Of a stretch of 64,000 nt of DNA, positions 1 to 64,000 are shown piece by piece. A program made the position numbers and the translations under genes. A model generated the notes under the pieces. The model had not been told where the DNA came from, ran no database searches, and worked only from the letters and a program-made list of their open reading frames with translations. Each line of letters begins with the position of its first letter. Position 1 is the stretch's first letter. This stretch comes from Olsenella timonensis (lineage in GTDB: Bacteria; Actinomycetota; Coriobacteriia; Coriobacteriales; Atopobiaceae): assembly GCF_900119915.1 (NCBI RefSeq), contig NZ_LT635455.1, forward strand, positions 1,674,001 to 1,738,000, read 5' to 3'.

Positions 1-80
1 CGGTTGACCTTCTTGGTGGTGAGCGTGTCCGCGTTGACGTTCATGTCAACGGCGGGGTTGGTGGTGAGCGTGTAGATCAC
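1..80 (-). CDS. fruK: 1-phosphofructokinase (PfkB family), N-terminal fragment
   Basis: Only the first 26 codons lie in the window; the gene continues beyond the left edge. The translation opens (M)IYTLTTNPAVDMNVNA, matching the conserved N-terminus of PfkB-type 1-phosphofructokinases, including the NPAVD substrate-binding turn. The start is a GTG at 80, preceded by a strong GGGAGGAG ribosome site at 86-93. It lies directly downstream of the fructose PTS gene on the same strand, as expected for the kinase that phosphorylates fructose-1-phosphate to fructose-1,6-bisphosphate. Tagatose-6-phosphate kinase is a close relative and cannot be excluded from so short a fragment. Confidence 0.75.
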   Translation of the reverse strand, partial: MIYTLTTNPAVDMNVNADTLTTKKVN

Positions 81-115
81 GGCTGCTCCTCCCGAATCCT
101 CCCATTTGGGCAGAA

Positions 116-140
116 GGGGCCCGGCGCTTGGCCGGGCCCC
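116..140 (-). repeat. Perfect intercistronic hairpin between fruA and fruK
   Basis: The sequence forms a perfect 10-bp GC-rich stem (GGGGCCCGGC pairing with GCCGGGCCCC) around a 5-nt loop. It lies 22 bp after the fruA stop. On the minus strand it is not followed by a T-run, so it looks more like an intercistronic mRNA-stabilising or attenuating hairpin than a classical terminator. Its effect on fruK expression is inferred only. Confidence 0.6.
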
Positions 141-162
141 AGAAACGTGCGCGTAGCTGCAG

Positions 163-1662
163 CTACTCGGCGATCTTGCCGCCGTTCTTGTCGTAGTCGT
201 GCTTCTTGAAGAGCACGAACAGGATGCCTCCAATGACCGCGCCGATGAGGATCGCGATCACCCACTGCAGGCCGCCGTCGACGACGGGCAGCACGAGGAA
301 GCCGCCGTGCGGGGCGGGGTCGTGGACGCCCAGGAAGATCGTCAGGATGGCCGCGATGGAGGAGCCGAGCATCATGATCGGCATGACGGGCCAGATGTTC
401 TTGGTCATGAACGGGATGGCGCCCTCGGTGATGTGGGTGCAGCCCAGGATGAAGTTGACGATGCCCGCGTCGTGGTCCTCCTGCGAGAAGTACTTCTTGC
501 CCACGAGGACCGCGAAGGTGGTGATCAGCGGCGGGACGATGCACGCGGCGGAGACGGCGGCCATGAAGTTGGTGCCGAAGTTGTAGGCCTCGGTGCCCAC
601 GCCGGCGGCGATGGCCTCGGTGAGCAGCAGGGTACCGGTGGTGTAGGCTGCCTTGTTGACGGGGCCGCCCATGTCAAAGGCGCACATGCAGCCGATGGCC
701 AGGCCCAGGGGCACCGGGCCGGCGTTGTAGAGGCCCTGCAGGAAGTCCATCATGCCCTGGTTGATGGCGGCCATGGGGCCGGAGATGCCGAGCATGACGA
801 GGCCGACGATGAAGGTGGAGCACAGCGGGTAGAGGAACATGGCCTTGAGGCCGTTCAGGCTCTGGGGCAGCCCGCTGAAAACCTTCTCCAGCGCGACGAT
901 CACATAGCCGGCGAGGAAGCCGCCAACGATGCCGCCGAGGAAGCCGAAGCCCACGCCGGCGCCGCCGGCGTCGATGAGGCCGGTCTCGGCGTTGACGGGC
1001 AGGCCCTGGATGGAGATCATGCCGGCGACGAAGCCGGGGACGAGCGCCGGGCGCTTGCCGATGGACTCGGCGATGTAGGCCGAGAGCACGGGCACCATGA
1101 GGTTCATGGCGATGCCGCCGATGATCTTGAGCATCGCGGCGAAGGAGTTGTAGTCGGAGGCCGTGGAGTCGTAGGACGTGATGCCCCAGAGGAACGACAG
1201 GGCCGTGAGCACGCCACCGGCGACGACGAAGACCAGCATGTGGCTGACGCCGTTCATGAGGTGACGGTAGATCTGGTGGCCGACGGACTCCTTCTCGACG
1301 ACCTCGTCGGCAGACGCGTTGGCGACCTCGGAGCTGAGCTCGCCCTCGGCCTTGGCGGCGAGGGCCTTGTCGATCAGGCCCTCCGGGTCCTTGATGGCGG
1401 CCGTCACGCCGACGCTGATGAGGGGCTTGCCCTCGAAGCGCTCCGGCTGGACGTCCTTGTCGGCGGCGATGATGACGGCCTTGCAGGCCTTGATCTCGGC
1501 CGGCGTCACCTCGTTCTCGGCGCCGACCTGGCCCTGGGTCTCGACCTTGATGGTCAGGCCCTTGGCAGCGGCGGCCTTCTCCAGGGCCTCCTTGGCCATG
1601 TAGGTGTGGGCGATGCCCGTCGGGCAGCCCGTCACGGCCAGAAGATCGTACTTCTCTGCCAT
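163..1662 (-). CDS. fruA: PTS fructose-specific transporter, EIIBC component
   Basis: 499 aa. Membrane permease that imports fructose and phosphorylates it to fructose-1-phosphate. Residues 1-100 are the EIIB-fructose domain with phospho-cysteine motif VTGCPTGIAHTYMA. Residues from about 125 to the C-terminus form the hydrophobic EIIC domain with many glycine-rich membrane segments. No EIIA domain is fused, so EIIA must be encoded elsewhere. The ATG at 1662 was chosen because it begins the EIIB fold (MAEKYDLLAVTGCP) and has GGGAGAG just upstream; longer in-frame extensions lack homology. It is probably cotranscribed with fruK downstream. Family call is firm; fructose rather than mannose specificity rests on the neighbouring fruK. 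Confidence 0.93.
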   Translation of the reverse strand: MAEKYDLLAVTGCPTGIAHTYMAKEALEKAAAAKGLTIKVETQGQVGAENEVTPAEIKACKAVIIAADKDVQPERFEGKPLISVGVTAAIKDPEGLIDKALAAKAEGELSSEVANASADEVVEKESVGHQIYRHLMNGVSHMLVFVVAGGVLTALSFLWGITSYDSTASDYNSFAAMLKIIGGIAMNLMVPVLSAYIAESIGKRPALVPGFVAGMISIQGLPVNAETGLIDAGGAGVGFGFLGGIVGGFLAGYVIVALEKVFSGLPQSLNGLKAMFLYPLCSTFIVGLVMLGISGPMAAINQGMMDFLQGLYNAGPVPLGLAIGCMCAFDMGGPVNKAAYTTGTLLLTEAIAAGVGTEAYNFGTNFMAAVSAACIVPPLITTFAVLVGKKYFSQEDHDAGIVNFILGCTHITEGAIPFMTKNIWPVMPIMMLGSSIAAILTIFLGVHDPAPHGGFLVLPVVDGGLQWVIAILIGAVIGGILFVLFKKHDYDKNGGKIAE

Positions 1663-2022
1663 TCTCTCTCCCTTCGGCTCTTCTCTCGGCGCCCGCTGGC
1701 GCCCTTCTGTTACCGGCGCATTCACGCAAGAAACGCCATTTCTCCACGTGAACACCACACTGGGTTCATTATGCACCAAGAAAGCGTAAATAAACGAAAA
1801 AAATCGGAAGCAAGGGTAAGTTTTTCGCAAGCTGCCGCTGACCGACCCATCCGCCCCGCCGGTGGTTTCCTTTTTCCAAGACCAGTGAGAAACGAAAGGG
1901 CCGCGGGACCGCATGCCGACGATCGGACAGAAGCGCAAGCCGACGGAAAAGGCGCGCGCAGGCCGCTCGGGACCTGCGCGCGCCCAGGGTGACGGGGCGG
2001 GGCGAGAAGGGCGCCCCTCGGA
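1663..2022. other. Intergenic region upstream of fruA, 360 bp
   Basis: No gene is supported here. It holds the terminator of the upstream ROK kinase gene (1947-1984) and an AT-richer stretch around 1750-1830. That stretch contains a minus-strand CATAAT hexamer (1768-1773) that could be the fruA -10 box; I see no convincing -35. The leader of fruA is therefore about 100 nt if that box is used. No inverted repeat resembling a fructose-repressor operator stands out. Confidence 0.5.
1947..1984 (-). terminator. Rho-independent terminator after the glucokinase gene
   Basis: A 12-bp stem (GGCGCGCGCAGG with CCTGCGCGCGCC) encloses a 10-nt loop and, read on the minus strand, is followed immediately by TTTT. 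It lies about 40 bp beyond the stop codon of the ROK kinase gene. It should separate that gene from the fruAK operon on the same strand. Confidence 0.8.
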
Positions 2023-2970
2023 CTACGCCTCCCCGCGCAGGCGCAGCGCCTCGTAGGCGCAGCCGTACATGGCCGCCTGGTTGCCGAGGCCGGCCGCCTC
2101 GATGCGCACGTCCTTGCAGGTGGACAGCGCCAGGGCCTGGAACCGCTCGCGAAGGCGCGGGGCGAAGGTGGCAAACGCCCCCGCCACGCCGCCTCCGATG
2201 AGGTAGAGCTCCGGGTCCATGACGCAGGAGATCTGGGACATGGCCAGAGCGAGGTAGTCGCACATCTTGTCGATCGCGATGCCGGCGCACTCGTCGCCGC
2301 CCGCCAGGGCCTTGAAGACCGAGAGGGTGTCGGTGGCGTGCTCCACGTGCACGGGCGTCACGCCGCGACGCTCGCACTCCTCGAGGTAGAGGCGCACCAC
2401 GCCCTTGGCGGAGGCATACTGCTCCAGGCAGCCGTGACGACCGCAGCCGCAGGTGAGCGGCTCGTCGCGCTCCACGGTGATGTGGCCGATCTCCCCGCCG
2501 GCGCCAAACGCGCCCGCCACCAGGCGGCCGCACGTCACCACGCCGCCGCCCACGCCCGTGCCCAGGGCGATGAGGACGAAGCTCTCGACGCCGCGCGCCG
2601 CGCCGCCCCACACCTCGCCGAGCGCCGCCGCGTTGGCGTCGTTGACGAAGGCGACCGTCGCGCGCGGGAAGGTGGCGGTGATGGCGCCGACCAGACCCTC
2701 GGGGTCGAGCTGGATGTTGGGGAGGAAGCCGACCGTGCCGTCGTCGGCCACAGGGCCGGGGATGTCCAGGCCGCAGGCGATGACGTCCGCCGGGGCGGCG
2801 TCGTGCGCCGCGAGCACCCTCGTTATGCCCGAGGTCACGACCGCGTAGGCATCCTCGTCGACGAGCGCCGGCGTGGGAATCTTGCGCTCCTCCAGAAGCT
2901 CGCCCTCGGGCGAGAAGAGGCCGACCTTGATGCTCGTTCCGCCCACGTCGATGCCCAGTACCTTGTCCAT
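2023..2970 (-). CDS. ROK-family glucokinase
   Basis: 315 aa, cytoplasmic. The N-terminus GIDVGGTSIKVGL is the ATP-binding phosphate loop of the ASKHA fold. The ROK zinc site is seen as CGCGRHGCLE near residues 173-182, and the catalytic region has FVNDANAAALGE. These features indicate ATP-dependent phosphorylation of glucose or a similar hexose; an N-acetyl sugar kinase cannot be ruled out. The ATG at 2970 has GGGAGG 7 nt upstream. It is transcribed divergently from the carboxypeptidase gene and ends in its own terminator. The C-terminus keeps the ROK helices and there is no DNA-binding domain, so it is a kinase and not a ROK repressor. Confidence 0.9.
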   Translation of the reverse strand: MDKVLGIDVGGTSIKVGLFSPEGELLEERKIPTPALVDEDAYAVVTSGITRVLAAHDAAPADVIACGLDIPGPVADDGTVGFLPNIQLDPEGLVGAITATFPRATVAFVNDANAAALGEVWGGAARGVESFVLIALGTGVGGGVVTCGRLVAGAFGAGGEIGHITVERDEPLTCGCGRHGCLEQYASAKGVVRLYLEECERRGVTPVHVEHATDTLSVFKALAGGDECAGIAIDKMCDYLALAMSQISCVMDPELYLIGGGVAGAFATFAPRLRERFQALALSTCKDVRIEAAGLGNQAAMYGCAYEALRLRGEA

Positions 2971-3078
2971 TGAAGCCTCCCTCGTTCGGCGCGCGGCGCG
3001 CTGACTGCTCTGCCCCTCGATGATACGGGGCGCCGAGCACCAGGCGCGCGGAGACTTCGCGGCCGGTCGGTGGCATCG

Positions 3079-3107
3079 GTGACGGGTCGTGCACGGGTGG
3101 GTACACT
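3079..3107 (+). promoter_or_regulatory. Candidate promoter for the carboxypeptidase-dtd-mscL genes
   Basis: GTGACG (3079) and TACACT (3102) are separated by 17 bp and lie 29 bp before the ATG at 3136. The -10 matches the consensus well; the -35 matches at 4 of 6 positions. This is a sequence-based guess only. Confidence 0.4.
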
Positions 3108-3135
3108 GGAGGGGACGACTCGCAAAGGAGGTCCC

Positions 3136-4671
3136 ATGGCAGAGGTCAACGCCGCGCTCTCCAACCCGAGGGCCGACATCGCCGCGCTCGACGCACTCGA
3201 GCGCACGCTCTTCTCGCTGCGCTACGCGATCGACGAGATCGGCTCGCTGGGACCGGTGATCGACCCGCCCAAGGCGACCGCCGAGCGCGGCGAGGCGCTG
3301 GCGGAGCTCGAGCGCGCCCGCGTCGAGGCGCTCTGCGACCCGGACGCGGGCGACGTGCTCGCGCGCCTGGCCGCCGAGCCGGAGCTCCTGAGCGAGACCC
3401 AGCGCGCGCAGGTGCGCGTGCTGGCGCGCGACCGCGACGCCATCGCGCGCGTCCCCGCCGACGAGCAGGCCGCCTTCAGCCGGCTCACCTGCGAGGCGCA
3501 GGACGTCTGGCGTCGCGCCAAGTCGGTCGGCGACTGGGAGTCCTTCGCCCCCTACCTCGACAGGATCGTCGAGGCGCGCCTGCGCATGGCCGCCGCGCGC
3601 GACGGCTCGCGCGACCCCTACGACGTGTGGCTCGACGAGTACGAGCCCGGCTGCGACGCCGCCTTCTACGACCGGTTCTTCTCGAGCGTGAGGGAGTGCG
3701 TGGTGCCGCTGCTCGCCGACTGCGTGGCGAGCCGCCGCAAGCCCGGCCGCGCCTGCGTGGAGGGCCGCTTTGACGTGGGCCGCCAGTGGGAGCTGGCGCA
3801 TGACCTCGTGGCGCTGGAGGGCGTGGACGAGAAGGCCCTGTGGCTCGGGCGCACCGAGCACCCCTTCACGGGCGGCCCCTCCACGGGATTTGTCCTCATC
3901 GCCGGCCACGCCTACGAGGACGACGTGCTCTCCAACGTGTTCTCGATGCTGCACGAGGGCGGCCACGCCCTCTACGAGCAGGGCGTGGACCCGGCGTATC
4001 GCCTCACCTCGCTCAGGGGCGGCACGTCGATGGGCATGCACGAGGCGCAGTCGCGCTTCTTCGAGAACATGGTGGGGCGCTCGGAGGCCTTTGCGCCGGT
4101 GCTGCTCGGGGCGCTGGCCGCGCGCTTCCCGGGACGCTTCGCGCGCGTGACTCCGCGCCAGCTCTACCTGGCGGAGAACTGCGCCGAGCCGGGGCTGGTG
4201 CGCACCGAGGCGGACGAGCTCACCTACCCCCTGCACATCCTCGTGCGCTATGAGATCGAGCGGGAGCTCTTCTCGGGCGAGGCCGCGGCCGCCGACGTCC
4301 CGCGCCTGTGGGCCGAGAAGTACCGCTCCTACCTCGGCGTGGAGGTCCCCGACCACACGCGCGGCGCGCTGCAGGACACGCACTGGGCGGGCGGCGACTT
4401 TGGCTACTTCCCCACCTACGCGCTGGGGTCGGCCTATGCCGCCCAGCTCAAGACGGCCATGGTCGCGGACGGCGTGGACTTTGACGGCGCCTGCGCCGCG
4501 GGCGACCTGGCCCCGATACGCGCATGGCTGGGCGAGAGGATCTGGCGCTGGGGGCGCTCCAAGGACTCCGGGGAGCTCATCGAGGCCGCCTGCGGCGAGC
4601 CCTTCTCGCCGACCCACTACACCGACTACCTCACGGAGAAGTTCTCCTCGATCTACCGGCTGGGGGCCTAG
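3136..4671 (+). CDS. M32-family metallocarboxypeptidase
   Basis: 511 aa, the usual length for the family (Taq carboxypeptidase type). It removes C-terminal residues from peptides in the cytoplasm, using a divalent metal. The HEXXH metal motif is HEGGH near residue 273 (MLHEGGHALYEQG). The family motifs GTSMGMHEAQSRFFEN and VRTEADELTYPLHI follow in order. There is no signal peptide. The ATG at 3136 is preceded by AAAGGAGG at ideal spacing; upstream in-frame codons are unlikely to be used. Its stop codon is 2 nt from the GTG of the next gene, so dtd-mscL is probably translated from the same message. Confidence 0.95.
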   Translation: MAEVNAALSNPRADIAALDALERTLFSLRYAIDEIGSLGPVIDPPKATAERGEALAELERARVEALCDPDAGDVLARLAAEPELLSETQRAQVRVLARDRDAIARVPADEQAAFSRLTCEAQDVWRRAKSVGDWESFAPYLDRIVEARLRMAAARDGSRDPYDVWLDEYEPGCDAAFYDRFFSSVRECVVPLLADCVASRRKPGRACVEGRFDVGRQWELAHDLVALEGVDEKALWLGRTEHPFTGGPSTGFVLIAGHAYEDDVLSNVFSMLHEGGHALYEQGVDPAYRLTSLRGGTSMGMHEAQSRFFENMVGRSEAFAPVLLGALAARFPGRFARVTPRQLYLAENCAEPGLVRTEADELTYPLHILVRYEIERELFSGEAAAADVPRLWAEKYRSYLGVEVPDHTRGALQDTHWAGGDFGYFPTYALGSAYAAQLKTAMVADGVDFDGACAAGDLAPIRAWLGERIWRWGRSKDSGELIEAACGEPFSPTHYTDYLTEKFSSIYRLGA

Positions 4672-4673
4672 CC

Positions 4674-5579
4674 GTGCGGGCGCTGATCCAGCGGGTCGAG
4701 CGGGCGCAGGTCGAGGTGGGCGACGAGGTCGTCGGCAGCTGCGGGGCGGGCTACCTGGTGCTGCTCGGCGTGGCGCCGGGAGACGACGAGGCGCTCGTCG
4801 AGCGGCTCTGGCGCAAGGTGGCGGCGCTGCGCATCTGCGAGGACGACGCGGGCAAGACCAACCGCTCGCTCGCGGACACGGGTGGCGGGGTGCTGGTGGT
4901 AAGCCAGTTCACGCTCTACGCCGACGCGCGCCGGGGCAACCGGCCGTCGTTCACCGGGGCGGCCGAGCCCGCCCTCGCCGAGCATCTCTACGAGCTGTTC
5001 TGCGAGCTCGCCGAGAGGGACCTCGGCCCCGCGCGCGTGGGACGCGGTGTCTTTGGCGCCAGCATGCGCGTGAGTCTGGTGAACGACGGGCCCTTCACCG
5101 TCCTTCTCGACACCGCGGAGCTTGGCTGGTCAGACCACGCGGGGGACGGGGGGGAAGCGATGAGGGTCGTCGACGAGTTCAAGGAGTTCATCGCGCGCGG
5201 CAACGTGATGGACATGGCCGTCGGCATCATAGTAGGCGGCGCGTTCACCGGCATCGTCAACTCGCTCGTGAACGACATCATCACCCCCGTCATTCAGCTC
5301 ATCACCGGGGGCAACTCCCTCGCGCCGAGCCTGGTGGTGGCGGGAATCAACTTTGGCGGCTTCATCGGTCAGGTCATCAACTTCCTGATCGTCGCCCTCG
5401 TGGTGTTCCTCATGATCAAGGGCATCAACACCATGCGGGGCAAGGTGGAGGCGCTCGCCGGAAGGGGCGACGCCCCCGCGGAGGAGGCCGTCGCCCCGCA
5501 CTGCCCCTACTGCCTCGAGGAGGTCAGGGCGGGCGCCACGCGCTGCCCCCACTGCGGCGCGGAGATCAAGGCCGCGTAG
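4674..5579 (+). CDS. dtd-mscL: D-aminoacyl-tRNA deacylase fused in frame to MscL channel
   Basis: One open frame of 301 codons carries two complete proteins. Residues 1 to about 150 are D-aminoacyl-tRNA deacylase (Dtd), with the catalytic signatures SQFTLYAD and VSLVNDGP. It hydrolyses D-amino acids from tRNA in the cytoplasm. Residues 163-301 are MscL, the large-conductance mechanosensitive channel, beginning MRVVDEFKEFIARGNVMDMA and keeping both membrane helices. The MscL tail has two CPxC pairs (CPYC and CPHC), a zinc-ribbon end. No stop separates the parts. An internal ATG at 5160 with a purine-rich G tract upstream could start MscL separately. In the +1 frame a TGA overlaps that ATG, the usual ATGA coupling, so a one-base indel in dtd is an alternative explanation. 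Confidence 0.85.
   Translation: MRALIQRVERAQVEVGDEVVGSCGAGYLVLLGVAPGDDEALVERLWRKVAALRICEDDAGKTNRSLADTGGGVLVVSQFTLYADARRGNRPSFTGAAEPALAEHLYELFCELAERDLGPARVGRGVFGASMRVSLVNDGPFTVLLDTAELGWSDHAGDGGEAMRVVDEFKEFIARGNVMDMAVGIIVGGAFTGIVNSLVNDIITPVIQLITGGNSLAPSLVVAGINFGGFIGQVINFLIVALVVFLMIKGINTMRGKVEALAGRGDAPAEEAVAPHCPYCLEEVRAGATRCPHCGAEIKAA
5149..5162 (+). promoter_or_regulatory. Internal ribosome site and ATG for separate MscL translation
   Basis: GGGGGGGAAGCG immediately precedes ATG 5160, the natural first codon of MscL. The ATG is followed by A, forming ATGA with a stop in the +1 frame. If this site is used, a 139-aa MscL would be made independently of the deacylase. The sequence cannot tell whether the fusion, the short product or both are made. 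Confidence 0.5.
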
Positions 5580-5613
5580 ACTCTCCCCCCACGCGCGCGC
5601 AGCGGCGCCGCCC

Positions 5614-6582
5614 CTACGCGGGCACGCGGGAGGTCACGAGCGTCATGTCGCCCGAGAAGCGCAGGTCGCCGCAGCCGCTCGGGGCGAGGAAGTGTGTGCC
5701 GCGCGCCACCTGGTGCTCCGTGCCGGCAGCCTCGGCGCGCACGGTGCCGGAGCCCTCGATCACGCTCACGCACAGGAACGGCCAGTCCTCCCCCACGGTC
5801 TTCTCGCCCGCCACGCGCACGCGGTCCACGACGAAGTTGGGGCATGCCATGAGCTCGGTCACGCCGTCGACCTCGGGGGCCGTGACCTCGCCGGACGCCG
5901 GGGCCTGCTGCGCGTAGTCCACGACGTCGAGGCTCTGCTCGATGTGCAGCGGACGCGGCTGGCCGTCGTCGCCCAGGCGGTCGTAGTCATAGACGCGATA
6001 GGTCACGTCGGAGGACTGCTGCGTCTCGAGGATCAGCGTGCCGCCCTGGATGGCGTGGACGGTGCCCGGCTCGATGGGGAAGAAGTCGCCCGCGCGGCAG
6101 GGGACCTCGTTGAGCATGTCGTCCCAGCGGCCCTCCTCGATCATGGACGCGAGCTCGGCGCGGTCGTGCGCGCGCTGACCGATCACGATCTTGGTGTCCG
6201 GGTCGGCCGCGAGCACGTACCAGCACTCGCGCTTGCCGAGACTGCCGTCCTCGTGCTCGGCCGCGTAGGCGTCGTCGGGGTGCACCTGCACGGAGAGGTT
6301 GTCCTTGGCGTCGATGATCTTCACCAGCAGCGGGAAGCGGTCGCCCTCGAGGCCGCCAAAGAGCTCGCGGTGGGCGTCCCACAGCTCCGAGAGGCGCTGG
6401 CCCGCCCAGGGACCCTCCGCGATGACGCAGTCGCCGTTGGGGTGGGCGCTGATCGCCCAGCACTCGCCGATGGGACCGTCGGGAATCTGATAGCCAAAGT
6501 CGTCCGCGAGCTTGCGACCGCCCCAGATCTTGCCGTGGAAGACGGGCGCGGGAAAGATGAGGTCGTGTGCGCTTTCTGCCAT
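5614..6582 (-). CDS. manA: Mannose-6-phosphate isomerase, class I
   Basis: 322 aa, cytoplasmic cupin-fold enzyme that interconverts mannose-6-phosphate and fructose-6-phosphate. It has the type I signature HGKIWGGRKL, the zinc ligands in QVHPDD and GTVHAI, and the acidic ligand in GKRECWYVL. Length matches the short Firmicutes/actinobacterial form. The ATG at 6582 is preceded by GGAGGAACC. The gene converges with dtd-mscL across only 34 bp. It may feed mannose into glycolysis alongside the fructose PTS and glucokinase nearby; that link is inferred. Confidence 0.93.
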   Translation of the reverse strand: MAESAHDLIFPAPVFHGKIWGGRKLADDFGYQIPDGPIGECWAISAHPNGDCVIAEGPWAGQRLSELWDAHRELFGGLEGDRFPLLVKIIDAKDNLSVQVHPDDAYAAEHEDGSLGKRECWYVLAADPDTKIVIGQRAHDRAELASMIEEGRWDDMLNEVPCRAGDFFPIEPGTVHAIQGGTLILETQQSSDVTYRVYDYDRLGDDGQPRPLHIEQSLDVVDYAQQAPASGEVTAPEVDGVTELMACPNFVVDRVRVAGEKTVGEDWPFLCVSVIEGSGTVRAEAAGTEHQVARGTHFLAPSGCGDLRFSGDMTLVTSRVPA

Positions 6583-6662
6583 GGTTCCTCCGCTTCGGTG
6601 AACGAGAAGGGCGAGGCGCCGCTGCGCCCCGCCCCATGATAGCCCGCTCGCTGCCCGCCGTG

Positions 6663-7595
6663 CTAGAGGCTCATGTTGTACAGGCCCAGCGGGTTCTGCT
6701 CGATGTCGAGCGTGACGAACGTCGCCTCGACCGACGAGCCCTCGCTCACGCTCACCACGTCGTGGTCGAAGTAGAAGAACCCGTCCGCGGACTCGCCGGC
6801 CCTGACCGTGCAGGAGAGCGTCGCGTAGTCCCAGACGTCCTGGCCGTCGAGCGTGGTCGTGTAGTTGGTCACCATGAAGTCGGCGTCGGAGCGGTTCTCC
6901 ACGTGAACGAGATAGCCGGTGTCACCCTCGATGTCCTCGGCGAGGCCGGTGATCTGAATGAGCGCGGTGGAGTCGTCGGCGATGGTGACGTCGAGCGGGG
7001 TCGTCTGGGTCGCCCCCGCGTAGATCATCTGCTGCATGAAGACCATCTCGTCGCTGAAGAGGTAGGCAAAGCTGTTGGGGTCGCTCGTGTCGACGGGGTC
7101 GTCGGTCTCGACGGGGTCCTCGGTCGGGTCCACGGAGACGTCGCCGGCGTTGTCCTCGGGCTGGCGGTCCATGTTGGGCTCGTCGGACGCCTTGTCAAAG
7201 ACCATCGTCATGCCCGACGCCTCGAGGGTCAGGGTGTCGTCCTCGAACGGGACCTCGATCGTGGTGCCGTCGAGGTCAAAAGTGAGCGATCCGTCGTCCT
7301 CGACCGACCAGGAGCCCTCCTGCTGGTTGCCCACCTCGTTGTAGATGAGGTCGCCGTCGTCGTCGAGGTCGATCGTCACGAGCATGCCCGCGTCGGCCAT
7401 CGCGTCGACGGTGTCCTCGTCCCAGGACTCCTCGTCGGACTCCGCGCTCGCGAGCTCCCACGTCCCCACCAGGTCGTCGCGCAGCGAGCCGAGGTCGGGA
7501 GCGTCGCTCCCGCCGCCTCCGCCGCCGCACGCGACGAGCGAAACACCGAGCGCAAGCGCGCCGACCAGCGCGCCCATGGTTCTTGTCAGCCTCAT
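6663..7595 (-). CDS. Putative lipoprotein with acidic linker
   Basis: 310 aa, function unknown. The N-terminus has a basic start, a hydrophobic stretch and lipobox LVAC, followed by six glycines, so it is a secreted lipoprotein. Residues about 35-130 form a beta-rich domain starting LVGTWELASAE, like the lipocalin-type domains found in many Gram-positive lipoproteins. A low-complexity Asp/Pro/Thr linker (about 140-175) leads to a second beta-rich C-terminal domain resembling extracellular interaction modules. Two ATGs 9 nt apart are possible (7604 or 7595). I chose 7595 because GGGGAGG is 10 nt before it but only 1 nt before the other. Confidence 0.75.
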   Translation of the reverse strand: MRLTRTMGALVGALALGVSLVACGGGGGGSDAPDLGSLRDDLVGTWELASAESDEESWDEDTVDAMADAGMLVTIDLDDDGDLIYNEVGNQQEGSWSVEDDGSLTFDLDGTTIEVPFEDDTLTLEASGMTMVFDKASDEPNMDRQPEDNAGDVSVDPTEDPVETDDPVDTSDPNSFAYLFSDEMVFMQQMIYAGATQTTPLDVTIADDSTALIQITGLAEDIEGDTGYLVHVENRSDADFMVTNYTTTLDGQDVWDYATLSCTVRAGESADGFFYFDHDVVSVSEGSSVEATFVTLDIEQNPLGLYNMSL

Positions 7596-7694
7596 GTCCC
7601 TCATGCCTCCCCTGATTGGTGCGGTTCCTGGGAGCAGCGTAGCTGAACGGAAGCTGAGAGGTGCGGGACGCGCGGGTGGATTCGGCGGGCGGGT

Positions 7695-7985
7695 TCAGCG
7701 GGTCTGTGACCGACGCCCCCCGAGGTGGCGGCGGTGCGGGGCGCCGTGGGCGTCGCGCGGCAGCAGGAAGCGCTCGCAGACGTTGGAGGTGCGCAGGTAC
7801 TCGGCACCAAAGGGGTCGACCGTGGGGACCAGGCCGTCGGGGCGCTCCGCGAAGTGGTTCTCGGGACTCGCGTCGACGTGGGGGTTGGTGAGCGTGTAGC
7901 CGCGGCTGCACGCGCCCTGGTAGAGCCCGGACTCCTCGTGGAACGTGAACGTGGCGTAGGCGCAGTCAGAGCAGTGAAGACCCAT
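7695..7985 (-). CDS. Small cysteine-containing protein, unknown function
   Basis: 96 aa. It begins MGLHCSDCAYATF after an excellent GAGGAGG ribosome site. Four cysteines (CSDC pair, GAC and NVC) are spaced like a metal or Fe-S ligand set. There is no signal peptide or membrane segment. It lies downstream of the CapA-like gene on the same strand, 43 bp away. I do not recognise a named family; the cysteine pattern and clean start argue that it is real. Confidence 0.65.
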   Translation of the reverse strand: MGLHCSDCAYATFTFHEESGLYQGACSRGYTLTNPHVDASPENHFAERPDGLVPTVDPFGAEYLRTSNVCERFLLPRDAHGAPHRRHLGGRRSQTR

Positions 7986-8028
7986 GGGACCTCCTCGAGC
8001 GGTGTCTCCCCCCGATGGTACCCCTTTG

Positions 8029-9225
8029 TCACGCCTCCCACACGAGCCGACCGGACGCGGCGTCAAAGCGATCGCCCAGGCGTTCCGCGCAGAAGTCGAC
8101 GCACCACGGGAAGGAGAAGTCACCGCATCCCGAGACGCCCCTGACCTGGTTGTCGGCCGCCAGGTCATCGGTGTAGTCGGCGAGCCGGTAGGTCGTGAAC
8201 GCCGTCCCCGCGGCGCGATGCGTGACGAGCGGGGTGAGCGCGCACGAGACGACCTCGCACTCGCCGTCAAAGCGCAGCGTCACCTGGGCCATGCCGCCCA
8301 CCATCGAGTCCTTGCGCGGCGACGTCGAGGTGAAGTTGCCCAGCGACCAGAACACGGGGACCGCGCGGCCCTCGGCGCTCTCGATCACCTCGAAGGGCTG
8401 CATGACGTGGGGATGGCTTCCGATAATCGCGTCTGCCCCGGCGTCGGCGAGCACCTGGGCCCAGCGCCGCTGGTCGTCGCTCGGCTCGGCGGCGTACTCG
8501 ACGCCCCAGTGCGGGCAGGCAACGATCGCCTCGGCGCCCGCGGCGCGCGCCGCCTCCGCGTCCGCGGCGATGCGGCCCTCGTCGAGCAGGCGGACGGCCC
8601 ACGGCTGCGGCAGCGGTATGCCGTTGGTCCCGTAGGTGTAGTTGAGGATCGCGATGCGATGCCCCTCGCGCTCGACGACCGGCACGACGTCATGGGCCTC
8701 CTGGCTGTCCGCGATGCCGGTGACGAGGACCTCGGGGTGCGAGGAGCGCCAGTACGCGAGCGTGGCCTCGATGCCCGCCATGCCCTTGTCGAGCGCATGG
8801 TTGGACGCGCCCAGGGCGACGTCGAAGCCCGCGGCGACCTCGGCGTCCCCGATCTCCTGAGGGCTGTTGAACGCGGGGTAGCCGGAGAGCCCCATCCCCG
8901 TGCCGCCCAGGATGGTCTCCTGGCCGACGATGGCCACGTCCGCGGCGGACACGTCCTGCGCGACCTGCGCGAAGAGGTGGTCGTAGCCACGCGTGCCGTC
9001 CGACCGCTCGCCGCTCTCCCACACGCTCCTGTGCACGAGGACGTCACCGACCGCGAGGACGGTGAGCTCGTCGGGCGCAGCCTCGTCGTAGACGGTGACC
9101 CGCCCCGCGGGGTCGGGCGCCTCGGGCGGGAGCGGGGCAGAGCAGCCGGCGGCGGCGAGCGTGAGCCCCGCGAGCGCACCGCGCAGAAACGCACGACGTG
9201 TCAGCTTCGTGTCTCGCACGGTCAC
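8029..9225 (-). CDS. CapA-family metallophosphatase-like lipoprotein
   Basis: 398 aa. The N-terminus has a twin-arginine motif (TRRAFLRGA) followed by lipobox AAGC, so it is probably exported folded and anchored by lipid. The rest is the PGA_cap/CapA calcineurin-like fold: LAVGDVLVH near residue 57, GASNHALDKG, and HWGVEY and GSHPHVMQP, with clustered Asp/His metal ligands. CapA proteins are linked to poly-gamma-glutamate or other surface polymers, but here the substrate is unknown and no capBC is nearby. Start is GTG at 9225, 12 nt after the asnS stop, so it is likely cotranscribed with asnS. Confidence 0.88.
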   Translation of the reverse strand: MTVRDTKLTRRAFLRGALAGLTLAAAGCSAPLPPEAPDPAGRVTVYDEAAPDELTVLAVGDVLVHRSVWESGERSDGTRGYDHLFAQVAQDVSAADVAIVGQETILGGTGMGLSGYPAFNSPQEIGDAEVAAGFDVALGASNHALDKGMAGIEATLAYWRSSHPEVLVTGIADSQEAHDVVPVVEREGHRIAILNYTYGTNGIPLPQPWAVRLLDEGRIAADAEAARAAGAEAIVACPHWGVEYAAEPSDDQRRWAQVLADAGADAIIGSHPHVMQPFEVIESAEGRAVPVFWSLGNFTSTSPRKDSMVGGMAQVTLRFDGECEVVSCALTPLVTHRAAGTAFTTYRLADYTDDLAADNQVRGVSGCGDFSFPWCVDFCAERLGDRFDAASGRLVWEA

Positions 9226-9237
9226 GGCGCCCCGACG

Positions 9238-10641
<1,404 letters not shown>

Positions 10642-10729
10642 GTCTTCTCCTTTGATGGTTCTTCTCGCCTGATCGGGGCGATGTAACTCTAGCGCAACGC
10701 CCACAGGGGCGAGGGGGGCGTCCGCCCAT

Positions 10730-10837
10730 GTCCTGAAAATCCAGGCTGTGGCACGACCAAGGCCCATTTTTGCGCCATAGGCTCGATTTTAAGGACGCGG
10801 GGCGAGAAGGACGTGCCACAGCCCCGTTTTTCAGGAC
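10730..10837. repeat. Imperfect long inverted repeat between asnS and pyrE
   Basis: The left arm (10730-10755, GTCCTGAAAA then GGCTGTGGCACG) and right arm (10812-10837) pair over 26 positions with a 4-nt mismatch block in the middle. A 56-nt loop separates the arms. It lies in the divergent promoter region of asnS and pyrE, just upstream of a TAGAAT box (10858-10863). It differs in sequence from the 125-bp elements described elsewhere in this window. A regulatory leader, a decayed insertion end or a cruciform are all possible. Confidence 0.7.
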
Positions 10838-10906
10838 GCGACCTGGGGGACCGGGGCTAGAATCTACCTACGCACACGACGCGGTCTTGCCCCCGGAAGG
10901 AGCAGC

Positions 10907-11569
10907 ATGGAAGCCTACAAGCGCGAGTTCATCGAGTTCATGGTGGAGTCCGACGTCCTGAAGTTCGGCGACTTCACCCTCAAGAGCGGCCGCAAGTCCC
11001 CGTTCTTCATGAACGCGGGGGCCTACGTCACCGGCAGCCAGCTCAAGCGCCTGGGCGAGTACTACGCCCATGCGATCAACGACAACTTTGGCCTGGACTT
11101 CGACGTGCTCTTTGGGCCGGCGTACAAGGGCATCCCCCTGTCCGTCACGACCGCGATCGCCCTGCACGAGCTCTACGGCAAGGAGGTCCGCTACTGCTCC
11201 GACCGCAAGGAGGAGAAGGACCACGGCGCCGACAAGGGCTCCTTCCTGGGGTCGTCCCTCGCCGACGGGGACCGCGTGGTCATGATCGAGGACGTCACCA
11301 CCTCGGGCAAGTCCATCGATGAGACCTACCCCAAGGTCACCGGCGCCGCCGACGTGGAGATCAGGGGCCTCATCGTGAGCCTCAACCGCATGGAGGTCGG
11401 CAAGGGCGGCGTCGTGACCGCCCAGCAGGAGATCCAGGAGCGCTACGGGTTCCCCGTGGCGAGCATCGTGAGCATGGCGGAGGTCGTCGAGGCGCTCGAC
11501 GGCACCGTGATCACGCCCGAGCTCCGCGCGGCGATCGACGCCTACTACGAGCAGTACGGCGTCAAGTAG
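10907..11569 (+). CDS. pyrE: Orotate phosphoribosyltransferase
   Basis: 220 aa, cytoplasmic. It converts orotate and PRPP to OMP in pyrimidine synthesis. The PRPP-binding loop is VVMIEDVTTSGKS near residue 124, and the N-terminus LKSGRKSPFFMNAG is typical of the family. The ATG is preceded by GGAAGGAG. The gene stands alone; its end is 10 bp from the convergent polysaccharide deacetylase gene, and no other pyr genes are in the window. Confidence 0.96.
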   Translation: MEAYKREFIEFMVESDVLKFGDFTLKSGRKSPFFMNAGAYVTGSQLKRLGEYYAHAINDNFGLDFDVLFGPAYKGIPLSVTTAIALHELYGKEVRYCSDRKEEKDHGADKGSFLGSSLADGDRVVMIEDVTTSGKSIDETYPKVTGAADVEIRGLIVSLNRMEVGKGGVVTAQQEIQERYGFPVASIVSMAEVVEALDGTVITPELRAAIDAYYEQYGVK

Positions 11570-11579
11570 CGAGCCTGGA

Positions 11580-12869
11580 CTACTCCGTCTCGACCAGCTC
11601 CGTGGGCCAGACCGAGCCCTCGGGCATGACGGCGTTGCCGGTGGCGACGTCGGCGGGGATGCGGCTGTCCATCGCCATGAGCTCGTCCAGCGTCACGAAG
11701 CGATAGCCCTCCGCCTTGAGCGACTCGAGGATCCTCGGCAGCGCCTCGAGGTCCTGGTCGCGGTTGCCGCCGCCGTCGTGCATGAGGACGATGGCGCCGG
11801 GGTACGCGCCGTTCGTGCAGTTGGCGACGATCGCGTCCGCGCCGGGGAGACGCCAGTCCTCACTGTCGAGGTTCCAGATCACGGAGGCCGAGAAGGACCC
11901 GCCGGAGGCGAGCCAGGTCTCGGGCGTGAGGTCGCCGTAGGGCGGGCGCAGCACCGTCGTCGCGCCGGCGCCCGACGACGAGATGGCCGAGAAGGCGTCG
12001 GAGACCTCGGACTGCAGCGTCGCGGCGTCGAGCTTCGTGAGCTGCTGGTGGTTCTGCGTGTGCGAGGCGACCTGCGACCCCTGCTCCTCGATGGCCTTCA
12101 CGAGGTCGGGGTGCGCGGCCGCGGCGGACCCGAGGCAGAAGAAGGTGGCGTGGGCGTCGTATTTGCTCAGGATGTCCAGGTAGCGCTGCGTGTAGTCGCT
12201 GGGGCCGTCGTCGAAGGTGAGCGCGATGACCTTGGACCCGTCGTCGGGCTTGGGGTTGATGCTCTGCAGCACGGCGTTCTGGGCGGGCTCGAGCTCCTCG
12301 GCGAGCACCTCCTCGCCGGAGACGTCGCCGATGGTGTAGAGCGCCCTCCCCGGGCGACCCCACTGGGACACGAAGGTGACGGCGCCGATTCGCCCGTAGG
12401 GCTCGAGCCGGGGCGCCGTCTCGCGCTCCTCCTGGTGCGACGCCTCCGTCACGTCCGCGCCGTCGCCAAAGACGATCTCCTCGTCCCCCTCGGCGCGAAA
12501 CGCGGCGATCCGGTCTGCGTCGAGCTCGTGCCCGTCGACCGTCGCGGAGAACGGGGCGCCGGCGCCCTCGGTGATCACGTTACCCCCCACCGAGACGAGA
12601 TTGCCCGGCTTCACCTCGACCTTCTCGGCCTCCGCGATCTCCGCGAGCGTCGAGGAGGCCCGCACCTGGACGGGCGTCCCGTTCACGAGGACGCCCACGG
12701 TCCGGTTGAGCCACAGCAGCGCGCCCCCGCCCACCGTCGCCGCGACGACGACGGTGACGACGAGGCCGGCGAGGACCGCGCGGCGCGGAAGGAGGTGCTG
12801 GGTGCGGGAGTGCGGGGCGCTGTGTCGCCTCCGTTCGGACGCACGGCTATGGGGGGCAGGCTGCTTCAT
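11580..12869 (-). CDS. Membrane-anchored polysaccharide deacetylase (NodB domain)
   Basis: 429 aa. A basic N-terminus is followed by one membrane helix (about 31-55), then an outward-facing region. Residues about 65-100 read like a G5/YabE-type small domain (VQVRASSTLAEIAEAEKVEV). The catalytic NodB fold begins near 215 with TFDDGPS (two aspartates), then SHTQNHQQL (two histidines) and RPPYG, the full metal-dependent deacetylase set. It likely deacetylates peptidoglycan or another wall glycan; the substrate is unknown. A start 9 nt upstream (12878) is also possible; I prefer 12869 for GGATGG spacing. Confidence 0.9.
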   Translation of the reverse strand: MKQPAPHSRASERRRHSAPHSRTQHLLPRRAVLAGLVVTVVVAATVGGGALLWLNRTVGVLVNGTPVQVRASSTLAEIAEAEKVEVKPGNLVSVGGNVITEGAGAPFSATVDGHELDADRIAAFRAEGDEEIVFGDGADVTEASHQEERETAPRLEPYGRIGAVTFVSQWGRPGRALYTIGDVSGEEVLAEELEPAQNAVLQSINPKPDDGSKVIALTFDDGPSDYTQRYLDILSKYDAHATFFCLGSAAAAHPDLVKAIEEQGSQVASHTQNHQQLTKLDAATLQSEVSDAFSAISSSGAGATTVLRPPYGDLTPETWLASGGSFSASVIWNLDSEDWRLPGADAIVANCTNGAYPGAIVLMHDGGGNRDQDLEALPRILESLKAEGYRFVTLDELMAMDSRIPADVATGNAVMPEGSVWPTELVETE

Positions 12870-12975
12870 GGGAACCATCCACGGGACATGACGATAACGA
12901 GGGCACCGACTAGGCTAGCAATTCCAGCCCCCCAGCGGTGTGACGGTCTCGTCACCTCAACCGCGCGTAGCGCAC

Positions 12976-13491
12976 TCACACCCTCGTCACGAGCTCGGAG
13001 GCGCCCCTGCGCTCGAAGTGCTTGGCCGCGGGCTCCGCCCCGTCGGCGGGATAGCCGATCGGGAAGAGCGCCACAAGGTCGTACCCCTCGGTCTCCGGAA
13101 ACGCCTCGTGGACCGCGGGCGCGTCGAAGTGGCCGACCCACGTGGTGCCGAGGCCCAGGTCGTGTGCCGCGAGCATGATGTGGGTGCCCACGATGGAGGC
13201 GTCCACGTCGGCGAAGTTGCGACCGTCGTACTTGCGGACCCACGCCTCGTCCGGGGCGGCGCCGAGCATGAGGATCACGCGCGCGCCAAACGAGAAGCGC
13301 GTGAGCGCCGAGAGTCGCGCGACGGCGTCCGGGTCCTCCACAACCCGCAGGTGCCACGGCTGCCTGTCGACCGCCGTGGGCGCGGCGATGGCGGCGTCGA
13401 CGAGCGCCTCGACCTTCTCGGCCTCGACGGGCGCGTCGGAGAAGGCGCGGACGGAGTAGCGGTCGCGCGCAAGCTCAAGGAAGCTGGTCAT
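12976..13491 (-). CDS. Nitroreductase-family flavoprotein
   Basis: 171 aa, cytoplasmic FMN enzyme. The N-terminal DRYSVRAFSDAPV motif and the later GLGTTWVGHFD are typical of nitroreductases, as is the conserved QPWHLRVV. These enzymes use NAD(P)H to reduce nitro compounds, quinones or flavins; the natural substrate cannot be told. The ATG at 13491 has AAAGGGG upstream. The gene is divergent from the DUF3516 helicase gene. Confidence 0.9.
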   Translation of the reverse strand: MTSFLELARDRYSVRAFSDAPVEAEKVEALVDAAIAAPTAVDRQPWHLRVVEDPDAVARLSALTRFSFGARVILMLGAAPDEAWVRKYDGRNFADVDASIVGTHIMLAAHDLGLGTTWVGHFDAPAVHEAFPETEGYDLVALFPIGYPADGAEPAAKHFERRGASELVTRV

Positions 13492-13565
13492 GGAAGCCCC
13501 TTTCTCTGGCTGCCCCGAGTATAGCCCCACCGCGCTAGAATGGATGCCCGCACGAGAGGAGACGC

Positions 13566-16151
13566 ATGCCCGTAGCACCCGAGACCGTCGACGAGGGGCC
13601 CAACGCGCCTGGATCGCTGGGTCGCCTCATCCCCTGGCCCGACGACGAGACCTACCCCAACATCGCCGCCGAGGAGGCGCTCGACCTCTTCCTCGGCTGG
13701 GTCGAGTCGCGCGGGATCGAGCTGTGGCCCCACCAGGAGGAGGCGCTGCTGTCCCTGGCGGCCGGCGACCACCTGATCCTGGGCACCCCCACGGGCTCGG
13801 GCAAGTCCATGGTGGCGCTGGGCATGTGCTTCATGAGCGTCTGCACCGACCGGCGCGCCTACTACACCGCCCCCATCAAGGCCCTGGTGAGCGAGAAGTT
13901 CTTTGACCTCGTGGAGCTCTTCGGCCGCGAGAACGTGGGCATGATCACCGGGGACGCCTCGATCAACGCCGGCGCTCCGATCATCTGCTGCACTGCGGAG
14001 ATCCTCGCCAACCAGGCGCTGCGCGAGGGCGAGGCGTGCGACGTGGGCTGCGTGGCCATGGACGAGTTCCACTTCTACGCGGACCCCGACCGCGGCTGGG
14101 CCTGGCAGGTGCCCCTGCTCACGCTGCCGCGCGCGCAGTTCCTGCTGATGAGCGCCACGCTGGGTGACACGTCCGCCATCGCCGAGGCGCTCGCCGCGCA
14201 CACGGGCGGGCGCACGGTGGACACGATCGCGGACGCCCCGCGCCCCGTGCCGCTCTCCTACGAGTTCGTGGACACGGCGCTGGAGGGGACGGTGGAGCTG
14301 GCGCTGCGCGCGGGCGAGGCGCCGCTCTACATCGTGCACTTCTCGCAGGACAGCGCCCTTGCGAGCGCGCAGAGCCTCGCGAGCTACGGCGTCTCCACCA
14401 AGGAGCAACGCGAGGCCGTGAAGGAGGCCGTCAAGGGCACGCGCTTCACCACGACCTTCGGGAAGACGCTGCAGAGGCTGCTCGGCTGCGGCGTGGGCGT
14501 CCACCACGCCGGCATGCTGCCGCGTTACCGGCTGCTCGTGGAGAAGCTCGCGCAGCAGGGGCTGCTGCCGGTCATCTGCGGCACCGACACGCTGGGCGTG
14601 GGGATCAACGTGCCGATCCACACCGTGGTGCTCACGGCGCTCTCGAAGTTCGACGGCCGGCGCATGCGCCACCTCAACGCGCGCGAGTTCCACCAGATCG
14701 TCGGCCGCGCGGGACGCGCCGGCTTTGACACCGAGGGCCACGTCATCGCCGAGGCGACCGAGTACGACATCGAGAACGCGCGGGCCCTGCGCAAGGCCGG
14801 CGGCGATCCCAAGAAGGCACGCAAGATCAAGACAAAGAAGCCGCCCGAGGGGTTCGTGGGCTGGAACAAGCAGACCTTCGAGCGCCTGGTGGCGGCCACG
14901 CCGGAGCCGCTGAGGCCACGCATGAAGGTCACGCACTCGATGGTGCTCGCCGAGGTCGAGCAGGGCGGGGACGCCTGGGCGCGCGTGCACCGGCTCGTGG
15001 AGGAGTCCGCCCAGCCCGCCGAGGAGAAGGCCGCGCTCGCCACGCGCGCCGACGATATCTTCGCGACGCTGCTGGACGCCGGCGTGGTCTCACGCGAGGA
15101 AGGCCCGGACGGCAGCGCGTCCTGGTCCACGACCGTCGACCTCCCCGACGACTTTGCCCTGGACCAGCCCCTCTCGCCGTTCCTCCTCGCCGCGCTCGAG
15201 CTTCTGGACCCCGAGTCGGAGACCTACGCGCTCGACGTCATCTCCATGGTCGAGGCCACGCTCGAGGACCCCTGGCAGATCCTGCGCGCCCAGCAGCGCG
15301 TGGCGCGCGACCGGGCGATGTCGGAGATGAAGGCAGAGGGCGTCGACTACGACGAGCGCATGGAGCGCCTGCAGGAGGTCACCTATCCCAAGCCGCTCGA
15401 GGAGCTGCTCGAGCCCGCCTTCGAGCAGTACTGCGAGAAGGTGCCGTGGGCGCGCGACTTTGCCCTCTCGCCCAAATCCGTGCTGCGGGACATGATCGAG
15501 ACAGCGAGCGACTTCAAGGAGTACGTGGGCCGCTACAACGTGGCGCGCTCGGAGGGCCTCTTCCTGCGCTACCTCTCCGAGGCGTACCGCGCGCTGGACC
15601 GGACCGTCCCGCCCGACAAGCGCGACGAGCGGCTCGCCGACATCATCTCGTGGCTGGGCCTCGTCGTGCGCACGGTGGACTCCTCGCTCGTGGACGAGTG
15701 GGCCGCCGCCGGCGAGGGCACCTCGGAGGGTCTCGACGCCGCGCCGCCCGCCGCCGACGAGGTCGTGCGCGACCGCCGCGGCCTCACGCTGCTCGTTCGC
15801 AACGCCCTCTTTGCCCGCGTGCGGCTGGCGGCGCACGACGATGCCGACGAGCTGGGCAAGCTCGATGCCGAGTGGGGCTGGCGCGCGCCGGTGTGGCGGC
15901 AGGCGCTGGAGCGCCTCTTCGAGGCGCACGACGAGGTGCTGCTGGACGGAGACGCCCGCAGCGCCGCGTACTTCTCGATCGACGAGAGAGACGAGCGCAG
16001 CCTCCGCGTCTGGCACGTGCACCAGGTCTTCCGCGACTCCGACGACGACCGCGACTTTGGCATCTGGGGCGACGTGGACCTCGACGCCACGCAGGACGAG
16101 GGCGCCGTGGTCTTCTCCGCATACCGCGCGGGTTTCGTGGACGACGAGTGA
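13566..16151 (+). CDS. DEAD/DEAH-box helicase with DUF3516 C-terminus
   Basis: 861 aa. Superfamily 2 helicase: motif I GTPTGSGKS near residue 76, motif II DEFH (MDEFHFYAD), motif III SATL, a GTDTLGVGIN segment, and motif VI QIVGRAGR. The N-terminal half resembles Ski2-like RNA helicases. The C-terminal 400 residues match the actinobacterial DUF3516 extension, which is mostly helical. Expected to unwind RNA or DNA; the physiological target is unknown. Start ATG 13566 follows GAGGAGA. Its stop is 10 bp before a 125-bp inverted repeat element. Confidence 0.9.
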   Translation: MPVAPETVDEGPNAPGSLGRLIPWPDDETYPNIAAEEALDLFLGWVESRGIELWPHQEEALLSLAAGDHLILGTPTGSGKSMVALGMCFMSVCTDRRAYYTAPIKALVSEKFFDLVELFGRENVGMITGDASINAGAPIICCTAEILANQALREGEACDVGCVAMDEFHFYADPDRGWAWQVPLLTLPRAQFLLMSATLGDTSAIAEALAAHTGGRTVDTIADAPRPVPLSYEFVDTALEGTVELALRAGEAPLYIVHFSQDSALASAQSLASYGVSTKEQREAVKEAVKGTRFTTTFGKTLQRLLGCGVGVHHAGMLPRYRLLVEKLAQQGLLPVICGTDTLGVGINVPIHTVVLTALSKFDGRRMRHLNAREFHQIVGRAGRAGFDTEGHVIAEATEYDIENARALRKAGGDPKKARKIKTKKPPEGFVGWNKQTFERLVAATPEPLRPRMKVTHSMVLAEVEQGGDAWARVHRLVEESAQPAEEKAALATRADDIFATLLDAGVVSREEGPDGSASWSTTVDLPDDFALDQPLSPFLLAALELLDPESETYALDVISMVEATLEDPWQILRAQQRVARDRAMSEMKAEGVDYDERMERLQEVTYPKPLEELLEPAFEQYCEKVPWARDFALSPKSVLRDMIETASDFKEYVGRYNVARSEGLFLRYLSEAYRALDRTVPPDKRDERLADIISWLGLVVRTVDSSLVDEWAAAGEGTSEGLDAAPPAADEVVRDRRGLTLLVRNALFARVRLAAHDDADELGKLDAEWGWRAPVWRQALERLFEAHDEVLLDGDARSAAYFSIDERDERSLRVWHVHQVFRDSDDDRDFGIWGDVDLDATQDEGAVVFSAYRAGFVDDE

Positions 16152-16161
16152 GGCAATGAAT

Positions 16162-16286
16162 CAGTTTTAGGCAGTTTGTCGCCCGTGGGCCAAGTACGAT
16201 TTTGGAGCACAGCCAATCTACCTGCCCGTCTCTTGCCATCCCGACGCCAGCTACTTTGCCACTCCGCCACAAACTGCCTAAAACTG
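16162..16286. repeat. 125-bp inverted repeat element E1 (TAGGCAGTTT family)
   Basis: The ends are perfect 18-bp inverted repeats, CAGTTTTAGGCAGTTTGT at 16162 and its complement ending at 16286. Inside, AAGTA begins 30 nt from the left end (16192) and TACTT ends 30 nt from the right end (16256). The core TCTACCTGC (16217-16225, complement of GCAGGTAGA) begins 55 nt from the left end. The same layout recurs at 17453, 44609 and 61124. It lies between convergent genes, 10 bp after the helicase stop and 8 bp before the stop of the AbiEi-like gene. Confidence 0.9.
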
Positions 16287-16294
16287 CATCTCGC

Positions 16295-17260
16295 CTAGAA
16301 CAGCTTGCGGCCAAAGTCCGTCAGGTGCTCGTAGAGGCTCACCTGAGCCGCAATCTCCTGTGGGGTGAACGTGCGATGCGGGATGCCGAAGCGCTCCTTC
16401 ACCATCCAGATGAAGGTCCTGAACTTCTCGAAGTCGCTGAGCTGCGACCACGTCGCCGACATCGTCTTCACGTCCATCACCTCGAGAACGTTTCTGCGGG
16501 CCTGAGTGTGATCGGCGCGCCACCTTCCCGTGTGAAACTCCTCGCTGTCGTACTCGACGTCGCCGTTGACGGAGGGAAGGTAGATATCCCCGACAAAGAA
16601 GTCGGCTTCCGCGATCACGCGCAGGTGCTCGTCGACGTCGATTCTCTGGTTGACCTGAATCTCCGGAAAGCCCCACCCGCCCAGGCGCGGCGGCAGCACA
16701 AGCGCCAGAACGAGGAGCACCTCCATAGGGGACGCCGCGTTGGGGAGCAGGTAGCGCAACGCGGACCTTGCCTTACGCACGCCATAGGCGCCGCTGGCGG
16801 AATCAAGAAAACGCGCGATGTTCTCGGGCGTGGTCAGAGGAGCTCTCTGCCCCGTGTAGCCACAGCCTTTCTCGTCGATCGAGAACGAGCCGCAGAGGTA
16901 ATAGCCCAACTCCAGTATCTCGATTGGGCTTCGCCCGGCGGCGGCCTGCAGAAAGGTAAACTCCGGAGAGCTCACGTAGTTTGCGCCCGAGAGCTCGCAA
17001 AGCGACCCAGGGGGCAGCCGCCCGCTAAAGAGATGGGTCTTGACCCGCTGAAGGCTGCGCAGGCTCTGCTGATCGGGAACAAGTAGGTGTAGGGGCCTTT
17101 TCTCAGAATAATCAACGGGGAGCAGGGCCTCTCTGAGCTCGCGCATCGATGCGCCCACTTGAGCCACCGTCTTGGCATCAGCGTAGTCGGGGACGCACTC
17201 GTCACCCGTCTTGGTCAACCAGTAGCACAGCGCCGACTCATGGCTCACGATCAAGGACAT
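16295..17260 (-). CDS. AbiEi/DUF559-like protein (putative antitoxin or VSR-type nuclease fold)
   Basis: 321 aa, no membrane segments. The N-terminal half (SHESALCYWL near residue 5, LHLLV, SPEFTFLQAAAG near 97) resembles AbiEi-type proteins, where a similar SPE segment occurs. The C-terminal part (about 165-290, NAASPMEVLLVLALVL then ADFFVGDIYLPS and DVEYDSEEFH) resembles the VSR/DUF559 endonuclease-like domain often joined to AbiEi-like proteins in actinobacteria. Both calls are by motif memory. The ATG at 17260 has GGGAGG 5 nt upstream; a TTG at 17290 is less likely. The gene is bracketed by repeat elements E1 and E2 and its codon use is less GC-biased than its neighbours, suggesting transfer. 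No AbiEii-type toxin gene lies beside it. Confidence 0.7.
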   Translation of the reverse strand: MSLIVSHESALCYWLTKTGDECVPDYADAKTVAQVGASMRELREALLPVDYSEKRPLHLLVPDQQSLRSLQRVKTHLFSGRLPPGSLCELSGANYVSSPEFTFLQAAAGRSPIEILELGYYLCGSFSIDEKGCGYTGQRAPLTTPENIARFLDSASGAYGVRKARSALRYLLPNAASPMEVLLVLALVLPPRLGGWGFPEIQVNQRIDVDEHLRVIAEADFFVGDIYLPSVNGDVEYDSEEFHTGRWRADHTQARRNVLEVMDVKTMSATWSQLSDFEKFRTFIWMVKERFGIPHRTFTPQEIAAQVSLYEHLTDFGRKLF

Positions 17261-17277
17261 GCCCGCCTCCCGGTCCG

Positions 17278-17346
17278 CGTCAGACAGCAAAACGGTACCG
17301 GGGAGACCCGCAGCGTATTTTTCGGCTGTCTGTCAGCTGTCTGACG
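17278..17346 (-). repeat. 11-bp inverted repeat in the leader of the AbiEi-like gene
   Basis: CGTCAGACAGC at 17278-17288 is perfectly complemented by GCTGTCTGACG at 17336-17346. The right arm overlaps a near-tandem repeat of GCTGTCTG (first copy about 17325). The structure begins about 12 nt upstream of the GGGAGG ribosome site, so it could be a leader hairpin or a two-site operator for autoregulation, as known for AbiEi proteins. Regulation is inferred. Confidence 0.6.
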
Positions 17347-17452
17347 GACGAGCTCGAGGCCCAAATCGCACGTGCTGACCACGCAAACTCCATGGAAGGA
17401 GTCCGCGAGAGGCGGCTAATCGCACGCGAGCGACCGGATAGGACAGCAATGC

Positions 17453-17577
17453 CAGATTTAGGTTGTTTTGACTGGTTTGCCTTAGTATCCCCCGTGCCTT
17501 CGACTTCTCTAACTGGAGTTTTGTCTCGCCACACGCCCCCTCTACTCTATGGGTCCCGAATAAACTGCCTAAAACTG
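17453..17577. repeat. 125-bp inverted repeat element E2 (degenerate left arm)
   Basis: The right arm is the intact AAACTGCCTAAAACTG (17562-17577). The left arm CAGATTTAGGTTGTTT (17453-17468) matches the family arm at 13 of 16 positions. Length (125 bp), AGTA 31 nt from the left end, TACT 31 nt from the right end, and a core TCTAACTGG exactly 55 nt in all match element E1 in the same orientation. That agreement shows it is a decayed copy and not chance. It lies in the divergent region between the AbiEi-like gene and helD. Confidence 0.8.
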
Positions 17578-17684
17578 CATTCGTCCCCGAACGAGCCATC
17601 CAAGACGCAGCGCCTATACCCACACGCAGCGATGGCGTACCATTGATTATTCGAGATTCCGTGCCACGACGCCGAAGGAGCGCC

Positions 17685-19790
17685 ATGCAGGACCAGGACC
17701 CGATCTTTGAAGCCGAGCAGGCGCACCTCACCGAGCTCTACGCCAAGCTGCTCGAGATGCGCGACGACATCTCGGCAGACCTGGAGAGCAACCATCGGGG
17801 CGCCAAGCAGGACCTCATCGACATGAGCGAGGAGGTGCGCCTGGACTTTGGCGGCGCGGACGAGACCATCGAGACGCTCGCCGCCATCGAGACGCTGAAC
17901 TCCGTCATCGACGCCTACAACCAGTACCACGACTTCAACGTGGACAAGCTCCGCCGCGTCATGCTGCTGCTGATGCAGCCGTACTTCGCGAAGGTCACGC
18001 TCGAGATGCGTCCCGGGCGCCCGCCGCGCGACGTCTACATCGGCGCCGCCGGCATGACCGACGAGCACAGCCGCCCGCTCGTGGTGGACTGGCGCTCCCC
18101 CGTGGCGGAGACCTACTACAACCAGGAGATGGGCCGGACCTCCTACCAGGTGGACGGAAAGACGCGCACGGTCAACCTCACGCTGCGCCGGCAGTTCGAC
18201 GTCGTGCGCGACGAGCTGCGCTCCTACTTCGACACCACGGTGGCGATCCAGGACTCGCTGCTGCTCTCCGCCCTCAAGCGGCGCCACACCGAGAAGCTGC
18301 AGGCCATCACCGCCACGATCCAGCGCGAGCAGAACGAGGTCGTGCGTCATGAGGACGTCCCCGTGCTGCTGGTGAACGGCATCGCCGGCTCGGGCAAGAC
18401 GTCCGTGCTGCTGCAGCGAATCGCGTTCCTCCTCTACCAGGAGCGCAAGACCCTCGACCCGAGCCAGGTCTGGCTCTTCTCGCCAAACGACGTCTTCGAG
18501 AGCTACATCGACACGGTCCTCCCCTCCATGGGCGAGTCCAACCCGCAGACCGTGACCTGGCGCGACTTCGTCGCGTCCCAGGGCGCCGGCGAGCGCGACC
18601 CGGGGCTTGCCACCACGCCCGAGACGCTGCGGCGCATGGACGCCGCGGCGCGCTCCCTCTCGCTCGAGGAGGACGACCTGCGCGAGATACGCCTCGACGG
18701 CGAGACGTTGCTCAAGGCGAGCCAGGTGCGCTCCGCCGTGGAGAAGTTCGCGGAGTTTGACGTGGGCCCGCGCTTCACCGCCCTCGTCAAGGAGGAGCTG
18801 CACGACAGGCTGAACCGCCGCCTGGGCCAGATGGCGCGCAACGAGGAGCTCCAGGAGGAGATGCTCGGGCTGGACGTGGAGCGCCAGTACGAGATCTTCG
18901 GGGAGACGCTCTCCCCCGACGACGAGGACGAGACGCTCGCCTACGCGCGACGCTACGTCGAGCACCGCTACGAGGGGGCGCACGAGGAGATCGAGCGCCT
19001 GGCGTGGCTGCGGCTCGACCGCATCGGCATGCGCCTGCTGGGCCAGAGCGCGCTCTCCGCGACCGAGTGGCTCTACCTGCGGCTCATCTTCACGGGCATC
19101 GGGAGCCGCGACGCGCGCTTCGTCATGGTCGACGAGGTCCAGGACTACACCGAGGCGCAGCTCATCGTGCTCGCCCGGTTCTTCTCCCGCGCGCACTTCC
19201 TGCTCCTGGGCGACGAGCACCAGGCGATCTTCGAGGGGACGGCGACCTTCGACCGGATCAGGTCCGTCTTTGCCGCCTCGCACGGCAGCGTGGACGAGTG
19301 CCGCCTGCTTACGAGCTACCGCTCCTCGCCGGAGATCACCGAGCTCTTCTGCGGCCTCCTGGAGCCGGACGAGCGCCGGCGCCTCACCTCGGTGCAGCGC
19401 GCCGGGGTGGCGCCCGTCATCCGCTCCTTCGACGAGAAGGACGCGTACCTCGCGGCCCTGCGCGCCGCCGTGGCGGAGCCCGGCGAGGGCCTCACGGCCG
19501 TCGTGGCCGAGAGCGACGCGCGCGTGAGCTGGCTCGCCAGGCAGCTCGGCGACGCGGCGACGGTGATTCGCGGAGGGGCGTCGCTGCCCGCGGAGGGCGT
19601 CGTGCTGCTGCCGCTGCGCGTGGCCAAGGGGCTGGAGTTCGACCACGTGATCGTGCCGGACGCCCAGGCCGAGGTCTACCCGGACACGCCGCTCGCCCGC
19701 CGGCGCCTCTACACCGCACTCTCGCGCGCCATGCACCGCGTCACCGTGCTCGCGCAGGGGCCGCTCACGCCGATGCTGGCCACACGATAG
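17685..19790 (+). CDS. helD: HelD-like superfamily 1 helicase / RNA polymerase recycling factor
   Basis: 701 aa. An N-terminal charged helical arm (residues 1-70, probable coiled coil) is followed by UvrD/Rep-type ATPase halves with Walker A GIAGSGKTS near residue 233, Walker B VDEVQDYT near 482, LLGDEHQAIFEG, and LPLRVAKGLEFDHVIV near the end. This layout is that of HelD (helicase IV-like), which removes stalled RNA polymerase from DNA using ATP. The paired insertion between the ATPase motifs is present. Start ATG 17685 follows GAAGGAG. RecD/UvrD helicases are the alternative, but the N-terminal arm and WRSPVAETYY favour HelD. Confidence 0.88.
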   Translation: MQDQDPIFEAEQAHLTELYAKLLEMRDDISADLESNHRGAKQDLIDMSEEVRLDFGGADETIETLAAIETLNSVIDAYNQYHDFNVDKLRRVMLLLMQPYFAKVTLEMRPGRPPRDVYIGAAGMTDEHSRPLVVDWRSPVAETYYNQEMGRTSYQVDGKTRTVNLTLRRQFDVVRDELRSYFDTTVAIQDSLLLSALKRRHTEKLQAITATIQREQNEVVRHEDVPVLLVNGIAGSGKTSVLLQRIAFLLYQERKTLDPSQVWLFSPNDVFESYIDTVLPSMGESNPQTVTWRDFVASQGAGERDPGLATTPETLRRMDAAARSLSLEEDDLREIRLDGETLLKASQVRSAVEKFAEFDVGPRFTALVKEELHDRLNRRLGQMARNEELQEEMLGLDVERQYEIFGETLSPDDEDETLAYARRYVEHRYEGAHEEIERLAWLRLDRIGMRLLGQSALSATEWLYLRLIFTGIGSRDARFVMVDEVQDYTEAQLIVLARFFSRAHFLLLGDEHQAIFEGTATFDRIRSVFAASHGSVDECRLLTSYRSSPEITELFCGLLEPDERRRLTSVQRAGVAPVIRSFDEKDAYLAALRAAVAEPGEGLTAVVAESDARVSWLARQLGDAATVIRGGASLPAEGVVLLPLRVAKGLEFDHVIVPDAQAEVYPDTPLARRRLYTALSRAMHRVTVLAQGPLTPMLATR

Positions 19791-19813
19791 CGGGAGCGGC
19801 TGACGCCGTCCTC

Positions 19814-20611
19814 CTAGATGAGCCCAAAGTGCTCGAGCGCGGTGGCAACGCCGTCGTCGCGGACGTCGTCGGTCACGTAGTCCGCGTGCGCCTTGACGAC
19901 GTCACGGGCGTTGCCCATGACCACGGCGGTATCGGCGATGCCCAGAATCTCGAGGTCATTCTCCGAGTCGCCAAAGGCGTAGACGCGCGCGGGCGAGAAG
20001 GGCAGCGCGTCGAGGAGCGCACGGCCGCCCACGCCCTTGCTCGTCCCGGGGATGGTGAGCTCGTGGTTGCCGTCGGCGACGTTGAGATAGGTGTAGGTGC
20101 TCATGAGGTAGTCGCTGCCCAGGCAGACGTCGAGGCTCTCGTCGGTGAAGTTGACCTTGCCGAAGACCATCGGCGCGCCGGTGCGCACGTACTCCTCCAG
20201 CGAGGGGATATCCTCATAGCCGGGGAGGTGGTCCAGGCCGACGCGCAGCGCGGCGGTGCCGTAGGTTCCCTCGAATGCTGCCTCCATGCCGATCCGACGC
20301 ATCTCGTCGATCGTGGCGGTGAGCGTCCCGGGCGCGATCGCGCGGTCGTAGATCACCTCGTCGTCGTAGATGACGTGCGTGCCGTCCAGCGTCACGTATC
20401 CGGAGAAGGGGAGGTGCGCGAGGTCGGACAGATTGACGACGCTGCGTCCCGAGCACACCACCGCAACGTTGCCCGCACCCACAAAGGCACGGATCGCTGC
20501 CTCCACGCGCGGCGTGGGGTTGACATGCAGTCCCACGTTGAAGTCGCGACACGTGAGCGTGCCGTCCACGTCAAAGAACGCGACGACGGGACCCTGGCTC
20601 TTCTCGGCCAC
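19814..20611 (-). CDS. HAD-superfamily hydrolase (Cof-type phosphatase)
   Basis: 265 aa, cytoplasmic. HAD motif I is FFDVDGTLT near residue 13, motif II VCSGRS, and motif [11 protein letters not shown]; a large C2-type cap lies between. This is the Cof/IIB subfamily, which dephosphorylates sugar phosphates, nucleotides or flavin mononucleotide. The substrate cannot be assigned. The start is GTG at 20611 (next to an in-frame TTG), with GGGAGGAGG just upstream. It converges with helD and is divergent from the DUF711 gene. Confidence 0.88.
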
Positions 20612-20703
20612 CAAGCCTCCTCCCTCGGGGGTTTCCGAGTGAGAGCATACCGCATCGCGGCCCCGCGCCCGGCCCTTCTCGCCGTCCTCCCGTACCACCA
20701 AAC

Positions 20704-20808
20704 GGGTTTGGGTTCGCGACGTTCCGCCTGAAATCACATAGTCGCAGCTTAGGGGCTTGTGGCCACCTTCGATACCCACCGGCACCCCTCGAAAGCGAAC
20801 CCAAACCC
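20704..20808. repeat. 14-bp inverted repeat spanning the HAD/DUF711 divergent region
   Basis: GGGTTTGGGTTCGC (20704-20717) is perfectly complemented by GCGAACCCAAACCC (20795-20808), with 77 nt between. The right arm lies where a -35 element should be for the TATAAT at 20820. The arrangement resembles a pair of distant operator half-sites or the ends of a small element; the inner motifs of the 125-bp family are absent. Confidence 0.65.
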
Positions 20809-20819
20809 TCGGGAGCCCG

Positions 20820-20825
20820 TATAAT
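20820..20825 (+). promoter_or_regulatory. Consensus -10 box upstream of the DUF711 gene
   Basis: A perfect TATAAT at 20820-20825 lies 37 bp before the GTG at 20863. No good -35 is seen at 16-18 bp; that position is occupied by the right arm of the 20704-20808 inverted repeat, so an activator or repressor may bind there. Confidence 0.5.
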
Positions 20826-20862
20826 GGTGCCGCAATCAACGCATCACGACGAAAGGCCCGCC

Positions 20863-22227
20863 GTGGACATCACCCCGCAGGAAGTCGCCGAGACCCTCTC
20901 GATGGTCTCGGAGCAGAACCTCGACCTTCGCACCATCACGATGGGCATCTCGCTCGCCGGCTGCGCCGACGAGGACATGGGCCGCATGTGCGACAAGGTC
21001 TACGACCGCATCACGCGCACGGCCGAGCGCCTCGTGGGGACGGCCGAGGACCTGGAGGCCGAGTACGGCATCCCCATCGCCAACAAGCGCGTCTCGGTGA
21101 CGCCGATCGCGCAGGTCGCCGCCGGCTGCGCCGACGAGGACCTCTCCCCGCTCGCGCACGCGATGGACCGCGCCGCCGAGTCCCTGGGCATCGACTTCAT
21201 GGGCGGCTTCTCGGCGCTCGTGCAGAAGGGCATGGGCGCCACGGACCGCCGCCTCATTGCGAGCATCCCCGAGGCCCTGGCAACCACCGAGCGCGTCTGC
21301 TCCTCGCTCAACATCGCGTCCACGCGCGCGGGCATCAACATGGACGCCGTGCTGCTCTCCGCCGAGACGATCCTCGAGTGCGCGCGCCGTACGCAGGACA
21401 TCGACTGCTACGGTGCCGCCAAGTTCGTCGTCTTTGCCAACATGGTGGAGGACTCGCCGTTCATGGCGGGCGCGGTCCACGGCTCCGGCGAGGCGGACGC
21501 CGTGATCAACGTGGGCGTCTCCGGGCCCGGCGTCATGGCCGCCGCGCTCGAGGAGCTGCCCGAGTCAGCGAGCCTCATGGACGTCGCCGAGAAGATCAAG
21601 CAGACCGCGTTCAAGATCACGCGCGCCGGCGAGCTCATGAGCCGCGAGGCGAGCCGCCGGCTCGGCGTGGAGAAGGGCATCGTGGACCTGTCGCTCGCCC
21701 CGACGCCGGCCGCGGGCGACTCCGTGGCGCGCATCCTGGAGATCATCGGCGTGGGCGAGTGCGGCGGCCCCGGGACCACCTGCGCGCTGGCGCTCCTGAA
21801 CGACGCCGTCAAGAAGGGCGGCGTCATGGCGTCGTCGAGCGTGGGCGGGCTCTCCGGCGCGTTCATCCCCGTCTCCGAGGACGCCGGCATGATCCGCGCG
21901 GCCGTGGACGGCGCGCTCTCCATCGAGAAGCTCGAGGCCATGACCTGCGTGTGCTCGGTGGGCCTCGACATGATCGCGGTGCCCGGCGACACCCCCGTGG
22001 AAACCATCGCCGGCATCATCGCGGACGAGATGGCAATCGGCGTGATCAACACCAAGACCACGGCCGTGCGCCTCATCCCGGCGATCGGCCACGCGGAGGG
22101 CGACATGCTGGAGTTTGGCGGCCTGTTCGGCTCGGCGCCGGTCATGCCGGTCAACCGCTTCGCCGGGTCGGTGCTCGCGCATCGCGGCGGCCGCTTCCCG
22201 GCGCCGCTCAACTCGCTGAAGAACTAG
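20863..22227 (+). CDS. DUF711/UPF0210 (PFL) family protein
   Basis: 454 aa, cytoplasmic, function unknown. The opening [20 protein letters not shown] followed by [15 protein letters not shown] matches the family, as do [11 protein letters not shown] and [12 protein letters not shown] further on. Family members share a fold related to pyruvate-formate-lyase-like or ferredoxin-type barrels but have no established activity. The GTG at 20863 was chosen because the family N-terminus begins there and AAAGG lies 6 nt upstream; the upstream ATG at 20824 overlaps the -10 box and so would not be transcribed. Confidence 0.85.
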
Positions 22228-22304
22228 CGCGAGGGGCCGAGGGGTCGAGGGCCCTTATCGCCCTTCTCGCCCCCTCGCCCTTCTCGCCCTTCTCGCCGCG
22301 CCCG

Positions 22305-22381
22305 ATTAACACGCAGAATCCGGTTTCGTTTCACATGTCAGCAGGATGCGCGAGCGAGCTTCCCGGATTCTGCGTGCTAAT
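22305..22381. repeat. 19-bp inverted repeat between DUF711 gene and murB
   Basis: ATTAACACGCAGAATCCGG (22305-22323) pairs with the complement at 22363-22381 with one mismatch, enclosing a 39-nt loop. It lies between convergent genes. No T-run follows on either strand, so it is not a classical terminator. Directly before it are three near-tandem copies of CCCTTCTCGCC (22262-22297). Confidence 0.7.
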
Positions 22382-22439
22382 CCACGGCGGCCGCGGCGCG
22401 GCGCGGACGCGCTCGAGAAGCGCCGCCGCGCCCGCGGGG

Positions 22440-23363
22440 CTATCCCAGGAAGCGCACCTCGGGCTCCAGGCGAACGCCAAACTGGCGCTCCACCTCATCC
22501 TGGACGTGGCCGATCACCGCGCGGACGTCCGCCGCGGTGGCGCCGCCCGTGTTCACCACGAAGCCCGCATGCTTGCGGGAGACCTCGGCGCCCCCCACGC
22601 GATAGCCCTGCAGGCCCGCGTCCATGACCAGCTTGCCGGCGAAGTGGCCCTCGGGCCGCTTGAACGTGGACCCCGCGCTCGCCATCTCCAGCGGCTGCTT
22701 CTCCTCGCGCTGGCGCGTGAGGTCGTCCATCGTGGCGCGGATCTTCTCGGGGTCGCCCCTGTCAAGGCCAAACGTGGCGGAGAGCACCACCAGCCCCTCG
22801 CTTGCCACGCGGCTGCGGCGATACCCCAGGTCGAGCTCGTCGACGCCCAGGGTCTCCTGCGACCCGTCCGGAAGCAGCACGCGCACGCTCTCCAGCACGT
22901 CTGCCACGCAGCCGCCGTACGCTCCGGCGTTCATGAAGCAGGCGCCGCCCACCGAGCCCGGGATCCCGCAGGCAAACTCCAGGCCGGAGAGCCCCAGCTC
23001 GCAGGCCATCTCAGAGGCCTCGCGCAGGTCGACGCCCGCCTGGCACGTCATCTCGGTGCCGTCAACGGAGACGCCCATGAGGCCCTCGCCCAGCGCCACG
23101 ATCACGCCGCGGTAGCCCTCGTCGGAGACGAGTAGGTCGGAGCCGCGTCCCAGCACAAAGCGCTCCACGCCCGCCTCGTCGCAGGCGAGCAGGACGTCGC
23201 GCACCTCGTCGAAGCTTTCCGGGACGACGTAGAGGTCGGCCGGGCCGCCCACCCTGAACGTGGTGTGCTCGCTCATGGGCTCGTTCGCGAGGACGTTCTC
23301 CTCGCCCACGATGGCGCGCAGCCGCCACGCTAGGGGTTCTCGGGGGCTCTCGCTCTCGGACAT
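22440..23363 (-). CDS. murB: UDP-N-acetylenolpyruvoylglucosamine reductase
   Basis: 307 aa, cytoplasmic FAD enzyme of peptidoglycan precursor synthesis; it reduces UDP-GlcNAc-enolpyruvate to UDP-MurNAc with NADPH. Motifs: HTTFRVGGPADL near residue 33, LGRGSDLLVSDEGYRG, the flavin segment GIPGSVGGACFMNAGAYG and SAGSTFKRPEGHFAGKL with the catalytic serine. Length and lack of the type I insert fit the short type II enzyme. ATG 23363 follows AAAGGAA. It is divergent from the FMN riboswitch operon. Confidence 0.95.
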   Translation of the reverse strand: MSESESPREPLAWRLRAIVGEENVLANEPMSEHTTFRVGGPADLYVVPESFDEVRDVLLACDEAGVERFVLGRGSDLLVSDEGYRGVIVALGEGLMGVSVDGTEMTCQAGVDLREASEMACELGLSGLEFACGIPGSVGGACFMNAGAYGGCVADVLESVRVLLPDGSQETLGVDELDLGYRRSRVASEGLVVLSATFGLDRGDPEKIRATMDDLTRQREEKQPLEMASAGSTFKRPEGHFAGKLVMDAGLQGYRVGGAEVSRKHAGFVVNTGGATAADVRAVIGHVQDEVERQFGVRLEPEVRFLG

Positions 23364-23423
23364 GCTTTCCTTTCGACGCCCGTCAGATCGTCCTAGTATA
23401 GCAGCGCCCGTGCGCGCCCAAAG

Positions 23424-23432
23424 TGCTACACT
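23424..23432 (+). promoter_or_regulatory. Extended -10 promoter upstream of the FMN riboswitch
   Basis: TGCTACACT contains a TG dinucleotide one base before TACACT, the extended -10 pattern. It ends 11 nt before the riboswitch begins. No clear -35 is present, as is common for extended -10 promoters. Confidence 0.5.
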
Positions 23433-23442
23433 GTCGGCGTCA

Positions 23443-23573
23443 GTTTCAGGGCGGGGTGAAAGTCCCCACTGGCGGTGACGGGCGACCATGGGCGGCGCCC
23501 CCAGTCCGCGACCCGCGAAAATGCGGCTGACCCGGTGCGAGTCCGGGACCAACGGTCACAGTCCGGATGGAAG
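23443..23573 (+). promoter_or_regulatory. FMN riboswitch (RFN element)
   Basis: The conserved RFN blocks are present in order: TTCAGGGCGGGGTGAAAGTC with CCCACTGGCGGT, then AGTCCGCGACCCGC, then GGCTGACCCGGTGCGAGTCC, then GGTCACAGTCCGGATGGAAGA. The downstream GGAGG ribosome site of ribU is only a few bases after the last block, so FMN binding probably blocks translation initiation. The element sits directly before a riboflavin transporter operon, which is its usual target. Confidence 0.95.
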
Positions 23574-23587
23574 AAACGGAGGCCGTC

Positions 23588-24169
23588 ATGGCTGCTCCCA
23601 CGCACGCGCACGTCTCGCACGACACCCACTCCACCACCTCGGGCGGCGCCTGGTCCACACGCCGCATCGCCACGACGGCGCTGCTGTGCGCCCTCGCGTT
23701 CGTCCTCACCTTCGTGGAGATCCCGATCTTCCCTCCCGCGCCATGGCTCATGTACGACCCGTCGGGCATCGTCGCCCTCGTCGCCGCGCTCGTCTACGGA
23801 CCGGCAACGGGCACCGTCGTCGCCGTGCTTCCGTGGGTTCTCAAGACGCTCTTCTCGTTCAACGTCTGGGGGCACCTGATGGCGATCCTGGCCGGCGTCG
23901 CGCTGTGCGTGCCGGCGGCGCTCGTCGCACGCCGCGTGGGCGGCACGCGCGGGCTGGTCGCGGGCATGGTCGTGGGCGGCATGGTCTCGCTCGCCGCCTG
24001 CGTCGCCGGCAACATCGTCGTGACGCCGCTCTACACCGCGGTCTCGACGGCCGACGTCATCGCCATGATCGTGCCGATTCTGCTGCCGTTCAACCTGCTC
24101 AAGATCGTCCTCAACTGCGTCGTGACCGCGCTCGTGCAGGGCCCGGTCTCCGCTCTGGTCAGCCGCTAG
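23588..24169 (+). CDS. ribU: Riboflavin ECF transporter substrate-binding protein
   Basis: 193 aa, integral membrane S component. Five to six hydrophobic helices follow a 25-residue hydrophilic start; the first helix contains the A-x3-A-type ATTALLCALAFVLTF used to dock onto EcfT. PPAPWLMYDPSG and FPWV-like segments are typical of RibU. The FMN riboswitch upstream fixes the substrate as riboflavin or a flavin. ATG 23588 has GGAGG 5 nt upstream; an in-frame ATG at 23567 lies inside the riboswitch and is not preferred. Confidence 0.92.
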   Translation: MAAPTHAHVSHDTHSTTSGGAWSTRRIATTALLCALAFVLTFVEIPIFPPAPWLMYDPSGIVALVAALVYGPATGTVVAVLPWVLKTLFSFNVWGHLMAILAGVALCVPAALVARRVGGTRGLVAGMVVGGMVSLAACVAGNIVVTPLYTAVSTADVIAMIVPILLPFNLLKIVLNCVVTALVQGPVSALVSR

Positions 24170-24175
24170 GCGCGG

Positions 24176-25957
24176 GTGGCCGAGAAGCGCGTGGAGCGGG
24201 AGCTCGACACCCTGGTGCGCCTGTCGCACGTGAGCCTCGTCTACGAGGGGGACTCCGGAGCGGGAGGCGTGACCGCGCTCGACGACGTCTCGCTCGAGCT
24301 CGCGCGCGGCGAGCGGCTCTGCGTGCTCGGCGCCAACGGCTCGGGAAAGTCCACGCTGGCCTCCGTGATCTGCGGCCTGCTCGCGCCCGACGACGGCACG
24401 GTCGAGCTCGTGGGCGAGCGCGTGTGCGTGGACGGGCGGAGCGACCTCGAGGCGTACCGGCGCGCGCGGCGCTCGCTCGGGCTGGTCTTCCAGAACCCGG
24501 ACGACCAGATCGTCACGAGCGTCGTGGAGGACGACGTGGCCTTCGGGCCGGAGAACCTCGGCCTCCCGCGCGAGGAGATCGCCGCGCGCGTCGCCCGCGA
24601 GCTGCACCGCGTTGCGATGGAGGGCCACGCGCTGGCGGACCCATCGCGCCTGTCGGGCGGCCAGCGCCAGCGGGTGTGCATCGCCGGGGCGCTTGCCATG
24701 GAGCCCGCGGTGCTCGTCCTGGACGAGCCGGGGTCGCTCCTGGACGTGCGCGGGCGCTCGGCGATCCTGCGCGTGATGGGCCGGCTCGCCAAGGCGGGGA
24801 CCACGCTCGTCCACGTGACGCACTTCATGGAGGAGGCGCTCGGCGCCGACCGCGTTATCGTGCTCGACCACGGGCGCGTGACGCTGGAGGGGACGCCGGA
24901 GGAGGTCTTCTCGCAGGGCGACAGGCTCGCGGGACTGGGGCTCGAGGCGCCGTTCGCCGCGCGCCTCTCCCTGCGGCTGGGGCTTCCGTGGACCTGCGAC
25001 GAGCGGGTCCTTCTCGACGAGATCGCCGCCGGGGCGCCCTCGGCGCCCGCGCCTCGCCGACCCGCGGGCACCGCCGCCCCGGGCGGGGAGACGCTCGCCG
25101 CCGTCGAGCACGTGACGTTCTCGTACGGGCGCGGTGCCGCCGCGCTCGACGACGTGTCCCTCGAGATAGCCTCCGGCACCTCGACGGCGATCGTCGGCCA
25201 GACGGGCTCGGGCAAGTCGACCCTGCTGCGCCTGCTCTGCGGCCTGGAGGCTCCCGACAGGGGCCGCGTCGTCGTGGGCGGCCACGACACCTCGACGCGC
25301 CGTGGCCGCCGCGGCGCGCAGCGGCTCGTCGGATACGTGATGCAGCGCCCCGAGCGGCAGCTCTTCGCCGAGACGGTCGAGAAGGACGTGGCGTTCGGCC
25401 CGCGCAACCTCCGCCTCCCCGCGGACGAGGTCGAGCGGCGCGTGGGGCGCGCCCTGCGGCTCGTGGGCCTCGAGGGCCGCCGCGACGTCTCCCCGTTCAA
25501 GCTCTCGGGGGGGCAGCGCCGCCTCTGCGCACTCGCCGGCGTCCTCGCGATGGAGCCGCGCGTCCTCGTTCTGGACGAGCCGACCGCCGGGCTGGACCCG
25601 CGCGGCCGCGCGATGCTGCGCCGCGTGCTCGGGCGCCTGCGCGAGGCCGGCGTCATGCTCGTCCAGGTCACGCACAGCATGGAGGACGCCGCGCGCGCCG
25701 ACCGCGTGGTCGTCCTCGACGAGTCGCGCCTCGTCGCAGACGGCACTCCCGCAGAGGTCTTCTCGGCGGAGGGCGAGCAGCGCCTCGTCGAGGGCGGCCT
25801 CGGCATCCCGCGGGCCCTGCGCGTGGCGCGCGAGCTGGAGCGTCGCGGCTGGCCCCCGCTCGGCGACCCCCTCACCACCGACGAGCTCGTCGCCGCGCTC
25901 CAAAATGGGTCAAAAGGGGACTGTCCCCTTTTGACCGACCGAGGGGGCGACCGCTGA
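24176..25957 (+). CDS. ecfA: ECF transporter double ATPase (EcfA1-EcfA2 fusion)
   Basis: 593 aa carrying two complete ABC ATPase domains in one chain. Domain 1 (about 14-250) has GANGSGKST, LSGGQRQR and VLVLDEPGSLLD. Domain 2 (about 300-540) has GQTGSGKST, LSGGQRRL and VLVLDEPTAGLD. It powers riboflavin uptake with RibU and EcfT; the usual separate EcfA and EcfA' subunits are fused, as in YkoD-type proteins. The start is GTG 24176, 6 nt after ribU. The last ~16 residues include GSKGDCPLLT, encoded by a REP palindrome, so the C-terminus has been extended by a repeat insertion. Confidence 0.92.
   Translation: MAEKRVERELDTLVRLSHVSLVYEGDSGAGGVTALDDVSLELARGERLCVLGANGSGKSTLASVICGLLAPDDGTVELVGERVCVDGRSDLEAYRRARRSLGLVFQNPDDQIVTSVVEDDVAFGPENLGLPREEIAARVARELHRVAMEGHALADPSRLSGGQRQRVCIAGALAMEPAVLVLDEPGSLLDVRGRSAILRVMGRLAKAGTTLVHVTHFMEEALGADRVIVLDHGRVTLEGTPEEVFSQGDRLAGLGLEAPFAARLSLRLGLPWTCDERVLLDEIAAGAPSAPAPRRPAGTAAPGGETLAAVEHVTFSYGRGAAALDDVSLEIASGTSTAIVGQTGSGKSTLLRLLCGLEAPDRGRVVVGGHDTSTRRGRRGAQRLVGYVMQRPERQLFAETVEKDVAFGPRNLRLPADEVERRVGRALRLVGLEGRRDVSPFKLSGGQRRLCALAGVLAMEPRVLVLDEPTAGLDPRGRAMLRRVLGRLREAGVMLVQVTHSMEDAARADRVVVLDESRLVADGTPAEVFSAEGEQRLVEGGLGIPRALRVARELERRGWPPLGDPLTTDELVAALQNGSKGDCPLLTDRGGDR
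25908..25936. repeat. REP palindrome inside the 3' end of ecfA
   Basis: A 29-bp perfect odd palindrome: GGTCAAAAGGGGAC, a central T, and its complement. It is read in frame as part of the ECF ATPase tail (GSKGDCPLLT). It belongs to the same family as the palindromes at 52229, 53663, 55647, 56534 and 59705. Confidence 0.9.
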
Positions 25958-26751
25958 TGGCGCTCAGGATCGACATAGGCCAGTACTACGCCGCCGACTC
26001 CCCCGTCCATCGGATGGATGCCCGCGTCAAGCTCGTCTGCGCGCTCGCGGCGCTCGTCGCCGTGTTCTGCGCGTCGAACGCCCCCCAGCTCGCCGCGGGC
26101 GCCGCGTTCGTCCTCGCCGTGCTCGCCGTCGCGCGCGTCCCCGGCGGCCGCGTCCTCGCCTCCGTCCGGCCGCTCGTGGCGTTTCTCGCCGTGCTCTCGC
26201 TCTTCAACCTGGTCTTCGTCCAGACGGGCGAGACGCTTCTCTCCCTCGGGCCGCTGCGTCTCACGGCCGGGGGCGCCTGGGCGGCGGTGCTCTACACGAC
26301 CCGCTTTGCCATCGCGCTCGTGCTCGGCTCGCTCGTCCTGGTCACCACGACGCCCACCCAGCTCGCCGACGCGCTCGACGCGATGCTCTCCCCGCTCTCC
26401 CGCGTCGGCCTGCCCGGCCACGAGATCGCCATGGTCTTCTCGCTCATGCTGCGCTTCGTGCCCACCCTCGCGGACGAGGCCTCGGCGATCATGGACGCCC
26501 AGGCCCTGCGCGGCGGCGCCTTCGACGAGGGCGGGCCCGTTCGACGCGTGCGCTCCATCGTGCCCGTGGTGGTCGCGCTGCTCGCCAGCGGGCTGCGCCA
26601 CGCCGACGGCCTCGCCCGCGCCCTCGACGCCCGCTGCTACGAGGGCGGCGCCGGCCGAACCCACTACCACGAGCAGCGGCTCGAGCGCCGCGACGCCGCC
26701 GCGGCAGTGCTGTGCGCCGCCTTCGTCGCCGCCGTCGCGCTTCTCGGCTAG
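25957..26751 (+). CDS. ecfT: ECF transporter transmembrane protein EcfT
   Basis: 264 aa, membrane scaffold linking the ATPases to RibU. It begins ALRIDIGQYYAADSPVHRMD, the usual EcfT start (DPRVKL-like motif DARVKLVC), has about five hydrophobic segments and two coupling-helix motifs of the A-R-G type (LRGGAFDEG and ARALDARCYEG). The ATG overlaps the TGA of the ATPase gene (TGATG), so the two are translationally coupled. Completes a self-contained riboflavin ECF transporter under the FMN riboswitch. Confidence 0.93.
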   Translation: MALRIDIGQYYAADSPVHRMDARVKLVCALAALVAVFCASNAPQLAAGAAFVLAVLAVARVPGGRVLASVRPLVAFLAVLSLFNLVFVQTGETLLSLGPLRLTAGGAWAAVLYTTRFAIALVLGSLVLVTTTPTQLADALDAMLSPLSRVGLPGHEIAMVFSLMLRFVPTLADEASAIMDAQALRGGAFDEGGPVRRVRSIVPVVVALLASGLRHADGLARALDARCYEGGAGRTHYHEQRLERRDAAAAVLCAAFVAAVALLG

Positions 26752-26827
26752 CCGCCCGCCGTGACGTCGTTTGCCGTAGAATAGAGGATGCTATGGTCAC
26801 GCCCCGATACACCGGAGGTAGCAGCGC

Positions 26828-29800
26828 ATGGTCTCTCGCATCTACGTGGAGAAGAAGCCGGGCTTTGACGTGGAGGCGCAGCAGCTCCTGGCCGAGCTCG
26901 CGAACGTCGTCCCCGAGGGCCTGGCACCCGACGCGCGCCTGCGCATCGTCAACCGCTACGACGTGGAGGGCCTGAGCGACGAGCTCTTCGAGCGCTGCGT
27001 GCCCGTGGTCTTCTCCGAGCCGCAGGTGGACGCCACCTATCGCGAGCTGCCGGCGCGGCAGGGCGAGAAGGACGTGCGCGTCTTCGCCGTGGAGGCGCTG
27101 CCCGGCCAGTTTGACCAGCGCGCCGACTCCGCCGCGGAGTGCGTGCAGCTCATCTCCCAGGGCGAGCGCCCCACCGTGCGCTGCGCCAAGGTCTACGTGA
27201 TCGAGGGCGGCTGCACCGACGAGGCGCTCGCCGCGATCAAGCACTACGTGATCAACCCCGTGGAGGCGCGCGAGGCGAGCCTCGAGGAGCGCGCCACGCT
27301 GCGCCAGAGCTACCCCGAGCCGGCGGACGTCGAGGTGCTTGACGGCTTCCTCGAGCTGGACAAGGAGCAGCTCCAGGCCATGATCGACCGCCTGGGCCTG
27401 GCAATGGACCTCGCGGACATCACCTTCTGCCAGGAGTACTTCGCCGGCGAGGGACGCGTCCCCTCGATCACCGAGATCCGCATGATCGACACCTACTGGT
27501 CCGACCACTGCCGCCACACCACCTTCGGCACCGTCCTGGAGCACCTCCAGTTTGACGACAAGGTCGTGGCCGCCGCGTTTGACCGCTACCTGGAGATGCG
27601 CGCCCGCCTCGGGCGCGACGACCGCCCCGTCACCCTCATGGACATGGGTACGATCGGCGCCAAGTACCTCAAGAGCACCGGCCAGCTCACCGGCCTGGAC
27701 GAGTCCGAGGAGATCAACGCCTGCACCGTCAAGGTCACCGTCGACGTGGACGGCGAGGACCAGGACTGGCTCTTCCTCTTCAAGAACGAGACTCACAACC
27801 ACCCCACCGAGATCGAGCCCTTCGGCGGCGCGGCCACCTGCATCGGCGGCGCCATCCGCGACCCGCTCTCTGGCCGCAGCTACGTCTACCAGGCCATGCG
27901 CGTGACCGGCGCGGCCGACCCCACGGTCCCCGTGTCCCAGACCATGGCCGGCAAGCTCCCGCAGCGCAAGCTCGTGACCACCGCGGCGGCGGGCTACTCC
28001 AGCTACGGCAACCAGATCGGCCTGGCAACCGGCCAGGTGTCCGAGCTCTACCACCCCGGCTACGTTGCCAAGCGCATGGAGATCGGCGCCGTGGTGGGCG
28101 CCACCCCGGCCTCCCACGTGCGTCGCGAGTGCCCGGCGCCGGGCGACAAGATCGTCCTTCTCGGCGGGCGCACCGGACGCGACGGCATCGGCGGCGCCAC
28201 CGGCTCCTCCAAGGCCCACAACGTCGAGTCCCTCGAGAAGGACGGCGCGGAGGTCCAGAAGGGCAACCCGCCGATCGAGCGCAAGCTCCAGCGCCTGTTC
28301 CGCCGCGAGGACGCGTGCCGCCTGATCAAGCGCTGCAACGACTTTGGCGCAGGCGGCGTGAGCGTGGCCATCGGCGAGCTGGCCGACGGCCTTGACATCG
28401 ACCTCGACCTCGTGCCCAAGAAGTACGAGGGGCTGGACGGCACCGAGCTCGCCATCTCCGAGTCCCAGGAGCGCATGGCCGTGGCGCTGGCACCCGAGGA
28501 CGTGGACGAGTTCATGCGCTACGCCCGCGAGGAGAACCTCGAGGCCACCGTCGTGGCCACCGTCACCGAGGAGCCCCGCCTGCGCATGAGCTGGCGCGGC
28601 AGGACCATCGTGGACGTGAGCCGCGAGTTCCTGGCGTCCAACGGCGCGCCCAAGGCGACGTCCGTGCGCGTGGAGAAGCCCTCGGAGTACGAGCGCACCT
28701 GGGCCGGCGAGACGCTGGGCGAGAAGATGCGCTCCCTCGTGACCGACCTCAACGTGGCCTCCAACAAGGGCCTCTCCGAGCGCTTCGACTCCACGATCGG
28801 CGCCGCCACCGTACTCATGCCGTTCGGCGGGCGCACCCAGCTCACCCCCGCCCAGGCCATGGTCGCCAAGCTCCCCGTTGACGGCGAGACCACCACGTGC
28901 TCCGGCATGGCCTGGGGCTTCAACCCCTACCTCATGAGCGCCAACCCCTACACCGGCGCGTACCTCTCCGTGGTGGAGTCCGTGAGCCGCATGGTGGCGA
29001 GCGGCTTTGCGCACGAGGACCTCTACCTCACGTTCCAGGAGTACTTCGAGCGCCTGCGCGACGTCCCCAGTCGCTGGGGCAAGCCCACCGCGGCCCTGCT
29101 CGGCGCCCTCATGGCGCAGGTGGACCTCGGCATCGGCTCCATCGGCGGCAAGGACTCCATGTCCGGCAGCTTCGAGGACCTGGACGTGCCCCCCACGCTG
29201 GTCTCCTTCGCGACGGGCCTCGGCAAGGTGGACCGCGTGGTCTCGCCGGAGTTCAAGGGTGCCGGTCACCGCGTGGCGGTGCTCGTGCCGGACTACGCCG
29301 ACGACGCGCTCACGCCCGACCCGAGCGCGCTTCTCGCCACGTACGCGCTGGTGGAGAGCCTGGTCGAGAAGAACGCGGTGCTCGCCGCCTCCACGATGGG
29401 CTACGGCGGCGTGGCCGAGGCGGTCTTCAAGATGTGCGTGGGCAACCGCCTGGGCATCGAGGTGGCGCCCGCCTTTGGCGCCGACGCCCTGTTCTGCCCG
29501 TCCTACGGCAGCTTCCTGCTGGAGCTCGCCGACGACGCCGGGCTGCCCGAGGTCCCCGCGGGCGTCACCGTGTCCCTCTTCGGCACCACGACCGAGGCCT
29601 ACGAGCTTGTCGCGGGTGACGAGCGCCTCGACCTGGCCGAGCTGCAGGAGGCCTGGGAGGGCGCGCTGGAGTCCGTGTTCCCGTACCGCGCGCAGGGCGA
29701 GCGGGTCGAGGCGGTCTCGTTCGACGCCGCGAGCGCAGGCTCCTCCCGCCCGACGCCGGCGGTCCACGTGGCGCGGCCGCGCGTCGTCATCCCCGTGTTC

Positions 29801-30574
29801 CCGGGCACCAACTGCGAGTACGACACCGCGCGCGCCTTCGAGCGGGCGGGGGCAAAGGCAGACGTCTTCGTGGTCAACAACCTTACGCCCGAGGCCGTTG
29901 CCGAGAGCACGCACGAGCTGGCGCGGCGCATCCGCGAGAGCCAGATCGTCATGATTCCCGGCGGCTTCTCCGGCGGCGACGAGCCCGAGGGCTCGGCGAA
30001 GTTCATCACCGCGTTCTTCCGCGCGCCCGAGGTCACCGAGGCGGTGCGCGACCTGCTGCAGGCCCGCGACGGCCTGATGCTCGGCATCTGCAACGGCTTC
30101 CAGGCGCTGGTGAAGTTGGGTCTGGTCCCGTACGGCGACATCCGCGAGACCGACGACACCTGCCCCACGCTGACGTTCAACACGATCGGCCGCCACCAGA
30201 GCCGCCTCGTGCGCACGCGCGTTGCCTCGACGCTCTCCCCGTGGCTCTCCAAGTGCGAGGTCGGCGACGTCCACAACATCGCGATCTCCCACGGCGAGGG
30301 GCGCTTCGTGGCGTCCGACGAGCTGCTGGCACAGATGATCGCCGCCGGGCAGGTGGCCACGCAGTACGTGGGCGAGGACGGCGTACCGGGCATGTCGCTC
30401 GACGTGAACCCCAACGGCTCGGTGCTCGCCATCGAGGGAATCACCTCTCCCGACGGCCGCGTCCTCGGCAAGATGGGCCACACCGAGCGCTCCGGCGCCG
30501 GGCTCTACAAGAACGTTCCGGGCAACGCGTACCAGCCGCTCATCGAGGGTGGCGTGGGGTATTTCACGGCATAG
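26828..30574 (+). CDS. purL: Phosphoribosylformylglycinamidine synthase, single-chain
   Basis: 1248 aa; catalyses the ATP- and glutamine-dependent conversion of FGAR to FGAM in purine synthesis. The long form carries both PurL-type synthetase halves (THNHPTEIEPFGG, FGAGGVSVAIGELADG, GGKDSMSGSF) and a C-terminal glutamine amidotransferase with nucleophile Cys in LMLGICNGFQAL near residue 1088 and HGEGRF near the end. This arrangement, without separate PurQ and PurS, is the one typical of Gram-negative bacteria and some anaerobic Gram-positives. ATG 26828 follows GGAGG at a slightly long spacing. A TAGAAT box lies at 26777. It ends in a strong hairpin at 30590. Confidence 0.96.
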   Translation: MVSRIYVEKKPGFDVEAQQLLAELANVVPEGLAPDARLRIVNRYDVEGLSDELFERCVPVVFSEPQVDATYRELPARQGEKDVRVFAVEALPGQFDQRADSAAECVQLISQGERPTVRCAKVYVIEGGCTDEALAAIKHYVINPVEAREASLEERATLRQSYPEPADVEVLDGFLELDKEQLQAMIDRLGLAMDLADITFCQEYFAGEGRVPSITEIRMIDTYWSDHCRHTTFGTVLEHLQFDDKVVAAAFDRYLEMRARLGRDDRPVTLMDMGTIGAKYLKSTGQLTGLDESEEINACTVKVTVDVDGEDQDWLFLFKNETHNHPTEIEPFGGAATCIGGAIRDPLSGRSYVYQAMRVTGAADPTVPVSQTMAGKLPQRKLVTTAAAGYSSYGNQIGLATGQVSELYHPGYVAKRMEIGAVVGATPASHVRRECPAPGDKIVLLGGRTGRDGIGGATGSSKAHNVESLEKDGAEVQKGNPPIERKLQRLFRREDACRLIKRCNDFGAGGVSVAIGELADGLDIDLDLVPKKYEGLDGTELAISESQERMAVALAPEDVDEFMRYAREENLEATVVATVTEEPRLRMSWRGRTIVDVSREFLASNGAPKATSVRVEKPSEYERTWAGETLGEKMRSLVTDLNVASNKGLSERFDSTIGAATVLMPFGGRTQLTPAQAMVAKLPVDGETTTCSGMAWGFNPYLMSANPYTGAYLSVVESVSRMVASGFAHEDLYLTFQEYFERLRDVPSRWGKPTAALLGALMAQVDLGIGSIGGKDSMSGSFEDLDVPPTLVSFATGLGKVDRVVSPEFKGAGHRVAVLVPDYADDALTPDPSALLATYALVESLVEKNAVLAASTMGYGGVAEAVFKMCVGNRLGIEVAPAFGADALFCPSYGSFLLELADDAGLPEVPAGVTVSLFGTTTEAYELVAGDERLDLAELQEAWEGALESVFPYRAQGERVEAVSFDAASAGSSRPTPAVHVARPRVVIPVFPGTNCEYDTARAFERAGAKADVFVVNNLTPEAVAESTHELARRIRESQIVMIPGGFSGGDEPEGSAKFITAFFRAPEVTEAVRDLLQARDGLMLGICNGFQALVKLGLVPYGDIRETDDTCPTLTFNTIGRHQSRLVRTRVASTLSPWLSKCEVGDVHNIAISHGEGRFVASDELLAQMIAAGQVATQYVGEDGVPGMSLDVNPNGSVLAIEGITSPDGRVLGKMGHTERSGAGLYKNVPGNAYQPLIEGGVGYFTA

Positions 30575-30589
30575 CCTGACGCGCGGAGG

Positions 30590-30657
30590 GTGCCCCCGGT
30601 TTCTCACCGGCTCACTGGGCTTCGCCCAGAAGTCGCCGGTCGAGAAACCGGGGGCAC
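30590..30657 (+). terminator. Long two-tier hairpin after purL
   Basis: A perfect 16-bp outer stem (GTGCCCCCGGTTTCTC and its complement) encloses inner stems ACCGG/CCGGT and TGGGC/GCCCA around TTC. It begins 15 bp after the purL stop. There is no T-run, so termination may need Rho or the structure may act as a processing site. The architecture and the CCCGGTTTC sequence resemble the hairpin after the gltA-like gene at 47687. Confidence 0.7.
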
Positions 30658-30697
30658 ACGCGTGCAGGTCCTGAAGTTTCAACAGGGGATTCTTCTC

Positions 30698-31666
30698 GTG
30701 AGCAATCCAAAAACCAAACCGTTCATCGCCACGACGCCGGGGGTGGTGCTGGCGTGTCTGGCGTCGTGCTTTTTGTGGGGGTCGGCGTTTCCGTGCGTGA
30801 AGATCGGCTACGAGCTGTTTGCGATTGACGCGGCGGACGTACCTTCGATCCTCGTGTTTGCAGGCACGCGCTTTGTGATTGCGGGCCTCATGGTAGCTGC
30901 GGGCATGAGCGTCGCGCGGCGCCGCGTGTTCGTGCCGGCGCGCCGCGACCTGCCGTACGTGGGCGCGCTCGCGATCTTCCAGACGATCCTGCAGTACATC
31001 CTCTTCTACGTGGGACTGGCCAACTGCGCAGGCGTGACGAGCTCGATCCTGGAGGCGAGCAACTCGTTTCTGTGCGTGCTGCTGGCCGCGCTCGTGTTCC
31101 GCTTCGAGCGGCTCACGGGGCGCAAGGTGCTGGGGTGCGCCATCGGCTTTGCTGGCGTCGTGCTGGTGAACGTCGCCGGCGAGGGCGGCGGGCTCAGCTT
31201 CACGCTCGCGGGCGAGGGCATGGTGCTCGCATCCACCGTCGCCGCCGCCACGTCGAGCAACCTCGCCAAGCTCTTCTCGCGCGACCACGACCCCGTGCTG
31301 CTCTCCGGGTGGCAGTTCGTCCTCGGCGGCGCCGTACTGCTCGCCGTGGGGCTCGCCCTCGGCGGGCACGTCGCCCCCGCCGACGCCGCGAACCCGCTCC
31401 CCGCGCTCGCGCTTCTCGCCTATCTTGGCTTCATCTCCGCGGGCGCCTACTCGCTGTGGTCGCTCGCGCTGGCCGCGAACCCCGTCTCGCGCGTCGCGGT
31501 CTTCGGCTTCATGAACCCGGTCTTTGGCGTGCTGCTCTCCGCCGTCCTTCTCGGCGAGACCAACGTGGTAAGCCCCACGGTCGCCGTGGCCGCACTCACG
31601 CTGGTGAGCGTGGGCATCGTGATCGTTAACCGACGCGAGGTCCCGGAAGGCGGGTCGGAAAGATAG
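30698..31666 (+). CDS. EamA/DMT-family transporter
   Basis: 322 aa, about ten membrane helices arranged as two EamA repeats (roughly 15-155 and 170-310). The first repeat has CFLWGSAFPCVKIGYE and the second ends FGFMNPVFGVLLSAVLLGE, which is the hallmark of this drug/metabolite exporter family. Substrate unknown. The start is GTG 30698 (SNPKTKPFIA), preceded by AGGGGA; in-frame codons further upstream fall in the purL hairpin and are rejected. The serpin gene follows 34 bp later. Confidence 0.9.
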   Translation: MSNPKTKPFIATTPGVVLACLASCFLWGSAFPCVKIGYELFAIDAADVPSILVFAGTRFVIAGLMVAAGMSVARRRVFVPARRDLPYVGALAIFQTILQYILFYVGLANCAGVTSSILEASNSFLCVLLAALVFRFERLTGRKVLGCAIGFAGVVLVNVAGEGGGLSFTLAGEGMVLASTVAAATSSNLAKLFSRDHDPVLLSGWQFVLGGAVLLAVGLALGGHVAPADAANPLPALALLAYLGFISAGAYSLWSLALAANPVSRVAVFGFMNPVFGVLLSAVLLGETNVVSPTVAVAALTLVSVGIVIVNRREVPEGGSER

Positions 31667-31700
31667 GATGGGGACAGGCTTCCCGACGAAGGGAGACGTC

Positions 31701-32933
31701 ATGACCCGCCGCATCCTCGGAATCGCCGCCTCGGCCCTCACTGCCGCCTCGCTGCTCGTCGGATGCAGCGGCAGCAACCTCACGGCAACGGAGCTCACCG
31801 CCGGCATCGAACCCGCAGGCGCCGCCTCGCTCGAGGTCGGCGAGGGGGCAGACACCTATGACTTCGCCCTCGGCCTGCTGCGTGAGAGCGCCGGAGAGGA
31901 GAGCACGCTCGTCTCCCCGCTCTCGGTCCTGTCCGCGCTCGCCCTGGCCGAGAACGGCGCCGACGGAGCGACCCTGGCCCAGATGGAGCAGGTCACAGGC
32001 ATGAGCGTGGACACGCTCACCGACACGCTCCAGGCCTACGGGGCCCTGGCCGACGACGGGCCGCTCTCCGTCGCCAACTCCGTCTGGATGCGCGACTCCG
32101 ACGGCCTTGCCGTGGAGGACGACTTCCTCGCGACGTGCGGCGAGTGCCTCGGCGCACAGGTCTTCTCGGCACCCTTCGACGACTCCACCGTGGATGACGT
32201 CAACGCGTGGATCAACGAGAAGACCCACGAGATGATTCCGCAGATGCTGGACAGGATCTCTGGTGATGCGCAGGTCCTGCTCGTGAACGCGCTCGCCTTC
32301 GAGGGCGGCTGGGAGGACCCCTTCGACTCCGCGTTGACCTCGCCCGACACGTTCACCTGCGAGGACGGCACCGAGCAAGACGTCGCGATGATGCATGCCA
32401 CTGAGAACGACTACCTGGAGAACGAGCTGGCAACCGGCTTCGTCAAGCCGTGCGAGGGCTACGACTACGCCTTCGTGGGGCTGCTGCCCACCGAGGGCGT
32501 GACCGTGGACGAGCTGCTGGCGAGCCTCGACGGCGCCGCGCTGGAGGAGCTGCTCGTCCCCGTGCCGAACGCCGCGGCGGAGATCGGACTGCCCAAGTTC
32601 ACTGCCAGCTACGAGGCGGAGCTCGCGAACGCGCTGCGCGCGCTCGGCGTGACGGACGCCTTTGACCCGACGCTCGCGGACTTCTCTCGCATGGGATCCT
32701 CCGAGCGGGGACCGCTTCATGTGGACGGCGTGCTGCACAAGACGTTCATCGACGTCAACGAGGAGGGAACGCGCGCCGCGGCGGCCACGGTTGTCGGCAT
32801 GGACGGCGCGAGCGCCTCCGACGGTCCGGTCGAGTGCCACGAGGTCATCCTCGACCGGCCCTTCGTCTACCTCATCATGGACCTTCGCACGGGCATGCCC
32901 GTCTTTGCCGGCACCGTCATGGGCGTGGAATAG
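31701..32933 (+). CDS. Serpin-family lipoprotein
   Basis: 410 aa. The signal peptide ends in lipobox LLVGC, so the protein is anchored outside the cell. The rest is a full serpin fold: NSVWMRDSD, VDDVNAWINEKTH, LVNALAFEGGW, and the C-terminal serpin signature DRPFVYLIMDLRTGMPVFAG. The reactive-loop hinge EEGTRAAAATVV is intact and rich in small residues, so it should be an inhibitory serpin. Counting from the hinge puts the scissile site near ASAS, which would suit elastase-like or subtilisin-like proteases (inference). ATG 31701 follows AAGGGAG. Confidence 0.93.
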   Translation: MTRRILGIAASALTAASLLVGCSGSNLTATELTAGIEPAGAASLEVGEGADTYDFALGLLRESAGEESTLVSPLSVLSALALAENGADGATLAQMEQVTGMSVDTLTDTLQAYGALADDGPLSVANSVWMRDSDGLAVEDDFLATCGECLGAQVFSAPFDDSTVDDVNAWINEKTHEMIPQMLDRISGDAQVLLVNALAFEGGWEDPFDSALTSPDTFTCEDGTEQDVAMMHATENDYLENELATGFVKPCEGYDYAFVGLLPTEGVTVDELLASLDGAALEELLVPVPNAAAEIGLPKFTASYEAELANALRALGVTDAFDPTLADFSRMGSSERGPLHVDGVLHKTFIDVNEEGTRAAAATVVGMDGASASDGPVECHEVILDRPFVYLIMDLRTGMPVFAGTVMGVE

Positions 32934-32941
32934 GCCCCGCG

Positions 32942-33069
32942 CATTATCTGGATACTATTTTGGGCGCCCCTGAAGTATCCGGGCAGTCATACGCTGCGTT
33001 TCCGCAGGTAAATAAATGCTACCGGCAGGGCCGTACTTCGACGCACCGGAAAAAAGTACCCAGATAATG
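32942..33069. repeat. 128-bp inverted repeat element E5 (same skeleton, different arms)
   Basis: Outer arms CATTATCTGGATACTATTTT (32942) and the near-complement ending at 33069 pair with two mismatches; they do not match the TAGGCAGTTT arms. Yet AAGTA begins 31 nt from the left end (32973), TACTT ends 31 nt from the right end (33038), and the core GCAGGTAAA (33004-33012) ends 57 nt from the right end. The inner plan is therefore that of elements E1-E4. It fills the gap between the convergent serpin and small zinc-protein genes. Confidence 0.75.
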
Positions 33070-33071
33070 AA

Positions 33072-33245
33072 TCAGCGTCCCGGCCGGCGGTGCGTGAGGT
33101 GCCAGCCGCCGCAGTACGGGCACTCGTAGACGAAGATCTTGGGCGCGTCCTTGCGGCGCGAGCTGCGCTCCGCCGCCCTCTTGGCGTCGACGCGCGTCTC
33201 GTAGCGCTTCTTGCGGCCGCACGCCCTGAACTCCCGCTCGTCCAT
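33072..33245 (-). CDS. Small zinc-ribbon-like protein (57 aa)
   Basis: 57 aa beginning MDEREFRACGRKKRYETRVD and ending with CPYCGGWHLTHRRPGR. The cysteines (AC, CPYC) plus histidines form a likely zinc site, and the protein is very basic, so nucleic-acid binding is plausible. Similar short CPYC-WHLT proteins occur widely in actinobacteria and their phages, with no assigned role. A strong GGGGAGG lies 4 nt before the ATG. It ends immediately next to repeat element E5. Confidence 0.75.
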   Translation of the reverse strand: MDEREFRACGRKKRYETRVDAKRAAERSSRRKDAPKIFVYECPYCGGWHLTHRRPGR

Positions 33246-33316
33246 CGCACCTCCCCGTCTCCTCTGGGGAACATTATGCGACGCTGGCGCATGTAATGGG
33301 TGAGGAGGTGGTGAGC

Positions 33317-33612
33317 ATGCCCGTGCAGAGAAGCGAGGGGTTCATGCGGCGCGCGATGGCCGCGCACGACAACTCGGTCTACCTCGTGGCGCTCGCACAG
33401 ACGCGCTCCGGGCCCTGCCCGAGAAGCTCCGCTTGGTGGCGCTGCTCCACTACGTGGAGGAGTACACCACCGAGGAGATCGCCCGTATCGTGGGCAGCCC
33501 GCCGGCGACCGTACGAACGCGCCTGCACCGGGCGCGCAAGCAGATGAGAGAGACGCTCGAATCCCCCGCGAGCCTCGCAAAGGAGGAGAACCATGGACAG
33601 GCACGCGCTTGA
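33317..33612 (+). pseudogene. Decayed ECF-type sigma factor gene
   Basis: The N-terminal part (MPVQRSEGFMRRAMAAHDNSV then YLVALAQT) resembles the start of sigma region 2. The sequence then jumps, in another frame, to a well-preserved region 4: ALRALPEKLRLVALLHYVEE, TTEEIARIVG and TVRTRLHRARKQM. About 80-100 residues of regions 2 and the linker are missing and the frames differ, so an internal deletion with frameshift has destroyed the gene. The ribosome site (GAGGAGG before ATG 33317) survives. Its end overlaps the start of the next decayed gene by 20 nt, the normal sigma/anti-sigma arrangement. Confidence 0.8.
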
Positions 33613-34485
33613 GCGGTTCCGCGCGCGGGGGCCGTGGCGGCTGGCGGCATCGCGGCGTTTCTCGGCGTCAACGCCCTCATGAACCATGCTGCCGGCAAGA
33701 GGGGCAACTGGTTCGCGCTCACTGCCTACGCCGAGGGCACCGAGGAGCCGGACGGCTCGCGCCTGGCGCTCGGCGAGACGTTCGGCGGGCGCATCAGCTG
33801 GGCCGGCGGCGTGGACCCGGAGAGCGACAGAGACGACCTACTCATGGTCCACACCGAACTCAACCTCTCGTGCACGGGCGACAACGTGGATACCCTTACA
33901 TACCGGCTGGAGGGCGACAACGTGGGCACCAACACGGACGTCTATTCCAAGCCCGGGATCTGGATCTTCCAGTCCGACTACGAGGGCAGCGGTCCCGTGG
34001 CCAGCTTCACCGTTGACTATGACAGCCAGGATACCCAGAGCCTCCAGGCCCTGCTCACTGGGCGGCTGGCCTACTACGCCGTCTATGCCAACATTCCCGT
34101 CCCCGATGACCTCGTGCCCATCTTCCTTGAGCTTCAGGAGATCGGCGAGGCGCAGATGGAGCGCTCGGAAGGCAGCGAGACCATCATCGAGACGGACGAG
34201 GAGCAGCAGCGTGAGGCGGAGCTCATGCGCCAGGTGGGGGTGCGCGTCGCCGAGTTCTTTGCCGAGGAGCTCGCCAAGACCACGCTCGTGATGACGGCCA
34301 CGTTCAACGACGGCAGCAAGCAGACCAAGCGCTACTCGTTCTCCCCCCGCGAGGACTACGCGCAGACCTACGACGACTACCTGGAGGAGGACTGGGAGGC
34401 TTGCCTCGCCGGCGACGACGCCCGCCGCACCGAGCTCACGCAGAACCCGCCGAGCCTCTACCTGATCACGGAGACGGAAGGATAA
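33593..34485 (+). pseudogene. Membrane protein of the sigma operon, 5' end disrupted
   Basis: A strong AAAGGAGG and ATG (33593) open a frame reading MDRHALERFRARG that stops after about 29 codons. The real body is in another frame from about 33613 to 34485: a hydrophobic segment AVAAGGIAAFLGVNALMN followed by a 260-residue extracytoplasmic domain without recognised motifs. Membrane proteins of this sort follow ECF sigma genes as anti-sigma or sigma-controlled partners. The cytoplasmic N-terminal region, where sigma binding would occur, is missing. A GTG at 33634 could start a shorter 283-residue product, so the body may still be expressed. Confidence 0.65.
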
Positions 34486-34490
34486 GCGCG

Positions 34491-34530
34491 GCCGCCCCGA
34501 TGCCTCTCTCGTGAAGGATCCCGGGGCGGC
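34491..34530 (+). terminator. Hairpin after the decayed sigma operon
   Basis: GCCGCCCCG (34491-34499) pairs perfectly with CGGGGCGGC (34522-34530); the loop contains CTCTCGTGAAG, similar to the loop of the hairpin at 35546. An ATTAG sequence follows rather than a clean T-run. Probable terminator of moderate strength. Confidence 0.5.
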
Positions 34531-34599
34531 ATTAGAAAATATTGTCCGGTCCATACCGTACATTTGTTCTACCGAAGAAACGGAAGAGCGGAGGTACAC

Positions 34600-35541
34600 A
34601 TGGGCACGGAGAAGAACGTCGTACTGTTTGAGTCTGCGGACGGGAAAATCACGCTTGACGTCGGGTTTGACGGGAAGACCGTCTGGCTCTCGCAGGCGCA
34701 GATGGCTGAGCTGTTTGCTACGACAAAGCAGAACGTGAGCCTGCACGTCAACAACTGCTTCCGAGAGGGAGAACTCGAGCCCGAGGCAGTTGTCAAGGAT
34801 TCCTTGACAACTGCGGCCGATGGCAAGCGCTACCGTGTCAGGCTGTACAACCTGGACGTCATCATCTCCGTCGGCTATCGCGTGAAGTCTTCGCGCGGCG
34901 TGGAGTTCCGCCGCTGGGCAACAGACGTGCTGCGTCGCTACATCGTGGCCGGTCACGCGGAGAACGAGCGGCGGCTCGAGCAGCTGGGCCAGGTCGCAAA
35001 GATCATGGCGCGCGTCCCCGAGAGCCTGGAGTCCCGCCAGATCCTCGACATCGTCCAGAGCTACACCGGGGCGCTCGACCTTCTGGACGACTACGACCAC
35101 CTCTGCGTGACGGCGCCCGCAGGCACGCCCTCCACGCGCGAGGTCACCTACGAGGAGTGCCGCGCGGTGATCGAGTCCCTGCGCTTTGGCCGGGAGAGCT
35201 CGCTCTTTGGCGTGGAGAAGGACGAGTCGTTCAGGGGTGCCATCGGCAACGTCTTCCAGAGCTTCGACGGACGCGACCTCTACCCCACACTCGAGGAGAA
35301 GGCAGCCCGCCTGCTCTACTTCGTGGTGAAGGACCACAGCTTCCTCGACGGCAACAAGCGCATCGCCGCAGCGGTCTTCCTGTACTTTCTCGACCGCAAC
35401 CGGGCGCTCTTCACGTCGGCGGGCGAGAAGATCATCGACGACAGCGCGCTCGTGGCCATGACCATCCTCATCGCCGAGTCAAAGCCGGAGGAGAAGGACG
35501 TGATGGTGGCGCTCGTGATGCACTTTCTTAAGAGGGCGTAA
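34600..35541 (+). CDS. RhuM-Fic/DOC domain protein
   Basis: 313 aa, cytoplasmic. Residues 1-110 are the RhuM domain (LSQAQMAELFATTKQNVSLH, a helix-turn-helix-like core, and YRVKSSRGVEFRRWATDVL). The C-terminal domain has the Fic/Doc motif HSFLDGNKRIAAA near residue 246. The lysine after GN, as in Doc (HxFxDxNKR), suggests kinase-like phosphotransfer more than AMPylation, but this is inference. Proteins of this kind occur in genomic islands and may act as toxins. No antitoxin gene is adjacent. ATG 34600 follows GCGGAGG. It sits in a patch with decayed genes and a repeat element. Confidence 0.88.
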   Translation: MGTEKNVVLFESADGKITLDVGFDGKTVWLSQAQMAELFATTKQNVSLHVNNCFREGELEPEAVVKDSLTTAADGKRYRVRLYNLDVIISVGYRVKSSRGVEFRRWATDVLRRYIVAGHAENERRLEQLGQVAKIMARVPESLESRQILDIVQSYTGALDLLDDYDHLCVTAPAGTPSTREVTYEECRAVIESLRFGRESSLFGVEKDESFRGAIGNVFQSFDGRDLYPTLEEKAARLLYFVVKDHSFLDGNKRIAAAVFLYFLDRNRALFTSAGEKIIDDSALVAMTILIAESKPEEKDVMVALVMHFLKRA

Positions 35542-35545
35542 AAAA

Positions 35546-35583
35546 CCGCCCCGGCGCCCTTCTCGTGAAGGGTGCCGGGACGG
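35546..35583. terminator. Bidirectional terminator between rhuM-fic and malic enzyme genes
   Basis: A 17-bp imperfect stem (CCGCCCCGGCGCCCTTC with GAAGGGTGCCGGGACGG) has a TCGT loop. Six A residues precede it on the plus strand, so on the minus strand the hairpin is followed by TTTTTT, ideal for terminating the malic enzyme gene. It begins 4 bp after the rhuM-fic stop. Confidence 0.75.
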
Positions 35584-35611
35584 CCCTAGCTGCGAGCTGC
35601 TTTCTTCTCGG

Positions 35612-36790
35612 CTAGAGGCGGGCGACCCCGGACTTGCGGGCGGCGTCGGCCACGGCGGCGGCGACGGCGGGCGCCACGCGCTCGTCGAAGGCGCCGGGGA
35701 TGATGTAGTCGGCGGCGCGGTGCTCGTCGTCCACGAGACCGGCGATCGCGTAGGCAGCGGCCTCCATCATGTCGTCGTTGATGTCGGACGCGCGCACGTC
35801 AAGGGCACCGCGGAAGATGCCCGGGAACGCGAGCACGTTGTTGATCTGGTTGGGGAAGTCCGAGCGGCCCGTCGCGGCGACGGCGGCGCCGGCGGCAAGC
35901 GCCTCGTCCGGCATGATCTCGGGGACGGGGTTGGCGCAGGCGAAGATGATCGGGTCGGCGGCCATCGTGCGCACCATGTCGGCGGTGAGCACGCCCGGCG
36001 CGGAGACGCCCACGAAGACGTCGGCGCCGCGCACGGCGTCGGCGAGGCTGCCCTTCACGCCCTCGCGGTTGGTCCACGTGGCAATCTCGGCCTTCTCGGG
36101 GTTGAGGCCCTCGCGGCCCTCGTAGATGGCACCGGTGCGGTCGCAGATGATGACGTCCTTCACGCCCATGCGCTGCATGAGCTTGGCGATGGAGATGCCC
36201 GCCGCGCCGGCACCGGAGAAGACCACGCGCACGTCGGAGAGCTCGCGCCCGGTCAGGCGGCACGCGTTGATGAGCGCGGCGCAGGTCACGACGGCGGTGC
36301 CGTGCTGGTCGTCATGGAAGACGGGGATGTCGCAGACCTCCTTGAGGCGGCGCTCGATCTCAAAGCAGCGCGGCGCGGAGATGTCCTCGAGGTTGATGCC
36401 GCCGAAGCTGCCCGCGATGAGCTCGACGGTGCGCACGATCTCGTCCACGTCCTTGGAGCGCACGCAGAGGGGGAACGCGTCCACGTCGGCGAAGGTCTTG
36501 AACAGGGCGCACTTGCCCTCCATGACCGGCATGCCCGCCTCGGGTCCGATGTCGCCGAGGCCCAGCACCGCCGTGCCGTCCGTGACCACGGCAACCAGGT
36601 TGCCGCGACGGGTGTAGGTGTAGGAGTCCTCGACGTTCTCGGAGATCTTGAGGCACGGCTCGGCGACGCCCGGCGTGTAGGCCACGGCCAGCTCCTCCGG
36701 CGTGGTGATCGGCGCGCGGGTGATCACCTCGATCTTGCCCTGCCACTCGCGATGCTTGTCCAGCGCGTACTGCTTGGCGTCCTCGGCCAT
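35612..36790 (-). CDS. NAD(P)-dependent malic enzyme
   Basis: 392 aa, the short bacterial form. It oxidatively decarboxylates malate to pyruvate. Motifs: AYTPGVAEPCLKI near residue 40, the metal/malate site FHDDQHGTAVV, the nucleotide fold VVFSGAGAAGISIAKLM, and FACANPVPEIMP. No phosphotransacetylase domain is fused. The ATG at 36790 has GGGAG 5 nt upstream; an upstream in-frame ATG (36829) lacks a ribosome site. A motif shared with the tsaB-rimI-tsaD upstream region lies at 36841-36855. Confidence 0.93.
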   Translation of the reverse strand: MAEDAKQYALDKHREWQGKIEVITRAPITTPEELAVAYTPGVAEPCLKISENVEDSYTYTRRGNLVAVVTDGTAVLGLGDIGPEAGMPVMEGKCALFKTFADVDAFPLCVRSKDVDEIVRTVELIAGSFGGINLEDISAPRCFEIERRLKEVCDIPVFHDDQHGTAVVTCAALINACRLTGRELSDVRVVFSGAGAAGISIAKLMQRMGVKDVIICDRTGAIYEGREGLNPEKAEIATWTNREGVKGSLADAVRGADVFVGVSAPGVLTADMVRTMAADPIIFACANPVPEIMPDEALAAGAAVAATGRSDFPNQINNVLAFPGIFRGALDVRASDINDDMMEAAAYAIAGLVDDEHRAADYIIPGAFDERVAPAVAAAVADAARKSGVARL

Positions 36791-36840
36791 GTGTGCTCCC
36801 ATCTCACGGGGCCGACCGTCGCCGGCCATGATTCACACCA

Positions 36841-36855
36841 CGCTCCAGTTTAGTC
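36841..36855 (-). promoter_or_regulatory. Putative promoter core shared with the tsa gene
   Basis: The 15-mer CGCTCCAGTTTAGTC occurs here and, identical, at 63815-63829; both are just upstream of minus-strand start codons (51 and 29 bp away). On the minus strand it reads GACTAAACTGGAGCG, containing the -10-like TAAACT. It may be a promoter core or a factor-binding site. Confidence 0.4.
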
Positions 36856-36902
36856 TCGCGGAGGCCGCAGGGGGACGCGTTTCTCGACTTTTGCCCGCCG
36901 CC

Positions 36903-37433
36903 CTATCCCAGCGCGATCGCGCCGAGCCACCCCCAGCGCGGCTCGCACGCCACGCCGTAGGCGGAGAGCCACGGCGCCAGCGGCACCTCGCGCACCCGGC
37001 CGCCCGCGCAGTCCATCACGCGACCGTCCCCCGCATAGAGCCCCACGTGCCCGTGGTCCCACCCGCACGCGCCGTACGGGTCGCGCCCGACGGCGCAGAT
37101 CATGCCCACGAGGAGGTCGCCCGTGTCGGTGAGGTGGCAGTACCCCTCGTAGAGATCGCGCGCGCCGCCGCTCACGTAGCCGAGGCCGAGCCGAGAGAAC
37201 GCCCGCTCGACCCAGGCCGCGCAGAGGCCATCCCCCATCGGCGCCGTCCCATGGGCGCACTCCACCAGCCGCCGCTGCAGCGTCCCGGCGTCAAGGAGCG
37301 CCTGCGGCTCGTGCCCCGCCGGCACCGCGCGCCACGCGGGCTGCCCGAACCTCGTGGCCTGCCCGTCGGCGGCGAGAAGCCCGCGGGCGCCCAGCGCCGT
37401 GAGCAGGCGCGACCGCACGTCCCCCTCGTCCAT
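36903..37433 (-). CDS. NlpC/P60-like cysteine peptidase domain protein
   Basis: 176 aa. The central DGLCAAWVERAF supplies the candidate catalytic cysteine and WDHGHVGLYAGDGRVMD the histidine, the order and spacing of NlpC/P60-type amidases that cut cell-wall peptides. The N-terminal 55 residues look like a small wHTH or binding module. There is no signal peptide or membrane helix, which is odd for a wall hydrolase. It may be released by lysis, act on cytoplasmic peptides or have a misjudged start. The ATG at 37433 has only a weak GGCGGG ribosome site; upstream in-frame sequence overlaps the galE promoter. Confidence 0.7.
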   Translation of the reverse strand: MDEGDVRSRLLTALGARGLLAADGQATRFGQPAWRAVPAGHEPQALLDAGTLQRRLVECAHGTAPMGDGLCAAWVERAFSRLGLGYVSGGARDLYEGYCHLTDTGDLLVGMICAVGRDPYGACGWDHGHVGLYAGDGRVMDCAGGRVREVPLAPWLSAYGVACEPRWGWLGAIALG

Positions 37434-37488
37434 CGCACCCGCCTCTCGCCGATTGCCGGGACCCGAGGCATCGAGCCCTCCTCCGACG

Positions 37489-37494
37489 TATACT
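37489..37494 (+). promoter_or_regulatory. -10 box upstream of galE
   Basis: TATACT at 37489-37494 lies 52 bp before the galE ATG. No good -35 at 16-18 bp is seen. It is the only strong -10-like sequence in this divergent gap. Confidence 0.4.
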
Positions 37495-37545
37495 AAAAGA
37501 TGGCGGATACCGAGCAAAGCGCTCGCCACGGGGAAAGGACCCACC

Positions 37546-38601
37546 ATGAGTGAGAAGATCGCGCCTCAGGATACCTGCGTGCTCGTGACCGGAGGCGCCG
37601 GGTTCATCGGCAGCCACACCGTCGTGGAGCTGCTCCAGGCCGACTACCAGGTCGTCATTGTGGATGACCTGTCCAACGCCTCGGCCAAGGTGCTCGACCG
37701 CATCCGCACCATCGTGGGCGACGACGCCGCCGCGCGCATGACCTTCTACGAGGCGGACGTCAACGACCGCGCCGCGCTCGCCAGAATCTTCGACGCCCAC
37801 CACCCCAGCCGCGTGATTCACTTCGCCGGCTACAAGGCCGTGGGCGAGTCCGTCACCAAGCCCGTCGAGTACTACGCCAACAACATCGGCAACACCCTCA
37901 CGCTGGTGGACGTCATGCGCGAGCACGGCTGCAAGGACATCATCTTCTCCAGCTCGGCCACCGTCTACGGAGACCCGGACTCGCTGCCGCTCACCGAGGA
38001 GAGCCCCAAGAAGCCGGCGACCAACCCCTACGGCTGGACCAAGTGGATGATCGAGCAGATCCTCACCGACCTCCACACGGCGGACCCGGAATGGAACGTC
38101 GTGCTCCTGCGCTACTTCAACCCCATCGGCGCGCACCCCTCGGGCCTCATGGGCGAGGACCCCAAGGGCATCCCCAACAACCTCGTGCCCTACGTCGCGC
38201 AGACCGCCATCGGCAAGCGCGACGCCGTGCACATCTTTGGCAACGACTACGACACCCCCGACGGCACGGGCGTGCGCGACTACATTCACGTCGTTGACCT
38301 GGCGCGCGGCCACGTGGCGGCGCTCGCCTGGATGGACGGCCGCACCGGCGTGGAGGTCTTCAACCTCGGCACGGGCACGGGCACCTCGGTGCTGCAGATC
38401 GTCGAGGCGTTCTCCAAGGCCTGCGGACACCAGATCCCCTACGTCATCGAGCCGCGCCGCGCCGGTGACGTCACGGCCAACTACGCCGACTGCACCAAGG
38501 CCCGCGAGCAGATGGGCTGGGTCGCGCAGCTCGACATCGAGGACATGTGCCGCGACTCCTGGAACTGGCAGTCCAAGAACCCCAACGGCTACGAGGGATA
38601 G
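37546..38601 (+). CDS. galE: UDP-glucose 4-epimerase
   Basis: 351 aa, extended short-chain dehydrogenase fold. It interconverts UDP-glucose and UDP-galactose. NAD-binding TGGAGFIGSHTVVELL near residue 14, the catalytic SSSATVYGD and YGWTKWMIE (Tyr-x3-Lys), and RYFNPIGAHPSG are all present, as is the GTGVRDYIHVVDLA typical of true GalE. ATG 37546 follows GGGGAAAGGA. It is followed 15 bp later by a prenyl synthase gene. Confidence 0.95.
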   Translation: MSEKIAPQDTCVLVTGGAGFIGSHTVVELLQADYQVVIVDDLSNASAKVLDRIRTIVGDDAAARMTFYEADVNDRAALARIFDAHHPSRVIHFAGYKAVGESVTKPVEYYANNIGNTLTLVDVMREHGCKDIIFSSSATVYGDPDSLPLTEESPKKPATNPYGWTKWMIEQILTDLHTADPEWNVVLLRYFNPIGAHPSGLMGEDPKGIPNNLVPYVAQTAIGKRDAVHIFGNDYDTPDGTGVRDYIHVVDLARGHVAALAWMDGRTGVEVFNLGTGTGTSVLQIVEAFSKACGHQIPYVIEPRRAGDVTANYADCTKAREQMGWVAQLDIEDMCRDSWNWQSKNPNGYEG

Positions 38602-38616
38602 GCAGACGAGAAGAAC

Positions 38617-39660
38617 ATGGCATCTCCCTTCGTTGACTACCTCGCGCGCCGCCTGCCCCTCGTCGAGCGGGCGCTCGCGGGCTCCTCGGGCGCGCCGCTC
38701 ACCGACGGCGCGGCCGCGGGCGACCTCGACCGATATCTCTACCGGCCGCTGACGCGCTTCACCGCGAGCGGCGGCAAGCGGGTGCGCCCGGTGCTGTGCC
38801 TGCTCGGCGCCGAGGCCGTCGGCGGGAGCGCGGAAGACGCCCTGTCGTGCGCGGTCGCCGTCGAGCTCTTCCAGAGCGCAGCCCTCATCCACGACGACAT
38901 CGCCGACGAGGGAGAGCTGCGCCGCGGTGAGCCGTGCCTGCACCGCACGGAGGGTACCGGCCTGGCGATAAACGCCGGCGACCTCGCGCTCACGCGCGTC
39001 TTCGAGACCGTGCTCTCCGACGGGCGCCTGGGCGCCGACCGCGCGGTCGCCGTCCTCGCCGAGCTCGCCCGCATGGAGCGCCACACCCTCGAGGGCCAGG
39101 CCCTCGACCTCGGCTGGGTCCGCGACGATCGCTGGGACGTCACCCCCGACGACTATCTCTACATGGTGCGCAGCAAGACCGCGTGGTACACCGTCGCGAG
39201 CCCGCTCGTCCTGGGCGCGCTCGCCGCAGGGCTTCCGCGGGAGGCGGCGCGCGAGCTCGAGCGGGTGGGCCTGCCGGCGGGGCTCGCCTTCCAGCTGCAG
39301 GACGACCTGCTCAACCTCGTGGGCGACGCCGACGCCCAGGGCAAGGACTTCCGCTCCGACATCACCGAGGGGAAGCGCACGCTCGCGGTGGTCTGGGCGC
39401 TCGCCCACCTCGGGCGGTCGGAGCACGACGAGCTCGTCGCCCTTCTCGGCGCCCACGTCACGGGTGCCGCCGAGAAGGACCGCGCGGTGGAGCTCATCTC
39501 GCGGGGCGGGGGCATCGAGCGGTGCCGCGAGCTCGCGCGGGAGCGCACGGACGAGGCCAGGCGGGCGGCCCACGAGCTCGCGCAGGGAGGCCGCGTCTCG
39601 GTTGAGGCTCGCGACCTGCTCTGCTCTATGGCAGACTTCTTCGTGGAGCGCGCAAGCTAG
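38617..39660 (+). CDS. Polyprenyl (geranylgeranyl/octaprenyl-type) diphosphate synthase
   Basis: 347 aa, all-helical isoprenyl synthase. The first aspartate motif is IHDDIADEG near residue 91 (DDxxD), with GGKRVRPVLCLLG before it. The second is QLQDDLLNLVGD, where the last residue of the motif is Asn instead of Asp. It elongates isoprenoid diphosphates with IPP, for quinone, carotenoid or carrier-lipid synthesis; chain length cannot be judged. Start ATG 38617 has only a weak GAGAAG ribosome site. It probably forms an operon with galE. Confidence 0.9.
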   Translation: MASPFVDYLARRLPLVERALAGSSGAPLTDGAAAGDLDRYLYRPLTRFTASGGKRVRPVLCLLGAEAVGGSAEDALSCAVAVELFQSAALIHDDIADEGELRRGEPCLHRTEGTGLAINAGDLALTRVFETVLSDGRLGADRAVAVLAELARMERHTLEGQALDLGWVRDDRWDVTPDDYLYMVRSKTAWYTVASPLVLGALAAGLPREAARELERVGLPAGLAFQLQDDLLNLVGDADAQGKDFRSDITEGKRTLAVVWALAHLGRSEHDELVALLGAHVTGAAEKDRAVELISRGGGIERCRELARERTDEARRAAHELAQGGRVSVEARDLLCSMADFFVERAS

Positions 39661-39687
39661 GGCGCGCCCACGGATACGGGAGAGACG

Positions 39688-40605
39688 ATGGAGACGATTC
39701 ACGAGGGAGCGACGGGGGCCGCCGTCGAGGACATCCAGGAGCGGCTGACGTCGCTCGGCTACGCGATCGAGGACGCCGAGCGGGAGGGCTGCGCCTACGG
39801 GCGGTCCACGGCCACGGCGGTCGCGCGCTTCCGGCTCGACCACGGCCTCTCGCTCGGCGACGTCATCGACGCCCCCACATGGGCGGCACTCGTCGACGAG
39901 GGCTACCAGCTCGGCGACCGCACGCTCTACCTGCGTCTCCCCAACTTCCACGGCAACGACGTCCATCAGCTCCAGGAGCGCCTCAACGTGCTGGGCTTCT
40001 CGTGCGGCGTCCCCGACGGCGTCTACGGCGTCCACACCGAGGCGGCGGTGAAGCTCTTCCAGGAAAGCATCGGCGCGCTGGCCGACGGCATGGCGTTCCA
40101 GGACACCTTCGACGCGATCGAGCGCCTGCGCCACGTCTGGGCCGGCAAGCCCGCCGACGGGCCGCACCCGCAGGGGTCGATGGGGTTCGCGCGCGCCGCG
40201 AGCGTGCTCGAGAGCGCCGGCATCGCGATCACCGCCGACGACCCGATCTCTCGCAACGTCGCCGGACGCATCTGGAACCTCGCCCACGCGACCGTGGACG
40301 ACTGCGCGCTCGAGCTCGTCGACGGGCCGGGGAGCGTCGACGGGGACGTGCGCGTCCTCATCGTCCTGTCCACCGAGTCGCTGCCCGACAACGTCGCGAC
40401 CGGCGTGGGCAACCTCGTCCTCGACGACGTCGACACGCTGCCGCTGCGCCTGCGCTCGGCGATCCAGAGCTCTCACACCACGCCGCGCACCATACGCATC
40501 GAGCTGCCCGTCGGCGAGGGGGCGTTCACGATAAGCGACGCGCAGACCTTTGCCGTGCTGCTGCTCGACGCCATCTGCGCCGCCTTCGACCATCTCGAGC
40601 TGTAG
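39688..40605 (+). CDS. Peptidoglycan-binding domain protein
   Basis: 305 aa. Two PG_binding_1 repeats: about residues 4-72 (GATGAAVEDIQERLTSLGYA) and 80-150 (GNDVHQLQERLNVLGFSCGV). The C-terminal half is an uncharacterised alpha/beta domain resembling the N-acetylmuramoyl-L-alanine amidase fold region of spore-type proteins, but I see no conserved metal ligands, so I do not call it an amidase. No signal peptide is visible. ATG 39688 follows GGGAGAG. It is cotranscribed with the prenyl synthase gene upstream (27 bp) and the AlbA_2-like gene downstream. Confidence 0.8.
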   Translation: METIHEGATGAAVEDIQERLTSLGYAIEDAEREGCAYGRSTATAVARFRLDHGLSLGDVIDAPTWAALVDEGYQLGDRTLYLRLPNFHGNDVHQLQERLNVLGFSCGVPDGVYGVHTEAAVKLFQESIGALADGMAFQDTFDAIERLRHVWAGKPADGPHPQGSMGFARAASVLESAGIAITADDPISRNVAGRIWNLAHATVDDCALELVDGPGSVDGDVRVLIVLSTESLPDNVATGVGNLVLDDVDTLPLRLRSAIQSSHTTPRTIRIELPVGEGAFTISDAQTFAVLLLDAICAAFDHLEL

Positions 40606-40649
40606 GGGGCACGAGAGGCGCGGGAGCGCCGGACGCGGGAGGAGGGTCC

Positions 40650-41909
40650 ATGTTCAGCCCGTTTCGTGACGCCGGCGGCGCGCCCAAGGGCCTCGCGGAG
40701 GTGACCTGGGACGACCTCTCCCAGCTCGCCGACCTCGACGAGGGGTTCGTCCTCGAGTTCAAGCGCGAGTACGGCCCCTCCGTCCAGCGCAAGGTCCCCA
40801 AGATCATCGCCTCGTTCGCAAACTCGCGCGGCGGGTGGCTCGTGATCGGCGTGGACGACGACACCCACGCGGTCCGGCCGATCGAGCGTCGCGAGGCAGA
40901 CTTCAGCCAGATCTTCGGCGAGCTCTGCCGTCGGCACGTCTCGCCCGCCCCGCCCTTTGACGTGCGGTTCCTCCCCGACCCGGCTGACGACGCGCGCGGC
41001 GTTGTCCTCGTGCGCGTCGACGAGGGCGACTTCCCGCCCTACATCGCTGACGGCGTGGTAGAGATCCGCGAGGGCTCGACGTCGGGCCCGGCCACGGGCG
41101 CCTCCCTCGTCGAGCTCTACGGCAAGGCCACCGGGCGGCGGCGCGAGATCGCCGAGTTCTGCAACAGGACCGTGTTCTACCCCGACGAGGGCCCGGACGG
41201 CAGGCCGCTGCCGCTGTTCGACCTCTATCTCTATCGCATGGGCCGCCCCGAGGGAGCGCCGTCGCGGGCGGAGGTGGCCGAGCACGTGGCCGCCATGCGC
41301 GCCGCCTTTGCCGACCAGCGCCTCAGCTGCCACGTGAGCCACGCCCACGACTCCCGCATCGTCCGCAACTCGCTGCCGGCGGGTCCCTCCGACGTCCACT
41401 CCGCGATAGAGCTCTTCGGCGGCGAGTCGATGAAGCTCACGGTCCCCGCCGTGCTTCTCGACAGGGAGGAGCGAGCAGGCGCCCTGGCGCGGATGCGCGA
41501 GCTCGGGCTCTTCTCGGCCGACGAGGGGCGCCTCATTGACGCGCGCGCCACGCTCCGCCGCGTCTCGCGCATGGCGTCGCTGCTCGACCGCTACGTCCGT
41601 AGGCGCGGCATCTCATGGCGGGAGTACGCCGTCGCCTACGAGCTGGAGAGCATGGCCGGCATCATCCTGTGGAGCGACAGCCCCGTCTACCAGCGCTACA
41701 TTGCCGAGAGGGGCGTGCTCTCGTGCGGGACCACGGACTGCCGCAGCCGCGTGCGCTACCTCGACGACGGCGAGCACGACTCGTTCCGCGCCCGTCAGTT
41801 TGCCGGGAGCCACTTCTTCGAGGCGTGCGGCCTGCCGCTCGGCTCGCCCGACCCACAGGACAGCGCACTCGTAGACGCCCTCCTCAGCACCTCCGACCAG
41901 CCTCGCTGA
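40650..41909 (+). CDS. AlbA_2 (Schlafen-like) domain protein
   Basis: 419 aa, cytoplasmic. Residues about 28-150 show the AlbA_2 pattern: EGFVLEFKREYGPS (the E-x-K core), KIIASFANSRGGWLVIGVDDD, and YIADGVVEIREGSTS. This domain is found in putative DNA-binding regulators and Schlafen-like nucleases. The C-terminal 250 residues carry no motif I recognise; they may be a sensor or effector module. GGGAGGAGG lies 4 nt before ATG 40650. It follows a peptidoglycan-binding protein by 44 bp, an unexplained pairing. Confidence 0.75.
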   Translation: MFSPFRDAGGAPKGLAEVTWDDLSQLADLDEGFVLEFKREYGPSVQRKVPKIIASFANSRGGWLVIGVDDDTHAVRPIERREADFSQIFGELCRRHVSPAPPFDVRFLPDPADDARGVVLVRVDEGDFPPYIADGVVEIREGSTSGPATGASLVELYGKATGRRREIAEFCNRTVFYPDEGPDGRPLPLFDLYLYRMGRPEGAPSRAEVAEHVAAMRAAFADQRLSCHVSHAHDSRIVRNSLPAGPSDVHSAIELFGGESMKLTVPAVLLDREERAGALARMRELGLFSADEGRLIDARATLRRVSRMASLLDRYVRRRGISWREYAVAYELESMAGIILWSDSPVYQRYIAERGVLSCGTTDCRSRVRYLDDGEHDSFRARQFAGSHFFEACGLPLGSPDPQDSALVDALLSTSDQPR

Positions 41910-41981
41910 CGACGCGCGGGGGTCGGACGACGGGCATCCGCCCGACCGCCGTCTCCGGGGCCGCTGTCGGACCCTGCTTCC

Positions 41982-41990
41982 TGCTACAAT
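41982..41990 (+). promoter_or_regulatory. Extended -10 promoter of tRNA-Gln
   Basis: TGCTACAAT combines an extended TG with TACAAT and ends 14 bp before the mature tRNA 5' end, the right distance for a short tRNA leader. A matching -35 is not evident. Confidence 0.55.
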
Positions 41991-42004
41991 GGCCCCGGCG
42001 GCAC

Positions 42005-42079
42005 AGGGGTATCGTCCAATGGTTAGGACAGTGGTTTTTGGTGCCATCAATGTGGGTTCGAATCCTACTACCCCTGCCA
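42005..42079 (+). tRNA. tRNA-Gln (TTG anticodon)
   Basis: 75 nt including an encoded CCA. The acceptor stem AGGGGTA pairs with TACCCCT, the D stem GTCC with GGAC, and the T arm carries GTTCGAATC. The anticodon loop is TTTTGGT, giving anticodon TTG, which reads glutamine CAA/CAG codons. A single G discriminator precedes CCA. It lies just upstream of glmU. Confidence 0.95.
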
Positions 42080-42138
42080 CCGCCACCTCGCGCTATCATG
42101 ATTGTGTAAGGGACTTACGCGTCGCTTGGAGGCAACAC

Positions 42139-43533
42139 ATGCCCATGACCGCGATCGTCCTCGCCGCCGGCGAGGGAACGCGCATGAAGTCCCGTCACCC
42201 CAAGGTCATGCACAAGCTCCTCGACCGCCCGCTCGTCTCCTGGGTCACGCGCGCCGCGCGCGAGGCCGGGGCCGGGCGCATCGTCGTGGTCGTGGGGCAT
42301 GGCGCCGACGAGGTGCGGGCACATCTTGCTGACGAGGGGGACGTCGAGTGCGTCGAGCAGGCCGAGCGCCTGGGCACCGGCCACGCCGTGCGCGTGGCGC
42401 TCGAGGCCACGGGCGTCAGCTCCGGACCCGTCGTCGTCCTGAACGGCGACCTGCCGCTCGTCGAGCCCGCCACCGTGCGCGCCTTCGCCGACGCCGTGGC
42501 CGACGGCACCCACGCCGCCGCCATCCTCACGATGACGCCGCCCGACCCGTTTGGCTACGGGCGCGTCGAGCTCGCCGCCGACGGCTCCGTGACGCGCGTC
42601 ATCGAGCAGCGGGACTGCACGCCCGAGCAGGCCGAGGCGCTCACCGAGTGCAACGCCGGCTGCTACGCCTTCGACGGGGCCCTTCTCGCCGCGCACATCG
42701 GGGAGGTGGGGAACAGCAACGCCCAGCACGAGTACTACCTCCCCGACATGGTCGAAATCCTGCGCGGGCACGGGCACGCCACCACCATCGTCCACTGCGA
42801 GGACTACCGCGAGGGTCTTGGCGCCAACAACCGCACGCAGCTCGCCGAGCTCACGCGCCTCGCGCAGGAGCGCATCAACGAGCGCCTGATGGACGAGGGC
42901 GTCTCCATGCTCGACCCGCGCACGGTCTGGGTGGGCCCCGACGTGACCGTCGGCCGCGACACGGTCCTTCTCCCCATGACCATGCTCTGGGGCTCGACGA
43001 CCGTGGGCGAGGAGTGCACGATCGGCCCCAACACGAGGCTCACCAACTGCACCGTCGCCGACCACGTGTCCCTGGAGGAGACCGTGGGCGTCGACGTCAC
43101 CGTCGAGCGCGACGTCACCTGCGGCCCGCGCGCCTACCTGCGCGGCGGGGCGCACGTCCTCGAGGGCGCCCACGTGGGGACGCACGTGGAGATCAAGAAC
43201 TCCACGATCGGGCGCGGCTCCAAGGTCCCGCACCTCTCCTACATCGGCGACTGCACGATGGGGGCGGGCGTCAACATCGGGGGCGGCTCCATCACCTGCA
43301 ACTACGACGGCGTGCACAAGAACCGCACCACGATCGGCGACAACGTCTTCGTCGGGTCCGACACCATGATGGTCGCGCCCGTCACGATCGGCGACGGCGC
43401 GCTCGTGGGCGCCAGCTCCTGCGTCACCAGGGACGTCCCTGCCGACGCGCTCTACCTCGAGCGCGCCGAGCAGCGCATTGTTGAGGGGTACGCCTCGCGG
43501 CGGCTCGAGCGACTCAAGAGAGATGAGGCCTAG
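42139..43533 (+). CDS. glmU: Bifunctional UDP-GlcNAc pyrophosphorylase / GlcN-1-P acetyltransferase
   Basis: 464 aa, cytoplasmic. The N-terminal half is the uridyltransferase (LAAGEGTRMKSRHPKVMHKL, then GTGHAV and NGDLPLV). The C-terminal half is a left-handed beta helix made of hexapeptide repeats, with the acetyltransferase residues in NIGGGSITCNYDG and KNRTTIGDNVFVGSDT. It makes UDP-GlcNAc for the cell wall. ATG 42139 follows TTGGAGG. Its stop directly abuts the prs ATG, so glmU-prs is one operon, a pairing common in Gram-positives. Confidence 0.96.
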   Translation: MPMTAIVLAAGEGTRMKSRHPKVMHKLLDRPLVSWVTRAAREAGAGRIVVVVGHGADEVRAHLADEGDVECVEQAERLGTGHAVRVALEATGVSSGPVVVLNGDLPLVEPATVRAFADAVADGTHAAAILTMTPPDPFGYGRVELAADGSVTRVIEQRDCTPEQAEALTECNAGCYAFDGALLAAHIGEVGNSNAQHEYYLPDMVEILRGHGHATTIVHCEDYREGLGANNRTQLAELTRLAQERINERLMDEGVSMLDPRTVWVGPDVTVGRDTVLLPMTMLWGSTTVGEECTIGPNTRLTNCTVADHVSLEETVGVDVTVERDVTCGPRAYLRGGAHVLEGAHVGTHVEIKNSTIGRGSKVPHLSYIGDCTMGAGVNIGGGSITCNYDGVHKNRTTIGDNVFVGSDTMMVAPVTIGDGALVGASSCVTRDVPADALYLERAEQRIVEGYASRRLERLKRDEA

Positions 43534-44532
43534 ATGTACGAGAACCTGAGCGATCCGATGCCCCTGAAGAAGGAGATCAAGCTCTACACCGGCACCGGCA
43601 ACCCGGAGCTTGCCGAGAAGATCGCCGACATCCTGCACCTCGAGCTGCAGGGCCTCAAGATCGAGAAGTTCGCCAACGGCGAGATCTACGCCCGCTTCGA
43701 CGAGTCCGTCCGCGGCGACGACGTCTTCTTCATCCAGTCGCTCTCCGGCGTCAACGTGAACGACCTGCTCATGGAGACGCTCGTCGTGGCCGACGCCGCC
43801 AAGCGCGCCTCTGCCTCCAAGTTCACCGCCGTGCTCCCCCACTACTGCTACGCGCGCCAGGACCGCAAGGCCTCGCCGCGCGAGCCGATCACCGCGCGCC
43901 TCGTCGCCAACCTCCTCGAGGCCGCCGGCGTGGACCAGGTCATCACGATCGACCTGCATCAGGGTCAGATCCAGGGCTTCTTCGACATCCCGGTGACCCA
44001 CCTCACGGCGCTCTACCTCATCGGCGACTACTTCCGCAACAAGGACTTTGACTGGGACAACACCGTCGTCGTCTCCCCCGACATGGGTCGCGCCAAGGTG
44101 GCCAAGCGCCTCGCCGACTACCTCGGCTGCGAGTTCGCCATCGCCCACAAGAGCCGCCCCAAGCACAACGCGTCCGAGGTCATGGGCATCATCGGAAACA
44201 TCGAGGGCAAGACCTGCATCGTCAACGACGACATGATCGACACGGCGGGGACGCTCTGCGGGTCGGTCCGCAAGCTCAAGGAGATGGGCGCCGGGGACAT
44301 CTACGTCTCCGCCACCCATGGCATCTTCTCGGGCCCGGCGATCGAGCGCCTCGAGGACGCCCCCCTCGAGGAGTGCGTGGTCACCGACATCATCCCGTGC
44401 GAGGTCGCCAACAAGCCGGGGTCCAAGATCCGCGCCATCTCCGTGGCAAACGAGCTCGCCGAGGCCATCAACAGCGTCTACATGCGCCAGTCCGTCTCCG
44501 AGATTTTCGGCGGCCGCGGCGCCGAGATCTGA
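43534..44532 (+). CDS. prs: Ribose-phosphate pyrophosphokinase (PRPP synthetase)
   Basis: 332 aa. It makes PRPP from ribose-5-phosphate and ATP for purine (purL), pyrimidine (pyrE), NAD and histidine synthesis. Motifs: YCYARQDRKASPREPITA (catalytic flap), DLHQGQIQGFFDIPVTH, and the PRPP loop VNDDMIDTAGT. The ATG follows the glmU stop with no gap; the GAGAGATGAGG ribosome site is inside glmU. A short hairpin follows the stop directly. Confidence 0.95.
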   Translation: MYENLSDPMPLKKEIKLYTGTGNPELAEKIADILHLELQGLKIEKFANGEIYARFDESVRGDDVFFIQSLSGVNVNDLLMETLVVADAAKRASASKFTAVLPHYCYARQDRKASPREPITARLVANLLEAAGVDQVITIDLHQGQIQGFFDIPVTHLTALYLIGDYFRNKDFDWDNTVVVSPDMGRAKVAKRLADYLGCEFAIAHKSRPKHNASEVMGIIGNIEGKTCIVNDDMIDTAGTLCGSVRKLKEMGAGDIYVSATHGIFSGPAIERLEDAPLEECVVTDIIPCEVANKPGSKIRAISVANELAEAINSVYMRQSVSEIFGGRGAEI

Positions 44533-44555
44533 CGAAGAGGGGTCGTCCCCTTTCG
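44533..44555 (+). terminator. Hairpin directly after prs, REP-like
   Basis: CGAAGAGGGG and CCCCTTTCG pair with one bulged base around TCGT, starting right after the TGA of prs. The AGGGG/CCCCTTT core resembles the REP palindromes in the window, so it may be a degenerate REP serving as a terminator. No T-run beyond TTT. Confidence 0.5.
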
Positions 44556-44608
44556 CTACTTCTCGTCATTTACGGGGCCACCTCCGGGTGGTCCCGTCGT
44601 CGTATTAT

Positions 44609-44731
44609 CAGTTTTAGGCAGTTTGATGGCGACCGGCAAAGTAGCGAAGGTTTTTTCGTCACGCAGCCGCAGGTAGAAGCGTTGCGATTGTATGGCTACT
44701 CGGCCCGACCCTTCAAAACTGCCTAAAACTG
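44609..44731. repeat. 123-bp inverted repeat element E3 (TAGGCAGTTT family)
   Basis: CAGTTTTAGGCAGTTT (44609-44624) and its exact complement (44716-44731) form the ends. AAGTA begins 30 nt in from the left (44639), TACT lies 31 nt from the right end (44697-44700), and the core GCAGGTAGA (44669-44677) ends 54 nt from the right end. The inner AGTAGC/GCTACT can also pair. It lies between the co-oriented prs and pth genes, 38 bp before the pth start, so it would be transcribed if the genes are cotranscribed. Orientation is opposite to E1 and E2. Confidence 0.9.
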
Positions 44732-44769
44732 CAAAACGCTCTCACTGCAAGCTCTTCCGAGGAGGCATC

Positions 44770-45312
44770 GTGGCCATTCGCATCGTCTGCGGGCTCGGCA
44801 ATCCCGACGCCGAGTACGCCCACACCCGCCACAACGCCGGCTTCGCCACGATCGACGCCGTGGCGGCCCGCCACGGCGTGCGCTACTGGAAGTCAGAGGC
44901 CGGTGCGCAGGTGGCGTCGATCACGGTGACCGGCGGTGACGGCGAGGGTCGCGAGGTCCTGCTTGCCAAGCCAATGAGCTACATGAACACCTCGGGCGGG
45001 CCGCTCTCCAAGCTGGCGCGGGCCCACCGCGTGAGGCCGGAGGAGATCCTCGTGGTCCATGACGAGGTGGACCTGGCGGCGGGCGAGGTGCGCCTCAAGC
45101 TAGGCGGCGGCCTCAACGCGCACAACGGCCTGCGATCCATCGCCGACAAGCTCGGCAGCCGCGACTTTGCCCGCGTCCAGTTTGGCATCGGTCGCCCGCC
45201 GGGGCGCATGCAGGTCGCCGACTTCGTGCTGCGCGAGCTCAAGGGGAGCTTCCTCGACGACTTCGAGCTCACCGTCGAGCGCGCCGCGGACCTCGTGGAG
45301 CAGACTCTCTGA
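44770..45312 (+). CDS. pth: Peptidyl-tRNA hydrolase
   Basis: 180 aa, cytoplasmic. It recycles peptidyl-tRNA released by stalled ribosomes. It has the family N-terminus VCGLGNPDAEYAHTRHNAGF with the catalytic His in HNAGF, LAKPMSYMNTSGGP, the VVHDEVDLA acid, and GGGLNAHNGLRSI. The start is GTG 44770, directly preceded by GAGGAGG, and agrees with the family's N-terminus. Element E3 lies just upstream. Confidence 0.95.
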   Translation: MAIRIVCGLGNPDAEYAHTRHNAGFATIDAVAARHGVRYWKSEAGAQVASITVTGGDGEGREVLLAKPMSYMNTSGGPLSKLARAHRVRPEEILVVHDEVDLAAGEVRLKLGGGLNAHNGLRSIADKLGSRDFARVQFGIGRPPGRMQVADFVLRELKGSFLDDFELTVERAADLVEQTL

Positions 45313-45341
45313 CCGCCCGCCGCTCTTCTCGCCCAGAGACG

Positions 45342-45370
45342 TTGGAACGTGCCTGCGCTGGGGGTACAAT
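45342..45370 (+). promoter_or_regulatory. Promoter of the nfnAB-type operon
   Basis: TTGGAA (45342) and TACAAT (45365) are separated by exactly 17 bp and lie about 58 bp before the ATG at 45429. This is the best sigma-70-type match I found in the window. Confidence 0.6.
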
Positions 45371-45428
45371 CGAGCGTTGGAAGGCCACACGGCCTACATC
45401 GAGGGAATGCAGGAGAGGAGTGCGGTTA

Positions 45429-46271
45429 ATGTACAAGATCCTCGAAAAGACGCAGTTCTCGGAGAAGGTGTTCAAGTTCCGCATCGAGGCGCCCCGGATG
45501 GCCAAGCACGCTCACGCCGGCCAGTTCCTGATGGTGCGCGCCAACGAGACGGGCGAGCGCGTCCCGTTCACGCTCGCCGGCTGGAACGCCGAGGAGGGCT
45601 GGGTCGAGTTCATCTTCATGGTGATCGGCAAGACCACGGAGATGCTGTCCACCTACGAGGAGGGTGACTCCATCAAGGACGTCACCGGCCCGCTGGGCGT
45701 CCCCACCGAGATGGCCGACGGTCCCTGCGCGGTCATCGGCGGCGGCGTCGGCCTGGCCATCGCCTACCCGGTCGCACGCCACCTGGTGGAGACCGGCCAC
45801 GAGGTCCACGCCATCATGGGCGCCCGCACCAAGGACCTGCTGCTCCTCGAGGAGCAGTTCCGCGAGCTCCTGCCCGAGGACCACATCCACATCACCACCG
45901 ACGACGGCTCCTACGGCGAGAAGGGCGTGGTCACCGCTCCGCTGGAGCGCCTGCTCCAGGAGAAGGCCGTCACGCAGGTCTTCTGCGTCGGCCCCGTCCC
46001 CATGATGAAGTTCTCCGCCCTCACGGCCGAGAAGTACAACACGCCGATCACGGCGTCGCTCAACCCCATCATGGTCGACGGCACGGGCATGTGCGGCTGC
46101 TGCCGCGTCGAGGTCGACGGCAAGACGAAGTTCGCCTGCGTCGACGGCCCCGACTTTGACGCCACCAAGGTCGACTGGAACGACCTGCGCGCGCGTCAGG
46201 CCGCGTATCTCACCGAGGAGGGCCAGTCCCTCAAGGCCTACGAGGAGGCGAACTGCGCATGCCACAGGTAA
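45429..46271 (+). CDS. Sulfide dehydrogenase/NfnA-like FAD-iron-sulfur subunit
   Basis: 280 aa, cytoplasmic. A ferredoxin-reductase-like FAD domain (about 1-95, RVPFTLAGW) and NAD-binding domain (GGGVGLAIAYPVARHL) precede a C-terminal 2Fe-2S site (GMCGCCRVEV and FACVDGPDF). It pairs with the next gene, which it overlaps by 13 nt. Together they match NfnAB (ferredoxin-NAD-NADPH bifurcating transhydrogenase) and the related sulfide dehydrogenase SudBA; the exact partner cannot be decided from sequence alone. ATG 45429 follows GAGAGGAG at a long spacing. Confidence 0.85.
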   Translation: MYKILEKTQFSEKVFKFRIEAPRMAKHAHAGQFLMVRANETGERVPFTLAGWNAEEGWVEFIFMVIGKTTEMLSTYEEGDSIKDVTGPLGVPTEMADGPCAVIGGGVGLAIAYPVARHLVETGHEVHAIMGARTKDLLLLEEQFRELLPEDHIHITTDDGSYGEKGVVTAPLERLLQEKAVTQVFCVGPVPMMKFSALTAEKYNTPITASLNPIMVDGTGMCGCCRVEVDGKTKFACVDGPDFDATKVDWNDLRARQAAYLTEEGQSLKAYEEANCACHR

Positions 46272-47659
46272 ACGGTCGCTTTGTTCCGGACATGAAGTCC
46301 CCGCGCACGCCGGACAACGAGGAGCCGGCCGCCGAGCGCGCCTGCGACTTCCGCCCCGTTGACAAGGGCTTCACCAAGGAGATGGCGCTGGCCGAGGCCG
46401 AGCGCTGCATGGACTGCAAGAAGCCGTTCTGCGTTGACGGCTGCCCCGTTAACATCAACATCCCCAAGTTCATCGAGAAGATCCGCGAGGAGAAGTTCGG
46501 CGAGGCACTGGACATCATCCGCGAGGACTCGATGCTGCCCGCCATCTGCGGCCGCGTGTGCCCGCAGGAGAACCAGTGCGAGGGCAAGTGCATCCGCGGC
46601 AAGAAGGGCGAGCCGGTGGCCATCGGCCAGCTGGAGCGCTTCCTGGGCGACATGCCCGAGCTTGCCTCCAAGCCCAAGATGGCCCCCAAGAACGGCAAGA
46701 AGGTCGCCGTGGTGGGCTCCGGCCCGTCCGGCATCACCTGCGCCGGCGAGCTGGCCAGGAACGGCTTTGACGTCACCGTCTTCGAGGCCTTCTTCACCGG
46801 CGGCGGCGTGCTCGTCTACGGCATCCCCGAGTTCCGTCTGCCCAAGGCCGTCGTCAAGCGTGAGATCGACGGCCTGGAGGAGCTGGGCGTCAAGTTTGAG
46901 TACAACTCGGTCGTGGGCCGCATCACGGACGCCGAGGAGCTCTTTGAGATGGGCTTCGACGCCATCTACATTGCCACGGGCGCGGGCCTGCCCAAGTTCC
47001 TCAACGTCCCCGGCGAGAACCTCCCCAACGTCTTCTTCGCCAACGAGTACCTCACGCGCGTGAACCTCATGAAGGCGAACAAGTTCCCCGAGTACGACAC
47101 CCCCACCAAGCACGGCAAGAACGTCGTGGTCTTTGGCGGCGGCAACGTTGCCATGGACGCGGTGCGCACCGCCAAGCGCCTCGGCGCCGAGCGCGCGATC
47201 ATCGCCTACCGCCGCACCGAGGCCGAGATGCCGGCCCGTCGCGCGGAGCTCCACCACGCCAAGGCCGAGGGCGTCGAGGTCATGCCGCTCGTGGCGCCGC
47301 TCGAGTTCGTGAAGGGCGAGGACGGCTGCGTCTGCGCCGTGCGCGTGCAGAAGATGGAGCTCGGCGAGCCCGACGAGTCCGGCCGCCGTCGCCCGGTGCC
47401 CATCGAGGGCGCCATCGAGGAGATCCCCTGCGACGTGGCCATCTCCGCCATCGGCACCAACGCCAACCCGTTTGCCAAGATGATCGGCGACATCAAGCTC
47501 AACAAGTGGGGCTACATCATCGCCGACGAGGACGGCCGCACCTCCGACCCGCGCATCTGGGCAGGCGGCGACATCGTCACCGGCGCGGCCACGGTCATCC
47601 TGGCCATGGGCGCCGGCAAGACCGCTGCGGCAAGCATCACCAAGGCGCTCGTCGGGTAG
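46259..47659 (+). CDS. NADPH-dependent glutamate synthase small-chain-like / NfnB subunit
   Basis: 466 aa. N-terminal 4Fe-4S double-cluster domain (CMDCKKPFCVDGCPV and CGRVCPQENQCEGKC) is followed by FAD-binding VVGSGPSGITCAGEL and NADPH-binding VFGGGNVAMDAVRTAKRL folds. This is the GltD/NfnB flavoprotein family; because it follows and overlaps an NfnA-like subunit, a redox-balancing complex is more likely than glutamate synthase, and no large glutamate synthase gene is nearby. A strong two-tier terminator follows. Confidence 0.88.
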   Translation: MPQVNGRFVPDMKSPRTPDNEEPAAERACDFRPVDKGFTKEMALAEAERCMDCKKPFCVDGCPVNINIPKFIEKIREEKFGEALDIIREDSMLPAICGRVCPQENQCEGKCIRGKKGEPVAIGQLERFLGDMPELASKPKMAPKNGKKVAVVGSGPSGITCAGELARNGFDVTVFEAFFTGGGVLVYGIPEFRLPKAVVKREIDGLEELGVKFEYNSVVGRITDAEELFEMGFDAIYIATGAGLPKFLNVPGENLPNVFFANEYLTRVNLMKANKFPEYDTPTKHGKNVVVFGGGNVAMDAVRTAKRLGAERAIIAYRRTEAEMPARRAELHHAKAEGVEVMPLVAPLEFVKGEDGCVCAVRVQKMELGEPDESGRRRPVPIEGAIEEIPCDVAISAIGTNANPFAKMIGDIKLNKWGYIIADEDGRTSDPRIWAGGDIVTGAATVILAMGAGKTAAASITKALVG

Positions 47660-47686
47660 CGAGAAGAACCTCGCGCTGTAACAGAC

Positions 47687-47755
47687 GGCCCTCCCGGTTT
47701 CCACGAGGAAGTGCGCTTCGCGGAACTTCCTCTTAGGAAACCGGGAGGGCCTTTT
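47687..47755 (+). terminator. Strong two-tier terminator after the nfnAB-type operon
   Basis: A perfect 16-bp outer stem (GGCCCTCCCGGTTTCC and complement) encloses an inner GAGGAAGT/ACTTCCTC stem with GCGCTTCGCGG at the tip, and TTTT follows. It begins 27 bp after the stop codon. Confidence 0.85.
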
Positions 47756-47816
47756 GCTGTCGAGAGGTTCCTCTCGTCTGAAACCACCGAAGGGCGCAGA
47801 CGATACAATATGGTCG

Positions 47817-49199
47817 TTACTTCCAGCCGGGGTCCTCGAGGCTGCGGAGGTGGAAGAGGTAGTCCTGGAGGTTCACGGTCTTCTCCGTGAGGTCCTCCTG
47901 GCTGACGCCGCGCGCGACGACGTACTCGTGGAAGAGGCGGGGGCACTGAAGGTCGACGAAGCCCGTTCTAAGCTCCATGAGGGCGATCGCGGGCTCTGGC
48001 TCGCCGACACAGTTTTGCGGCACGTCCTCCAGATAGGGCGCGTTGCGCTCCGTGGGCAGGATGCGGTAGGCAACAAACTCCAGGTTTGAGCCGTCGATTC
48101 CGAGGCTGGTCTCGATGTTGTGGCGCATGGCCCAAAGACGGGCCTGCGAGACGCCCTCCAGCGGCTCCGGCTCTAGGTCGAGATGCTCCTCGAGCCAGGC
48201 GCGCAGCTCCGCAGGCGTCTTGGTGCCGGGCACGATCTTGTGGTCGGGCCACCAGGGAATGCGCGGCGCCTCGTCGTCGACCTCGACAAAGGCGGTTCCG
48301 ATGACGGCCCCGTCCTCGAGCGACGCGCGGAACTCCTCGTACGTGCGCGGGCTCGTGATGGGCACGTCCGCCACCAGCACGTTCCTGCGCTCCGCAAAGA
48401 GCAGGGTGCCCAGGCTCCGCTTGGCCCACGCGAGAAAGCGCGCGTCCAGATGGGGCGCAAGGCCTTCGTCCGCGTTGGCAAGAAACGCGTCGAGAACATT
48501 GAGGACGGTCCGGGCCGCCTCCGGGAAGTCACCGCGCCCCACGCAGGCATAGACATCCTCAAACAGCCGGTAGTCCTCCGCAGGAACCACCTCGTTGAGC
48601 TTCTTCAGGCCAAGAAACGCGTAGCACCGGTCATAGAGGCTGCGCACCAGCACGGAGAGCTCCCCCACCGCGTCGCTCATGATCTTTGCCGCCCAGGCGT
48701 TGTTCCTGCGGCCATAGGCGGAACTCGCCTCGACGAGACAGTAGAGCACGGACGAGAAGTGCCGGCAGAGCTCCTCGTCCGTCACGTCCGGGCGAGCAGG
48801 CGACACGCTCCCGAAGCGGCCCGCCGGGTCGTATACCGCAACGACGGGGTCAAGGCTGCCAACCTGCTGGGGCTCGGCAACGTAGAGGTCCACGTGGAGG
48901 GCGTCGGAGAAGATGGCCACCTTCTGCGGCAGGCCAAAGTCGACGTCCTCGACGAACACGACGTCGCCGTACGCGGCGAGGTACTTCTCGCGCCGCCCCA
49001 GCACGGCGTCGCGGTTCTGGGGGGAGACGACGAGATAGAGGTCGATGTCGGAGAACTCGTCCGCGTCTCCGCGGGCGATCGAGCCCCTGAGGAGAGCCGC
49101 CTCGCACAGACCGTCGGCGACCGCCGCGCCAACGATGCGCGCGATTGCCTCGTCAAGGCGCGCGATGCCCGTGATGCCTGCCGCGTACCCCTTGTCCAA
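47817..49199 (-). CDS. Nucleotidyltransferase-domain protein
   Basis: 460 aa, cytoplasmic. The N-terminal domain has the polymerase-beta-type motif LLRGSIARGDADEFSDIDLYLV (GS-x-ARG-D and D-x-D), then a second acidic strand HVDLYVAEP. Residues about 130-300 are helical, and the C-terminal 150 residues are an uncharacterised domain. Resembles aminoglycoside nucleotidyltransferase-like enzymes, but no drug target can be assigned. Start is the rare codon TTG at 49199, with GGGGGAGGG 6 nt upstream; no ATG nearby fits. It is followed by an XRE regulator gene upstream on the same strand, 26 bp away. Confidence 0.8.
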   Translation of the reverse strand: MDKGYAAGITGIARLDEAIARIVGAAVADGLCEAALLRGSIARGDADEFSDIDLYLVVSPQNRDAVLGRREKYLAAYGDVVFVEDVDFGLPQKVAIFSDALHVDLYVAEPQQVGSLDPVVAVYDPAGRFGSVSPARPDVTDEELCRHFSSVLYCLVEASSAYGRRNNAWAAKIMSDAVGELSVLVRSLYDRCYAFLGLKKLNEVVPAEDYRLFEDVYACVGRGDFPEAARTVLNVLDAFLANADEGLAPHLDARFLAWAKRSLGTLLFAERRNVLVADVPITSPRTYEEFRASLEDGAVIGTAFVEVDDEAPRIPWWPDHKIVPGTKTPAELRAWLEEHLDLEPEPLEGVSQARLWAMRHNIETSLGIDGSNLEFVAYRILPTERNAPYLEDVPQNCVGEPEPAIALMELRTGFVDLQCPRLFHEYVVARGVSQEDLTEKTVNLQDYLFHLRSLEDPGWK

Positions 49200-49225
49200 C
49201 GTCGTCCCTCCCCCAGGCCCGCGCG

Positions 49226-49792
49226 CTACTCCAGCGTGATGGTCACGTGGTCGCCGTCGCCGTCGTCGATGTCCAGCAGCGTGCCCCTCTCGCCGCGCTT
49301 GATCGCCTCGGAGACAAGGTCCAGGTCAACGCCGGCATCGCCAAGGTTTAGGTTGATGGCGCCGGGAGCCTTCCTGCTAGCGCCCAGCACCATGTCCGCC
49401 AGGCCCAAGGGGACGTTGATGTTGACGTCATTCCCGTCGTCGCCATCATGCAGCTGGATGTGCAGGGTGTGCGGGCGGACGTCGCGGTCAGGGCGCGGCG
49501 CGGGCTCCGGCTCCGGCTCGAACGCGGCGCCAGGCTCCGCGGGAGCCGCCGCCTGTGCCGGCACGACGGCGCGCACGATGGGCGCCACGCCCAAAAGCTG
49601 GTCCACGCTCACGCCAAACGTCTTGGCGAGCGCCGGCAGTAGCGAGATGTCGGGCGCGCTGAGGTCGTTCTCCCACTTGCTCACCGCCTGCGGCGTCACG
49701 CCCAGCTCGCCGGCGAGCCGCTCCTGCGTCATGCTGTGCTCCAGGCGCAGCCGCGCGATGCGCCGTCCCAGCGTCTCGTTCTTCTCGTCCAT
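49226..49792 (-). CDS. XRE-family regulator with acidic C-terminal domain
   Basis: 188 aa. An HTH_3 domain occupies residues 9-65 (RIARLRLEHSMTQERLAGEL, VTPQAVSKWEN). A Pro/Glu-rich linker leads to a C-terminal domain (LGLADMVLGAS, NLNLGDAGVDLDLVSEAIKRG, DGDHVTITLE) like the one found in YvlB-type and other envelope-stress proteins. Probably a repressor sensing a cellular condition. ATG 49792 follows AAAGGA. A 15-bp palindrome overlapping its promoter suggests autoregulation. It precedes the nucleotidyltransferase gene in a likely operon. Confidence 0.88.
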   Translation of the reverse strand: MDEKNETLGRRIARLRLEHSMTQERLAGELGVTPQAVSKWENDLSAPDISLLPALAKTFGVSVDQLLGVAPIVRAVVPAQAAAPAEPGAAFEPEPEPAPRPDRDVRPHTLHIQLHDGDDGNDVNINVPLGLADMVLGASRKAPGAINLNLGDAGVDLDLVSEAIKRGERGTLLDIDDGDGDHVTITLE

Positions 49793-49875
49793 GGTTGGTC
49801 CTTTCCTCGGGCTTCTGCGCGCGGCTCCCACTGTGACATCTCCCCCAGTTGACACCAACCATCTGACGAGTCACC

Positions 49876-49913
49876 ATTCTACCCGTTTACCAGCGAGAAC
49901 AACCAGTGGTTGT
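49876..49913 (-). promoter_or_regulatory. Promoter and palindromic operator of the XRE gene
   Basis: A TAGAAT box (49876-49881) reads on the minus strand toward the XRE gene. The palindrome ACAACCA-G-TGGTTGT (49899-49913) covers the -35 position 17 bp upstream (GGTTGT). A repressor bound here would block its own promoter and could also affect the divergent oxidase-like gene. ACCAACCAT at 49855 may be a second half-site. Confidence 0.5.
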
Positions 49914-49941
49914 GCGAGGGCCCTCATGATTGGAGGCTGAC

Positions 49942-50433
49942 ATGTTTCGTGAGATGAGACGCAAGAGGCAGGCGCTGTCGGCAGAGGAGTGCGAGGCGGT
50001 GCTTAAGCGGGGCAGCTCGGGCGTGCTCGCGGTTCTCGGCGATGGCGGGCACCCGTATGCGGTGCCGCTCAGCTACGTCTACGCAAACGGGAGGCTGTAC
50101 TTTCACTGCGCGAAGGCGGGGCACAAGCTCGACGCCATCGCGCGCGAGCCCCGCGTCTCGTTTTGCGTGGTGGACCAGGACCGCGTGGTGCCCGAGGAGT
50201 ACACGACCTACTTCCGCAGCGTGATCGTCTTTGGGCGGGCGAGCGTGGTCGAGGACGACGCCGGGCGGCGCGCCGCGGCGGAGCTCCTGGCCCAGAAGTA
50301 CTGCCCCGAGGAGAGCGCCGAGGACGTTGCGGCAGGGATCGACCGCTTCTGGCGCGCGCTCTGCATCCTCGAGCTGGTGCCGGAGCACGTAAGCGGCAAG
50401 GAGGCCATCGAGCTCACCCGGCAGCGCGGCTGA
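49942..50433 (+). CDS. Pyridoxamine 5'-phosphate oxidase-fold protein (NimA-like)
   Basis: 163 aa, split-barrel flavoprotein. Motifs HPYAVPLSYVYANGRLYFHC and GHKLDAIAREPRVSFCVV match the NimA/pyridoxamine oxidase-like family, members of which reduce nitroimidazoles or bind haem or flavin. It has no known natural substrate. The ATG at 49942 has TGGAGG 5 nt upstream and is preferred to an earlier in-frame ATG at 49930. It is divergent from the XRE gene and may be under its control. Confidence 0.85.
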   Translation: MFREMRRKRQALSAEECEAVLKRGSSGVLAVLGDGGHPYAVPLSYVYANGRLYFHCAKAGHKLDAIAREPRVSFCVVDQDRVVPEEYTTYFRSVIVFGRASVVEDDAGRRAAAELLAQKYCPEESAEDVAAGIDRFWRALCILELVPEHVSGKEAIELTRQRG

Positions 50434-50478
50434 GCCCCCGCAACCGCGGCCGAGGATCTTCAAGGCTTGAAACGAGAA

Positions 50479-50544
50479 GGCGCCCCCGACCTTCCGGAGA
50501 GAAGTTTCTCGAAGAGCACTTCTCGTAGGAAGGTCGGGGGCGCC
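50479..50544. terminator. Bidirectional two-tier terminator before groL
   Basis: A perfect 17-bp outer stem (GGCGCCCCCGACCTTCC and complement) with an inner GAGAAGT/ACTTCTC stem. It lies between the oxidase-like gene (plus) and groL (minus), which converge. No T-run on either side. Confidence 0.75.
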
Positions 50545-50569
50545 GACTAGCGCGTGTCAGACCTTGAGC

Positions 50570-52213
<1,644 letters not shown>

Positions 52214-52228
52214 CTATCCTTTCCATGA

Positions 52229-52255
52229 GTCAAAAGGGGACAGTCCCCTTTTGAC
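52229..52255. repeat. REP palindrome between groS and groL
   Basis: A 27-bp perfect odd palindrome: GTCAAAAGGGGAC, central A, and complement. It occupies most of the gap between groS and groL and would form a hairpin in the bicistronic mRNA, which could alter relative expression of the two chaperonins. Confidence 0.9.
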
Positions 52256-52268
52256 CTGTTTGCCCAAG

Positions 52269-52559
52269 CTAGTCCTCGATGACGGCGTAGATGTCGTCGG
52301 CGCGCAGGAGCAGGAAGTCCTCGCCGTCGATCTTCACCTCGTTGCCGCCGAACTTGCCGTAGTAGACCTCGTCCCCGACCTTGACGTCGATGGCGATGCG
52401 CTCGCCCTTGTCGTTCATCTTGCCGGCACCCACGGCGACGACCTGGCCGCGCTGCGGCTTCTCCTGCGCTCCGCTGGAGATGTAGAGACCGGTAGAGGTC
52501 TTCTCCTCCTTGGGGGCGGGCTTCACGAGAACGCGGTCACCAAGCGGCTTGAGAGTCAT
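52269..52559 (-). CDS. groS: 10-kDa chaperonin GroES
   Basis: 96 aa. Co-chaperonin lid: [16 protein letters not shown], then the mobile loop [18 protein letters not shown] and [22 protein letters not shown] 52559 has AAGGAGG 9 nt upstream. First gene of the groESL operon. No CIRCE element (TTAGCACTC type) is visible in the 220 bp upstream, so regulation by HrcA is not supported. Confidence 0.97.
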
Positions 52560-52780
52560 GTTCGAGAACCTCCTTCGTGCGTCCGGAAGGACGCGTCTGC
52601 GGCGCCGTGCGCCGCCCTGTCCAACGTTGAGAATGATACCCAGACGCGCGGACTTATACCACCATGCGTGAAAAAATCTTACAACTCGCACTTAGATTTT
52701 CTGCGGCACGTGCGCGCACGGCGAGAAGAGCTGCGGTCTAGTACCATAGGCGCAGATTCGCGACCTCGGAGGACAGACCC

Positions 52781-53665
52781 GTGAAGATCCGTTCCACCCG
52801 AACCGCCCACGTTGTTCTCGTCTGCGCGTGCGCCCTCGCGCTCGCGGCATGCGGGCGCGAGGAGCTTCCCACAGGCGCCGCGTCCCCTGAGGCGGGGGAT
52901 GCCGCGGGCGGCGGCGTCGAGGGGGCGGAAACGGGCGAGTTCGTGAGCACTGCGATGGTCGTCACGTTTGGCGACGGCGAGATGCTCTTCGTGGATCAGG
53001 AAACCGGGGCCCCCTACTACCCCACCCTGCCGGAGGGCGCACCCGAGCTCGCAGCTGGCAACATCGTGCGCGTGACCGGCAACGGCATCATGCTGGAGAG
53101 CTACCCCGCGCAGTACCCGGGAATCACGGACGTTGAGGTGATCGAGGAGGGAACGCCCGCGGACGCCGAGAAGTACGACGAGCTGGTGACGCAGATCTGG
53201 CAGCCCAAAGATCCGTCCGAGCCGCCGCTGGCCTCGCTCGAGTACACGGCGGAGCTGGCCGCAACGTCCGTCATGCTCGGATCGTACGGCTACACGTGGA
53301 GCTACGAGGAGAACGGCTCGGAGCAGACCGTAACCTCGGACGCACCGCACCCCACCCAGCTGGAGGCAGCCGAGCTTTCCGACGCGCGCGTGGACGGCCC
53401 CACCGAGGTCACCGTGACTTTTGACGTGCCCTGCACGGCGGCGGGCATCGTTCGCTGGCCCGAGGACGAGCTCGAAGCGGCGGCGGAGGCAGCGGGGTCT
53501 GCCCAGGCGGTCGAGATCGGCAGCGTCGAGGGAGACGCCTGGACCGTCGACGACCGCAAGATCGTGGATGGCAACGTCGTCTTCACCGTGGAGCCGGGCT
53601 GGCGCTACGCCGTCGAGGCCTACTTCGACTGCGGCGAGGCCGTCTACGCCTTCACCGTGCGATGA
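52781..53665 (+). CDS. Putative lipoprotein, unknown function
   Basis: 294 aa. Lipoprotein signal with lipobox LAAC, a Gly/Ala/Glu-rich linker (about 25-50), then a beta-rich domain (about 55-125, VVTFGDGEMLFVDQETGAPY and NIVRVTGNGIMLES) similar to secreted DUF3221-type domains. A second domain follows with two cysteines (VPC and FDC). The start is GTG 52781 with CGGAGGA upstream. The stop codon TGA lies inside a REP palindrome. Substrate or role unknown. Confidence 0.8.
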   Translation: MKIRSTRTAHVVLVCACALALAACGREELPTGAASPEAGDAAGGGVEGAETGEFVSTAMVVTFGDGEMLFVDQETGAPYYPTLPEGAPELAAGNIVRVTGNGIMLESYPAQYPGITDVEVIEEGTPADAEKYDELVTQIWQPKDPSEPPLASLEYTAELAATSVMLGSYGYTWSYEENGSEQTVTSDAPHPTQLEAAELSDARVDGPTEVTVTFDVPCTAAGIVRWPEDELEAAAEAAGSAQAVEIGSVEGDAWTVDDRKIVDGNVVFTVEPGWRYAVEAYFDCGEAVYAFTVR

Positions 53666-53695
53666 TCCAAAAGGGGTCTGTCCCCTTTTGGATCA
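53663..53695. repeat. REP palindrome shared by two convergent stop codons
   Basis: A 33-bp palindrome: 14-bp arms TGATCCAAAAGGGG and complement around TCTGT. Its first TGA (53663-53665) is the stop codon of the lipoprotein gene and its last TCA (53693-53695) is, on the minus strand, the stop codon of nadE. One palindrome thus ends both genes and can serve as a bidirectional terminator. Confidence 0.93.
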
Positions 53696-55633
53696 CAGCG
53701 CCTCGAGCTCGGCGAGCCAGAGCGTCGAGCAGGCGTCCGACGGCATGCGCAGGTCGCCGCGCGGGCTCACGGCAGCCGATCCCACCTTGGGGCCGTCAGG
53801 CAGGCAGCTGCGCTTGAACTGCTGGGCAAAGTAGCGGCGATAGAAGACCTTGATCCAGGAGAGGATCGTGGTGTCGTCGTACTTCTCGCCCAGGGCATAG
53901 CGGGCGAGACGGTAGACCTTGGACGGGTTGGTGCCGCGGCGCAGGACCTCGTAGAGGAAGAAGTCGTGGAGCTCGTAGGGACCCACAAGGTCCTCGGTCT
54001 TCTGGGCGATCTTGCCATCCCCCGTGGCGGGCAGGAGCTCCGGCGAGACCGGCGTGTCCAAAACGTCGAGAAGAACCTCGGACTCCGCAGCGTCTCCGCA
54101 GGTGTCCGCCACGTAGCGCACGAGGTGGCGCACCAGCGTCTTGGGCACGCTCGCGTTGACGGCGTACATGGACATGTGGTCGCCGTTGTAGGTGGCCCAG
54201 CCGAGCGCCAGCTCGGAGAGGTCGCCGGTGCCGATCACGAGGCCGCCCTCCTGGTTGGCCACGTCCATGAGGATCTGCGTGCGCTCGCGCGCCTGGGAGT
54301 TCTCGTAGGTGACGTCGTGGACGGACTCGTCGTGGCCGATGTCGGAGAAGTGCTGGCGCACCGAGGCGGCGATGTCGATCTCGCGCAGCTCGGCGCCCAC
54401 GGTACAGGCGAGCTCGCAAGCATTGTTGTAGGTGCGGTCCGTGGTGCCGAAGCCGGGCATGGTCACCGCGATGACGCCGTCGCGCGGAAGTCCCAGCAGG
54501 TCGAAGGCACGCACGGTCACGAGCAGGGCGAGCGTGGAATCCAAGCCGCCCGAGAGGCCGATGACCGCACGGCGCGAGTGCGTGTGCGCGAGGCGCTTGG
54601 CGAGGCCGTGCGCCTGGATGGCAATGACGTCCTCACAGCGCTCCGCACGACGGGCGGGGTCGGACGGCACAAAGGGATGCGGGTCCACCCAGCGCGTGAG
54701 CGGGATCTCGCGGGAGACGGCATCCGCGCCCAGCGAGAAGGGCACGCTCACGTAGCCCATCTCCTCGGCCGCGGTCGCGCACTCGAAGGTGGACATGCGC
54801 GTGCGCTCGGCCGCGAGGAAGCGAACGTCCACCTCAGAGACGGCGCGACCGCCGCCGAAGGGCTTGCCCTCCGCGAGTAGACGACCATTCTCGGCCACGA
54901 GGTCGTGTCCGGAGAAGACGAGGTCCTGCGTGGACTCGCCGGTGCCGGCGCTGGCGTAGACGTAGCCGCAGAGCAGGCGCGCGCTCTGGCCGGTGACAAG
55001 GGCGCGGCGATAGTCGGCCTTGCCCACGAGCGCGTTGGACGCGCTGAGGTTGCAGATCAGTGTGGCGCCCGCCTGCGCGTGAGCAATCGAGGGCGGCGCA
55101 GCGACCCAGAGGTCCTCACATATTTCCGCCGCGACCACAAGTTCGGGAAGCTCCAGGCACGAGAAGAGCAGGTTGGTGCCAAAGAGCACGTCCTTCTCGC
55201 CGCCCACGGAGGCGGTGACGGGATCGACCGGGCCGGGGACAAAGTGGCGCCCCTCATAAAACTCGTTGTAGGTGGGGATGTGGGTCTTGGGGACGACGCC
55301 GAGGATGGCACCGTGCGAGACGAACGCGGCGCAGTTGTAGAGCTTGCCATTGGCGCGCACGGGCACGCCCGCGAGCAGCAAGGCGTCGAGGTCCGCCGTG
55401 CGGGCCGCAAAGTCTGCAAGACCGGCATCGGCGGCACGAATGAGCGCGTCCTGCCAGAAGAGGTCCTCGCAGGTGTAGCCCGTGAGCGCAAGCTCGGGAA
55501 GGACGATGACGGCGGCGCCGTCCTTCTCGGCCGCCTCACGCGCCGCGGCCACACAGGCCTCCACGTTGAAGGCCACGTCCGCAACGCGAACCTCCGGCGT
55601 CACCGCCGCGACCTTGACGAACCCGTCCCTCAT
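53693..55633 (-). CDS. nadE: Glutamine-dependent NAD+ synthetase
   Basis: 646 aa. The N-terminal nitrilase/glutaminase domain (about 1-280: LPELALTGYTCEDL, KTHIPTYNEFYEGR, and AEICEDLWVAAPP with catalytic Cys near 170) is fused to the C-terminal ATP pyrophosphatase domain with P-loop GLSGGLDSTLAL near residue 357. It makes NAD+ from deamido-NAD+ using glutamine as nitrogen donor. ATG 55633 follows GGGAGG; an earlier in-frame ATG at 55654 lies next to a REP. The stop codon is part of a REP. Confidence 0.96.
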   Translation of the reverse strand: MRDGFVKVAAVTPEVRVADVAFNVEACVAAAREAAEKDGAAVIVLPELALTGYTCEDLFWQDALIRAADAGLADFAARTADLDALLLAGVPVRANGKLYNCAAFVSHGAILGVVPKTHIPTYNEFYEGRHFVPGPVDPVTASVGGEKDVLFGTNLLFSCLELPELVVAAEICEDLWVAAPPSIAHAQAGATLICNLSASNALVGKADYRRALVTGQSARLLCGYVYASAGTGESTQDLVFSGHDLVAENGRLLAEGKPFGGGRAVSEVDVRFLAAERTRMSTFECATAAEEMGYVSVPFSLGADAVSREIPLTRWVDPHPFVPSDPARRAERCEDVIAIQAHGLAKRLAHTHSRRAVIGLSGGLDSTLALLVTVRAFDLLGLPRDGVIAVTMPGFGTTDRTYNNACELACTVGAELREIDIAASVRQHFSDIGHDESVHDVTYENSQARERTQILMDVANQEGGLVIGTGDLSELALGWATYNGDHMSMYAVNASVPKTLVRHLVRYVADTCGDAAESEVLLDVLDTPVSPELLPATGDGKIAQKTEDLVGPYELHDFFLYEVLRRGTNPSKVYRLARYALGEKYDDTTILSWIKVFYRRYFAQQFKRSCLPDGPKVGSAAVSPRGDLRMPSDACSTLWLAELEAL

Positions 55634-55646
55634 CCCAACCTCCCTA

Positions 55647-55679
55647 TGATCCAAAAGGGGACAGACCCCTTTTGGATCA
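55647..55679. repeat. REP palindrome downstream of the transposase gene
   Basis: 33 bp: TGATCCAAAAGGGG arms around ACAGA, the reverse of the TCTGT centre at 53663 and 56534. Its last TCA is the stop codon of the RAYT gene. With the REP at 56534 it forms inverted ends around the transposase gene. Confidence 0.93.
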
Positions 55680-56453
55680 CTCTGCTTGATCGACCCTCAT
55701 TCTTCTCAGTTTATTTGTTACGCGCGAAATTGTGCAGGTTCCAATTCCAGTCAGTCGCTCGATTTGCTTAACGGACAGGCCGACGTCCCGAAGATCTAAA
55801 AGTCTCTGGTCGCGCTCCGCCTTGGGGAGCGCCTTCACCTCATGGGCAGGCAGCTCGCCCAGGGCAAGGCGCGCAACATCGCCCATCTCGTCCTCGGGAA
55901 CCCGAGCGCGGCGATCAAAGCGGTATGTACGCCTCTGCTCGGGCTGGCTGTAGGCAGCAAACCCTTCGGCTCCGCCAAGCATGTCCAAGACAAGGGATGT
56001 ATTGGCAATCTCCGAGGATCCCACGTACTCGCGGTAGCTGCTCCATGGGTACTCTGCCGCCGGGCAAATCCCGGCGTTTTCCGGATTGTCGTGGACGTAA
56101 CGGATGGCCTGGAGCAGGTATGCCTCGTTCTCGATCGGGCAGCTTTTGAACCGGTTTTCAAAGACGTGGCCCACCCTCCCCGACTTACGGTTGAATCGCT
56201 GCGCGTAGCCGCCGGAGAGTCTCTGCATCATCTCGCTCAGCGCCTGCGCCGGGTCCTCCAGCACAAGGTGCACGTGGTTCTCCATAAGGCACCACGCCAG
56301 AACGTGGATTCCGGCGTCTTCCGCCCTCTTTACAAGGAGCTCGAGAAAAGCACGGCGATCGGCATCGTCCTCAAAGATTATCTGCCTACCGTTTCCGCGC
56401 AGAATCACGTGGTAGAAGCCCGACTCAGCAGTTGCCCTTGGCGCTCGCGGCAT
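55677..56453 (-). CDS. REP-associated tyrosine transposase (RAYT, Y1_Tnp)
   Basis: 258 aa. HUH single-strand endonuclease fold: the metal/HUH motif is MENHVHLVLE (H-x-H), with GFYHVILRGNGRQ at the N-terminus and RVGHVFENRFKS, NEAYLLQAIRYVHDNPENAG after it; the nucleophilic tyrosine is expected in the latter region. A C-terminal helix-turn-helix (VGLSVKQIERLTGIGTCTIS) is attached. RAYTs are single-copy relatives of IS200/IS605 transposases that spread REP palindromes. ATG 56453 follows GGGGAGGGGG. The gene is flanked by inverted REPs and its stop codon is in one. Confidence 0.93.
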   Translation of the reverse strand: MPRAPRATAESGFYHVILRGNGRQIIFEDDADRRAFLELLVKRAEDAGIHVLAWCLMENHVHLVLEDPAQALSEMMQRLSGGYAQRFNRKSGRVGHVFENRFKSCPIENEAYLLQAIRYVHDNPENAGICPAAEYPWSSYREYVGSSEIANTSLVLDMLGGAEGFAAYSQPEQRRTYRFDRRARVPEDEMGDVARLALGELPAHEVKALPKAERDQRLLDLRDVGLSVKQIERLTGIGTCTISRVTNKLRRMRVDQAE

Positions 56454-56533
56454 AAAGACCCCCTCCCCTAGGTGAAGGCTCTCATACCCGGAGAAGGGGG
56501 GCCACTTTCAGACAGGTTAAGGCAGACGAAAAA

Positions 56534-56566
56534 TGATCCAAAAGGGGTCTGTCCCCTTTTGAATCA
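56534..56566. repeat. REP palindrome upstream of the transposase gene
   Basis: 33 bp with TGATCCAAAAGGGG and centre TCTGT; the right arm has one mismatch (GAATCA for GGATCA). Its TCA end (56564-56566) is the stop codon of the ABC transporter ATPase gene. It lies 80 bp upstream of the RAYT start. Confidence 0.92.
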
Positions 56567-57334
56567 CCCCTCGAGGTAGCGGGCGAGGAACTCGCGGGTG
56601 CGCGGGTGCTCCGGCGCGGAGAAGATCTTGGAGGGCGCGCCCTTCTCGGCGATGACGCCCTTGTCCATGAAGACGACCTCGTCGGAGACGTTCTTGGCGA
56701 AGGCCATCTCGTGCGTGACCACGACCATCGTCATGCCCTCCGCCGCAAGCCGGCGCATGACCTCGAGGACCTCGCCCACGATCTCCGGGTCGAGCGCCGA
56801 GGTGGGCTCGTCGAAGAGCATGAGGTCGGGCTGCATGCACAGGGCGCGCGCGATGGCGACGCGCTGCTTCTGGCCGCCGGAGAGGTTGTTGACGTCCGCG
56901 CGCGCGAAGTCCGCGAGGCCCACCGCGTCGAGATGCCCGAGCGCCACGCGCTCCGCCTCGGCCTTGCCCATCTTCTTGAGCGTCACGGGCGCGAGCGTGC
57001 AGTTGTCGAGCACGTTCATGTTGTTGAACAGGTTGAAGCCCTGGAAGACCATGCCGATCTTCTCGCGCAGGCGGTTCACGTCGACGTGCTCGGCGGCGAG
57101 GTCCGCCCCGTGGAACCACACGTGCCCGGCGTCGGGCGTCTCGAGCAGGTTGATGCAGCGCAGCAGCGTGGACTTGCCCGACCCGGAGGCGCCGATGATC
57201 GTGACCACCTGGCCGGGCATGACGTCGAGGTTGATGTCGCGCAGGACCTCGAGGTCGCCGAAGGACTTGCGCAGCCCCTCGATGCGGACCATCGGCTCGG
57301 AGGAGCCCGCGGCGCGGGCGTTGTTCTCTGTCAT
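56564..57334 (-). CDS. Polar amino-acid ABC transporter ATPase
   Basis: 256 aa. Walker [14 protein letters not shown]-loop [31 protein letters not shown], and Walker [15 protein letters not shown]; the VFQ-NLF-NM segment is typical of glutamine/arginine/cystine uptake ATPases. Together with the permease (4 nt upstream) and binding protein it forms an importer. ATG 57334 follows GGAGGGG. Stop codon lies in a REP. Confidence 0.95.
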
Positions 57335-57338
57335 GGCT

Positions 57339-58514
57339 TTACCCCTCCACCTTCACGGGCGCGTCCGAGGTGCTGCCCACGGACTCGACCTTGACGTCAA
57401 AGCGGCGCGCGAACCGGCCGAGCAGCCACGTTGCCACCATCGTGAGGATGAGGTAGGCCACCGTGGAGATGAGGGCCGTCTGGAACTGCTGGTAGTAGAT
57501 GCCGGCCACGGTGGTAGTGGCGAACATGAGGTCGAACGTGCCGATCACGGAGAGCACCGAGGAGTCCTTGATGTTGATGACGAGCTCGTTGGAGAGGCCG
57601 GGGATCGCGTACTTGATGCCCTGCGGGAAGACCACCTTGCGCATGGCCTGCCACTGAGAGAGCCCGAGCGAGCGCGCCGCCTCCGTCTGGCCCTTGTCGA
57701 CCGACTCGATGCCGCCGCGCAGCACCTCCATCATGTAGGCGGTGGAGTTGAGCGTGATCGTCACGAGGCCCGCGGCGAACGTCGTCCAGATGCCGTTGAT
57801 CTGCGTGGTGGTGAGGCTCGTCAGGCGGAAGAGGCCGAAGATGCCGAAGTAGATGATCATGGCCTGCACCATCATCGGCGTGCCGCGGACCACGGTCGAG
57901 TAGACCTTGGCGAAGCCCGAGCCCACGACCTTCCAGAAGCGCACGAAGTCGTTGTCGGGCCGGTCGATGGTCTGGATGCGGGCGAAGACGAGCAGCAGCG
58001 CCAGGAAAAACGCGATCGCCGTGCCAAAGACGGCCAGCTCGACGGTGGTGACGAGACCCGTGAAGAACGTGTCGCGCCCCTGGTAGAGGATGTAGCACAT
58101 GCTCTCCAGCATGGGCTCGGGACGCCGGGGCTCGGGCAGGGACGCCGCCGCCACGGCAACGCTCCACGCAGACGCCACGCCCATGACCACGCGGTCCACG
58201 AAGAGCACCAGGGCGATCGCCCAGATGACGTAGGACGCGTAGCGCAGCGCCCGGCGCGCGGCCGGCCTGACGAACGGCGCGGTCCGCGCGTAGTCCTTCC
58301 AGCGCGCGAGCTTGAACACGAGCGCGACGGCGCTCAGGACGAGCCAGGCGACGAGCACGTAGTACATGACGAGCTCGACGGTGAACGCCCGTGCGAGGAA
58401 GCTCATCTCCGGACGCGGCGAACTGGAGAGCAGCATGCCGACCAGCGCCGCGACGCTCGTTCCGAGAAGGACGTAGCGGTGGTCGCGCGTCAGAAAGTCA
58501 CGCAATCTTGTCAT
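57339..58514 (-). CDS. Polar amino-acid ABC transporter permease with N-terminal extension
   Basis: 391 aa, longer than the usual 220-aa permease. The C-terminal part (about 150-375) is the standard HisM/GlnP domain with five helices and EAA motif ([20 protein letters not shown]). The first 130 residues add three extra membrane helices ([50 protein letters not shown]) with no known function. ATG 58514 follows AAGGAG. Only one permease gene is present, so it may act as a homodimer. Confidence 0.92.
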
Positions 58515-58603
58515 TCGGGAACTCCTTGCACCTCTCGCCGCAAACGGGACGAGGGTCGCGCCCTCGCCCCGTTCGGCGTCTAGCTAAAACGGTCGGCTCT
58601 GCC

Positions 58604-59524
58604 CTAGGCCGGCTGACGGTCCATGCAGTCGTTCCACATCTGCTGGCGCTCGTCCTCGGGAATGCCGGCGATCACCTCGTTGATCTGCTCGAGGACGGCG
58701 TCCTGCCCCTTGGCGATGGCCGCGTTGTCGGGCATGACGGAGCCCTCGAACTTCTCCTCCATCTCAAGCTCCACGAAGTCGGGGTAGGTCTCGAGCAGCT
58801 TGGGCACGGAGAGCATCGAGTAGGTGATGACGTCGCTCGTGCCGGAGGCGAGGCTCTCCACGACCGCGGGCACGGTCTCGCCGGGGGTCATGTGGTTGAT
58901 GTCGGGAATCTGGTCGATCACCGTGTCGTACATCGTGGCGGCCTGGCCCATGACCGAGGCGCCCGCGAGGTCGGCGAAGGTGGTGGCGCCGGCGTAGGGC
59001 GAGTCGGACGTGGTGATCATCACGATGTCGTCGTCGATGTAGGAGTCGGAGAAGTCCGCGGACTGCGCACGGTCCGGGTCGACGGACATGCCCGCGCAGA
59101 CGATGTCGATCTGGCCGTTGTTGAGCGAGTCGATGAGCGCGGAGAAGTCCAGCTTGACGGCCACGGGCTCCATGCCCAGGGCCTCGGCGATGCGCTTGGC
59201 GACCTGCACGTCGTAGCCGTCGGCAAAGGCGCCGTCGACGTTGTCGATGGGAATGGTGTACTCGGACTCCTCGGAGACCTGCCAGTTGTACGGGGCGTAG
59301 GCCGCCTCCATGCCAACGCGCAGCGTCACGCCGTCGCCGAGGGTGGCCTCGGCGGCGTCGGCGTCGTCGGTCGCGTCGGCGTCATCGGTGGTGGCGTCCT
59401 GCGCGGCGGGGCCGCAGCCGGAAAGGACCATCACGCCTCCCATGCCCGCCACGAGGCTCGACAGCTTGAGGAAGTCGCGGCGAGATACTCTGTCAGATAC
59501 GTACACGTGCGGGGTGGCCTTCAT
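58604..59524 (-). CDS. Amino-acid ABC transporter substrate-binding lipoprotein
   Basis: 306 aa. A twin-arginine-like start (SRRDFLKLSSLVAG) leads to lipobox LSGC, then an Asp/Ala/Thr-rich linker (about 42-65). The mature part is a type 3 solute-binding protein: GVTLRVGMEAAYAPYNWQ and GYDVQVAKRIAEALG, typical of polar amino acid or cystine binders. ATG 59524 follows AAAGGAACC. First gene of the transporter operon, divergent from a cysteine desulfidase gene, which suggests cysteine or cystine as substrate (inference). Confidence 0.93.
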   Translation of the reverse strand: MKATPHVYVSDRVSRRDFLKLSSLVAGMGGVMVLSGCGPAAQDATTDDADATDDADAAEATLGDGVTLRVGMEAAYAPYNWQVSEESEYTIPIDNVDGAFADGYDVQVAKRIAEALGMEPVAVKLDFSALIDSLNNGQIDIVCAGMSVDPDRAQSADFSDSYIDDDIVMITTSDSPYAGATTFADLAGASVMGQAATMYDTVIDQIPDINHMTPGETVPAVVESLASGTSDVITYSMLSVPKLLETYPDFVELEMEEKFEGSVMPDNAAIAKGQDAVLEQINEVIAGIPEDERQQMWNDCMDRQPA

Positions 59525-59704
59525 GGTGGTTCCTTTCCCTTTTGTGGTAATCCCCTTCCGCGCGACGCAACCGGAGGGGACCCATTCCCCTCCCCCTTGC
59601 AAGCGGGCGCACCCGATGCGAGAAAGTTACGCGCACGTCGGCAGGATACAACGGGGCGAGAGGAACCGCTAGCTGATACCATGCTGAGAAACACCGCCGT
59701 AACG

Positions 59705-59775
59705 GGTCAATTGGGGACAGTCCCCTTTTGACCCACGAGGCCAATGGGTCAAAAGGGGACTGTCCCCAATTGACC
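59705..59775. repeat. Paired inverted REPs (BIME-like) upstream of the desulfidase gene
   Basis: Two REPs face each other with a short spacer. The first (59705-59733) has arms GGTCAATTGGGGAC and GTCCCCTTTTGACC; the second (59747-59775) is its exact reverse complement. Each palindrome is internally imperfect (AATT versus TTTT), but the two copies pair perfectly with each other over 29 bp. The pair ends 15 bp before the start codon and would be in the 5' leader. Confidence 0.92.
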
Positions 59776-59790
59776 TCCAGGGAGGGTCGC

Positions 59791-61077
59791 ATGGACCAGG
59801 AGACCTACGACGCCTACGTCGCCATTCTCGAGGAGGAGCTCGTCTGCGCGATGGGCTGCACCGAGCCCATCGCCGTGGCCTACTGCGCCGCGCTCGCGCG
59901 CCGCGCCCTCGGCGCGATGCCGGATCGCGTGTGCGTGGCGGCGTCGGCGAACATCATCAAGAACGTGAAGAGCGTCGTGGTGCCCAACACGGGCGGCGCG
60001 CGCGGCATCGAGGCCGCCGCGGCGGCGGGCGTGGTCGCGGGCGACGCGGACGCCAAGCTGGAGGTCCTCGCAGGCGTGACCGGCGAGCAGGTCGCCGAGA
60101 TGCGCGACTACCTCGCCACCCACGAGGTCAGCGTGTCACCGAGCGAGCAACCGTGGATCTTCGACATCCAGGTGCGCGCGGAGGCCGGGGGGCACGTGGC
60201 GCTCTGCGAGATCGCCGGCTCGCACACCAACGTCATTCGCGTCGAGCGCGACGACGAGGTCCTTCTCGACGCGCCCTTCGAGGAGGGCGCGGACGAGGGA
60301 GACGCCGGCACGGACCGCTCGTGCCTCTCCATCGAGAATATCGTCGAGTTTGCCGACGCCGTGGACCTGGGGGACGTCAAGCAGGTGCTCGGCCGACAAA
60401 TCGCCTGCAACGTGGAGATCTCGCACGAGGGGCTGAGGGGCGACTGGGGCGCCAACGTCGGCAGCGTGCTGCTGGAGGCGTACGGCGACGGCGTGGCCAA
60501 CCGCGCCAAGGCCTGGGCCGCCGCAGGCTCCGACGCGCGCATGGGCGGCTGCGAGCTGCCCGTGGTCATCAACTCCGGGAGCGGCAACCAGGGCATCACG
60601 GCAAGCGTGCCCGTCATCGTCTACGCGCGCGAGCTGGGCGTCTCCCATGACGAGCTGCTGCGCGCGCTCGTGGTGTCCAACCTCGTGACCATCCACCTCA
60701 AGACCGGCATCGGCCGGCTCTCCGCCTACTGCGGCGCCACGAGCGCGGGCGCGGGCGCGGCGGCCGGCATCACCTATCTCTACGGGGGGCGCGCGGACGA
60801 GATCTCGCACACGGTGGTCAACGCCATCGCCATCGACTCCGGCATGGTCTGCGACGGCGCCAAGGCAAGCTGCGCGGCCAAGATCGCGAGCGCCGTGGAG
60901 GCAGGCCTTCTGGGCATGCAGATGCAGCGCCAGGGCAAGCAGTTCTACGGTGGCGACGGCATCGTGGTCAAGGGCGTGGAGAACACGATCCGCAACGTGG
61001 GCGTGCTCGCGGCGCAGGGCATGCGCGAGACCGACCGCACGATCATCGAGCTCATGTGCGAGTCCGGCGCCTGCTAG
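59791..61077 (+). CDS. L-cysteine desulfidase (CyuA/UPF0597 family)
   Basis: 428 aa, cytoplasmic 4Fe-4S enzyme of the serine dehydratase alpha family. It opens LEEELVCAMGCTEPIAVAYC, with the GCTEP cluster cysteine, and has GSGNQGITASVPVI, SAYCGATSAGAGAAAG and IDSGMVCDGAKASCAAKI. It degrades cysteine to pyruvate, ammonia and sulfide. ATG 59791 follows GGAGGG, 15 bp after a REP pair. It is divergent from an amino-acid ABC transporter, likely the matching uptake system. Confidence 0.92.
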   Translation: MDQETYDAYVAILEEELVCAMGCTEPIAVAYCAALARRALGAMPDRVCVAASANIIKNVKSVVVPNTGGARGIEAAAAAGVVAGDADAKLEVLAGVTGEQVAEMRDYLATHEVSVSPSEQPWIFDIQVRAEAGGHVALCEIAGSHTNVIRVERDDEVLLDAPFEEGADEGDAGTDRSCLSIENIVEFADAVDLGDVKQVLGRQIACNVEISHEGLRGDWGANVGSVLLEAYGDGVANRAKAWAAAGSDARMGGCELPVVINSGSGNQGITASVPVIVYARELGVSHDELLRALVVSNLVTIHLKTGIGRLSAYCGATSAGAGAAAGITYLYGGRADEISHTVVNAIAIDSGMVCDGAKASCAAKIASAVEAGLLGMQMQRQGKQFYGGDGIVVKGVENTIRNVGVLAAQGMRETDRTIIELMCESGAC

Positions 61078-61123
61078 GCTGAACCTCGGCTGCCAGCCTA
61101 TCGGCGTCTCGCAGCCCTATTGT

Positions 61124-61248
61124 CAGTTTTAGGCAGTTTATTCCGGAGCATGCGAGTATCGAAGCCCGCTTGGATCATAAAACTGCAGGTAGATAAGTCA
61201 CGAGAAATGTAGCTACTTAGCCTCTCTCGTGAAAACTGCCTAAAACTG
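61124..61248. repeat. 125-bp inverted repeat element E4 (TAGGCAGTTT family)
   Basis: CAGTTTTAGGCAGTTT (61124-61139) and its exact complement (61233-61248) form the ends. AGTA lies 31 nt in from the left (61155), TACTT ends 30 nt from the right end (61218), and the core GCAGGTAGA (61185-61193) ends 55 nt from the right end. Orientation is the same as E3 and opposite to E1 and E2. An extra ATAAAACTGCAG inside resembles part of an arm. It lies between the convergent desulfidase and tsa genes. Confidence 0.9.
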
Positions 61249-61326
61249 CTTGAAGGGTCTGACTCAAGGCTTAGGAGCGACGAGCACGCGGGGCGCCAAG
61301 ACGATGCGCAGACCCATCCGCTCGCA

Positions 61327-63786
61327 TCATTCCCAGGTGGGCGGCACCGGGGCGTCGGGAGTCGACCAGGAACCGAGCGGCGCGTTGGGGTCCGCGTCCA
61401 GCGTGAGGGGCGAGAAGGACCCCGCGTTGTAGCTCCTCAGCGCCGCGATGCCGATCATCGCCGCGTTGTCGCCGCACGCGCGCATGGGCGGCACGGTCAC
61501 GCGCACGCCGCGCTTCTCGAGCGCCCGCTTGTACGCCGCGCGCAGGCCCGGGTTGGCCGCCACGCCGCCGCCGACGCAGAAGTCCGTCACGCCGGTCTCC
61601 TCGACCGCCGTCGCCGCCTTGGCGACCTGCACGTCGATGACCGCCGCCTCGAAGCTCGCCGCAAGGTCGGGCAGGTTGATCGCGCGGCCGGCGCGGTTCT
61701 CGCCCTCGATGTAGGTGATGACGGCGGTCTTGAGGCCGGAGAGGCTGAAGCTGTAGTCCCCGCTGTGCATCATAGCGCGCGGGAAGTGAATCGCCTTGGA
61801 GTTGCCCTGCGCGGAGAGCTTGGAGATCACCGGGCCGCCGGGATAGCCCAGTCCGAGGGCCTTGGCCACCTTGTCGAAGGCCTCGCCCACCGCGTCGTCG
61901 ATCGTGGCGCCGAGAAGGACGTAGTCGCCCCAGGCGCGCACGTGGACGAGCATGGTGTTACCGCCGGAAACGATGCTCGCCACGAAGGGCGGCTGCAGGT
62001 CCGGCGTCTCGAAGAGGTTGGCCATGAGGTGGCCCTCGAGGTGGTGCACGGCAATGAGCGGCAGGTCGGCGGCCGCGCAGAGGCCCTTGGCGAAGGCGAC
62101 GCCCACCACGAGCGCGCCCACCAGGCCCGGGCCCGCCGTCACGCCCACGGCGGCGAGGTCGCTCGGCGCGAGCGTGTCCACGCCGAAGTGCGCCCCGGCG
62201 CGGGCGAGCGTCTCCTCGAAGACGCCGACGATGGCCTCGGTGTGCTTGCGCGAGGCAATCTCGGGCACCACGCCGCCGAAGCGCGCGTGGAAGTCGATCT
62301 GCGTGGCAACGACGCTCGCGCAGACCACGCCGTGGGAGTCCGTCACGGCCATGGCGGTCTCGTCACAGGAGGACTCGATGGTCAGGACGAGCGGGCCGGC
62401 GGCGGCCAGCGCGTCGCGCGCCTCGGTGCTGCGCGGCGCGGGCACGATGGGCCACGGGCGGATGGAGGGGGCGGGCTCCGGGCGGCCGGTCGCGATCACG
62501 GCGTCCGTCGCAAGCGGCAGCGGTGCGCGCAGGATGAGGGCGTCGTGACCGGCGCCGTAGTAGCCGGGGCGCCGGCCCTCCTCCGCGAGGCCGAGCGCGC
62601 CGTACAGGGCCCGGGCGGGCTCGTTCTTCTCGTCCACCTCAAGGGAGAGCGTGGCCGCGCCGAGCATCTGCGCGTCGTAGGCCACGCGGGCCACGAGGCG
62701 CGTGGCGATGCCCTCGCGGCGGCGCGCGGCGTCCACGACGACCTCCTCGACCTCGAAGTCCGCTCCCGCGAGCACGCCGCCGGCAAAGCCGATAACCGAC
62801 CCCTGGTCATGCGCCACCCACCAGCTCCGGCCGGGCTGGGAGAGCTCCTCGTAGAACATCCTCTCCGACCACGGGTTGTGCGCCGCGCCCTCGTAGGCGG
62901 CGGCCTCGAGCGCTGCCACGGCGGCGGTGTCGTTCACCGTCATGGGGCGAAGCTGCGTATGGATGCCCGCGAGCGCGTCGTCCACACCGGTGAGCTCCAC
63001 GGTGGCCGGGGCCCTGAGGCCCAGGCGCGTGCGCTCGGCCTCCTCGGCGTCGGAGAGGCGCGTGTAGATGGGGAGGACCAGCGCCGGGTCTCCAGGCTGC
63101 GCGGCGGGGCCGTGCATGACCCCCGCCTCCACGGCGGCGCGCAGGAGCCCCTCGCCCGTGGGGAACCACGCCCCCTCCGGCGAGAAGGACGCGAGGCCGG
63201 CCGCCTCAAAGCGCGCGCGGTACTTGGCCAGGCCGTTGCCCGTGAGCGTGAGCTCGGCCGCGTCGGCGCGCTCGGCCCAGGCGGCCACGCAGGCGTCGGC
63301 CTTGAGGACGGTCTCGGCTGGGAAGGTGCGGTGCGCGCCCACCTCGTCGAGCTCGTAGATGCCGGGGTAGACCTCGCCGCGCATGGCGTCTCCGGCCACA
63401 GCGAGCGTGCCGCGGACGCCGGCGGCATGGGCGGACCAGGCCATCGCGTCGAGCGCCGAGGTCCCGTAGAGCGGCAGGCCGGCGCCGCAGGCGAGGCCCT
63501 TGGCCGTGGCGATGCCGATGCGCACGCCCGTGAACGAGCCCGGGCCGCGCCCCACGAGCACGGCGTCGAGGTCGCCCATCGAGAGGCCGGCGTCGGCGAG
63601 CGCCGCCCGCGCCGTGGTCACGAGCTCCACGTTGGCCTGGCGGCGGCACAGGTGGTCGCGCGCGGAGAGCACCGTGACGGCGCCGTCCGCAGCCACGCGC
63701 CCGACGGCGCAGGCAAGCATGTCCGTGGACGTGTCCAGCGCAAGGACGGTCTTCTCGGCGTTGTTGGCGGGGCTCTTCTCGCTCAT
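61327..63786 (-). CDS. tsaB-rimI-tsaD: TsaB-RimI-TsaD triple fusion (t6A synthesis and S18 acetylation)
   Basis: 819 aa with three enzymes in one chain. Residues 1 to about 240 are TsaB (LALDTSTDMLACAVG, GRGPGSFTGVRIG), the dimerisation partner. Residues about 279-430 are a RimI-type GNAT acetyltransferase (FEVEEVVVDAARRREGIATR). Residues about 465-819 are TsaD (TIESSCDETAMAV, metal motif VHHLEGHL, and SGGNTMLV), the catalytic threonylcarbamoyl transferase for t6A37 of tRNA. TsaE and TsaC must be elsewhere. ATG 63786 has AGAAGAGAG upstream. The genes are often neighbours; a three-way fusion is much rarer. Confidence 0.94.
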   Translation of the reverse strand: MSEKSPANNAEKTVLALDTSTDMLACAVGRVAADGAVTVLSARDHLCRRQANVELVTTARAALADAGLSMGDLDAVLVGRGPGSFTGVRIGIATAKGLACGAGLPLYGTSALDAMAWSAHAAGVRGTLAVAGDAMRGEVYPGIYELDEVGAHRTFPAETVLKADACVAAWAERADAAELTLTGNGLAKYRARFEAAGLASFSPEGAWFPTGEGLLRAAVEAGVMHGPAAQPGDPALVLPIYTRLSDAEEAERTRLGLRAPATVELTGVDDALAGIHTQLRPMTVNDTAAVAALEAAAYEGAAHNPWSERMFYEELSQPGRSWWVAHDQGSVIGFAGGVLAGADFEVEEVVVDAARRREGIATRLVARVAYDAQMLGAATLSLEVDEKNEPARALYGALGLAEEGRRPGYYGAGHDALILRAPLPLATDAVIATGRPEPAPSIRPWPIVPAPRSTEARDALAAAGPLVLTIESSCDETAMAVTDSHGVVCASVVATQIDFHARFGGVVPEIASRKHTEAIVGVFEETLARAGAHFGVDTLAPSDLAAVGVTAGPGLVGALVVGVAFAKGLCAAADLPLIAVHHLEGHLMANLFETPDLQPPFVASIVSGGNTMLVHVRAWGDYVLLGATIDDAVGEAFDKVAKALGLGYPGGPVISKLSAQGNSKAIHFPRAMMHSGDYSFSLSGLKTAVITYIEGENRAGRAINLPDLAASFEAAVIDVQVAKAATAVEETGVTDFCVGGGVAANPGLRAAYKRALEKRGVRVTVPPMRACGDNAAMIGIAALRSYNAGSFSPLTLDADPNAPLGSWSTPDAPVPPTWE

Positions 63787-63814
63787 GCACGGCTCTCTTC
63801 TGTCGCAGGCTTAA

Positions 63815-63829
63815 CCGCTCCAGTTTAGT
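63815..63829 (-). promoter_or_regulatory. Putative promoter core shared with the malic enzyme gene
   Basis: The 15-mer CGCTCCAGTTTAGTC is identical to the one at 36841-36855 and lies 29 bp before the tsa start codon. On the minus strand it has TAAACT as -10-like core. Confidence 0.4.
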
Positions 63830-63853
63830 CGATGGAGGGGACACCTCCCTCCG

Positions 63854-64000
63854 TCACGAGTTGGCCGCATGCTCCACGGCGACGGCCTGCATGAGGCGTG
63901 CGAGCGGCCACGTGCGGTTGACCTTGGTGAGCAGCGCCTTGGTGCCCACCGTGCACCCCGCCTCGCGCGACCGCGCGAGAAACTCGTCCACCTGTTTGTT
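63854..64000 (-). CDS. Unidentified protein, C-terminal fragment
   Basis: Only the last 48 codons are present; the gene begins beyond the right edge. The visible tail reads NKQVDEFLARSREAGCTVG followed by TKALLTKVNRTWPLARLMQ and AVAVEHAANS. I do not recognise the family. The frame is open with codon use like its neighbours, and it lies 67 bp upstream of tsaB-rimI-tsaD on the same strand. Confidence 0.5.
   Translation of the reverse strand, partial: NKQVDEFLARSREAGCTVGTKALLTKVNRTWPLARLMQAVAVEHAANS

Follow-up and report, generated by a model that had tools for sequence, protein, structure and literature searches.

A predicted AbiEi-nuclease fusion gene of Olsenella is linked to dispersed palindromic elements, probably in a REP/RAYT-like partnership

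The origin, persistence, and partner proteins of dispersed bacterial palindromes are a long-open question, known mainly from REP/RAYT systems. In these systems, according to the available text of two studies, a gene is flanked by its own palindromic repeats, the repeats are dispersed and fall into many classes, repeat abundance depends on the cognate gene, and protein and repeat co-evolve (PMC2817692, PMC3686654). The window analyzed here, a stretch of 64,000 nucleotides from Olsenella timonensis, raises the same question for a gene of another kind, which lies between two copies of a 125-bp palindromic element (Table 1). A preliminary description of this DNA proposed that gene and elements might form a cassette and, by analogy with REPs and RAYTs, that the protein could recognize the elements or have spread them. 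What, then, ties this protein to these elements, and does the gene itself move?

Table 1. Coordinates of the gene, its leader, and the palindromic elements in the window
Feature	Position	Strand	Basis or remark
GTCCTGAAAATCG-type element, different from E1-E4	10730-10837	.	putative cognate is a distant paralog elsewhere in the genome
E1, intact 125-bp palindromic element, 3' of the gene	16162-16286	.	both 16-bp ends intact
E1 core, CTACCTGC (GCAGGTAG on the minus strand)	16218-16225	-	sequence, core statistics
Gene for predicted AbiEi-domain/EDxHD-Vsr-like nuclease, locus-1 member, 321 aa	16295-17260	-	ORF, ortholog alignments, AF2 model, VIA-align
Leader, 192 bp, start codon to E2	17261-17452	-	sequence
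E2, 125 bp, 5' of the gene, right end intact, left end decayed (17453-17468)	17453-17577	.	orthologous copy in G028
E3, dispersed, between prs-like and pth-like genes, after a terminator-like hairpin	44609-44731	.	genes named by eye
E4, dispersed, between two convergent genes	61124-61248	.	motif search

E1 and E2 do bracket the gene, one as an intact and one as a decayed copy, the left end of E2 (CAGATTTAGGTTGTTT) having three mismatches to CAGTTTTAGGCAGTTT. They share one orientation, as judged by their core (degenerate in E2), and because E3 and E4 are the window's only other copies of this type, no other two copies lie so close together. With up to three mismatches, the 16-bp end AGTTTTAGGCAGTTTG was matched seven times in the window against 0.03 expected, and seven matches were reached in 0 of 100 shuffles. 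The whole 2.18-Mb genome (G000) holds nine E1-type elements (E1-E4, A, B, C, H, and a variant, V), all 123-126 bp long and, by our own ORF caller, all intergenic, with convergent, codirectional, and divergent settings all represented. Their information lies in the ends (1.1-2 bits per position), compared with only 0.03-0.54 bits at positions 38-57, and AAGTA is conserved at positions 31-35. About 12 elements of the GTCCTGAAAATCG type are also present in G000; the paralog taken as cognate to the one in the window lies at 17754-18857 of the genome contig.

The gene differs from its surroundings in base composition, as first described, with a GC of 0.614 against 0.686 for the window and a GC3 of 0.80 against 0.96 for both flanking helicase genes (DEAD/DUF3516 and UvrD-like, by Pfam in the window). 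The ORF list gives it an earlier TTG start, and an inverted repeat is visible in its leader at ~17325-17345. Searches of Pfam and PADLOC with the window protein gave no match, solved structures gave none by sequence, and NCBIfam gave no relevant match for its relatives. In Pfam, none of 18 family members scored above the cut-off (PF18741 appeared in two, best E 0.013), and among four paralogs, the hits were likewise below it (PF18741 in two, E 0.0073 and 0.016; DUF559 in one, E 0.086). The AF2 model of the window protein (pLDDT 87.6, pTM 0.88, 23 sequences) returned nothing from the PDB with Foldseek at E <= 0.001 and, at the same cut-off, a phage DUF559 protein as the single match from BFVD. 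The two domains were resolved solely by a second look with VIA-align, for which a Z of ~8 or lower may reflect merely a common arrangement: residues 1-172 matched AbiEi (6y8q; Z 8.1, rmsd 3.6, 119 aligned) and Rv2827c (Z 5.3), and residues 177-293 matched the catalytic domain of I-Bth0305I (3r3p; Z 10.2, rmsd 2.3, 96 of 97 residues), with NGO0050 (Z 9.9) and Vsr (Z 7.2) also matching the C-terminal half.

Within this C-terminal half, E180, D225, and E236 are invariant in 23/23 orthologs and 7/7 aligned family members (four of them paralogs), and H243 is kept in 22/23 and 7/7, respectively; these are residues that we take, from general knowledge rather than superposition, to be equivalents of the I-Bth0305I/Vsr catalytic residues. 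An HUH-like triplet was found in only 2/23 orthologs, at unrelated positions. The window protein is therefore predicted, from the fold comparison of its model, to be an AbiEi-like domain fused to a nuclease resembling Vsr and the EDxHD homing endonucleases, which bears out the AbiEi and Vsr/DUF559-like assignment made from the translation. The N-terminal, putatively DNA-reading half is somewhat less conserved than the nuclease half (0.51 versus 0.57; 217 of 253 pairs).

When one genome for each of 84,980 species was scanned, relatives of the gene turned up at 23 loci, and every record involved bears the name Olsenella, Thermophilibacter, Atopobium, or Atopobiaceae. At 22 of these loci, an inverted-repeat element lay within 260 bp 3' of the gene, compared with 23 of 511 control windows, so that orthologs are as a rule bordered by elements; at the sole exception (L083), the element is 5'. 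The orthologs occupy two positions. At locus 1, elements stand on both sides of the gene in 8/10 loci (L080 counted by eye), and the upstream element ends 175-197 bp before the gene in eight orthologs. At locus 2, the element is on the 3' side only (13/13). The end motif varies by locus (e.g., CAGTTTTAGGCAGTTT, CCGTTTCTAGGTGTTTTTT, TTGTGTGCAGTTTTT, and CATCGAGTCTGTAGTTTTT), and several second-locus elements (e.g., L089 and L094) repeat the end motif, by eye, as inverted copies further inside; AAGTA in E1-E4 looks like a remnant of such copies. At the level of sequence, the link between protein and elements is real.

The gene belongs to a wider family, represented in 44 of the 60 genomes that were sampled across the order and in 26 of 37 genera, with 6-18 family matches per genome within the genus. 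In a bracket test of 69 genus loci, 23 were dropped when the motif filter missed the gene core and one for short flanks; 19 of the 45 kept loci passed, two of them being repeats of the same gene, which leaves 17/43 distinct loci whose 5' and 3' flanks share an element at a level exceeding the 99th percentile for mismatched pairs, a null inflated by related loci. Among loci from other genera, the figure was 7/25. The distant paralogs of the window genome occupy seven places (L104-L110), which by eye have elements on both sides in three cases, on the 3' side only in one, and none in three. Two of these copies, L109 and L110, have the same translation, and no bracketing element is visible at either. 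As part of the overall reading set out below, and with the same probability, we favor a family of many members, each dedicated to its own set of palindromic elements of ~100-140 bp.

If each protein has its own elements, element and gene types should occur together, and the preliminary description had indeed predicted that copy number would follow the gene. Exact AGTTTTAGGCAGTTT arms were counted in 31 genomes of the genus, with 12 in G000, 13 in G028, 5 in G003, 1 in G004, and 0 in the other 27; G000 and G003 carry the gene (100 and 89%), and G028 carries a remnant between two elements. With up to two mismatches, TCGAGTCTGTANTTTTT was found in exactly 5/31 genomes, the same five that have a gene of that type. 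These five genes are 88-98% identical to one another, the next relative (66%) having another motif, and in G000 and G014, TCGAGTCTGTANTTTTT is a single copy beside the gene. The paralog motif GTCCTGAAAATCG was found exactly, in at least two copies, in 6/31 genomes, including all five with a paralog of at least 69%. The prediction held in general: multicopy elements occur mostly with a cognate gene or its remnant, but G010 has GTCCTGAAAATCG copies and no close gene (its assembly is in 210 contigs and 90% complete), G009 has seven TTGTGTGCGG-type elements (nine arms) and yet its own gene carries TTGTCAGCAG, and five genomes without the gene (G004, G025, G027, G030, and G007) have single elements, which look like relics. 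Because the genomes are related, the co-occurrence is given without a p-value.

The remnant in G028 (L129) is a gene copy from which two internal stretches are missing, most of the nuclease core among them, while both flanking elements are kept; an artifact of assembly may account for the gene loss there. GTCCTGAAAATCG-type copies form the ends of several G028 contigs.

The ends of the elements follow the gene not only between genomes but also at fixed sites. A search for TTGTRKGCAGWTTT, with one mismatch, in 16 genomes found each genome's own variant near fixation, with TATGCAG in 14/16 arms of G006, AGGCAG in 13/15 of G012, and GTGC[AG]G in 15/17 of G022; own-variant arms were 11/11 in G010 and 9/9 in G009. 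The 70 dispersed elements collected include six intergenic sites, each matched by both its flanks, at which the end motif differs between species. At the gus/tmk site, for example, G000 and G028 differ in end motif from G012, and at a site common to G010, G022, and G030, the last has the motif of the other protein group. At an rplL-rpoB-like site (by eye, with an L7/L12-like flank), the element type varies with the species, and G030 has none. The ends at orthologous sites are mostly the motif of the species' own gene, and at some of the six sites, homology persists in the interiors although the two ends are different.

For 18 same-site pairs with different motifs, the interiors of seven exceeded the 99th percentile of a null of 3,888 other comparisons that still contained at least one same-site pair: four of the 13 pairs matched on both flanks and three of the five matched on one flank or via a third genome. 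The remaining 11 pairs had no interior homology above the null, and independent insertion may therefore have occurred at those sites. Between G000 and G028, seven orthologous elements differed at 7/307 motif positions (defined on G000) versus 49/566 spacer positions (p 1.3e-4), and 55/840 positions differed in their flanks. The ends and AAGTA evolve slower than the spacers, and the motifs are constrained. Linkage, cognate co-occurrence, and co-evolution together speak for the REP/RAYT-like tie of protein type to elements that was first proposed by analogy.

Individual elements showed further rearrangements. In G003 (L080:4970-5096), E1 has an interior inverted relative to that in G000 and G028, with unchanged flanks (interior similarity of 0.74 inverted versus 0.53 direct). 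An invertible element was considered and rejected, as 28/37 same-site dispersed pairs keep their orientation, with eight unclear and one doubtful, next to this one inversion of E1 between G000 and G003. At one site in G009 and G010, a hybrid element (L234, L257) has a left end of the GTTGGGTACTTTTTT type and a right end of the TTGTGTGCGG type. In addition, L223 (G006) and L216 (G022) have an identical interior, a flank ~95% identical on one side, and mixed ends, a likeness that reflects either recent exchange or contamination.

Common to the element types is a short core near the middle. In 49/71 elements (orthologous copies included), GCAG[GC]T is found no more than 10 bp from the midpoint, compared with 1/142 control windows and 2.1% of shuffles, and the exact core is absent from the other 22. 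When each dispersed site is counted a single time, 27/38 have the core in one or more members, and by eye, the same core is present in elements of distant paralogs and other genera (L271, L281, and L282). Because this core recurs across element types and genera, the ends are private and the core common. Placed with our own ORF caller, the 39 distinct dispersed sites comprise 14 codirectional, 12 convergent, 7 divergent, and 6 unplaced (proportions without a genome-wide baseline); per copy, orthologous copies included, the settings are 28, 19, 9, and 14 of 70, respectively. Since 12 of the 33 distinct classifiable sites lie between convergent genes, a promoter-operator role, raised at the outset and still possible, seems ill-suited to the elements.

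The best reading, which we consider probable though by no means secure, is a partnership of the REP/RAYT kind in which the enzyme is an unrelated nuclease. It would accommodate the linkage, the gene-tracking end motifs, the conserved sites, the shared core, the constraint, and the catalytic-type residues; binding, cutting, and mobility are what we infer from them. Under this reading, (i) the AbiEi-type N-terminal domain would bind, as a multimer, the species-specific ends together with the inner AAGTA or the inner inverted copies; (ii) the nuclease domains would thereby be placed at the core GCAG(G/C)T and would nick or cut there; and (iii) repair after the nick or cut would maintain, and rarely spread or re-template, the elements between genes. 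The element copies beside the gene may mark or autoregulate it. The gene itself would be stationary, and RAYT genes are likewise mostly single-copy and stationary.

A protein multimer on a 125-bp palindrome would fit what has been described for both putative parts, as the available text of the sources states that AbiEi binds two 23-bp inverted repeats and Rv2827c four within 131 bp (PMC7319586) and that I-Bth0305I dimerizes on a target of nearly 60 bp (PMC3943268). Counting against the partnership, the G028 elements have been kept despite a gene copy without the nuclease core. The G009 and G010 exceptions, the low copy numbers, the figure of 7/25 outside the genus, the 22 elements without an exact core, the 11 same-site pairs with interiors not above the null, and the failure to find a target-site duplication (by eye) or a precise empty site weigh in the same direction. 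The many old elements at fixed sites fit a host function as well as mobility. A more specific form of this reading is possible and falls short of probable. It holds that a hydrolytic EDxHD-type nuclease, of no known transposase or recombinase class, makes and keeps dispersed palindromic repeats via the shared core; that swappable AbiEi-type domains with matching ends form several private networks per genome; and that, when the specificity shifts, both ends are rewritten while the sites and some interiors persist.

Because the copies at fixed sites are old and no target duplication was seen, the main rival is a regulon-like or architectural role; we regard it as unlikely, though well ahead of the other alternatives. 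The protein would then be a multi-site DNA-binding factor (an autoregulator, or a nucleoid or transcription organizer), the elements would be vertically inherited, drifting targets, and the nuclease would be inactive or minor. Conserved sites, the concerted change of both ends, and motifs under constraint would all be expected of such targets, as would the element upstream of eight locus-1 genes, and AbiEi-type proteins bind inverted repeats and autoregulate, as stated in the available text of PMC7319586. However, the elements lie in all three gene settings, convergent ones included, and the catalytic-type residues are near-invariant. The presence or absence of elements at given sites also differs between relatives, and the G028 contigs end in GTCCTGAAAATCG copies, as near-identical recent copies would cause.

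Could the elements instead act as RNA? Structured RNAs (an attenuator, a processing site, or a guide) bound or cut by the protein would be consistent with arms that pair perfectly or nearly so in the G000 elements, with the position of A, H, and E3 just downstream of terminator-like hairpins (by eye), and with the mitoribosomal proteins that match the C-terminal half at Z 7-9. We nevertheless consider this improbable: the elements occur in all gene orientations, their spacers are largely free, AbiEi-type domains bind DNA, as the available text of PMC7319586 has it, and Rfam gave no match for the elements, on which ground a known RNA family was rejected.

Next in order, and slightly more doubtful still, is a selfish homing cassette in which the gene and its two elements travel as a unit. 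The bracketing, the EDxHD-like fold, and the absence of the whole segment from G014 would suit it. However, all 23 named ortholog loci lie at two syntenic positions only, 10 adjoining the DEAD/DUF3516 helicase and 13 one methyltransferase-like gene (neighbors by eye), and such a gene is missing next to many dispersed elements. The hopping cassette was therefore rejected, and the mobile cassette of the preliminary description was not borne out. The same description looked to precise excision of 16162-17577 in related strains; G014 lacks the segment, but the neighboring bases are missing too, and the absence therefore reads as loss rather than precise excision.

The elements, as distinct from the gene, do differ in presence between relatives. 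At the E3 site, G028 has the element, and five genomes (G005, G006, G008, G014, and G022) are element-free, with a single match across the joined flanks (aligned for G006, G008, G014, and G022); E4 is absent from the corresponding site in G028 and G003. No precise empty site was found among the matches listed for eight E1-type and 14 GTCCTGAAAATCG-type sites; the element-free relatives are too diverged between genes for the element ends to be fixed there. By eye, none of nine G000 copies has a target-site duplication, nor does any closely matching empty site show clean ends. MITEs that belong to an unrelated DDE or HUH transposase, with an incidental tie to the gene, would share the terminal inverted repeats, the intergenic location, and the presence/absence at sites, and are the least probable of the alternatives given the motif-gene co-occurrence and co-evolution, the 22/23 linkage, and the lack of any target-site duplication seen.

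Set beside known systems, the putative partnership resembles REP/RAYT in the palindromes that flank the gene at locus 1, their dispersal, classes each tied to their own protein, and co-evolution, with repeat abundance depending on the cognate gene except in G009 and G010. It differs in the enzyme, which here is AbiEi-like plus EDxHD/Vsr-like with no conserved HUH motif, and in the elements, which are ~125-bp composites with a shared core and reach only 1 to about 13 copies of a type in any genome (nine of the E1 type in G000), compared with >100 copies per genome for REP. With the type IV toxin-antitoxin AbiE, the window protein shares the N-terminal fold of AbiEi and Rv2827c and the (here putative) long targets with multiple inverted repeats; unlike AbiE, it is fused to a nuclease-like domain, its putative targets are dispersed over the genome, and no AbiEii (DUF1814) toxin adjoins it in the window, the neighbors at other loci having been judged by eye. 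A toxin-antitoxin pair was rejected, with no toxin gene adjoining in the window by Pfam.

The C-terminal catalytic fold of the predicted model is like that of the EDxHD enzyme I-Bth0305I and of Vsr. Unlike the genes of EDxHD homing endonucleases, this gene does not interrupt its putative target, complete elements stand both beside it and at gene-free sites, and many chromosomal targets persist. In size, terminal inverted repeats, and location between genes, the elements are like MITEs and ERIC-type palindromic elements, from which they differ in that no target-site duplication was seen, the ends are kept while the spacers randomize, and a partner gene is identified. Among the matches listed for the open PMC set, whose scope leaves out most subscription journals and preprints, none describes the pairing.

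If the favored reading is true, a second, unrelated enzyme family would have the REP/RAYT habit, an independent solution to the same problem. With several specificities per genome, many species, and conserved sites, the system would offer natural swap experiments, and a predicted target sequence and action site for each protein would make direct tests possible. It may also account for part of the intergenic repeat content in an order of common gut bacteria.

Other repeats are also present in the window. Another short palindrome, approximately TCAAAAGGGGACTGTCCCCTTTTGACC, has seven copies (25904-25947, 52224-52267, 53661-53704, 55645-55688, 56532-56575, 59701-59744, and 59743-59786). The word GGCGAGAAG, expected 1.5 times, is present 26 times (e.g., at 22263-22297) and adjoins elements of several types.
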